Assembly: GCA_003168075.1 (NCBI GenBank)
Contig: PMTL01000158.1
Span: 24,156 to 57,691, forward strand
Direction: 5' to 3'
From: Acidimicrobiaceae bacterium
GTDB lineage: Bacteria > Actinomycetota > Acidimicrobiia > Acidimicrobiales > RAAP-2
DNA length: 33,536 nt
Shown: piece after piece, positions 1 to 33,536 of the stretch
Layout: the number at the start of each line of letters is the position of its first letter
How positions within the stretch are numbered: the first letter of the stretch is position 1
Made by a program: the position numbers and the translations under genes
Notes under the pieces: model-generated
Databases searched by the model: none
Seen by the model: the letters and a program-made list of their open reading frames with translations, nothing else
What the model was told of the DNA's origin: nothing

Positions 1-183
1 GCCACCGTCGGGCTCGAGAAGTCCCGCGATGATGTTGAACAAGGTGGACTTGCCACACCCCGAGGGTCCCACGATCGAGACGAAGGATCCCTCGGTAACC
101 TCCAAGTCCGTCGGCGCCAAGACGACCTGGTCACCGAAGGTCTTTGCCACGGCCGAGAGGTCGAGGAGGACCGTCGAATTCAC
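1..183 (-). CDS. ABC transporter ATP-binding protein, N-terminal part (NitT/TauT type)
   Basis: Only the first 61 codons are present; the gene runs off the left edge. It reads leftward from a GTG at 183. The visible part has the N-terminal strand of an ABC ATPase and a complete Walker A, GPSGCGKST, followed by LFNIIAGLLEPDGG. The GPSGCGKST plus IAGLLEPDGG wording is typical of the nitrate/sulfonate/taurine importer ATPases (SsuB/TauB/NrtD group), so import of a small anion or a thiamin-like compound is the likeliest role. The start is uncertain because a purine-rich GAGGAG directly abuts the GTG with almost no spacing. It is divergent from the MacB-like permease at 341 and is probably a separate system. 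Confidence 0.8.
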   Translation of the reverse strand, partial: MNSTVLLDLSAVAKTFGDQVVLAPTDLEVTEGSFVSIVGPSGCGKSTLFNIIAGLLEPDGG

Positions 184-252
184 CTCCTCAATGTAGCCCT
201 GGGCGCCGCGGCGGCTCCGGCACACGGCTCACCGATTTCTCCCGGGCAATTC

Positions 253-267
253 TTAAGACTGTCTTAA
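253..267. promoter_or_regulatory. 15-nt perfect inverted repeat, candidate operator
   Basis: TTAAGAC-T-GTCTTAA lies in the 157-bp intergenic region between two divergent ABC transporter genes. A second inverted repeat, CCGGTC-N8-GACCGG, follows at 280-299. Both lie where a regulator could control one or both divergent promoters. No regulator gene is next to it, so the cognate protein is unknown. Confidence 0.35.
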
Positions 268-340
268 TGCTGCCTTGGTCCGGTCTTTGAATCGACCGGC
301 AAGATGACAATCACATTACAAGTTATGGAAGGATTCATTC

Positions 341-1717
341 ATGAACGCTCTGCGCCGAGGTGTGCGAAACGCCTTTCGAAACGCCATGCGATCAGTGGGG
401 GTGGTGGTGATATTGGCGGTGGCGATTGCCCTGTCGATCTCTATGTTGATCGCGCGTGACGCGGTCAACGCCAAGATCAGCTCCGTGCGATCGTCCACTG
501 GCAATACCATCTCGGTGTCGCCCGCGGGTTTCTTCGGTGGCCAGGGGGGCGGTACCGCGCTCACGACCGCTCAGATCACGGGCCTCTTGAGTATTCCCAA
601 CGTGACGGCCGTCCAGGCCCAGTTGAGTGAACGTCTCACGAGCACCCAAACCAATCTGACCTCACCGACGACCGCCGGTTCCCTCGGAGCACGGTTCGGT
701 GGCGGATTTGGCGGCGGTGGGACTCCCACCACCAGCGCCTTGTCCATCCGGGTGATTGGCACCAACTCTCCCGGTAACTCCCTGGTCGGCGGTGCGAATG
801 GCGGCGGCACGGAGAAGCTGACGTCGGGAGTGGCGTTTAGCCCAACTTCCACGGCCGACGTCGCCATTGTGGGCACGACACTCGCGACGAAGAACAACCT
901 GAAGGTCGGCTCGACGTTCACCGCCTGGGGCAAAACGATCACCGTGGTCGGCCTCTACGACGCCGGTTCAACGTTCGCCGATTCCGACGCGCTGATGCCC
1001 CTCGCCACCGTGCAGACCCTCGCGGCGGCCACGAATCAGGTCACCGGCGCCACCGTGGTGGTGAATAACTTGAACAACGTCTCGGGGGCGGCCACCGCAA
1101 TCACCAAGAAGCTCGGTACCGCCGCTGACGTGACCTCCACCCAGGCCACCGTGGAGAGCCAGTTGGCGCCACTCAACACCGTCAAGACGATCTCGACCTA
1201 CACCCTCTTTGGGGCGGTCATCGGTGCGGCGCTCATCTTGCTGCTCTCGATGCTCATGATCGTGCGCGAACGTCGGCGCGAGATCGGCGTCTTGAAGGCC
1301 CTGGGCGCCACGAACCGTTCCGTGGTCTCACAGTTCATCGCCGAGTCCACGACGTTCACCGTGTTGGGCGCCGCCGTCGGCTTCATCGGAGGCATCCTGG
1401 TCTCGAGTCCGATCACCTCGGCGCTCGTGAGTGCCGAAAGCGGCTCGTCCTCGTCACCGGGCGGCTTCGTGCGCGGAGCCGGAGGAGGTTTCGGCGGTGG
1501 CGGCTCCGGCTTCACCCCGCCGTCGGGAGCAGTCACTGCGGGCCGCTTCCGTTTTGGCGGACTGAGCAACACCTTCTCCCAACTACACACGTCGGTCAGC
1601 TGGTCGACGCTCATCTTCGCCCTCGTCGCGGCCATCGTGATTGCCGCCCTGGGTTCCTCGGTGGCCTCGGCCACCATTACCCGTATCCGTCCCGCCGAAG
1701 TATTGAGGAGTGAATAA
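341..1717 (+). CDS. MacB/FtsX-family ABC transporter permease
   Basis: A 458-residue permease of the MacB/FtsX fold: a transmembrane helix near residues 19-38, a large extracytoplasmic MacB-type domain (about 40-285), then three helices near 287-307, 335-357 and 422-444. The cytoplasmic loop after the second helix has the family's basic RERRREIGVLKALGAT stretch. Two features are unusual: glycine-rich runs in the periplasmic-type domain (about 65-72 and 120-127) and a Gly/Ser-rich loop of about 40 residues between the third and fourth helices (about 368-408). GGAAGGA about 9 nt upstream supports the ATG at 341. The stop codon shares one base with the start of the ATPase gene at 1717, so the two are translationally coupled. 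Export or lipoprotein/peptide handling is typical of the family; the substrate cannot be read. Confidence 0.85.
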   Translation: MNALRRGVRNAFRNAMRSVGVVVILAVAIALSISMLIARDAVNAKISSVRSSTGNTISVSPAGFFGGQGGGTALTTAQITGLLSIPNVTAVQAQLSERLTSTQTNLTSPTTAGSLGARFGGGFGGGGTPTTSALSIRVIGTNSPGNSLVGGANGGGTEKLTSGVAFSPTSTADVAIVGTTLATKNNLKVGSTFTAWGKTITVVGLYDAGSTFADSDALMPLATVQTLAAATNQVTGATVVVNNLNNVSGAATAITKKLGTAADVTSTQATVESQLAPLNTVKTISTYTLFGAVIGAALILLLSMLMIVRERRREIGVLKALGATNRSVVSQFIAESTTFTVLGAAVGFIGGILVSSPITSALVSAESGSSSSPGGFVRGAGGGFGGGGSGFTPPSGAVTAGRFRFGGLSNTFSQLHTSVSWSTLIFALVAAIVIAALGSSVASATITRIRPAEVLRSE

Positions 1718-2391
1718 TGCTGAACGTAGAGAAGCTCAGTAAGACCTTTAAGACCGAAGGAGGTGAAGTGCACGCCGTGCGCGACGTCACCTTCCACGCC
1801 GCTGACGGAGAGGTAGTGGCCATCATCGGCGCGAGCGGTTCGGGTAAATCCACCCTGCTCTCGCTGTTGGGTCTGCTCGATGCTCCCGACGCGGGCAGCA
1901 TCGAAATGAACGGGACGCAGTTGGCGAACCTCGACTCGGGCGGTCGTACCAAGTACCGCGCACGTGAGGTGGGCTTTGTATTCCAGGCGTTCAACCTCAT
2001 TCCCAACCTCAGCGCCAAGGAAAACATCAAGTTGGCCCTAGAGTTCTCGAACTGGCCCAAGAACGACCGTGACGCGCGCGCCGATGCCATGCTCGCCATG
2101 GTGGGACTCGACGCCAACAAGGCCAGTCGCCGCCCGAACAAGCTCTCCGGCGGTGAGCAGCAGCGCGTGGCAATCGCCCGCGCCTTTGCGGCGCAGCCTC
2201 AGTTAATCCTCGCCGACGAGCCCACCGGTTCGCTCGACAAGGCGACGGGACAAAAGATCGTGCAGTTGCTGCGCGAAGCGGCCAATACACAAAAGACGAC
2301 GGTCCTCGTGGTGACCCACGACGAGAAAATTGCCAATCAGGCCGACCGTCGCCTTGAGATCGAAGACGGTGCGCTCACCGAAATCGCCTAG
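1717..2391 (+). CDS. MacB/LolD-type ABC transporter ATPase
   Basis: A 224-residue ATPase partner of the preceding permease. Visible motifs in order are Walker A GASGSGKST (38-46), the Q-loop glutamine at 90 in VFQAFNL, signature LSGGEQQR (143-150), Walker B LILADE (163-168) followed by the D-loop region PTGSLD, and the H-loop histidine at 201. This set and the length match the LolD/MacB/FtsE ATPase group. The start overlaps the permease stop by one base (TAATG). Together they would form an exporter-like complex of two permeases and two ATPases driven by mechanotransmission rather than import. No membrane-fusion protein gene is present. Confidence 0.9.
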   Translation: MLNVEKLSKTFKTEGGEVHAVRDVTFHAADGEVVAIIGASGSGKSTLLSLLGLLDAPDAGSIEMNGTQLANLDSGGRTKYRAREVGFVFQAFNLIPNLSAKENIKLALEFSNWPKNDRDARADAMLAMVGLDANKASRRPNKLSGGEQQRVAIARAFAAQPQLILADEPTGSLDKATGQKIVQLLREAANTQKTTVLVVTHDEKIANQADRRLEIEDGALTEIA

Positions 2392-2401
2392 TTCCCCCTA
2401 A

Positions 2402-2457
2402 CATACGGTCTCCGAGGTGCAGCGCCGGGATGGTGCAGTAGCCTCGGAGGCCGTATG
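2402..2457 (+). promoter_or_regulatory. Long hairpin covering the ychF ribosome binding site and start codon
   Basis: The arm at 2402-2417 pairs with 2442-2457 over 16 consecutive positions, 15 Watson-Crick plus one G-U if read as RNA. The 24-nt loop can form a further 5-bp stem (GCGCC with GGTGC). The second arm contains the GGAGG of ychF and its ATG at 2455-2457. If the upstream arm is transcribed, translation of ychF would be blocked until the hairpin opens. TAGCCT at 2439-2444 could instead be a -10 box for a leaderless ychF mRNA; the structure would then exist only on read-through transcripts from the upstream ABC operon. Confidence 0.6.
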
Positions 2458-3531
2458 GCTCTCTCAATCGGCATTGTCGGACTTCCCAACGTCGGAAAGT
2501 CCACGCTGTTCAATGCGCTCACCAACAACAACGTTCTCGCGGCGAACTATCCTTTCGCCACCATCGAGCCCAACGTGGGCGTGGTCTCGGTCCCCGACGA
2601 TCGTCTCGCCAAACTAGCCAAGGTCTTCAATTCCGAGAAGATTCTGCCCGCGTCGGTCACCTTCGTCGACATCGCCGGCATCGTACGCGGCGCCTCCGAG
2701 GGCGAAGGTCTCGGCAATCAGTTTCTGGCGGCCATTCGAGAATCCAACGCCATCTGCGAAGTCGTGCGGGTCTTTGAAGATGACGACGTCGTCCACGTCG
2801 ACGGACACATCGACCCCGCCAGCGACGTCGCCACCATCGAGACCGAACTGATCCTGGCGGACCTACAGACCGTCGACAAAACAATGTCGCGTCTGGAACG
2901 CGAGGCCAAGCGCGTGCCCGAGGCCGCCGCGAAGTTGGTCGAGATCAAGAAGGCCCACGATGCTCTCAACGACGGCCTCGTCATCTCGAAGGTGAAGGGC
3001 CTCGACCGCCAGGCCATCGCCGACTTGCACTTGTTGACCGACAAGCCCTTCATCTACGTCTTCAACGTTGATGAGGCCACTCTGGCCGACGGCGACCGCC
3101 AACGCCAACTGCACGACTCAGTGGCGCCGGCGCCCTGCGTCATCCTGTGCGCCAAAGTCGAGGCTGAGCTCGCCGGACTCGACCTCGACGAGGCGCTCGA
3201 ACTCCTGCAGTCCTTCGGTCAAGAAGAATCAGGACTCGCGCAACTGTCGCAAGTGGGCTTTGCCACCCTCGGCCTGCAGACGTTCCTGACCGCGGGACCC
3301 AAGGAGACCAGGGCCTGGACCATTCGCCAGGGCGCCACGGCGCCCGAAGCCGCCGGCGAAATCCACACCGATTTCCAAAAGCACTTCATCAAGGCCGAGG
3401 TGGTGGCCTTTGATGACCTGATGGCCCTGGGCACCATGGTTGCGGTGCGCGCCGCGGGCAAGGCCCGCATCGAGGGCAAAGAGTACATAATGCGCGACGG
3501 AGATGTGGTCGAGTTCCGAGTGAACGCCTAA
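2455..3531 (+). CDS. ychF: Redox-regulated ATPase YchF (Obg-like ATPase)
   Basis: A 358-residue YchF/OLA1 protein, full family length. The P-loop GLPNVGKST is at 9-17, the G3 motif DIAG at 72-75 followed by the conserved [10 protein letters not shown] region, and the G4 position reads NVDE (204-207) in place of the usual NKxD. That substitution is the hallmark of this family and underlies its preference for ATP over GTP. A coiled-coil insertion (about 130-175) and a C-terminal TGS-like domain (about 270-355) follow. YchF binds ribosomes and is linked to translation and oxidative stress responses in other bacteria. GGAGG before the ATG supports the start; the hairpin at 2402-2457 hides it. Confidence 0.96.
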
Positions 3532-3601
3532 CCTAGGGGGTGAAAGGCGTGTGCGACAGAGGTCGGCGCCTGGCAGACATCACTCATCTACTAGGAGCAC
3601 C

Positions 3602-5047
3602 ATGACCTCGTCACCATTCGACTTTAAAGTCGCCGACCTTTCACTCGCGCCCTTCGGACGCGCGGAAATCACCCTCGCCGAGCACGAGATGCCCGGCCTC
3701 ATGGCCATGCGCGCTGAGTTCGGTGCCACCAAGCCACTGACCGGTGCTCGCATCGCGGGTTCCTTGCACATGACCATCCAGACCGCCGTCTTGATTGAGA
3801 CCCTCGTGGTCCTGGGCGCCGACGTGCGCTGGGTCAGCTGCAACATCTTCTCCACCCAGGATCACGCCGCGGCGGCGGCGGTCGTTGGACCGCACGGCAC
3901 CGCCGAGAACCCCCAGGGAGTTCCGGTCTTCGCGTGGAAGGGCGAATCCCTGGAGGAGTATTGGTGGTGCACCGAGCAACTGTTGCGTTGGCCGGGTTTC
4001 GACGGACCCACGATGATCCTCGACGACGGCGGCGACGCCACGCTGCTCGTGCACAAGGGCCTTGAGTTTGAGCTCGCCGGCTTCGTACCGGCGCCCGACA
4101 CCGCCGAGTCCGAGGAATACTCGATCATCCTGCAGCTGCTCAGTCGGATGATCTCGAGCGGTGAGAAAATATTCGCTCCCATGGCCGCGGGCATCATCGG
4201 GGTCTCGGAGGAGACGACGACTGGCGTGCACCGCTTGTACGAGATGGAGCGTGACGCGACGCTGCTGTTCCCGGCGATCAACGTCAATGACGCCGTCACC
4301 AAGTCCAAATTCGACAATAAATACGGCTGTCGTCACTCACTCATCGACGGCATCAACCGCGCCACCGACGTGCTCATTGGCGGCAAGGTGGCCGTGGTGT
4401 GCGGTTACGGCGACGTGGGTAAGGGTTCGGCCGAGTCACTGCGCGGACAAGGCGCGCGCGTCATCATCACCGAAATCGACCCGATCTGCGCCCTGCAGGC
4501 CGCGATGGACGGTTTTCAGGTGACGACCTTGGAAGAGGTTCTCCCCTACGCCGACATCATCATCACCACGACGGGCAACCGCGACATCGTCACCGTCGAT
4601 CACATGCTCATGATGAAGCACCAGGCGATTCTGGGCAACATCGGGCACTTCGACAACGAGATCGACATCGCCGGACTCACCAATCTGCCCGGCGTCACAC
4701 GTGAGAACATCAAGCCTCAGGTGGACAAGTGGATCCTGCCCAACGGACGTGCGATCATCTTGCTCTCCGAAGGACGCCTCCTCAACCTCGGCAACGCGAC
4801 GGGTCACCCGAGTTTTGTGATGAGCAACTCCTTCACCAACCAGACCATGGCACAAATGGAGCTCTTCGCCAATAACGCTCACTACGAGAAGAAGGTCTAC
4901 GTCTTACCCAAGCACCTCGACGAGAAAGTGGCGCGCCTGCACCTCGATGCTTTGGGTGTGAAGTTGACGACACTCTCGAAGCAGCAAGCTGACTACATCG
5001 GCGTGGCGGTCGAAGGACCCTTCAAGCCCGACAGCTACCGCTATTAG
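3602..5047 (+). CDS. ahcY: Adenosylhomocysteinase (S-adenosyl-L-homocysteine hydrolase)
   Basis: A 481-residue SAH hydrolase that splits S-adenosylhomocysteine reversibly into homocysteine and adenosine, removing the product inhibitor of methyltransferases. Visible landmarks are the N-terminal [13 protein letters not shown] region, [13 protein letters not shown] in the substrate domain, [14 protein letters not shown] with a catalytic lysine, the Rossmann motif [10 protein letters not shown] for tightly bound NAD, and the C-terminal PDSYRY tail that reaches the neighbouring subunit. I place the start at the ATG at 3602, with AGGAG 4 nt before it, instead of an in-frame start 51 bases upstream whose extra residues look unlike the family. 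It is followed by a cysteine synthase-family gene, which suggests onward use of homocysteine. Confidence 0.96.
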
Positions 5048-5129
5048 GGGACTTTTCCTGCGCGACAGACGCCTGAGTAGTCTCAGATGAAGGGACACCG
5101 TGCAACGATGCCGGCCCCTGGAGGAAGTC

Positions 5130-6080
5130 ATGACATCACACGCGGCACGTCGCACTGTCCTCGACGCCATCGGCAACACTCCGCTGATTGAAGTCGACGG
5201 GATTTGGCTGAAACTGGAATACCTCAACCCTTCGGGCTCCATCAAGGCCCGTATGGCGCGCTACATCATCGAACGCGCCAAGCGCGAAGGTCTGATCCAT
5301 CGCGGCGACACCATCGTCGAGGCGTCGAGCGGCAATACGGGTAACGCCATGAGCATGGTGGCCGCGGTCATGGGATACAAGATGATCGTCGTGATGCCTG
5401 AGGGACTCAGTCCCGAGCGCTCGGCAATCTCGTGCGCCTTCGGCGCCCAACTCGTCACCATCGGCAACTTTCACGTCAACGAGGCCCTCGAGATTGCCGC
5501 CGAGCTCGGCCGACGACCGGGGCACTTCAGTCCCCGTCAGTTCGAGTCGGAATGGAATGTCGAAGAGAACCGGACGTGGCTCGGTCCCGAGATCCTCAGT
5601 CAGCTTCCCGAGGGCACCGTGCCCGACGCCTTCGTCATGGGCGTCGGCACTGGCGGAACGCTCATTGGAGTTGGTCAAGCCTTCCGTGACGTGAATCCGG
5701 ACGTGAAGATCGTCGGGCTCGAACCCAGTGAGTCGTGCACGATTCTCTGCGGTGATACGGGACTGCACAAGATCGAGGGCATCGCTGACGGATTCGTACC
5801 GGGAATCTATCAGCGCCACCGCGGGATCGTCAGTCGCGTCGTCGACGTGCACAGTGACGACGCCGTTAGCGAAATGCGTCGCCTCGCCAGTGAACACGGC
5901 ATGCTGGTTGGTCCCAGTTCCGGCGCCAACATGGTGGCGGCACGGCGTCTACGCGACGAGCGGCCCGACGATGTCGTCGTCACCATCATGTGCGACGAGG
6001 GTGAGAAGTACTTGAGCGAGTACTTCACTCCCGACGTTCAGCCCGTGTCACTCGACGATCTCACTTTGCGTTCGCAATGA
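5130..6080 (+). CDS. PLP-dependent cysteine synthase / cystathionine beta-synthase family enzyme
   Basis: A 316-residue fold-type II PLP enzyme. The PLP lysine is K39 in NPSGSIKAR, the phosphate/substrate loop SSGNTGN is at 66-72, and the glycine-rich PLP-phosphate loop GTGGTLIG follows near 180. The usual KDR after the catalytic lysine is KAR here, which is uncommon. It has no C-terminal CBS pair, so the length fits O-acetylserine sulfhydrylase or a short bacterial cystathionine beta-synthase. Being next to SAH hydrolase favours homocysteine to cystathionine (reverse transsulfuration), but sequence alone does not decide. GGAGG 5 nt upstream selects the ATG at 5130 over the GTG at 5100. Confidence 0.85.
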   Translation: MTSHAARRTVLDAIGNTPLIEVDGIWLKLEYLNPSGSIKARMARYIIERAKREGLIHRGDTIVEASSGNTGNAMSMVAAVMGYKMIVVMPEGLSPERSAISCAFGAQLVTIGNFHVNEALEIAAELGRRPGHFSPRQFESEWNVEENRTWLGPEILSQLPEGTVPDAFVMGVGTGGTLIGVGQAFRDVNPDVKIVGLEPSESCTILCGDTGLHKIEGIADGFVPGIYQRHRGIVSRVVDVHSDDAVSEMRRLASEHGMLVGPSSGANMVAARRLRDERPDDVVVTIMCDEGEKYLSEYFTPDVQPVSLDDLTLRSQ

Positions 6081-6108
6081 ACGTGACCAGTGCGCTACCG
6101 TCGAGTTC

Positions 6109-6717
6109 GTGTCGGACCAGAGCCCTGCCGTCTCGACATCGAATGTAGAGCACACTCCTGGTGTCGCCGGCCCGTCGTCCGCTCGACGCCATATCCTACG
6201 GAAAGTTGTGTTCGCGGTTGTCGTCGCGGCGGGGATTCTCTACATCGGCACCAATCATTACCAGCGGTTCACCCTCCAATTCAACGAATCGGGTTCTTCC
6301 TCCGCTGCGTCGTCGACCGAGTACGTCACCACCACGCAGAGTACGCTCTCGTTTCACGGCGTGTTCGGCGTCGAAGTGACCAACCTTCGATCAGTTGTCA
6401 CCGCGGCGGTACCCGTCAGGGTTGGCCCGCTCACGCTGTGCCCGCACTACAACTCCTCGACTTTTACGTGTGCGGGCAAGGCGACCCATGTCATGACCGG
6501 AGCAGCGTTTCGACCCTTCGCGATGTCCAAGAACAAGACCATATCCGTCGTTCAGGCATTCACTCTTGTGTGCACTGCGGCGGACGCTCACAATCCCGAA
6601 GTGACCATAGGCGTCTACGCTACGTTTCGCTACTGGCGAATCACCCACTCGGTGCTGCTGATTTCGAACCAGCCAGATTTCGCGTCCCCGGACTACTGTC
6701 CGCAACCAGTGTCGTGA
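6109..6717 (+). CDS. Single-pass membrane protein of unknown function
   Basis: I do not recognise this 202-residue protein. It has a Ser/Thr/Pro-containing N-terminal tail of about 30 residues with a basic patch (SARRHILRK), one hydrophobic segment near 32-48, a Ser/Thr-rich linker (about 60-77) and an extracytoplasmic part with four cysteines, near 110, 120, 155 and 198 (CPH, TCAG, VCTAA, DYCPQ), that could form two disulfides. The topology is cytoplasm-in with a signal anchor. There is no Shine-Dalgarno sequence before the GTG at 6109, but TACCGT (6096-6101) lies 7 nt upstream, the spacing expected of a leaderless transcript. It is only 28 bases after the cysteine synthase-like gene. Confidence 0.6.
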   Translation: MSDQSPAVSTSNVEHTPGVAGPSSARRHILRKVVFAVVVAAGILYIGTNHYQRFTLQFNESGSSSAASSTEYVTTTQSTLSFHGVFGVEVTNLRSVVTAAVPVRVGPLTLCPHYNSSTFTCAGKATHVMTGAAFRPFAMSKNKTISVVQAFTLVCTAADAHNPEVTIGVYATFRYWRITHSVLLISNQPDFASPDYCPQPVS

Positions 6718-6736
6718 CCCGAAAGTGCGGCGAGCG

Positions 6737-7501
6737 TTAGAGCGGCGTCACGTAGGCGGCGTGCAGGCCACCATCCACTAGGAAGGTGCTCGCCGTCATG
6801 AACGACGAGTCGTCACTGGCGAGGAACAGCACCGCACTGGCCATCTCCTCGGGCTCAGCGAAACGGCCCATCGGCACGTGCACCAGACGACGAGCGGCGC
6901 GCTCGGGGTCCTTGGCGAAGAGCTCTTGCAAAAGCGGTGTATTGACCGGTCCCGGGCACAGTGCGTTGACGCGGATGTTCTCGCGGGCGAACTGCACCCC
7001 GAGTTCGCGACTCATCGACAAGACGCCGCCCTTCGAGGCGGTGTAGGAAATCTGTGAGGTCGCCGAACCCATGATGGCCACGAAGGACGCCACGTTGATG
7101 ATGGAACCGCCGCCGCGCTGTTGCATGTAGGGGATCCCGTACTTGCAACACAAGTAGACCGACTTCAAGTTCACGTCCTGGACCCGCTGCCACGCTTCGA
7201 CACCCGTCGTGAGAATCGAGTCGTCGTCGTTCGGCGAGATACCCGCGTTGTTGAACAGGATGTCGAGACCGCCGTACGCCTCAACGGTGGCGGCGAACAT
7301 CGCCTTGACACTGTCCTCGTCGGCCACGTTGACGTGCACGTAGAGGCCACCGAGTTCCACCGCCAGTGCCGCACCGGCCTCGTCCGCGAGGTCGGCGACG
7401 ACCACCTTGGCGCCCTCCGCGGCGAAGCGCACGGCCGTCGCGCGCCCGATGCCGCTCGCGGCACCGGTGATTATTGCGACTTTATTATCGAGACGTCCCA
7501 T
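6737..7501 (-). CDS. Short-chain dehydrogenase/reductase (SDR), NAD(P)-dependent
   Basis: A 254-residue classical SDR. The TGAASGIG cofactor motif lies near residues 13-20, NNAG near 88-91, and the catalytic Ser/Tyr/Lys set is visible as VASF and YTASK. The C-terminal part carries the family's MGRFAEPEEMA and VDGG stretches. Similar proteins are often labelled 3-oxoacyl-ACP reductase, but the operon of ALDH and GS-like ligase suggests oxidation of a hydroxyl on a gamma-glutamylated substrate. Two consecutive ATGs exist; 7501 is preferred because GGAGG lies 4 nt before it and only 1 nt before the ATG at 7504. Either start overlaps the ALDH stop, so translation is coupled. Confidence 0.88.
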   Translation of the reverse strand: MGRLDNKVAIITGAASGIGRATAVRFAAEGAKVVVADLADEAGAALAVELGGLYVHVNVADEDSVKAMFAATVEAYGGLDILFNNAGISPNDDDSILTTGVEAWQRVQDVNLKSVYLCCKYGIPYMQQRGGGSIINVASFVAIMGSATSQISYTASKGGVLSMSRELGVQFARENIRVNALCPGPVNTPLLQELFAKDPERAARRLVHVPMGRFAEPEEMASAVLFLASDDSSFMTASTFLVDGGLHAAYVTPL

Positions 7502-8859
7502 CATTCCTCCGTTGAGATAAAGACATTCTTCTCTTCACTGAATCCGAGCAATGCGTCGGGGCCGAGCTCGCGCCCGATGCCCGACATTTTGAATCCACCA
7601 AAGGGAGTGTTGTAGCGTACCGAGGAGTTGGAGTTGACCGACAGGGCGCCGGTCTCCACTCCACGAGCGACGCGCAGCGCGCGTCCCGAGTCACGAGTCC
7701 AAATCGAACCCGATAATCCAAACTGGCTGTCGTTGGCAATGGCGATGGCGTGGGTCTCGTCAGAGAAGCGCACCACGGACACCACCGGCCCAAAGATCTC
7801 CTCGGTGAAGGCCCGGTCCGACGTGTCAGTGGTTTCCAGGACCGTCGGCGCCATCCAGTAGCCCGTGCCCTCGGGAGCCGAACCGCGAAACGCCACTGCT
7901 GATTCGTCGACGTAACTCATGACGCTCTCGCGTTGACTCGCCGTAATCAGCGGACCCATCTCGCTGGCGTCGTTCGCGGGGTCCATGACCTTGACGCCCT
8001 TGACCGCTGCCTCGAAGTGCTCCATAAAGAGGTCGTAGGCCGAGTCCTGCACGAGAATGCGCGAACGCGCGCAGCAGTCCTGGCCCGCGTTGTCGAAGAC
8101 TGCGTAGGGTGCCATGGCGGCGGCCTTGGCGACGTCAGCGTCGGCGAAGACGATGTTGGCACTCTTGCCACCGAGTTCTAAGGTGACCCGCTTCACCTGA
8201 TCGGCGGCCCCGGACATGATCTTGCGACCCGCGTCGTTGGATCCGGTGAAGCAGACCTTGCGCACCGTGGGGTTCGTCACGAAGCGGTACCCGACGCTCG
8301 AACCAGCGCCGGGCAAGACCTGCACGACGCCCTCGGGTATTCCGGCGTCGAGGGCGAGTTCGCCCAGTCGCATCGCGGTGAGCGGCGTCAGAGTCGCGGG
8401 CTTCAGGACGACGGTGTTACCTGCCGCAAGAGCGGGCGCCAGCCCCCATCCGGCGATCGGCATCGGGAAGTTCCAGGGAACGATGATGCCCACGACGCCA
8501 AGTGGCTCATAGAAGGTGATGTCGACGCCACCGGTGACGGGGATCTGTTTGCCCGAGTGCCGCTCGGGCGCTCCCGAGTAATAGTTGAGGACGTCGCGCA
8601 CGTTGCCCGCTTCCCAGCGCGCGTTGCCAATGGTGTGTCCGGCGTTGGCCACTTCGAGCTGGGCCAACTCCTCGTTGTGCTCATCGACCACCGCGGCGTA
8701 ACGCCGCAGGAGACGCGCGCGGTCAGCGGGCGTGACGCGACGCCACGACTCGCCGGCCTTATGGCTTCGCTCAATAGCGCGGTCGGTCTCGTCGACGTCG
8801 ACCAGTTCGATGGTCCTGACCACTGCCTCGGTGGCGGGGTTGATGACGTCGTAACTCAT
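7501..8859 (-). CDS. Aldehyde dehydrogenase family protein
   Basis: A 452-residue NAD(P)-dependent aldehyde dehydrogenase, slightly short at the N-terminus compared with the usual 480-500. The oxyanion asparagine is N130 in PWNFP, K153 in VLKPA, FTGS at 204-207, the general base E228 in LELGGKSAN, and the nucleophile C262 in GQDC, which is followed directly by a second cysteine. It oxidises an aldehyde to the acid in the cytoplasm. Its ATG overlaps the GS-like gene's stop by 4 nt (ATGA), and its own stop overlaps the SDR start, so three enzymes are co-translated. In Puu-type and GlnA4-type pathways this enzyme acts on the gamma-glutamyl aldehyde. Confidence 0.93.
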   Translation of the reverse strand: MSYDVINPATEAVVRTIELVDVDETDRAIERSHKAGESWRRVTPADRARLLRRYAAVVDEHNEELAQLEVANAGHTIGNARWEAGNVRDVLNYYSGAPERHSGKQIPVTGGVDITFYEPLGVVGIIVPWNFPMPIAGWGLAPALAAGNTVVLKPATLTPLTAMRLGELALDAGIPEGVVQVLPGAGSSVGYRFVTNPTVRKVCFTGSNDAGRKIMSGAADQVKRVTLELGGKSANIVFADADVAKAAAMAPYAVFDNAGQDCCARSRILVQDSAYDLFMEHFEAAVKGVKVMDPANDASEMGPLITASQRESVMSYVDESAVAFRGSAPEGTGYWMAPTVLETTDTSDRAFTEEIFGPVVSVVRFSDETHAIAIANDSQFGLSGSIWTRDSGRALRVARGVETGALSVNSNSSVRYNTPFGGFKMSGIGRELGPDALLGFSEEKNVFISTEE

Positions 8860-10223
8860 AGCCGTTCAAATCCTCGGTAACGTTCCCAGTCGGTAATGGC
8901 CGCCCCGAAGGTGTCCACTTCGACGCGCGCGGCGTGCACGTAGTGATCCACGACTTCGTCGCCGAAGGCGTCGCGCGCCACGGCAGAATCGTCGAAGAGT
9001 TCCATTGCTTCACGAAGTGACGTTGGCACGCGCGGAGCGTCGGCCACGTAGGCATTGCCCACAAAAGCCGGACTCAGTTCGAGTTCTTCCTCCACCCCGC
9101 GTAGCCCCGCCGCCACCAACGCCGAGACCGCCATGTACTGATTGACGTCGCCGCCCGGGATACGACACTCGAATCGGAGAGCGGGACCGTGTCCCACCAC
9201 GCGAAAGGCGCACGTGCGGTTGTCGATCCCCCACAGCAGCGCCGTCGGGGCGAACGACCCTTCGACGAAACGCTTGTAGGAGTTGATGTTAGGAGCGAGC
9301 AGTAGGGACATCTCGCGTCCGTAGGCGAGTTGCCCGGCCAGGAACTGTTCGAAGAGGAGCGACATACCGTGCTCGCGGTCTCCCGCGAAAATCGGACGAT
9401 CGTCCTCGTCACGTAGAGAAAGGTGGATATGACAGGAGTTGCCCTCGCGCTCGTCATATTTGGCCATGAACGTCAGACTCTGGCCTTCCTGGGCCGCGAT
9501 CTCCTTGGCTCCGAGCTTGTAGAGGCCGTGTTCGTCGCACTTGTCCAGCAACGTGTCGTACTTGAAGGCCACCTCGTGCTGGCCGAGGTTGCACTCACCC
9601 TTCACCGACTCAACGACCATGCCGGCCCCGCGCATCGAACGGCGAAGTCGACCCAGCAGCGGCTCAACTCGCGAGGTGCCCTGCAGCGAGTAATCAACGT
9701 TGTACTGATTGGCCGGGGTCATGTTGCGGTACCCCGAACTCCACGCCTCTTCGTAGGTCGTGTTGAAGAGGATGAACTCGAGTTCGGTGCCGGTCAGCCC
9801 GTGCCAACCGCGCTCGGCGAGACGCGACATCTGACGCTGAAGTACTTGGCGCGGTGACGGCGCGACGGGCACACCGTCGACGGTCTCGACGTCACAGAAG
9901 ATGATCACCGTCTGGTCGTGCCAGGGCACCATGCGAATGGTGGAGAAGTCCGATTTGAACGCGAGATCGCCGTAGCCGCGCTCCCAGGAGGTCAGAGCGA
10001 AGCCGTCAACGGTTCGCATGTCGACGTCCGACGCGAGGAGGTAACTGCATCCCTCCACGACACCGTTCGCCAAGTCGTCCACGAAGTACTGCGCGTCGAC
10101 TCGTTTTCCCTGCAATCGACCCTGCATGTCGGTCACTGCCGCGATCACGGTGTCGACGTCTCCGCGCCCAATCAGGGCCAGTAAATCCTCTCGGGAAAGC
10201 CGTCCCGGGGTTAATGAAGTCAT
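8856..10223 (-). CDS. Glutamine synthetase-like gamma-glutamyl-amine ligase (PuuA/GlnA3/GlnA4 type)
   Basis: A 455-residue class of glutamine synthetase fold. The beta-grasp N-domain (about 15-115) is followed by the catalytic barrel with TELEF, the GECNLGQHE metal/ammonium region, GNSCHIH in place of the GSGMH of true GS, INSYKR, and NRTCAFR in place of NRSA. The adenylylation-loop signature of housekeeping GlnA is not seen. These substitutions and the operon with ALDH, SDR and a divergent APC permease indicate ATP-dependent gamma-glutamylation of an amine instead of ammonia assimilation. The start at 10223 has GAGGAGA about 6 nt upstream. Candidate substrates are polyamines, monoamines or ethanolamine. 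Confidence 0.9.
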   Translation of the reverse strand: MTSLTPGRLSREDLLALIGRGDVDTVIAAVTDMQGRLQGKRVDAQYFVDDLANGVVEGCSYLLASDVDMRTVDGFALTSWERGYGDLAFKSDFSTIRMVPWHDQTVIIFCDVETVDGVPVAPSPRQVLQRQMSRLAERGWHGLTGTELEFILFNTTYEEAWSSGYRNMTPANQYNVDYSLQGTSRVEPLLGRLRRSMRGAGMVVESVKGECNLGQHEVAFKYDTLLDKCDEHGLYKLGAKEIAAQEGQSLTFMAKYDEREGNSCHIHLSLRDEDDRPIFAGDREHGMSLLFEQFLAGQLAYGREMSLLLAPNINSYKRFVEGSFAPTALLWGIDNRTCAFRVVGHGPALRFECRIPGGDVNQYMAVSALVAAGLRGVEEELELSPAFVGNAYVADAPRVPTSLREAMELFDDSAVARDAFGDEVVDHYVHAARVEVDTFGAAITDWERYRGFERL

Positions 10224-10407
10224 GAGCTCTCCTCAGAGCGGGCGCCTCGTGCGACGGTGTCTTTGCTGATTCTACTGAACAACGTCCCTGACTGCCGCCG
10301 GCAAAAAGGGTCCGATTTTAATAGTCCGGACTCAAATTTTTGAGCGTATCTCTGATATACCAATGGGAAAGCAAAGCGCTGGCTGTCCTCAAAATTAGGG
10401 GTGATTT
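10224..10407. promoter_or_regulatory. Divergent promoter region with adjacent inverted repeats
   Basis: This 184-bp region separates the GS-like operon from the APC permease and is clearly AT-richer than its surroundings around 10300-10400. It contains the palindrome GTCCGGAC (10324-10331) abutting CTCAAA-TT-TTTGAG (10331-10344). A possible extended -10, TGATATACC, follows at 10353-10361. The repeats are good operator candidates for joint control of the amine catabolic genes and the transporter. No regulator is encoded next to them. Confidence 0.4.
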
Positions 10408-11991
10408 ATGGCAGATGATGTGGCCGTATCGGCACAGGAACAAAGCGATATTGATCTCTTGCATAAAATGGGCTACGCCCAGGAGCTCAAACGCGGCATG
10501 GGATCCTTCTCGAACTTCGCCGTGTCGTTCTCCATCATTTCAATTTTGACCGGTGGCATCACGACGTACTACCTCGGCATGGACGCCGGTGGTCCACTCG
10601 TGATCACGATTGGCTGGTTCATCGTGGGCGCACTCACGCTGTGCGTCGGCATGGGCATGGCGGAAATCTGTTCGGCGTACCCGACGGCAGGAGGTCTGTA
10701 CTGGTGGTCCGCACGACTCGCGAACAAGAACAAGGCGGCGTGGTCGTGGTCGTGTGGCTGGTTCAACCTGGTCGGCCAGATTGCGGTCACGGCCTCGATT
10801 GACTACGGTCTTGCGACGTTCGTCGGCTTCTTCCTTAGCCTGTACTACCCCAGCGGGTGGTCGACCCACGTTCGCTACGTCTTGTTGTGGTACGGAATCA
10901 TCTTGCTCCTGCACGGCGTGATCAACTCGTACCGCGTGAAGATTGTCAGTGGCATTGCGAATATTTCCGCGTGGTGGCACGTGATTGGAACCGTCGTTAT
11001 CGTCGGAGTCCTCTTGATTGTCCCCTCGCACCACCAGAGCATCAGTTTCCTCTTTCACCACGAGAACCTGACGGGATGGAGTGGGCCGTTCGCCGGAATC
11101 TACGCATTCTCAATTGGGCTACTGCTGGCGCAGTACACCTTGACGGGATACGACGCATCCGCGCACATGACCGAGGAGACGCTAGGTGCTTCCCTCGGTG
11201 GTCCCAAGGGCATCGTCCGCGCCATCTACGTGTCGATTATTGCGGGCTTCATCTTGAACGTGGCAATGACCCTGGCACTTCCCGCTGGTGAAACGGCCTA
11301 CGCCCACGTCGCCGGTGCCGGAGCTGCGGCGGGTGCCGTTGACTTCGTTCAGGCGCTCGGAAACACGGGTGGCCGACTCCTCATGATTATCGCGATGGTC
11401 GCTATGTTCTTCTGCGGACTGGCGTCGGTCACGGCGAACTCACGAATGGTCTACGCCTTCTCTCGCGATGGCGCAGTTCCCGGACACCGGCTGTGGCACC
11501 GCCTACACCCCAAGACCCGTGCGCCGGTGAACGCAGTATGGCTGTCAGCGGTCGCGGCCTTCCTCTTGGGTGTCCCGTCGCTGTACACGACGGAAGGCTC
11601 GTCGGTCGCATTCTTTGCGGTGGTCTCGATCGGCACGGTCGGACTGTACGTCTCGTACGCCATTCCAATCTTCTTGCGCTTGCGCTCGAAAGACTTCCAG
11701 CCCGGTCCGTGGAACTTGGGTAAGTGGAGCAGCACGATCGGGACGATCGCGTGCGTGTGGGTGGTCATCATCATGCTGCTCTTCTTCGCACCGGGGTTCT
11801 GGCCATGGTTGCACGCGTCCAACGTCAACTGGTCGGGTCCGGTGTTCGTCCTCATCATGGCGGCGGTGTTCATTTGGTACGCCGTTTCGGCGCACAAGTG
11901 GTTCACCGGCCCCAAAGTTCAGGGATCGGAGACCGCACTGGAAGAAATTGAAGAGGAATACGCCGAGGGTATCGTTCCCGACGAGGCGTAA
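10408..11991 (+). CDS. APC superfamily amino acid/amine permease
   Basis: A 527-residue transporter with about 12 hydrophobic segments and short cytoplasmic tails, the C-terminal one strongly acidic. The first segment carries the family's FSNFAVSFSIISILTGG region and a GGP turn near residue 54, and the consensus AEICSAYPTAGGLYWW follows near 85-100. This pattern matches the amino acid/choline/GABA permease subgroup (UGA4/BAT1-like). AGGGGTGA lies about 5 nt before the ATG. Divergent pairing with a gamma-glutamyl-amine ligase and ALDH suggests uptake of the amine or amino alcohol that those enzymes degrade; the exact substrate is inference. A strong hairpin terminator follows at 12023. Confidence 0.92.
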   Translation: MADDVAVSAQEQSDIDLLHKMGYAQELKRGMGSFSNFAVSFSIISILTGGITTYYLGMDAGGPLVITIGWFIVGALTLCVGMGMAEICSAYPTAGGLYWWSARLANKNKAAWSWSCGWFNLVGQIAVTASIDYGLATFVGFFLSLYYPSGWSTHVRYVLLWYGIILLLHGVINSYRVKIVSGIANISAWWHVIGTVVIVGVLLIVPSHHQSISFLFHHENLTGWSGPFAGIYAFSIGLLLAQYTLTGYDASAHMTEETLGASLGGPKGIVRAIYVSIIAGFILNVAMTLALPAGETAYAHVAGAGAAAGAVDFVQALGNTGGRLLMIIAMVAMFFCGLASVTANSRMVYAFSRDGAVPGHRLWHRLHPKTRAPVNAVWLSAVAAFLLGVPSLYTTEGSSVAFFAVVSIGTVGLYVSYAIPIFLRLRSKDFQPGPWNLGKWSSTIGTIACVWVVIIMLLFFAPGFWPWLHASNVNWSGPVFVLIMAAVFIWYAVSAHKWFTGPKVQGSETALEEIEEEYAEGIVPDEA

Positions 11992-12022
11992 CTTTCTCGA
12001 AGTATCTTTCGCGTTTCTCGCA

Positions 12023-12052
12023 GAAAGGCCCCTCCTTGCGGAGGGGCCTTTC
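12023..12052. terminator. Bidirectional hairpin terminator between convergent genes
   Basis: A perfect 13-bp stem (GAAAGGCCCCTCC paired with GGAGGGGCCTTTC) closes a TTGC loop. It sits 31 nt after the permease stop and 11 nt before the stop of the convergent PIG-L gene. The A/T ends of the stem give a short T-tract on both strands, so it can serve both transcripts. Confidence 0.85.
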
Positions 12053-12063
12053 GCTCGGCGAAG

Positions 12064-12930
12064 TTAGCTACGGTACCCCGCGAAGATGTCGGTGACGACT
12101 CCGTCGAGTCCGAGGGGATTCGTCACCCGAAAGAACCACTCGGTGCCCATGGCGAACTGGAATTCCTCCTTGGACATCTTCATCCAGAAGGAATCACCAA
12201 TCTGCGAAGCGTGCGCCGCCAACGCGTCGTACTTGGCGTCGGTGACGCTGCTCACGTCGATGGCGGCGCTAATCAACTCGTCGGGGGTTCCCATTTTGAT
12301 CGGCTCGCCGTCCACCATCGGTGGACCGTCGGGTTCGCGCACGATGCCCTTGGCGGCGTCCTCTTCTTGTTGACGGAGTCCCTCTTGCTCCCAACGCTCG
12401 CGCATCAGACCCATAATGGAGTCGGGAATCGCGTTGTAATACAAGGTGGGTTCGTAATCGATCAATTCCAATGCCGCCAGGGTGATGCGGTTGGCCTGGA
12501 TGTGATCCGGGTGACCATAAAAGCCGAACGCGTTGTAGGTCATGACGACCTGGGGGCGCTCGGCCATCAAGACCTCCGCCAACTTCGCGGCACCGTCGGC
12601 CACGGGGGTCGCCCAGAAGCTCTCCGGGTCGTCGTTCTGGGGCCAGCCCATCATGCCCGAGTCGCGGTAGCCCAGTCGGACGAGCCGCGAGATGCCCAGT
12701 ACCTCGACGGCCTGGTCGAGTTCTATGGCGCGCACGCCGGCGACGAGGTCTCCGTCGTGGTGATCGGCGTCAGGTTTGGCTCCATCGGGAGCGTCACCGC
12801 ACTCGCCGTTGGTGCAGGTGACCAGCACCGTGCGCACCCCTTGATTGGCGAGCAATCGATACAGTCCGCCCGTCGAGCTCGCTTCATCGTCGGGGTGCGC
12901 GTGCACCGCCAGGAATGTCAATTCACTCAA
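12064..12930 (-). CDS. PIG-L family N-acetyl deacetylase/amidase (MshB/Mca/LmbE-like), copy 1
   Basis: A 288-residue zinc-dependent PIG-L deacetylase. The N-terminal AHPDDE (11-16) supplies zinc ligands and the catalytic aspartate, and the third zinc ligand is in GHPDHI near 140. In actinobacteria this family contains MshB (GlcNAc-Ins deacetylase of mycothiol synthesis) and Mca (mycothiol S-conjugate amidase); the length equals Mca as I remember it, but the core also resembles MshB, so I leave it unassigned. The start is a TTG at 12930: GGAGG lies 6 nt before it and TTGA overlaps the stop of the upstream paralogue by 4 nt. The longer in-frame start at 12987 would lie inside that paralogue. 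Confidence 0.85.
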   Translation of the reverse strand: MSELTFLAVHAHPDDEASSTGGLYRLLANQGVRTVLVTCTNGECGDAPDGAKPDADHHDGDLVAGVRAIELDQAVEVLGISRLVRLGYRDSGMMGWPQNDDPESFWATPVADGAAKLAEVLMAERPQVVMTYNAFGFYGHPDHIQANRITLAALELIDYEPTLYYNAIPDSIMGLMRERWEQEGLRQQEEDAAKGIVREPDGPPMVDGEPIKMGTPDELISAAIDVSSVTDAKYDALAAHASQIGDSFWMKMSKEEFQFAMGTEWFFRVTNPLGLDGVVTDIFAGYRS

Positions 12931-13742
12931 CTCAGTCCTCCAAACAAATCTTCGGCACAGGCTACCGATGTGTTGTCGCGTCGCCAACCGAGTTGGTAGT
13001 ACTCCGTGCCAAAGAGCAGGGAAAACAACTCCGGCGCCATGGTGACCAGGTCGGCGTTGTCCACCTGAGAATCATGCGTCGCAATGGCCCCCTGCTTGAG
13101 GGCGCTAAAACGCGACACGTCCATCACGCAGTCGACCGAATCGTCGGGAATGTTCGCCACGGCGTCCTCGATCCACGCCGGCAGAAACACGACCTGTTCT
13201 CGAGATTGAGCGACGAATGAGCTCAGCACTCCACGCGGCACCACGGGATAGAAGAGGCGCTGGGCGCGGGTGCTCAACTCCACCGCTCGGCGCGCCACGA
13301 TGTTGGCCATCACGTGGTCGGGGTGCCCGTAGAAGCCGTTCTCGTCGTACGTGACGACCACCGCGGCATCTTCTTGATCGATGATGTCGGCGAGCACCCG
13401 CGCGGTGGTCTCGACGTCGACGTTCATGAAGGCGTCGGGGTCCTGGTTCGCGAGCCAACCCATCATTCCCGAATCCAGGTAACCCAACGTGATCTGGCGC
13501 GCGTATCCCACGAGGGCCCCGGCGCGCTGGAGTTCGCCGGCGCGCGTTGCGCGCGTGGCGAGCGCATTGTGTCCCGGCTGGGCGCCGTTGCGGCCATGAT
13601 CGTCCAACCCCAATTGACCGAGGGTGCAGGTAACCAGAACGCAGCGGTACCCCTGCTCGGCGTAGTGCGAGGTGATGCCCGCGGTGAAGATCGCTTCGTC
13701 GTCGGGGTGCGCGTGCACGCACAGCAGGGTGTGAGACGTCAT
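12927..13742 (-). CDS. PIG-L family N-acetyl deacetylase/amidase (MshB/Mca/LmbE-like), copy 2
   Basis: A 271-residue paralogue of the next gene, with the same AHPDDE motif at 11-16, a shared LGYxDSGMMGW stretch, and the zinc-binding GHPDHV. The tandem arrangement with a 4-nt overlap indicates gene duplication with co-translation and possibly different substrates; the region after the second zinc motif has diverged most. The gene follows the NRAMP-like gene by 9 bases, so all three are probably one transcript. Deacetylation of an N-acetylglucosaminyl compound, or hydrolysis of a thiol conjugate, is the expected chemistry. No other mycothiol gene is in view. Confidence 0.85.
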   Translation of the reverse strand: MTSHTLLCVHAHPDDEAIFTAGITSHYAEQGYRCVLVTCTLGQLGLDDHGRNGAQPGHNALATRATRAGELQRAGALVGYARQITLGYLDSGMMGWLANQDPDAFMNVDVETTARVLADIIDQEDAAVVVTYDENGFYGHPDHVMANIVARRAVELSTRAQRLFYPVVPRGVLSSFVAQSREQVVFLPAWIEDAVANIPDDSVDCVMDVSRFSALKQGAIATHDSQVDNADLVTMAPELFSLLFGTEYYQLGWRRDNTSVACAEDLFGGLS

Positions 13743-13751
13743 TAGGAGAGC

Positions 13752-15329
13752 CTACGAGGTCGAAATCTGAATAATACGAACGACCAACAGCGTGCCCGCG
13801 GTGAAGAGATACGCGCTCTGACCGCGCATCAGCCAGCGTCGAGCTCGCGAACTGGGCAGTGGCGTCAACAGCGTCAGTCGCGGCGTTCGCCAGTCGCGGC
13901 GATCGATATCGAACTTTGGCGGCGGTGCCATCTTGCGTAGTCCAATCGGCAGACCAATCGCGAGTCCCACCACGGCGGCGACCGCCATGCACTCGAGGAG
14001 CACGATGACGTTCACCGAGGTGAACAGGGTAGAGACCATGAGACCGATCGACAGAACCACAAGGATCGTCACGATGGTGATGGCGATAGCGTTGAGCCAC
14101 TTCGGATTGACCCAGGGGCCCATGACCGCCCGGTCATTGCAGAGGAGCAGCACGATGATGGTCGTGGAGGGCAGCATCAATCCGCAGATGGCCTGCACCG
14201 CCAGGGTGATCAGCCCCAGGGGCGCGTGCGGAATGACCGCCACGGTGCCGGCCACCGCTAACAGGGCCGCGAAGCCCCCGTAGAAACCCCTGGCCTCCGA
14301 AAAGCGCGCATTGAGACCCTGGTGAGTACTCGAGAGGTCGCCAATGGCGTAGGAACTAGCGAGCGTCACCGCGGCGGCGCCGATCACCGACGCATTGAGC
14401 AAGAGAATCGCGAAGAGCCCACCCGCGCCATGTCCGACGTAGTGGTTGAGCCCGTGCGCTACGTCCAGGGCCGACGTGAAGGCGTTCGTACCACCGTGAC
14501 CCGAGAGTCCCGCCGCGGCGGCGGCCAGCAACGCCGAAGCGCCGACGACAACGATGATCGAGCCGATGATGGTGTCCACACGCTCGTAGTTCAACCAGCG
14601 CGGCGTGATCTTCTTGTCGACGATGTTGGACTCTTGAAAGAAGAGCTGCCAGGGCGCGACGGTGGTGCCAATGATCGAGATGATGAGCAGCACCGCGGTG
14701 GAGGTCGCCCCCCCGCGGATGCCCGGGGCGACCGCGTGCACCACCACCTGATGGAACTGGGGCTTGGTCACAACGATGAGGGGTATGACAAAAAGATTGA
14801 CGGCGACGAAGAGCATCATGAACCGTTCCCATCGTCGGAACGATCCCGTGGCCGTCACCGCGAACAGCAGGGCAACGGCAACTGGTACCGACCAGAGAGG
14901 TGAGACCCCGAAGTACTCCATCGACAGCGAGATTCCAATGAACTCGGTCACGATAATCAAAAAGTTCAAGAACAAGATGGAGAAGATCGACAGGTTGCCC
15001 CAGTAGCGCCCGAATCGCTCGCGAATGAGGCGTCCGTGCCCGACGCCGGTCACCGCGCCGAGTCGGGCAACCATCTCCTGGACGATGATGAGCACCGGAA
15101 TGAGAAGCGGCAGCGTCCACAGCAGCGTGTAGCCGTAATTCTGACCGGCCTGAGCGTAGGTGGACACGCCACCGGCGTCGTTGTCCCCCACCATGACGAT
15201 GAGACCGGGCCCGATGATAGCGAGCAGCGTGAGGAGACGAGCGCGTGCGCCGCGACGTCCGATGGCGTCGTGCGACGTAATCGTGCCGAAGGCCCCGGTG
15301 ATCTGATTCTCGAGTGACTTCTCGCTCAC
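13752..15329 (-). CDS. NRAMP/SLC11-family divalent metal transporter with non-canonical metal-site motifs
   Basis: A 525-residue multi-spanning transporter with the NRAMP fold (about 11 hydrophobic segments). In helix 1 the canonical DPGN metal motif is replaced by DNDAGG, and in helix 6 the canonical MPH is replaced by APW (TVAPWQLFFQES), so the sulfur ligand that favours Mn and Fe is absent. Such changes are seen in NRAMP relatives that carry other ions, including the magnesium-transporting NRMT group; that assignment is inference. The start is the GTG at 15329, with an excellent AAGGAGGTG about 6 nt upstream. An ORF extension to 15371 would run into the leader hairpins. It follows the soluble MgtE-N/CBS gene on the same strand. 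Confidence 0.87.
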   Translation of the reverse strand: MSEKSLENQITGAFGTITSHDAIGRRGARARLLTLLAIIGPGLIVMVGDNDAGGVSTYAQAGQNYGYTLLWTLPLLIPVLIIVQEMVARLGAVTGVGHGRLIRERFGRYWGNLSIFSILFLNFLIIVTEFIGISLSMEYFGVSPLWSVPVAVALLFAVTATGSFRRWERFMMLFVAVNLFVIPLIVVTKPQFHQVVVHAVAPGIRGGATSTAVLLIISIIGTTVAPWQLFFQESNIVDKKITPRWLNYERVDTIIGSIIVVVGASALLAAAAAGLSGHGGTNAFTSALDVAHGLNHYVGHGAGGLFAILLLNASVIGAAAVTLASSYAIGDLSSTHQGLNARFSEARGFYGGFAALLAVAGTVAVIPHAPLGLITLAVQAICGLMLPSTTIIVLLLCNDRAVMGPWVNPKWLNAIAITIVTILVVLSIGLMVSTLFTSVNVIVLLECMAVAAVVGLAIGLPIGLRKMAPPPKFDIDRRDWRTPRLTLLTPLPSSRARRWLMRGQSAYLFTAGTLLVVRIIQISTS

Positions 15330-15509
15330 GCTCCACCTCCTTTCGTTCTCTCGTGGTCGTTGGCGATACAACCACGCAGGGACGAAAGGCGCTAGGGGCG
15401 CGCCTCGTCGCTCACGAGCGGTTGAGTCGAGTCAGGGACAGCTCTGTAGCTGGTACTAGGGGGTTTCAGACAAGCCCCCTTAGAACGGTGCGACCAACGA
15501 GCGGGGACA
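15330..15509 (-). promoter_or_regulatory. Hairpin-rich leader of the NRAMP-like gene, candidate cis-regulatory RNA
   Basis: The 180 nt between the MgtE-N/CBS gene and the transporter hold five consecutive stem-loops (plus-strand coordinates): 15458-15480 (six G-C/A-T pairs, 11-nt loop), 15439-15452 (CAGCT with AGCTG), 15409-15420 (CGCTC with GAGCG), 15381-15409 (5+5 bp with a 2-nt bulge) and 15352-15376 (8 bp with one wobble). They end 14 nt before the Shine-Dalgarno sequence. The first could be the terminator of the upstream gene. The remainder look like a structured leader. I do not recognise a known riboswitch class; M-box and yybP-ykoY signatures are not apparent. Confidence 0.45.
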
Positions 15510-16769
15510 TTATTCCTCCACCGCCGTCATCCCGAATTCCTTGCGCCAACCCTGCGGCAACAACTCTTCGAGAAGGTCGTCAACGGTAATCACGCCGATC
15601 ATGACGCTGTGCTCCTCGTCGAGCACGGGCACCACGGTCAAGTTGAAGTCGCTCATCTTGCGCGCCACGCGGTGCAGGTCCCAGTGCGGGTGCACGTGGC
15701 TGAGCTGCGTGCGCGCCACGCTCACCGCGAGTTCGGGGCCGCGCGCCTTGACGAGCGAACCCAACGAAGCGGAACCAATCGTCTTGCCCTCTTCACTCGT
15801 GACGAACACCGCGTGCAGAGACTCCGCGGGGACGTTGGAGGTGCGAATGGCCTCGAGGGCGTCGGCGACGGTGGCCATTTCGGGCACCGAGACGAAGTCG
15901 GTGTTCATCAGACCGCCCGCGGTGTCAGAGTTGTACGAGAGGAGCTGGCGAACTTTGACCTGTTGGTGCGACGGCAGGTTCTCCAAAATCGGAAGTCGAC
16001 GCTCCTGGTCGATCTCGTTGATCAAGTCCGCCGCGTTGTCGGGCTCCATGCGCGCCAAGAGCCGCGCGGCCTCGACGTCGCTACGCGACTGGAGGAATTC
16101 GAGCTGGTGCTCGGTGTCGAGCTCCTCAAAGACGTCGGCCTCGAGTTCACGATCGAGTCCCACTGCTTCAATGATCTCCTCGCCCTCCTCGTGGCTGGCC
16201 TGCTCGACGAGGTCGGCGATCTGCGCGGGGTGCAGTTTGGACAGCTTGCGGTACGGGATACGCAGTCGCGCCGAGGGCACGTGTGAGACGAAGGGCTCGA
16301 TGGAGGCGAAGTCGACGATGGCGTCGGCCTGAACCCGCTGGCCCATGCGCTGGCCGAGGACCCGGCGAAAGAAGGGACGACGACCCGGATCGACGCCGAC
16401 CACTTCCCAGCGCCCCTCGATCTGGGCGATTTCGATCTCGTTGGCGATGATGAGACGCCCTCGGACCAGGTTGATCAGGTGGCGTGCCAGCAAGTCTTCG
16501 GCGAGCAACAATTCCCCGGGGCGCCGTTCGAAACGCCGCAAGTCCACGCGGGGACCCTGGAACGTCATGCGCCCCTCAGCGAGTCCGCCGATCTTTCGAA
16601 TAGGTACAAAGAGATTGCGGCCCTCGATGCGGATCACCGCTCCCACGATCGGCGGGTGCGCGTCGTCGCCGAGACGCGCGACCAGGTCCTGGACGCGGCC
16701 AATCCGGTCACCATCCTGGTCAAAGATGGGACGACGAAGAAACGTGGAGAGGTGAAGGATGTCAGTCAT
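15510..16769 (-). CDS. Soluble PRC-barrel / MgtE N-domain / CBS-pair protein
   Basis: A 419-residue protein built from parts of the MgtE magnesium channel but with no membrane segment. A PRC-barrel-like N-terminus (about 8-65, probably repeated to about 160) precedes an MgtE_N superhelix (about 175-285) with the acidic repeats EELDTEHQLEFL and MEPDNAADLI, and then a CBS pair (about 290-410). In MgtE these cytoplasmic domains bind Mg2+ and gate the pore; here the pore domain is missing. The next gene downstream encodes an NRAMP-like transporter, so the protein may sense Mg2+ or nucleotide for that transporter. There is no clear Shine-Dalgarno; TAGCCT, a -10-like box, lies 21 nt before the ATG. 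Confidence 0.88.
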   Translation of the reverse strand: MTDILHLSTFLRRPIFDQDGDRIGRVQDLVARLGDDAHPPIVGAVIRIEGRNLFVPIRKIGGLAEGRMTFQGPRVDLRRFERRPGELLLAEDLLARHLINLVRGRLIIANEIEIAQIEGRWEVVGVDPGRRPFFRRVLGQRMGQRVQADAIVDFASIEPFVSHVPSARLRIPYRKLSKLHPAQIADLVEQASHEEGEEIIEAVGLDRELEADVFEELDTEHQLEFLQSRSDVEAARLLARMEPDNAADLINEIDQERRLPILENLPSHQQVKVRQLLSYNSDTAGGLMNTDFVSVPEMATVADALEAIRTSNVPAESLHAVFVTSEEGKTIGSASLGSLVKARGPELAVSVARTQLSHVHPHWDLHRVARKMSDFNLTVVPVLDEEHSVMIGVITVDDLLEELLPQGWRKEFGMTAVEE

Positions 16770-16874
16770 AGTGCACTCGAAAGCCCTCTTAGGCTACCCC
16801 CATCCCCGCAGCAGCGACCAACCGAGGTCAGTGAACTTCTGGCGAACAGCGCTGGTCAGGCCGGTGACGTCGAC

Positions 16875-17900
16875 CTAGTTCATTGGGGCAAACGAGGTCA
16901 GGACTTCCTCCACGACATCGAGGTCGTCGTCGGTGACGCCGGCGTGGGTGACAAATCTCACTCGGCGCGGTGCGATGGTGCCGCCGCGCACGCCGAGTTC
17001 GCTCAATTCGTGCACGATCTGTCGAGCCTGGGGGTGGTTGAAACTGACGATATTGGTCCGACACGTCGTCGGGTCGTAGTCCGATTCCGGGAAAGCGGCC
17101 GCGAACATATCGGCCAGTCGACGTGCTCGTGCGTGATCGTCGCCCAGGCGTTGCACCATCGTGTCGAGGGCCACGAGACCGGCCGCGGCCAGGACGCCGG
17201 CTTGGCGCATCGTTCCTCCGAGACGCTTTCTCTCCACGCGCGCCGCGCTCATCAACGATTGGGAACCGGCGAGCACCGAGCCGACCGGGGCGCAGAGTCC
17301 CTTCGACAGGCAGGCCATCACCGTCGTGGCCGGGGCCGCGATGTCGCGGGGCTGCTCTCCCGTGGCGACGGCGGCGTTGAAGAGTCTCGCGCCGTCCATG
17401 TGAATCGGTCGTCCGTCGAGGGCGCGCGCCAGCGACACCAAGTGCCGCGTGTTCCAGGGCGTCCCTCCCGAGGGCATGTGAGTGTTCTCGACTGCGACCA
17501 TGGCCACGTGGACCTGATGGTCCTGCTCGGCGTCGATGACGTCCATCACGTCTTCGAGCGCCAACTCCCCCGACGCGTCGTCCACGAGGGCGAACTGCAC
17601 CGACGAATTGCGCGCCGACGCGCCCATCTCGAAACTCACGACGTGCTGACTCCTGCCGGCGACGATCACGTCGCCCGGACGGGTCAACACCCGCACGGCG
17701 ATCTGATTCGCCATCACGCCCGACGGGACGAAGAGCGCTTCGTCCTTGCCCACGAGTGCCGCGAACTTCTCCTCGAGGGCACGAATCGTGGGGTCTTCAC
17801 CGAACCCGTCGTCTCCCACCTCGGCGTTGGCCATCGCCTCGCGCATCTCGGAGGTCGGCTGGGTCACGGTATCGGAACGAAGGTCGACGTAGCGGGTCAT
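16875..17900 (-). CDS. ltaE: Low-specificity L-threonine aldolase
   Basis: A 341-residue fold-type I PLP enzyme that cleaves threonine or allo-threonine to glycine and acetaldehyde. Visible are the N-terminal [11 protein letters not shown], the EDPT motif, HMDGAR (167-172) with the PLP-ring aspartate, and the PLP-binding lysine K200 in [12 protein letters not shown]. The length is normal. There is no Shine-Dalgarno; TAGCCT (17907-17912, minus strand) ends 6 nt before the ATG, pointing to a leaderless transcript. It is divergent from the thioesterase gene, with only 37 bp between the start codons. Confidence 0.93.
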
Positions 17901-17906
17901 AGCAAG

Positions 17907-17930
17907 AGGCTACCGAACCCCTCATAAACT
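17907..17930. promoter_or_regulatory. Back-to-back -10 boxes for two apparently leaderless genes
   Basis: In the 37-bp space between divergent starts, the minus strand has TAGCCT at 17907-17912, 6 nt before the aldolase ATG. The plus strand has TAAACT at 17925-17930, 7 nt before the thioesterase ATG. Both match the actinobacterial TANNNT -10 pattern, and neither gene has a Shine-Dalgarno sequence. The two promoters must overlap and could exclude each other. Confidence 0.5.
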
Positions 17931-17937
17931 GACTCTC

Positions 17938-18351
17938 ATGAATGACGACAGCGCTGCGCGCGGACCAGACCCCACGAACGTCCACGATTTCCTGGGCATC
18001 AGGACCGTGGAGGCAACCCCCGAGAAGGTGATCTTGGAACTCGATGTCACGTCGCGCGTGTACCAACCCTTTGGTGTCCTGCACGGTGGCGTCTCGGCAC
18101 TACTGGCCGAGGGCGCCGCATCCTTAGGCGGCGTCGTCAGTGTCGAACCGGGCCAAGCCGTCGTCGGGACCGAACTGAATATTTCTCACTTGCGTCCCAT
18201 TCGTACCGGAGTTCTGAGGGCGACGGCCACGCCCATTCGCAAGGGCCGCACCGTGCAGGTCTGGGCCATTGAAATGACCGACGCGCGCGGTCGACAGATT
18301 TCGGTCGCACGCTGTTCCATGCAGGTAATCAGCGCGCCAGGCTCCGCGTAG
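17938..18351 (+). CDS. PaaI-type hotdog-fold acyl-CoA thioesterase
   Basis: A 137-residue single hotdog-domain protein. The family's active-site segment FGVLHGGVSALLAEGAAS (about 44-61) is intact, with the catalytic glutamate in AEGAAS, and a C-terminal strand RARCSM-type region closes the fold. Proteins of this type hydrolyse acyl-CoA esters such as DHNA-CoA (MenI) or phenylacetyl-type CoA esters, usually as tetramers in the cytoplasm. The substrate cannot be read. It is followed 49 nt later by a KAS III gene on the same strand, which hints at a link to acyl-CoA or fatty-acid metabolism. Confidence 0.85.
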   Translation: MNDDSAARGPDPTNVHDFLGIRTVEATPEKVILELDVTSRVYQPFGVLHGGVSALLAEGAASLGGVVSVEPGQAVVGTELNISHLRPIRTGVLRATATPIRKGRTVQVWAIEMTDARGRQISVARCSMQVISAPGSA

Positions 18352-18400
18352 GCCCAGGGCGTAGACTGGAATCAGTACCGATCCAGCGAAGGGCTGACAC

Positions 18401-19321
18401 ATGGGAGTTCGCTTCAAGGGCTGGGGTATTGGTCTGCCCGACAGAATTGTGACCAACGACGAGTTGTCCCTGACGCTCGACACCTCTGACGAATGGATTG
18501 CGGATCGTACCGGTATCCGCCAGCGCTACATCGGCGGTACCGCTCGTTCGCTCGGCGTGATCGCCGGGCGCAACGCTATGGCCGATGCCGGCGTCGAACC
18601 CGAGGACATCGACTTCGTCTTGCTCGCCACCACGTCGCCCGACCGCATTGCTCCCGCCACGGCGGTGCTCATCGCCGACGACTTGGGGCTGACCTGTCCC
18701 GCAATGGACGTCAACGCCGCCTGCAGCGGTTTCGTGTACGCCATACGTACCGCTCAGGGTCTCCTCGAAACCGGTAACAAGCGCATCCTCGTCATCGGCG
18801 CGGAGCACCTCTCGCGCTGGGTCGACTGGACGGACCGCAACGTTGCCGTGCTGCTCGCCGATGGTGGTGGCGCCACGGTGCTCGAATACGACCCCGACGT
18901 CAACGACATCCTCTCGTTCTCCTTGGGCGCCGACGGGTCGGGGGCGGACCTGTTGACCTGCGAACACGAGAGCACCTTCACTATGGAAGGACGAGAGGTC
19001 TTTCGACGGGCCGTACGCGCGGTCGTGGAGTCCTCCCAGCAGGCTCTCGAGCTCGCCGGCATCACCGCCGACGAATTGGCGCTCGTCATCCCGCACCAGG
19101 CCAATATCCGTATTATCCAGGCCGTGGTCGACCGTCTGGGCATCGGCATGGACCGCGCGGTGATCGCACTCGATCGTTACGGCAATACCTCGAGCGCGTC
19201 GATTCCCCTCGCCTTTGACGTGGCCCGCAACGACGGGCGGATCAAGACCGGTGACTACGCACTTCTCACGGGATTCGGAGCCGGCTTGACATGGGCATCG
19301 TCGATCGTGAAGTGGTCGTAA
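18401..19321 (+). CDS. fabH: 3-oxoacyl-ACP synthase III (KAS III)
   Basis: A 306-residue thiolase-fold condensing enzyme that joins acyl-CoA to malonyl-ACP. The Cys-His-Asn triad is complete: C108 in NAACSGFVYAI, H232 in PHQANIRI and N262 in RYGNTSSASIP. The N-terminal TSDEWIADRTGIRQR is the FabH signature. It is about 20 residues shorter than typical FabH proteins. GAAGGG lies 7 nt before the ATG. No other fatty-acid synthase gene is nearby, so it could serve initiation of fatty-acid synthesis or a dedicated lipid or polyketide; the thioesterase upstream is its only obvious partner. Confidence 0.93.
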   Translation: MGVRFKGWGIGLPDRIVTNDELSLTLDTSDEWIADRTGIRQRYIGGTARSLGVIAGRNAMADAGVEPEDIDFVLLATTSPDRIAPATAVLIADDLGLTCPAMDVNAACSGFVYAIRTAQGLLETGNKRILVIGAEHLSRWVDWTDRNVAVLLADGGGATVLEYDPDVNDILSFSLGADGSGADLLTCEHESTFTMEGREVFRRAVRAVVESSQQALELAGITADELALVIPHQANIRIIQAVVDRLGIGMDRAVIALDRYGNTSSASIPLAFDVARNDGRIKTGDYALLTGFGAGLTWASSIVKWS

Positions 19322-19365
19322 CGACTCACACCTGATTCGTCGCAGCGCTCAGCCACGACCCCACG

Positions 19366-20358
19366 TCAGCGAGAACGCCAGAGCTCAATTAGACGGGTCT
19401 CGTCGTCGGGGCCGAGTCCGGCGCGACGATCCCGGTCGAGTCCCTGGGTCGCTTCATACTCCAGAACTCTCCTGAGCGTCGCCTCGAGGGGCGTCAGAAT
19501 CAGCCCGTGGCGCGCGGCGAGCGCATGAGACCTCCGACTGAATCCGTTGAAACCTTGACCCCGAGGAATCCATAAAGGCAGCGACCGGGGCCCGGCCCAC
19601 GGTGCGACGTCGTGATCGACCAGCCACTGGTCGTCAACGACGACGAGGCGTCCGTCGAAGAGCGCGACGCCTCGCGCCTCGCGCAGAACGTCGACCAGGA
19701 GTCGTGACTCTCCCACGGCATTCATCGTGCCCGTGATCCTCGTCTCGCCACACGCCACAATCCACCTCGCCAGGTCGTTCACGTCGATCATTTGCGCCGA
19801 GAGATCCTTCGCCTCCGGTACGAGAACCTCACCGCCCCGGGCGAAACGCGCCGGCCAGTAGCCGCCGCGGTCGCTCGGATCTCCCGCGCCCACGATCAGG
19901 CCCGGTCGAACGATGATCAGACGATCTCCCACGGCATCTCGACACAACGCTTCACCGGCAGATTTCGACGCGCCGTAATTCTCGGGGCTGGAAATCTCGC
20001 CGGGGGCCAGGGGCTCGACGACTTGCTCTGATTCAGTGCAGTCCGGCTCGTCCTGGTTGACATAGACCGAACAGCTCGACACGTACGTCCAGTGACGTGC
20101 GGTGTTGGCGAGAACATTGAGCGCGTCGCCCACGAACTGTGGATCAGTCGCGACGTCAATCACGGCGTCCCAGTCAGCGCGTACCTGATCGTAGGCGCTC
20201 TCGCCCCGCGAACGATCCGCCACGATTTCTCGCACGCCCTCCGGCGGCTGCGAATTTGTCGAACGCGACACACACGTGACGTCGTGGCCGCGCTCCAGGT
20301 AGTGCTTCGCGACCGCTGCCGACAAGAAGACCGTGCCGCCCAGTATTAATACCTTCAT
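19366..20358 (-). CDS. NAD-dependent epimerase/dehydratase family protein
   Basis: A 330-residue extended SDR-type protein. It begins with the strand MKVLILGGTVFLSAAVAKH; the glycine motif GGTVFLS is a variant of GGTGFIG in which the last two glycines are replaced, as in atypical extended SDRs. The substrate region shows YVSSCSVY and a YGASK motif with the catalytic Tyr and Lys. The C-terminal part (about 215-330) is less conserved. It starts 9 nt after the end of the amidase gene and is likely co-transcribed with it. The substrate is unknown; the plant chloroplast RNA-binding and isoflavone reductase-like relatives make a redox-sensing or structural role possible. Confidence 0.82.
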   Translation of the reverse strand: MKVLILGGTVFLSAAVAKHYLERGHDVTCVSRSTNSQPPEGVREIVADRSRGESAYDQVRADWDAVIDVATDPQFVGDALNVLANTARHWTYVSSCSVYVNQDEPDCTESEQVVEPLAPGEISSPENYGASKSAGEALCRDAVGDRLIIVRPGLIVGAGDPSDRGGYWPARFARGGEVLVPEAKDLSAQMIDVNDLARWIVACGETRITGTMNAVGESRLLVDVLREARGVALFDGRLVVVDDQWLVDHDVAPWAGPRSLPLWIPRGQGFNGFSRRSHALAARHGLILTPLEATLRRVLEYEATQGLDRDRRAGLGPDDETRLIELWRSR

Positions 20359-20367
20359 CGACGGGTC

Positions 20368-21201
20368 CTACTCGCCCGAGGTCCCGACGTCGCCCCCGTA
20401 GACGTCGGGACGCCGCAGTCGAAGTACCTCGATCTGCCCGCGACGTTGGGTGACCTCTTCCAGGTCCAGATCGACCACCAGGACGTCCTCCCCGATCGAC
20501 GCCGACTCGGCGATGATCTCTCCCCACGGACTCACGATGATCGAGTGTCCGTGGGTGGCGAGACCCTCCTTCGTCGTTCCCGCCTGCGCCGCGGCAATGA
20601 CGAAGGCGTGATTTTCAATGGCGCGCGCTCGCAGCAATACTTCCCAGTGCGCCGGTCCGGTCTGGGCAGAGAACGCGGCGGGGACCGCCAGAACGTTGGC
20701 TCCAGCCAGCACGAGCGCTCGGTACAACTCGGCGAAACGCACGTCGAAGCAGATACTCAGCCCCACCCGCATGTCACCAATGCGAACGACTCGCATCGTC
20801 GATCCCGAAGAGATGAATTCCGATTCGAAGTAGGTCACGCCGCCGGGTGGGCGCGCGTCGAAGAGATGCATCTTTCGGTAGTACGCGACGACGTCGCCGC
20901 TCGGACCGATCACCACGCTGGTGTTGAAGAAACGGCCATCGCTAGCGGGTTCGAGCATGCTACCCAGATGCACGCTCACCCCACGTCCGTGCGCCAGTAG
21001 GCCCAGTTGACGGATGAATCCGTCGTCGAGGGACTTGGCCGCGGCGTCGTAGCCGCTGCGTGGTCCCCAGTAGGTCGCGTACTCGGGCAACTGGATGTAC
21101 GTCGCCCCGAGATCACTCGCGCGCTCAATGAGTCGAAAGATCGCGGTCTCGTTCGTCGCCACGTCGCTACCCGACGTCATTTGGATAGCGGCCACTCGCA
21201 T
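20368..21201 (-). CDS. Carbon-nitrogen hydrolase, Nit1/Nit2-like amidase
   Basis: A 277-residue nitrilase-superfamily amidase. The catalytic triad is E40 in LPEYA, K110 in YRKMHLFD and C151 in SICFDVRFAELYR. The YRKxHLFD wording is characteristic of the Nit1/Nit2 branch, whose known members remove the amide from deaminated glutathione or from omega-amides such as 2-oxoglutaramate. Deaminated thiol repair would also fit an actinobacterium. The ATG is at 21201, with no evident Shine-Dalgarno but the short ORF 21210-21332 ending 9 nt upstream, so it may be translated by coupling after dnaE2. Confidence 0.88.
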   Translation of the reverse strand: MRVAAIQMTSGSDVATNETAIFRLIERASDLGATYIQLPEYATYWGPRSGYDAAAKSLDDGFIRQLGLLAHGRGVSVHLGSMLEPASDGRFFNTSVVIGPSGDVVAYYRKMHLFDARPPGGVTYFESEFISSGSTMRVVRIGDMRVGLSICFDVRFAELYRALVLAGANVLAVPAAFSAQTGPAHWEVLLRARAIENHAFVIAAAQAGTTKEGLATHGHSIIVSPWGEIIAESASIGEDVLVVDLDLEEVTQRRGQIEVLRLRRPDVYGGDVGTSGE

Positions 21202-21209
21202 GGTACGTA

Positions 21210-21332
21210 TTATTGCCCCTCGGCGATCTTGCGTTGCAGAAGACGCAGTCCGGGCAGCGTCAGTCGATCCTTCACCCGATGGGACGCTTCTTTGGACGCA
21301 ATCACTTCGGCGAGGCTGGCGACGTGAATCAC
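21210..21332 (-). pseudogene. Short ORF resembling the C-terminal tail of a nucleotidyltransferase (remnant or small gene)
   Basis: Forty codons from a GTG at 21332, or 44 from a TTG at 21344, end in TAA at 21210-21212. The peptide reads VASLAEVIASKEASHRVKDR followed by a leucine-rich end. That matches the pattern of the last helix of many actinobacterial nucleotidyltransferase-like proteins (V-A-x-L-x-D-x-I-x-S-K-x-A-x-x-R-x-K-D), as I remember it. An in-frame TGA overlaps the 3' end of dnaE2 just upstream, so no catalytic domain can be attached. It may be a remnant left when dnaE2 was placed next to the amidase gene, or a real microprotein. Confidence 0.4.
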
Positions 21333-21358
21333 CAGCACACCCAACGCTATGTTCTCAT

Positions 21359-24300
21359 TCAGTGCCAGTCACGTGAGGGTGCCGTCGCACCCAGGGAGAG
21401 CGGTTCGACGAACTCCGCCTGCAGAGCCAGCGTCCCCTGACCGCGCTGCAGTGAACCGCGGATCATCATGGCCGGCGAACTGCGCGCCACCGGTCCCCAG
21501 CGAGCCCACGCTCCCTTAGAGAAGATCACATTGACGTGCCCGCTCTCGTCTTCGAGGTTGACAAAGACCGCCCCGTTCGCCGTCTCGGGATGCTGGCGAT
21601 GTGTCACGACTCCCGCGACGAGGACTCTCGCGCTCTCGGCCCCCATCAGACGCGCCGCCATCGTCACGCCGCGTTCGTCGAGCCACGATCGCACCAGGGC
21701 AATGGCCGTGGCCTCGGGGGTGAGGCCCATCGCCCACAGGTCGTCGGCGACGCGTTCCAATTCGGTGGTGATCGGTAGGCGCGGCGCGCGCAACCCCGTC
21801 ACGACCCCTTCGAGTCGATCGGTCGTGCTCTGGGCCGCCGCCCCGGCCGTCCAGGTGAGGGCCCGGCGGCTCTCGCCGAAGCAGTCCATCGCGCCAGCCG
21901 CCGCCAGTGCTTCGAGGTGGTGCTGTTGACACTCCGCGCGGCGCACCAGGTCCTCGGCATCGACCCACGGCGCGCCCTCGGCGATGCGCTGCGCCAACTC
22001 CGAACCGATGGTGCGCACGCTGGCCAACCCCAAGCGCACGTCGGGGCGATCCTCGTCGCCCTCCATCGTCACCTCGGCGCTAGAAACGTTGACGTCGGGA
22101 CGCCGCACCGTAACGCCGTGGCGCTGCGCGTCGGCCACCAGGCTCTGGGGCGACCAAAACCCCATGGGTTGCGCGTTGAGGAGCGCCGCTAAAAACGCCG
22201 CCGGATAGTGCACCTTGATCCAGGCCGAGCAGTAGACGAGGTGGGCGAAGGAGACCGAGTGTGACTCGGGGAAGCCAAAGTTGGCGAAGGCCGCCAGCGC
22301 GTCAAAGAGTTGATCGGCTGACCCCCCGGTGATGCCGTTGGCGGCCATACCCGCGTAGAAACGACTCTTGAGCTTGAGCATGCGTAACTCCGAGCGTTTG
22401 GCGGCCATGGCCTGGCGCAACTCGTCGGCTTCGGCCGGAGAGAAGCCCGCGACGGCGACGGCCATCTCCATCAACTGCTCCTGGAAGAGCGGCACGCCGA
22501 GCGTGCGCGACAGAATCGGCTCGAGACGCGGGTGCAGGTACGTGACGGGCTCGTCGTCGCGGCGTCGGCGAATATACGGATTGACGGCGTTGCCCTGGAT
22601 GGGGCCCGGACGGATCAGCGCGACTTCAATCACCAGGTCGTAGAAACACCGCGGTTGCACTCGCGGCAGCGTCGCCATCTGCGCGCGCGACTCGACCTGG
22701 AAGACCCCGACGGTGTCGGCTTCACACAGCAGGTCGTAGACGGCGTCTTCTTGTTCGAGCGCACCCAAATCGAGCGCGACGCCGTGATACGCCGCGACCT
22801 GGTCGACCGCGCGGTGCAGGGCGTCGAGCATGCCCAATCCGAGCAGGTCGAACTTCACCAGCCCGATGGCCGCACAGTCGTCCTTGTCCCACTGCAGCAC
22901 CGTGCGCCCGGGCATGCGCCCCCACTCCACCGGACAGACCTCGAGCACCGGCCGGTCACAGAGCACCATGCCAGCTGAGTGGATACCGAGGTGACGCGGA
23001 CGGTTCAGCATCTGGCTCGCCATCGTGAGAAGAATCTCTGGCACGTCGCCCGACAGCGCCGTCATGCTCGAGCGGTCCACCTGGTCGCGCAACTGGTTGG
23101 CGGCTTCTTCGGAGTAGCCAAAGGCCCGGGCCACGTCGCGCAGCGCCGAGCGTGGTCGATACGTGATGACGGCCGCCACTTGGGCTGCGTGGTGACGCCC
23201 GTAGCGCTGATAGACGTACTGGATCACCTCCTCGCGCCGGCCCGACTCGATGTCCACGTCGATATCGGGAGGACCGTCGCGCGCGGGCGAAAGGAAGCGT
23301 TCAAAGAAGAGGTGCAGCTTGACCGCGTCGGCGTTGGTAATACCGAGCGAGAAACACACCGCGGAATTCGCGGCCGAGCCGCGGCCCTGGCAGTAGATAT
23401 TCGAGCGCCGACAGAACTCGGTGATGTCCCAGACCGTGAGGAAGTACCCCGCGAAGCCCAGCCCGCCGATCACGCCGAGCTCGTGGTCAATTTGTCGCCA
23501 CGCCCCGGGCACACGCTCGTCCCCTCGCGGACCGTAGCGCTGCGTCGCCCCCTCGTGCACCAATACCGTGAGATAGGCCTGTTCGTCCATCCCCTCGGGA
23601 GTCAAGAACGCCGGCAGGTTCGGCGCCACGAGCCGCAGGTCGAAGGACAACGCGGCGCAGAGTTCACCCGCCCGGTCCACGACACCGGGCCAGCGCGCGA
23701 AGCGGCGGCGCTGTTCTGCATCGCCGCGCAGGTGCGCCATGGGCGAGGCCGAGAGCCAGCCCTGCATCTCCTCGAGCTCGCGCCGGGCGCGGATCGCCGC
23801 CAGCACGTTGGCCCGGGCGAAGTCCTCGGGTCGGGCGTAGTGCACGTTGCCCGTCGCCACGAGGTCCACCCGGTGACGTACGGCTAGTTCAGCCAGGACG
23901 TCGTTGCGCGCCACGTCCTCGAACTGTCCGTGGTCCCAGATCTCGACGGCCACGTTGTCGCGGCCGAAACACTCGAGAAGCGCCAGCAACTCACGCTCAG
24001 CCGCGCGCGGACCTTCCTCTAAGAGCGCACGCGACAGAGGTCCCTTGCGACACCCCGTCAAGATCACCCATTCACTCGTGCAACGCGCGATGTGCTCGAG
24101 ACTGAACTGCGGCGTCCCCTTCTCGCCGCGCTCTAAGTGCGCCTCGCCGAGCATCGTCGAAAGACGCCGGTAGCCCTCGGGTGAGCGCGCCAGCACGACG
24201 AGGTGATCGCCCCGAGGGTCGGGCACGCCGACGCGGTCGTCGCGCGCGTCAATCGTCAACTCCGTGCCGAACACTGTGGGCAGGCCCAGCGCGCGCGCCG

Positions 24301-24460
24301 CCTCGGCGAAGCGCACCACACCATAGAGCCCGTGATGATCAGTAAGGGCGAGTCCCCCGAGCCCCAGGCGCACCGCCTCGGCGACGAGTTCCTCGGGATC
24401 ACTCGCTCCGTCCAGAAAGCTAAATCCCGAATGCGCGTGCAGTTCGCCGTAGACCGCCAT
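21359..24460 (-). CDS. dnaE2: Error-prone DNA polymerase DnaE2 (ImuC)
   Basis: A 1033-residue C-family polymerase. The N-terminal PHP domain starts with ELHAHSGFSFLDGAS. The catalytic palm follows with the aspartates of PDIDVDIES (about 390) and the FGFPESHSVSFAHLVYCSAW region (about 730). A helix-hairpin-helix part and an OB-fold domain (about 930-1010) end it. It is shorter than housekeeping DnaE1 and lacks the tau-binding C-terminus, as expected of DnaE2. It performs mutagenic translesion synthesis together with ImuA' and ImuB after DNA damage. Its ATG overlaps the ImuB stop by one base (TGATG), so I prefer 24460 to the upstream in-frame start at 24484. The operon is LexA-controlled from 26193. 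Confidence 0.96.
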   Translation of the reverse strand: MAVYGELHAHSGFSFLDGASDPEELVAEAVRLGLGGLALTDHHGLYGVVRFAEAARALGLPTVFGTELTIDARDDRVGVPDPRGDHLVVLARSPEGYRRLSTMLGEAHLERGEKGTPQFSLEHIARCTSEWVILTGCRKGPLSRALLEEGPRAAERELLALLECFGRDNVAVEIWDHGQFEDVARNDVLAELAVRHRVDLVATGNVHYARPEDFARANVLAAIRARRELEEMQGWLSASPMAHLRGDAEQRRRFARWPGVVDRAGELCAALSFDLRLVAPNLPAFLTPEGMDEQAYLTVLVHEGATQRYGPRGDERVPGAWRQIDHELGVIGGLGFAGYFLTVWDITEFCRRSNIYCQGRGSAANSAVCFSLGITNADAVKLHLFFERFLSPARDGPPDIDVDIESGRREEVIQYVYQRYGRHHAAQVAAVITYRPRSALRDVARAFGYSEEAANQLRDQVDRSSMTALSGDVPEILLTMASQMLNRPRHLGIHSAGMVLCDRPVLEVCPVEWGRMPGRTVLQWDKDDCAAIGLVKFDLLGLGMLDALHRAVDQVAAYHGVALDLGALEQEDAVYDLLCEADTVGVFQVESRAQMATLPRVQPRCFYDLVIEVALIRPGPIQGNAVNPYIRRRRDDEPVTYLHPRLEPILSRTLGVPLFQEQLMEMAVAVAGFSPAEADELRQAMAAKRSELRMLKLKSRFYAGMAANGITGGSADQLFDALAAFANFGFPESHSVSFAHLVYCSAWIKVHYPAAFLAALLNAQPMGFWSPQSLVADAQRHGVTVRRPDVNVSSAEVTMEGDEDRPDVRLGLASVRTIGSELAQRIAEGAPWVDAEDLVRRAECQQHHLEALAAAGAMDCFGESRRALTWTAGAAAQSTTDRLEGVVTGLRAPRLPITTELERVADDLWAMGLTPEATAIALVRSWLDERGVTMAARLMGAESARVLVAGVVTHRQHPETANGAVFVNLEDESGHVNVIFSKGAWARWGPVARSSPAMMIRGSLQRGQGTLALQAEFVEPLSLGATAPSRDWH

Positions 24461-25539
24461 CAGTCGTAGATCCCCACCAGCCACCAGCGCCCGCCTTCGG
24501 CCGAGAGCAACATCGCCTCACCACTGTCGAGCAGTACCTGAAGATGTGCGCGTCGACGACCACTCGCCCACCATCGCTCCACGAGGGGCCAGGGACCCGC
24601 GAACCACACGATTCCTCGACGCGAACCACGTAGCAGCACTAGCGACGTCGGCGTCGCGCTGAGCGATCCGCGTGCGCCCATACGCACCGGCTCACCGTGT
24701 TCGTCGCGAAGGTCCAGCGCCACGGGCTGGTGCAACGACGTGATTGGTGAAGGTCCCACCAGGCGACCGGGCCACGGCGCGTCGTCGCGCACTTCGCGAG
24801 AGGGCGAGCCCCACGGAGCGAGCGACGCGCGGTCCTCGGGCACGCGTCCTCCGCGCAGTCGTGCCACCAGCACGCCCTCGGGTCCGAGTCGGTGACGTAC
24901 CCGATGAGCGGCCGCCTGAGCCCGGTCATCACCGGCGCTGCGCTGACCGAAGAACCCCACCTGCTCATCACCGACGACGTCCTCGCCACGTGCACTGCGC
25001 AGTCGCGCGGCGAGGCGGGTATCGCGTTGACCGGGCAGTTCCGCCAGTTCCCCGCGCGCCACACGGTGCAGGACTCGCACCGTCGCGCTGAAGCGCTCGG
25101 CGACGCTCGCGCTCTTCAGATCGGCGAAGTCGCCCACGGTGTAGAGGCCCAGTCGACGACCCGTGGTGGCGAGTTCCTTGTGCCCCAGCGCCGCCAGCGG
25201 CTGGGAACGGCGAAACGCTGTCGTCTGCCCGACGCTCAGCACCACCTCCTGACGCGCCGCCAACTCGGCGCAGAAGAGTCCCTCGGCCACCCCCAAGAAG
25301 ACCTCGAGACCGAGTACATCGCACACACTCTGGCGTACCGCGGCGAAGACCGCCTCGTCACCACCGAAAAACCGGCTCGGTCCGCGTATCGGCAAGGTGC
25401 ACAGTCCGAGTCGAATGGGCTCGACGAAGGGACAGAGCGCTCCGAGGACGTCAAGAACACGGAGGTAGTCGCGCAGGGTCGACCCGTCGGGCCGCTCCTC
25501 ACTCAGCGGCTCCACCCAGAGCGCGAGGAGCCGCTCCAC
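24460..25539 (-). CDS. imuB: ImuB, Y-family polymerase homologue, size-reduced
   Basis: A 359-residue ImuB, the catalytically inactive Y-family relative that bridges the beta clamp, ImuA' and DnaE2. RLGLCTLPIRGPSRFFGGDE (44-62) matches the conserved palm/finger part, and GLYTVGDFADL (131-141) the thumb. The C-terminal ImuB-specific region is present and ends in GRWWLVGIYD. Compared from memory with mycobacterial ImuB of about 525 residues, it lacks roughly the first 60-70 residues of the palm and most of the little-finger domain between about 165 and 190. QVGFFG (193-198) aligns with the clamp-binding motif. The GTG at 25539 directly follows the ImuA' stop (TAAGTG), leaving no room for a longer N-terminus. 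Confidence 0.88.
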   Translation of the reverse strand: MERLLALWVEPLSEERPDGSTLRDYLRVLDVLGALCPFVEPIRLGLCTLPIRGPSRFFGGDEAVFAAVRQSVCDVLGLEVFLGVAEGLFCAELAARQEVVLSVGQTTAFRRSQPLAALGHKELATTGRRLGLYTVGDFADLKSASVAERFSATVRVLHRVARGELAELPGQRDTRLAARLRSARGEDVVGDEQVGFFGQRSAGDDRAQAAAHRVRHRLGPEGVLVARLRGGRVPEDRASLAPWGSPSREVRDDAPWPGRLVGPSPITSLHQPVALDLRDEHGEPVRMGARGSLSATPTSLVLLRGSRRGIVWFAGPWPLVERWWASGRRRAHLQVLLDSGEAMLLSAEGGRWWLVGIYD

Positions 25540-26199
25540 TTATTGCGCCACCGCCCGACCTTGACGATCGGGCACCATCACCACGTGCTCGCCGCGGCGC
25601 GCGGCCTCGCCTCGTCCACCGACGAGCAACGTCACGTAGCGCGCGTCGAGACGTGACGACATGATCCAGCGCGAACTGGTGAGGTGAAAAGAAAGGTCGA
25701 CGGGCAGAGGCCACGGAGCGGCGGGCTCGGTGAGAGCAATCAATACGGTGCCGCGTTCGCGTACCCGGTCCATCAGCTTGCGCGCCGCACCGTGCGCGCA
25801 GCGCGAAGGAGGACGAACTATAAGAAGGTCAACCCCGTCGAGCAGATCGGCCGCCGCCTCGGCCCACGCACCGCGCGGTCGCGGGACAAAGAGGACGCGA
25901 CGCAGGTCGACCCCGAGGTCGGACATTGCCACCACGCCGGGATCGTCCACCCCCACCACCGCCGACCAGTGACCTTTGTCGCTCGCTTCGCTCAGCAGGC
26001 TGAGGGCCACGCTGAGCCCACCCAGGCCCGGCTGTGCGTGAACGACAACCGTCGAACCTCGACGTAGTCCTCCCCCCGGCGTCAATGAAGCCCAGGGCTC
26101 AGAAAGGGGAACCATGCGGGATTTTGCGAGGGTGACGGGGCGTAGCGTCGCCACCAGATCGTCCGAGAGACGGGGGCGTGAAGTCGAAAAAGCGAACAT
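25540..26199 (-). CDS. imuA': ImuA' (RecA-like mutasome accessory protein)
   Basis: A 219-residue RecA-fold protein without a working P-loop: the position reads VHAQPGLGGLSVALSLL and lacks GKT/S, as in actinobacterial ImuA'. Walker-B-like hydrophobic strand VDLLIVRPP follows. It would interact with ImuB and help recruit DnaE2 to lesions. The ATG at 26199 lies inside the LexA box, and TACTCT (minus strand, 26209-26214) ends 9 nt upstream, with a -35-like TTGGCG 18 nt before that. The transcript may therefore be leaderless. An in-frame ATG at 26253 would add 18 residues that do not look conserved. Confidence 0.85.
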   Translation of the reverse strand: MFAFSTSRPRLSDDLVATLRPVTLAKSRMVPLSEPWASLTPGGGLRRGSTVVVHAQPGLGGLSVALSLLSEASDKGHWSAVVGVDDPGVVAMSDLGVDLRRVLFVPRPRGAWAEAAADLLDGVDLLIVRPPSRCAHGAARKLMDRVRERGTVLIALTEPAAPWPLPVDLSFHLTSSRWIMSSRLDARYVTLLVGGRGEAARRGEHVVMVPDRQGRAVAQ

Positions 26200-26206
26200 A
26201 TGTTCG
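26193..26206. promoter_or_regulatory. LexA-binding SOS box
   Basis: CGAACATATGTTCG is a perfect 14-nt palindrome that matches the core of the mycobacterial/Gram-positive SOS box (CGAAC-N4-GTTCG). It overlaps the presumed transcription start and ATG of imuA' on the minus strand and lies 64 bp before the ATG of the divergent SRAP gene. LexA bound here would block the mutasome operon; effect on the SRAP gene, whose possible -10 TATTCT is at 26245-26250, is plausible but less direct. Confidence 0.93.
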
Positions 26207-26270
26207 TAAGAGTAGCCACTCCCCGTCACAGACGCCAATGGCTCTATTCTCACTGGTGAAAGGAGTCCTC

Positions 26271-26978
26271 ATGTGCGGTCGCATCGCCCTCTTTAGTCCC
26301 CCGATCCGTTTCGCCCGGCTTCTCGACGCCACCTTGGCGGCCGGTCTCGAGGAAGAAACGCACCCCAGTTGGAACGTAGGGCCCCAGCGTCGGCTCTTCG
26401 GCGTCTACGAACACGAGGGCCAGCGCATCCTCGATCGCTACCGCTGGGGACTCCTGCCGAGTTGGGCCAAAGATCCCTCGGTGTCCAATCGACTCTTCAA
26501 CGCCCGCGGCGAGACGGTCGCGGAGAAGCCGTCGTTTCGCGCAGCCTTCAAGAAGCGCCCCTGCATCATCCCCGTCGACGGCTTCTACGAATGGGACCAC
26601 CGGCCGGGTCGCGAGAAACAGCCGAACTTCTTCACTCGTTCCGACGGCGAGCCGCTACTCCTGGCGGGACTCTACGAGTTCTGGCACGACCCCGCGACCC
26701 CCGAGGACGCGCCGTGGCGACAGACCTGCACCGTGATCACCACCACACCCAGCGAGGACATGGACGAGATTCACGACCGGATGCCGGTGGTGGTTGAGAT
26801 CGCCGACGTGGGCGACTGGCTCGACGTGGGTGAGCGCGGCCCCGAGGAGCGCCTGCACCTCGTTCACCCTGCTCCCACGGGGACCCTCAGCCATTACGGC
26901 GTGAGTCCAGCCGTGGGATCGGTTCGTAACGACGGGCCCGAGTTAATCGAGCCCGTCGAACCCCTGTCCTTCTTCTAA
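26271..26978 (+). CDS. yedK: SOS response-associated peptidase family protein (SRAP/YedK/HMCES)
   Basis: A 235-residue SRAP domain protein. It begins MCGRI; after removal of Met the N-terminal Cys forms a thiazolidine cross-link with abasic sites in single-stranded DNA, protecting them from error-prone processing. Other conserved features are the WNVGP segment (N35), NARGETV, GFYEW with the catalytic Glu, and the HYGVSPAV motif with a conserved histidine near the end. AAAGGAG lies 5 nt before the ATG. Its divergent position next to the LexA-controlled mutasome places abasic-site protection and translesion synthesis in one damage-response locus. The stop codon overlaps the convergent collagen-like gene's stop by 4 nt. 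Confidence 0.94.
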   Translation: MCGRIALFSPPIRFARLLDATLAAGLEEETHPSWNVGPQRRLFGVYEHEGQRILDRYRWGLLPSWAKDPSVSNRLFNARGETVAEKPSFRAAFKKRPCIIPVDGFYEWDHRPGREKQPNFFTRSDGEPLLLAGLYEFWHDPATPEDAPWRQTCTVITTTPSEDMDEIHDRMPVVVEIADVGDWLDVGERGPEERLHLVHPAPTGTLSHYGVSPAVGSVRNDGPELIEPVEPLSFF

Positions 26979-28369
26979 CGTGCGCCGATCGGGATGGGGA
27001 TGGTGTTCGTCGCGAAGTTGAGGTACTGCGACGGCAAGGGCACCACCGTGAAGTTCACTTGGTAACCATTCAGAACCTCCGTGCCCGTGTAGTTGTACAC
27101 CGGTAGTTCCATCCAGCCACTCTTCATGTCGTAGGACGAATAGCTGGTCGACACCGCGGTGAGGTTGACCACGTCCGTAGTGGGCAACGTGGTAGTCGTC
27201 GTAGGTCCGGTGGCTCCGGTCACGCCAGTGGCACCCGTGGCACCAGTTGCGCCGGTGGCTCCGCTCGGGCCACTCGTCGCAGCCATGTTGACGGCAATGG
27301 AAGCACCCAGCGACTGGGGAATCGTCGTGGGCGGCGTCGTGGTGGCGTACGCAATGAAGTGTTGGAAGTAACGCTCCTGGGCTTTGATCTGGTCAACGCC
27401 TGCAGCTGGTGAAATCAACGGATACGTCGCCATAGTATTGAGACTGAAATTGTCGCCCGATGCGCTCTCCAACGAACCGTCACTGTTAAAAGCAAATGAA
27501 TCAGTAAAGTCCGACGAGAGTCCGTTGATGAGAAGGGGAACATCGATTGTCGTCTCTCCCCCGTAGACCGTCTGCGTCGCGCTACCTGTCGTGTAGTCAC
27601 CCAAGGCCTGAACGAAGCCCAGTGCTTGCGATGCCAATGGGCCGGTCGCTGCCACTGACCCGGTCGCACCAGTGGTGCCCGTGGTGCCTGTGGCACCCGT
27701 GGCACCAGTAGTTCCCGTGGCGCCACTGGAACCAACGGCACTAGGAGTGGACGAGGCGATAGGCGGTAGCGGGGTGGCACTAGTAGGCGTTTTGTAGACA
27801 CTCCAGTTGTCCGATCCGCCGTTGCTGTTTATGGCTCCGGTGTAACTCGGACCACTCGCGTCGTAATAGTTATTCGGGGACCCAGTCGAGGTCTTCGTGT
27901 CGAGGGTCACGTTCAGCACATTGGCGACGGCATTCAGTGTCCCAACCAAGTCTGTGGGAGCACTCACCCTGTACACCGGTGCCGAACCAGTAGAGGTGGA
28001 GAACTTGTCGCCACCGGTAAAGGTGTAGTTCATGTACATGTACGGGATCATCGTGCCGCCAACGGTCGCCGTACCCAACTTTGACGAGGTAGCGGTCGGG
28101 CTCTGTGTTGCGGCCCTCTGTATTGCGGCCGCCGAAAATCCCAGTACCGGCAGCGCCGATCCTGCTCCGCTCAGTACGCTCACGCCGAGCACCGTGAGCG
28201 CGCTGGCGGCCGCCACCGATCCGGCCATTCGCAGACGGAACGTCCTCCACACCGGGTCGGCGCTACGAGACTGGCGCAGCGCGCGCGTGACCATCTGGTC
28301 GTAGTTGGCGGGCACGTAACCCTGGGCCACGGGATTGCTGTCGGCTAATCGCTCGTCAATCGATTTCAT
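26975..28369 (-). CDS. Membrane-anchored extracytoplasmic protein with collagen-like repeats, partner of ECF sigma factor
   Basis: A 464-residue protein with a cytoplasmic N-terminus (1-47, rich in Arg after residue 27), one transmembrane helix (about 48-68), and a long Ser/Thr/Gly-rich exterior. Two collagen-like Gly-X-Y blocks occur at 213-239 (nine triplets) and 367-390 (eight triplets); the second is followed by a Thr run. Between them lies a domain (about 245-360) with FVQALGDYTTGS and alternating strand-like segments. It follows an ECF sigma gene with a good GGAGGAGA, so an anti-sigma or sensor role for the cytoplasmic tail is likely, although no zinc-binding HxxxCxxC motif is present. 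I do not recognise the outer domains. Confidence 0.7.
   Translation of the reverse strand: MKSIDERLADSNPVAQGYVPANYDQMVTRALRQSRSADPVWRTFRLRMAGSVAAASALTVLGVSVLSGAGSALPVLGFSAAAIQRAATQSPTATSSKLGTATVGGTMIPYMYMNYTFTGGDKFSTSTGSAPVYRVSAPTDLVGTLNAVANVLNVTLDTKTSTGSPNNYYDASGPSYTGAINSNGGSDNWSVYKTPTSATPLPPIASSTPSAVGSSGATGTTGATGATGTTGTTGATGSVAATGPLASQALGFVQALGDYTTGSATQTVYGGETTIDVPLLINGLSSDFTDSFAFNSDGSLESASGDNFSLNTMATYPLISPAAGVDQIKAQERYFQHFIAYATTTPPTTIPQSLGASIAVNMAATSGPSGATGATGATGATGVTGATGPTTTTTLPTTDVVNLTAVSTSYSSYDMKSGWMELPVYNYTGTEVLNGYQVNFTVVPLPSQYLNFATNTIPIPIGAR
27200..27271 (-). repeat. Collagen-like Gly-X-Y repeat block, distal
   Basis: Eight consecutive Gly-X-Y triplets (residues 367-390), mostly GAT with GVT, GPS and GPT, encoded by degenerate 9-nt units. 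Such a tract can change length by slippage. Threonine in the Y position is typical of bacterial collagen-like stalks, where hydroxyproline is absent. Confidence 0.85.
27653..27733 (-). repeat. Collagen-like Gly-X-Y repeat block, proximal
   Basis: Nine consecutive Gly-X-Y triplets (residues 213-239), mainly GAT and GTT, in the first half of the extracytoplasmic region. The DNA shows near-identical 9-nt steps with synonymous changes. It is interrupted at residue 240, where alanine replaces the next glycine. Confidence 0.85.
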
Positions 28370-28417
28370 CGCGTCTCCTCCGCTCTTCCTTGTTTATGTC
28401 GCAGGCGTCGAGAAATT

Positions 28418-28921
28418 TCAGTCAATTGAAACACTGGCGAAGTTCTTGCGGAATCGGTCTTGTGCGCGCGAGAGTCGCACCGCCGCGGCATTCGTGGTCA
28501 GGCCTAGAATCGCACCGATCTCCGCGGCGCTACGTCCGTCCCACGCGTGGAGCAACACGATGTCGCGATCGTCTTCGCTCAGGGACTCCAACGCGGCGCG
28601 TACGCCCTCGTCGGCGATGACGTTGTCCTCGGCCGACGAGCCGTGGTGCGGGCGCGCCAGGTGCGACACGACGACCTCACCGCGACGAAATTTTCTGTGC
28701 GCGTTGCGCAACACATTGCGCGCAACGCCGATCAGCCACGGCACTTCGGCACCCAAAGGAATGTCGTCGAGACGACGCCACGCGATGATGAGGACTTCTT
28801 CAACGAGATCGTCGACGTCGGTGTAAGTCAAGGGATAAATGCGCCGTTTGAGATAGGCGCCAATGGCCGGCGTCGCCTCATCGGCGACGGCCCGGAATCG
28901 CCGCTCTCTTTGCGCCCTCAT
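28418..28921 (-). CDS. ECF-type RNA polymerase sigma-70 factor
   Basis: A 167-residue ECF sigma factor. Region 2 contains DVDDLVEEVLIIAWRR and the promoter-melting WLIGVARNVLRNAHRK part (about 34-78). Region 4 has LSEDDRDIVLLHAWDGRSAAEIGAILG and the recognition helix TTNAAAVRLSRAQDRFRK (about 112-160). It ends 48 nt before the collagen-like membrane protein gene, in the usual order sigma then anti-sigma. The start has no Shine-Dalgarno, and 28936-28950 upstream is an imperfect inverted repeat (TGTC-N7-GACA). A hairpin-rich stretch begins about 100 nt further upstream and could be part of its leader. The stimulus is probably at the cell envelope. Confidence 0.92.
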   Translation of the reverse strand: MRAQRERRFRAVADEATPAIGAYLKRRIYPLTYTDVDDLVEEVLIIAWRRLDDIPLGAEVPWLIGVARNVLRNAHRKFRRGEVVVSHLARPHHGSSAEDNVIADEGVRAALESLSEDDRDIVLLHAWDGRSAAEIGAILGLTTNAAAVRLSRAQDRFRKNFASVSID

Positions 28922-29018
28922 AGCAACGTCCTGTCTCGATCTGACACTTTCTTACTGCGTTTTCTCTGGCGAGAGAGCACATTGTGACAGAGGTGCAAAA
29001 TGTCGTTGGAAAAGCCGA

Positions 29019-29232
29019 AAACCCCGAGTGACCAGTGAGCCGAAGCTCACCCGCCCCTCGGGGTTTCCGAGGCACACCATTCGTCGCCCCGTGTCGGACG
29101 GGCCACCGAATGACGGCAGGCACTCCACACCCTTCGCCATCTCGCCAAGCGGACCGAACTCCGCTTGCCGCTGAAGTGATCCGTTCCTCTTGCGAGGCCC
29201 CTCTCACTTCCGCTTCCCTCTCCTTTCGGATC
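29019..29232 (-). ncRNA. Candidate structured RNA or leader (four stem-loop modules, tetraloops, terminator-like end)
   Basis: Read on the minus strand, four modules follow one another. Module A (29178-29232) has GATCCG with CGGATC enclosing CCTC-GCAA-GAGG, a GNRA hairpin. Module B (29146-29167) is an 8-bp stem with a 6-nt loop. Module C (29078-29112) has CATTCG with CGAATG enclosing CCCGT-N5-ACGGG. Module D (29019-29066) has a 10-bp stem enclosing GTGAGC-TTCG-GCTCAC, a cUUCGg tetraloop, and is followed by TTTTCGGCTTTTCC. The last part resembles an intrinsic terminator or attenuator about 100 nt before the ECF sigma start. No known RNA class is recognised. Confidence 0.35.
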
Positions 29233-29746
29233 GGGCTGCGTTGGCAGGTACTGCGTGGACTACGAGAGATACATTGCCAGACGTTTCTGACTAAAAACAG
29301 GCCTGACGAGGAAATCGAGAGGTTTTGCCCAGATATTGAGTACTTTTGCACCACAATCATCACGTTCAACACACATATGCACCGGAAAGTACCAAGTTAT
29401 GCACATCATGCAAGGATGTAATTCCACGAGTGTCGAATAATTCGGTGTTCTTCAGGAAGCCCCAACGGCGACAATTGGAATTGCTCAGAATGACCCACGG
29501 GGCTCCCGATCGATGCTCCAGAGGCCCACTTCGAAGTCGTAGAACCGGCGGATCCTCGTGTCGTGTCAAATGTCGCGACAGCGCCGCGACGCGTCGTGCA
29601 CGACGTCCGGGCGTAACGAAATACGCGGGAATATGCCATCGTGTTGAGTTTTCCTCAGTAACGAAGCGGACTCGGAGAGATTGTCGAATCGACCTGGGGA
29701 CTATGTTCCCTATCACGTCGTACGTCGTGGAGTCCAGACTGGAACC
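29233..29746. other. Intergenic stretch without a convincing gene
   Basis: Open frames exist on both strands but none has a recognisable domain, a ribosome binding site and consistent codon use. The part at about 29280-29440 is notably AT-rich compared with the rest of the window. A plus-strand frame from a TTG at 29346 shows KLCTSCKDVIP, like the zinc-ribbon start of phage HNH-type proteins, but the rest does not continue the pattern. It may be a decayed foreign fragment or only promoter DNA of the radical SAM gene. Confidence 0.4.
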
Positions 29747-30925
29747 ATGACAATCACGACGAGCGGTGCACATTCAGTGGAGATTCACGCTGGCGACCAT
29801 CGTCGTGACGTCTTGCAGCGGCGTTTCAATGACCGGCCGCTCCTCGTTTTTTGGGAGATGACCAAGGCCTGCGACCTCGCGTGCTTTCACTGCCGCGCCG
29901 ACGCCCAACGCGAACCCAACTCGGATGAACTCACCACCGATGAAGGCCATCGAATGATCGACGAGTTGGCGGATTTGTCCAGTCCAAGGCCAATTCTGAT
30001 CCTCACGGGCGGAGACTGTCTCAAGCGCCCTGACCTTCTGGAAATCATCGACTACGCCAAATCAGCGTCGGTGCCCGTCGCCCTCGCCCCATCGGTGACT
30101 CCCCTGCTGACACCCGAGCGGATGCGCGAATTGCGACAACACGGCATCAAGACTGTTTCAATCTCGCTCGACGGTATGGACGCTGACACCCACGACGCGG
30201 TGCGCGGCGTAGCGGGTCACTTTGACGCAACGTTGGTCACGTTGCGTGAACTGAAGGATGCCGGCTTCACGGTCCAGATCAACACAACGGTGATGGCGCG
30301 CAACGTCGAACAGATGGCCGACATCGCCGCGATCTTGCACGCGCACCACATCGACATCTGGGAGGTGTTCTTTCTCATCTCCACCGGACGCGGCATCGAC
30401 GTCAACGCGTCGACGCCCCAGCAGAACGAAGACCTATGCCACTTTTTGGTCGACGCCTCTCGCTACGGCTTCACGGTGCGATCGGTAGAAGGCCCCTTCC
30501 TTCGACGCGTCAATCAACAACGTCACGAAGGAGTTGAGGGTCTTCCGACGAGCGACCTCTACGCGCGCCTTCATTCTCGACTCGAAGAAGTACTCGGTCA
30601 ACCCACGCACGACGTGTGCGCGCCGAGCGCCGCCACCCGTGACGGCAACGGCATCGTCTTTGTCGGCGCCACCGGCGACGTCTACCCTTCGGGTTTCTTG
30701 CCACTACCCCTCGGGAATCTGCGTAGTGCCTCGCTCATCGATATCTACCGCGACACGCCCCTCATGCGAGCGATCCGCGACGCGGCGTTCCTGGGAGTGT
30801 GCGGCTCATGTTCGCATCGACAACTATGCGGCGGTTCGCGTTCGCGCGCTTTCGCCACGTCGGGCGATCCCTTGGAATCGGACCCCGCGTGCCTGCTCGT
30901 CGACTGCGTAAACGAACGGCACTAG
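29747..30925 (+). CDS. Radical SAM/SPASM domain protein
   Basis: A 392-residue radical SAM protein. The [4Fe-4S] cluster motif is C42-x3-C46-x2-C49 (CDLACFHC), followed by the SAM-binding GGD in LTGGDCLKRPDL and the ISLDG strand. The C-terminal SPASM-like region has cysteines in DVCAPS, VCGSCSHRQLCGGSR and DPACLLVDC, enough for one or two extra clusters. The layout resembles AhbD/NirJ/TIGR04053-type enzymes, some of which act in haem or peptide modification. No precursor peptide, haem gene or partner is adjacent; the flanking genes are convergent or unrelated. The start is the ATG at 29747; a longer frame from 29681 adds residues without family features, and the upstream GGAG is distant. Confidence 0.88.
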   Translation: MTITTSGAHSVEIHAGDHRRDVLQRRFNDRPLLVFWEMTKACDLACFHCRADAQREPNSDELTTDEGHRMIDELADLSSPRPILILTGGDCLKRPDLLEIIDYAKSASVPVALAPSVTPLLTPERMRELRQHGIKTVSISLDGMDADTHDAVRGVAGHFDATLVTLRELKDAGFTVQINTTVMARNVEQMADIAAILHAHHIDIWEVFFLISTGRGIDVNASTPQQNEDLCHFLVDASRYGFTVRSVEGPFLRRVNQQRHEGVEGLPTSDLYARLHSRLEEVLGQPTHDVCAPSAATRDGNGIVFVGATGDVYPSGFLPLPLGNLRSASLIDIYRDTPLMRAIRDAAFLGVCGSCSHRQLCGGSRSRAFATSGDPLESDPACLLVDCVNERH

Positions 30926-30939
30926 AAAAACCCTTGGAT

Positions 30940-31584
30940 TCAGGAACCCAGTGACACGATAAGTTCGGGTTCAGTCGCCGCCCTGACCTGCTCCACGCTG
31001 ACTCCCGGCGCCAGCTCTCGAAGAATCAGGCCCGCGTCTCCGACGTCAATGACCGCCAGATCAGTGATGATCCGGTGCACGCACGTTTGACCGGTCAGTG
31101 GGAGCGAGCATTCATTAACAATCTTGAAGCCACCATCTTTCGCGAGGTGCTCCATCATGACAATGACCCTCTTGGCTCCGTGAACCAAGTCCATTGCACC
31201 ACCCATCCCCTTGACGACTTTTCCGGGGATCATCCAGTTCGCCAAGTCGCCACGCGCCGACACCTGCATACCTCCAAGGACCGCGACATCAATGTGGCCG
31301 CCTCGAATCATGGCGAATGATGCCGACGAATCAAAAAAAGAAGCACCCGCCAGAACGGTCACCGTCTCCTTGCCGGCATTTATCAGATCAGGATCGATAG
31401 CGGTCTCGTCGGGGTAAGGACCGACTCCAAGAATTCCGTTTTCGGAGTGAAGTACCACTTCGATACCCACCGGGACGAAGTTCGCAACCGTGGTCGGAAG
31501 ACCGATTCCCAAGTTGATGTACTGTCCGTCTTTCAGTTCCGACGCGACCCGCGCAGCCAACTCGTCCTTAGTGAAACCACTCAT
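30940..31584 (-). CDS. scoB: 3-oxoacid CoA-transferase, subunit B
   Basis: A 214-residue class I CoA-transferase beta subunit. The catalytic glutamate is E48 in [22 protein letters not shown] near the start and the [19 protein letters not shown] segment (about 130-150) are typical. With subunit A it moves CoA from succinyl-CoA to acetoacetate or 3-oxoadipate, forming the thioester through a glutamyl-CoA intermediate. Its ATG overlaps the subunit A stop by 4 nt (ATGA). It ends 14 nt from the convergent radical SAM gene. Confidence 0.94.
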
Positions 31585-32327
31585 TTCGCCGTCGTCCTTC
31601 GTTCAATGCGCTTCTCAATGTTGGAGATGCACACGACTCGTTGCACGTAGATTCCAGGAGTATGTACGTCGCGAGGATCGATCTCACCAGGATCAACGAG
31701 CTCTTCGATTTCCGCAATCGTGGTGAGTCCCGCGGCGGGGCAGAGCGGATTGAAGTTACGTGCGCTCTTCTCGTAGACGAGGTTCCCGAACCGGTCCCCG
31801 TAGCGCGCGTGCACGAGGGCGAAGTCAGTTCGAATTCCACGCTCCAGCACGTAGGGCGTGTTGTCAAAGACCCGAACTTCCTTCGGCGGCGACTCAACCG
31901 AGATGCCACCGTGCCCGTCGTACCTCCACGGGAGTCCGCCGTCGGCGACCTGGGTCCCGACGCCCGCGGGCGTGAAGAAAGCGGGAATGCCGGCTCCCCC
32001 GGCTCGCAAGCGCTCGGCCAATGTCCCCTGCGGCACGAGCTCGACCTCGAGTTCGCCGCTGAGAAACTGACGTTCGAATTCCTTGTTCTCGCCGACGTAC
32101 GATCCGGTGGTTCGTCGAATCCGCTTGGCGCCGATCAAGGTACCCAGTCCCCAGTCGTCAACCCCGCAGTTGTTGCTGACGATCTCGAGGTCACGAGATC
32201 CTCGATCGAACAGGGCTTGAATCAGTCCGGAGGGAATCCCGCATAATCCGAATCCGCCGACCGTCAGCGACGCTCCGTCATTGATGTCGCTCACCGCTTC
32301 TTCGGCACTCCCGCACAACTTGTCCAT
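31581..32327 (-). CDS. scoA: 3-oxoacid CoA-transferase, subunit A
   Basis: A 248-residue alpha subunit. [16 protein letters not shown] near residues 23-39 is the CoA-binding glycine motif, and [23 protein letters not shown] and [12 protein letters not shown] (about 205-216) follow in family order. Substrate could be acetoacetate (ketone body use) or 3-oxoadipate (aromatic degradation, PcaI-like); an IclR regulator upstream is common for both. The ATG at 32327 has a G-rich GGGGGG about 6 nt upstream. A palindrome at 32412-32424 lies 85 nt before the start. Confidence 0.94.
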
Positions 32328-32411
32328 GCACGCCCCCCTATGTCATCGCGAATTGTGTCGTCAACACTGAGATGTTGTCGGTACCGGTTTCCCCGTCTGT
32401 TCCGCTCTATG

Positions 32412-32424
32412 GGACAGACTGTCC
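32412..32424. promoter_or_regulatory. 13-nt palindrome upstream of scoAB, candidate IclR operator
   Basis: GGACAG-A-CTGTCC is a perfect inverted repeat in the 246-bp region between the IclR-family gene and scoA. Half-sites of this kind with short spacing are typical for IclR-family dimers. It lies where binding could control scoAB transcription. Confidence 0.45.
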
Positions 32425-32518
32425 AATAATGAAGTTACCAGTTGCGAGACGTTGGGGTCAAGCAACGCTGGCACTCGCGAGGCCCTGCACTGCTAGTGAG
32501 TCGGGTGTACTCCAGAGA

Positions 32519-32544
32519 GCGCTGGCGCTCCCTAGCGCCAGCGC
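32519..32544 (-). terminator. Strong GC hairpin after the IclR gene
   Basis: GCGCTGGCGCT and AGCGCCAGCGC form an 11-bp perfect stem with a 4-nt loop, 30 nt after the IclR-family stop codon (minus strand). It lacks a T-tract, as is common for actinobacterial terminators. It separates the regulator gene from scoAB, implying an own promoter for the latter. Confidence 0.6.
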
Positions 32545-32573
32545 ACGTGATCCCGGCGCGGTTGTCCGCATCG

Positions 32574-33401
32574 TCACATTGATGACGCGGCATCTTCATC
32601 GACTTGCTGGGCAATGATTCGCTCGACGGTGGCCATCAATGCGTCGACGAGACGGGCCTCTTGACCGTAAAAGCGCTGTGCGGGCAATGGTACCGAGACC
32701 GCGTACCAACTTCCGTCGAGGGCACGAAGAGCCATACCGATGGCGCAGATGCCCAGGGTGTGTTCCTCGCGGTCGTACGCCACGCCCGTCCGACGAATCT
32801 CCATCAATTCGTTCTCCAATAACTCGCGATCGGTGATGGTCGCCGGCGTATATCGCTCCAACCGCTCGCCCAACAACCGCGATAAAGAACGATCGTCCAA
32901 CCCCGCCAACACTGCTTTGCCGGGCGCCGTGCAGTGCAACGGGAACGAGACACCGGTGCCCGAGACCGCTCGGAGTCTGCGTGACGCAATGACCTGATCG
33001 ACGAAAGTTATGGTGTTGCCCGTGAGCTCCGAGAGATCGACCGTCTCGCGCAAGTTGTGGCTCAACTCCAAAATGTGGGGACGAATCAGGTGCTCAAAAT
33101 TCGACCGGCTCGCGTCGGCCAAACGTAGGAAGGCGGGGCCTAATTTATATCCAGAATTCGTCGCTCGCAGAAAGTCTTGACGACACAGTGCAACGACGAT
33201 GCGATGCACCGTCGATCGTGACAGATTTGACAGAGCGGCGATTTGCGCCAGGCTCAGGCCGGACGGGTTCTCGGCGATGGCGTTCAAGATGTCCGCAGCT
33301 CGCGAGATGACCTGGACGTCTACCGCCCGATTCGATTCTTTTCCGGCCTCGCGAGTGATGTTGGTCGGTGGCGGGTCGTTACTCTTTGACATTGCGCTCA
33401 C
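32574..33401 (-). CDS. IclR family transcriptional regulator
   Basis: About 275 residues. An N-terminal winged helix-turn-helix carries SLAQIAALSNLSRSTVHRIVVAL; the effector-binding IclR domain follows with FPLHCTAPGKAVLAG, YDREEHTLGICAIGMAL and VSVPLPAQR, the usual ligand-pocket segments. The start is uncertain: GTG at 33401 has GGAGAG 10 nt upstream, while ATG at 33392 and an upstream in-frame start at 33431 are alternatives. It is on the same strand and upstream of scoAB, so it probably regulates the CoA-transferase genes in response to an aromatic or keto-acid effector. Confidence 0.9.
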   Translation of the reverse strand: MSAMSKSNDPPPTNITREAGKESNRAVDVQVISRAADILNAIAENPSGLSLAQIAALSNLSRSTVHRIVVALCRQDFLRATNSGYKLGPAFLRLADASRSNFEHLIRPHILELSHNLRETVDLSELTGNTITFVDQVIASRRLRAVSGTGVSFPLHCTAPGKAVLAGLDDRSLSRLLGERLERYTPATITDRELLENELMEIRRTGVAYDREEHTLGICAIGMALRALDGSWYAVSVPLPAQRFYGQEARLVDALMATVERIIAQQVDEDAASSM

Positions 33402-33536
33402 AGTAGTGGGTCTCTCCTTCGAAATTCGCACAGCAGGCCCATTCTCGTCCGTTGCAACGCTCTGAGCCCATTCCTTCGCGCACCACTCTCACGAGCTCCC
33501 CGAGCCACGACACGTGCTGACCAGAGAAATCGCGCG
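33402..33536. other. Right edge, upstream of the IclR gene
   Basis: I see no coding frame with family features here. It should hold the promoter of the IclR-family gene, but no clear -10/-35 pair or palindrome stands out. Confidence 0.5.

Follow-up and report, generated by a model that had tools for sequence, protein, structure and literature searches.

A pore-less MgtE-like protein and a conserved leader element beside an NRMT-type transporter gene in an acidimicrobial genus

The stretch of DNA analysed here (the window: 33,536 nucleotides of contig PMTL01000158.1 from an Acidimicrobiaceae bacterium) raises the question of why a gene for the cytoplasmic part of the MgtE Mg2+ channel should stand upstream of a gene for an NRAMP-like transporter, and how metal uptake at such a locus would be controlled. 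The pairing itself, together with its interpretation as feedback control, has already been published by Shin et al. 2014 (PMC4072509; this and the other papers are cited from excerpts of their text), and the role of the MgtE-like partner has been a standing question since then, which the data presented here sharpen. The open reading frames and Pfam bear out the two genes as described in the first-pass annotation of this DNA, a pore-less MgtE-N/CBS protein upstream and an NRAMP relative downstream. The annotation missed a conserved element that lies in the gap between them (Table 1).

The downstream protein matches the Pfam Nramp family with 249 bits and carries the motifs that had been read in it, GDNDAGG in helix 1 and GTTVAPW in helix 6; among 88 aligned sequences, the window included, GDNDAGG is found in 84 and GTTVAPW or GTTIAPW in 86. 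It fits the metal-site signature by which NRMTs are defined, DxxG in helix 1 and TxxA/T in helix 6 (PMC8806188), here as DxxG and TxxA. Members of the NRMT family would also be expected to carry Mg2+ with no coupling to protons. The closest solved chain by sequence is EleNRMT (7qia, E 3.9e-62), followed by 10ky (1.1e-24), all others being at 4.3e-13 or weaker. In the tree, the window transporter falls into a clade of 68 rows with EleNRMT (SH-aLRT 98), apart from the NRAMPs with DPGN and MPH, so that a grouping with the Mn/Fe-type transporters, which would have spoken against the annotation, was not obtained. By this comparison the transporter belongs to the NRMT clade. It shares with EleNRMT the DxxG-TxxA site and 33% identity over 395 residues of the structural alignment; unlike EleNRMT, it is a member of a long-type subclade and has an additional loop and helix at the C-terminus. 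The long-type transporters are about 90 residues longer at this end. We considered the idea that the sensor needs this extension as a docking tail, and rejected it because short transporters also have sensor partners. The open reading frame of the annotation runs from 13752 to 15371 on the minus strand (539 aa); the GTG at 15329, behind AAAGGAGG, is the better start than 15371, in which case positions 15330-15371 would belong to the leader and not to the coding sequence.

The upstream protein is, according to Pfam, built of MgtE_N (72 bits) and CBS (63 bits, in two stretches), and, in agreement with the annotation, the MgtE pore domain was not found in it by Pfam. The PRC-barrel that had also been claimed scores 16.6 bits in the window protein, under the Pfam cut-off of 21.2, which its homologues exceed. 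A beta-rich, PRC-like N-terminus (about residues 1-160) is followed by MgtE_N (179-282) and the CBS pair (about 284-405). The structure model matches Mg2+-bound MgtE (2yvy) with a Z of 20.4 and 2.4 A over 242 residues; no PRC-barrel chain was among the matches listed in this comparison, for which the sensor was taken whole. In the long-type sensors, the positions of TtMgtE D91, D95 and D247 are Asp in 71 of 71, and that of E59 is Asp in 70 and Glu in one, and the N domain and CBS pair present acidic residues at Mg4, Mg6 and Mg7. The acidic pair of Mg5 (D226 and D250) is not kept, D226 being replaced by Asn in 70/71 and D250 by Glu in 68/71, and the ATP-site residues of the CBS domains are lost (F227 is Leu in 70/71; Y170 and R187 are not kept). 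The alignment with MgtE ends at residue 254, and the plug-helix residues E258 and D259 (Mg2 and Mg3) lie beyond it. The retained residues support a role of the protein as a metal sensor. Compared with the cytosolic domain of MgtE (2yvy, 2zy9, 8gpv), the likeness thus comprises the N and CBS fold and Asp at the positions of D91, D95, D247 and E59, and the differences comprise the missing pore, Asn at D226, the lost ATP site and the extra PRC-like part. A PRC gene that follows some transporters was considered as a detached piece of a split sensor; this was rejected, and the gene regarded as an extra, because in the wider loci L097, L098 and L107 (L168, L264, L265) the upstream protein also covers the PRC part.

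The pairing of the two genes is widespread and is not due to chance; a lack of conservation in other genomes, which would have refuted the annotation, was thus not observed. In the neighbourhood survey that the annotation had proposed, a sensor accompanies the NRMT at 69 of the 72 assessable named relatives' loci, i.e. those with at least 1200 nt upstream, and in the phylum sample a partner stands at 29/36 loci with the NRMT signature versus 1/34 loci of other NRAMPs (Fisher 5e-12). The linkage is kept in spite of a different order or strand at loci L043, L063 and L091. The partners form a series: in 12 of 29 the tail is 196-226 residues long and contains 4-5 hydrophobic segments, in three it comprises 45 residues and one membrane helix, and the remaining 14 have no membrane tail. 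For one tailed partner the alignment with MgtE extends across the pore (E 1.3e-53), with Met at the position of the pore Asp D432; the last hydrophobic segment lacks Asp in all 12 tailed partners. The comparison identifies the sensor as the cytosolic half of an MgtE channel, the membrane part of which has decayed or gone in the partners of this clade, and the series suggests that a channel has become a regulatory subunit. The series appears to be new: among the open-licence papers listed, none was on a decayed MgtE pore beside an NRMT, and the term PRC-barrel occurred in none among the matches listed. The suggestion that an MgtE gate has been reused for an NRMT, made in the first-pass annotation, is already the speculation of Shin et al. 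2014 (PMC4072509). Descent from the channel is favoured by the decayed-pore partners and metal sensing by the Mg2+-site residues; the gating is a proposal.

Table 1. Features of the locus in the window (positions of the window; all on the minus strand)
Feature	Position	Strand	Details
MgtE-N/CBS sensor gene	15510-16769	minus	419 aa; ORF and Pfam
Core of the conserved element, covariance model R1	15437..15492	minus	GTTCTAAGGGGG-loop-CTGAAACCCCC-T-AGTACC
P1 hairpin	15459..15479	minus	GGGGG (15479-15475) / CCCCC (15463-15459)
Long-range helix A	15369..15424	minus	CAACC (15424-15420) / GGUUG (15373-15369)
Helix B, top of ribosome-site hairpin	15353..15375	minus	GUGGUUGU (15375-15368) / ACGACCAC (15360-15353)
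Outer stem	15339..15389	minus	CCUUUCGU (15389-15382) / ACGAAAGG (15346-15339); includes 5' part of Shine-Dalgarno
Shine-Dalgarno of transporter gene	15336..15343	minus	AAAGGAGG
NRMT-type transporter gene	13752..15329	minus	Preferred GTG start 15329; Pfam, sequence search of solved chains, tree

Comparison across the genus shows that a conserved, structured leader, linked to the transporter gene, occupies the gap. The R1 model finds the element in 90 of the 99 genomes of the genus, with one copy in the window's genome; 88 of the 91 copies lie 44-397 nt before an NRMT gene and the other three are near contig ends. Among 198 sampled genomes of the order there were six matches, all within the genus, so the element has been seen in one genus only, and neither in the genus genomes nor in these 198 were copies seen before other genes. 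At gathering scores, Rfam gave no match for the leader in the window or in 13 relatives, and at E up to 5 the only match in 15250-17000 was a weak one on the opposite strand within the sensor gene. Among the open-licence papers listed, none was on this leader. The element looks like a candidate lineage-specific RNA switch, apparently undescribed.

Two structures are predicted for the leader, one of which hides the ribosome-binding site; helices A and B are mutually exclusive, because one strand is common to both. The ribosome-site hairpin shows 30 double-change cells versus 13.0 in shuffled alignments (0/500 shuffles), 23 of which are in the inner stem and only two in helix B; two slid controls show more changed pairs than this hairpin, and RNAalifold found no pairs on its gappy alignment. 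For P1 with helix A, 14 double-change cells were counted, on the same alignment from which the two helices had been predicted, versus 3.8 after shuffling (0/500). P1 alone covaries weakly, with two slid controls scoring higher, and its pairing is weakly tested because it is mostly invariant. These counts do not represent independent events, because the copies of the element are related. Both structures covary beyond shuffles, with little change in helix B, and the burial of the ribosome-binding site relative to control is mixed in whole leaders. The 3' part of the leader has a mean folding z of -3.04 over 70 copies, and in 49 copies the pairing of the ribosome site is 0.72 versus 0.60 for the control (p 0.0012). 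Of 28 whole leaders, 18 have the site more paired than the control (means 0.85 versus 0.77); the window leader falls below its control (0.78 versus 0.81).

The M-box (RF00380) provides a further comparison. It was matched neither in the window nor in any of the 99 genomes of the genus, and at E up to 1 it was not found in L078. In 149 genomes of the phylum, on the other hand, 9 of 12 M-boxes are at NRMT loci, and in some distant relatives an M-box is located in this gap or directly before the NRMT; in L037, L045 and L072 it occupies the position of the element. Unlike these, the window element matches neither the M-box nor any other Rfam model. In the long-type subclade, some members of which (L004, L068, L081 and L118 among them) carry M-boxes, an M-box is present at 4/6 loci without a sensor versus 7/50 with one (Fisher p 0.011). 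L060 and L082 were left out of this count, having less than 200 nt of upstream sequence. A trade-off between sensor and M-box is suggestive only, because two of the four sensor-less loci with an M-box are from Alicyclobacillus.

We consider it somewhat probable that this is an uptake locus for Mg2+, and possibly also Mn2+, with two separate feedback devices, the protein sensor and the RNA leader. The leader would alternate between helix A, which leaves the ribosome-binding site accessible, and the hairpin that contains helix B, in which the site is buried, so that ample ligand would lead to less translation of the transporter; since it is located after the sensor gene, it would control the transporter alone. 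We infer Mg2+ as its ligand from the neighbouring genes and from the M-box found at this place in some relatives. It is tempting to go further, and to regard the leader as a new lineage-specific metal-sensing riboswitch, probably for Mg2+, which takes the place of the M-box and hides the ribosome-binding site alongside a regulatory subunit captured from MgtE; this we put forward tentatively, as less likely than not.

That the conserved stretch is a mere DNA operator or an ordinary translation-initiation region is improbable. Its most conserved part is short and P1 hardly varies, but the ribosome-site hairpin and helix A show compensatory changes and the 3' part folds strongly; the stretch also lies beyond the sensor stop, and two of the three forward frames contain stop triplets within its first 41 nt. 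It is more difficult to dismiss a real regulatory RNA that binds a protein or another metabolite instead of a metal, since the ligand cannot be read from sequence alone, and genus-restricted leaders of unknown ligand exist, e.g. the mgtE motif (PMC11109978). Yet the near-exclusive position of the copies before NRMT genes and the M-boxes at the same position make this somewhat unlikely.

The metal and the function of the partner are open to other explanations as well. The transporter may import Mn2+, with a sensor and leader that respond to Mn2+. In the work of Shin et al. (PMC4072509), the NrmT of A. capsulatum, encoded beside an MgtE fragment and without an M-box, acted as a Mn2+ importer: it restored Mn2+ uptake, and it rescued growth of the Mg2+ mutant only at low millimolar Mg2+; EleNRMT transports both metals (PMC8806188), and the window too is without an M-box. 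Against this stand the M-boxes of the long-type subclade, the several MgtE Mg2+ sites still occupied by Asp in the sensor, and the genome of the window (84.7% complete), in which no CorA and no MgtE pore were found, only an MgtA-like ATPase; we regard the Mn2+ explanation as rather unlikely. A chaperone, or a protein that acts on other targets and does not gate the transporter, is what the absence of an effect would suggest when the A. capsulatum sensor was co-expressed in B. subtilis and did not improve rescue, and a chaperone was proposed by Shin et al. themselves (PMC4072509). However, the clade-specific linkage survives changes of order and strand, and some partners retain a membrane part without the pore Asp, so this alternative also seems somewhat unlikely.

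With respect to known systems, the locus with its two proposed feedback devices resembles that of NrmT with the MgtE-like fragment (PMC4072509) in having an NRMT beside a gene for the MgtE cytosolic domain, with feedback control speculated. The differences from that account, in its excerpted text, are the PRC part, the partners with a decayed pore, and a leader other than the M-box, in a genus without M-boxes. The leader is comparable to the mgtE motif SRC-65-1 (PMC11109978), a candidate riboswitch restricted to one genus, which precedes the gene of a Mg2+ transporter and has the ribosome-binding site within a stem; that motif is confined to Thioalkalivibrio and stands before mgtE, and was set against the window leader by description only. 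The partner goes with the NRMT clade and occurs in several forms: an MgtE-like protein whose pore lacks the key Asp, a form with one membrane helix, and a soluble sensor, the long type of which retains several Mg2+ residues of the N and CBS domains with the ATP site lost. The leader offers a second, directly testable control point at the locus; should Mg2+ prove to be its ligand, the short list of known Mg2+-sensing RNAs would grow, and one riboswitch class would be seen to take the place of another at the same gene. Two further arrangements of the locus were considered and rejected: a fusion of sensor and transporter in one frame occurs neither in the window nor in loci L004-L087, and MgtC, as a candidate for a regular third gene, is present in two plasmid loci only.

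Judged by its sequence, the window transporter is an NRMT. The solved chain closest to it is EleNRMT (7qia; E 3.9e-62), followed by a second at 1.1e-24 and the remainder at 4.3e-13 or weaker. The NRMT signature, given in the extract of PMC8806188 as DxxG in helix 1 and TxxA/T in helix 6, reads DAGG and TTVA here, and in a 97-row tree calculated by a quick method the NRMT clade including EleNRMT comprises 68 rows (SH-aLRT 98), with the window transporter in the "long-type" subclade, characterized by extra C-terminal residues, apart from the subclade of EleNRMT (row L005_687, named for its locus, is the second, different NRAMP of L005). The transporter thus groups with NRMTs and not with DPGN/MPH NRAMPs, in keeping with the first-pass annotation, which took the altered helices 1 and 6 to suggest an NRAMP-type carrier of Mg2+ or another hard cation. 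The predicted structure (pLDDT 84) matches NRAMP structures, but the fold cannot settle the clade, because DMT1 (Z 40.2) and EleNRMT (Z 38.3) are both close by fold alone. The ribosome-binding site AAAGGAGG stands 6 nt ahead of a GTG at 15329, which we therefore take as the transporter start. The nearest relatives come from Acidimicrobiaceae and other actinobacterial MAGs, in which bog, palsa and fen site names are common; Dormibacterota, Chloroflexi, Alicyclobacillus and Streptomyces are among the remoter ones. A group of NRAMP relatives from actinobacteria, whose sites are DPSG-like and ISPY-like (L130-L133, L135-L137, L139, L140, L142, L144, L149), adjoins the NRMT clade, and no sensor lies near any of these genes; in L066 and L082 long-type NRMT genes are paired in tandem. 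In the window's genome (84.7% complete), profile searches found no match to the MgtE pore or CorA, and one MgtA-like P-type ATPase above the cut-off.

Features of the window locus (window numbering)
Feature	Position	Strand	Remarks
Sensor gene, 419-residue protein	15510-16769	minus	Pfam MgtE_N, two CBS stretches, sub-threshold PRC-barrel
P1 hairpin of the leader core	15459-15479		
NRAMP-family transporter gene, downstream of sensor gene	13752-15371 (frame of the first-pass annotation)	minus	Pfam Nramp
Neighbour frame 1	12927-13742	minus	HAHPDDEA motif; overlaps frame 2
Neighbour frame 2	12064-12987	minus	HAHPDDEA motif; overlaps frame 1

The proteins of the two neighbour frames are alike, and we take them to be LmbE/PIG-L-like.

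The pairing of sensor and transporter, also noted in that annotation, recurs across genomes. Among 80 named relatives, the 72 with at least 1200 nt upstream were assessed and the other eight set aside (one of these, L027, has a sensor). A sensor is present in 69 of the 72 loci and absent at L068, L078 and L081; in 64 of the 69 it precedes the transporter gene on one strand with it, no more than 600 nt away as measured from open-frame bounds. A phylum sample of 149 genomes yielded 81 NRAMP matches, of which 70 (L088-L157) were examined and 11 not fetched. With motifs read by eye (36 NRMT-like loci, the window among them, and 34 others) and a sensor called from a model match of at least 60 bits nearby, sensors accompany 29/36 NRMT-like versus 1/34 other loci (Fisher 5e-12). 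Six of the 34 (L096, L123-L126, L128) nonetheless fall inside the NRMT clade of the tree, by which the count becomes 30/42 versus 0/28. In L091 the two genes lie end to end on opposite strands.

According to the extract of Shin et al. (2014, PMC4072509), most NrmT genes adjoin a homologue of the MgtE cytosolic domain, for which feedback control or chaperoning was proposed; the pair from A. capsulatum gave good rescue of Mn2+ rather than Mg2+ uptake, and its sensor left the Mg2+ defect unaffected. It is close to certain that the window pair is a new member of this arrangement, and the partner would probably feed back on the transporter.

Six of the seven sensor-less NRMT-like loci (L095, L099-L102, L105) carry a PRC-like gene directly downstream, over the Pfam PRC cut-off in five (L101, with 18 bits, falls short); no MgtE_N-CBS gene was found in the 9.6-14 kb stretches around these six. 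An extra PRC-like gene also follows the transporter in L097, L098 and L107, whose loci have a partner as well; in all these short-type NRMT loci the PRC-like protein has about 190-230 residues. In L124, whose NRAMP relative is itself without the NRMT signature (SDDDPAG, LAPW), the upstream protein (1628-2542) combines PRC with a sub-threshold MgtE_N stretch, without CBS, and is perhaps a remnant of a sensor. The plasmid loci L005 and L006 unite sensor, NRMT and an MgtC/SapB-family gene with an M-box; L005 also has a second NRAMP.

There is good evidence that the NRMT partner descends from an MgtE channel. The tail of the partner, the part following the CBS pair, was read on wider fetched stretches, the pairing survey itself having counted any sensor-model match. 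In the named loci, all 72 sensor matches have tails of 60 residues or fewer. Among 29 phylum-sample partners, the tail is negligible in 14 (L088-L094, L104, L109, L113, L116, L119, L121, L129), has 45 residues with one hydrophobic segment in three (L110, L115 and L120, which stand closest to EleNRMT in the tree), and spans 196-226 residues with four or five hydrophobic segments in 12 (L097, L098, L103, L106, L107, L108, L111, L112, L114, L117, L122, L127). The L117 partner (L276) matches the MgtE pore profile at 37.8 bits (cut-off 27.6), three other long-tail partners score 23.9 to 26.3 bits, below that cut-off, and the remaining eight are not among the matches listed. Aligned with T. thermophilus MgtE across the pore (E 1.3e-53), the L117 partner has Met at the position of D432, a Mg1 residue whose mutation, according to the extract of PMC5882242, abolishes Mg2+ conductance; none of the 12 long-tail partners has an Asp in its last hydrophobic segment. 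Of the earlier idea that an MgtE gate had been split off, the MgtE origin stands, but the separation looks rather like gradual pore loss, because the tails are graded, D432 is replaced by Met in the L117 partner and the last segment has no Asp in the 12. We infer that the change proceeded from channel to pore-less partner.

The predicted window sensor (pLDDT 87) matches MgtE cytosolic structures across both domains, with Z 20.4 and 2.4 A over 242 residues for Mg2+-bound 2yvy, a match that is no guide to the state of the sensor, as the Mg2+-free form is not among the matches listed. T. thermophilus MgtE sites were taken from the extracts of PMC5882242 (Mg2+) and PMC5529423 (ATP); the alignment used for the comparison ends short of the plug-helix sites E258 and D259. 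All 71 long-type sensors have Asp at the D91, D95 and D247 positions. At E59, 70 of them have Asp and one has Glu; 70 have Asn at D226 and 68 have Glu at D250. Their ATP-site positions are not conserved, with Leu in place of F227 in 70. Among 29 other partners, of which 26 belong to short-type or L092-L094 loci and some are truncated at the locus edge, 25 retain D91, 22 retain D95 and 26 retain D247, while 18 have Asn at D226; Tyr170 and Arg187 of the ATP site are retained in 22 and 18, respectively.

The 149-genome sample holds 12 M-boxes, spread over 10 genomes. Comparison of positions puts nine of them ahead of an NRMT or the sensor that goes with it, at distances of up to about 2.1 kb from the NRMT. 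An M-box occurs in 11 of 58 scanned long-type loci, nine times shortly ahead of the transporter gene; it sits between sensor and transporter in L037, L045 and L072, and L118 (54% identical to the window transporter) has one with no sensor found nearby. None was found in the window, in 13 near relatives scanned or in 99 genomes of its genus.

The sensor-transporter gap is strongly conserved among near relatives: GTTCTAAGGGGG, a loop, CTGAAACCCCC, one base and AGTACC precede a hairpin ahead of the ribosome-binding site. A covariance model built on the core (56 nt) matches 29 of 90 sequence sources searched (26 being training rows or kin of their genomes), and 90 of the 99 genomes of the genus (91 copies); an NRMT gene was found in 93 of the 99. 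Among 59 good genomes the model matches 58. Eighty-eight copies precede an NRMT gene with the same orientation by 44-397 nt (median 76); the remaining three are near contig ends (G367 C41, ending 264 nt further on; G371 C295, bases 25-80; G414 C11, whose downstream side faces the contig start, 343 nt away). A sensor is present in 33 of 34 element-bearing loci with flanks, the remaining one, L180, being cut short. The element is missing at second NRMT copies in six genomes of the genus, and all six matches in an order-level sample of 198 genomes are within the genus. It outlived much protein change, as twelve genomes join it to an NRMT of only 54-56% identity to that of the window, and one to 48%.

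The reading of this leader as a structured element that acts in cis on the transporter gene is well supported. Covariation support for P1 is weak: in 86 distinct copies, 98.8% of its cells are paired (98.1% after shuffling) and four are compensated, where shuffles give 0.6, but slides by +1 or +2 score higher. P1 together with the long-range helix A (CAACC/GGUUG), pairs chosen by RNAalifold on the very alignment used for counting, shows 14 compensated cells in 28 leaders versus 3.8 shuffled (0/500) and no more than 6 in slid versions; helix A holds 13 of the 14. The ribosome-site hairpin shows 30 in 40 leaders versus 13.0 shuffled (0/500) and at most 24 when slid (inner stem 23, outer stem 5, helix B at its top 2), with 84% of cells paired versus at most 55% when slid; two slid versions have 11 and 9 pairs with double change versus 8 in place, and RNAalifold alone gave no pairs on this gappy alignment. 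Leaders were taken by pattern from 87 of 90 loci (L255, L256 and L259 were missed), 70 of usable length; mean folding z is -1.25 for the core, 0.05 for the middle (60 copies) and -3.04 for the 3' part (the 70 usable leaders). Mean pairing probability of the ribosome-binding GGAG is 0.72 versus 0.60 with shuffled upstream sequence (higher in 35 of 49 non-redundant leaders, p 0.0012). Ribosome-site pairing exceeds the control in 18 of 28 whole leaders (means 0.85 versus 0.77), while that of the window is below it (0.78 versus 0.81). Helices A and B are mutually exclusive, because the strand GUGGUUGU is common to both, and compensation in both long-range helix and hairpin would be the pattern expected of a switch. 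By its context, the leader may sense Mg2+; the mgtE motif, a genus-restricted element described in the extract of PMC11109978, is the closest comparable case. Other long leaders, mutually similar between loci and without an Rfam match, occupy the gap in L047, L048, L050 and L074, and GAGTACCGACGG, common to the gaps of L050 and L074, is reminiscent of the AGTACC of the element.
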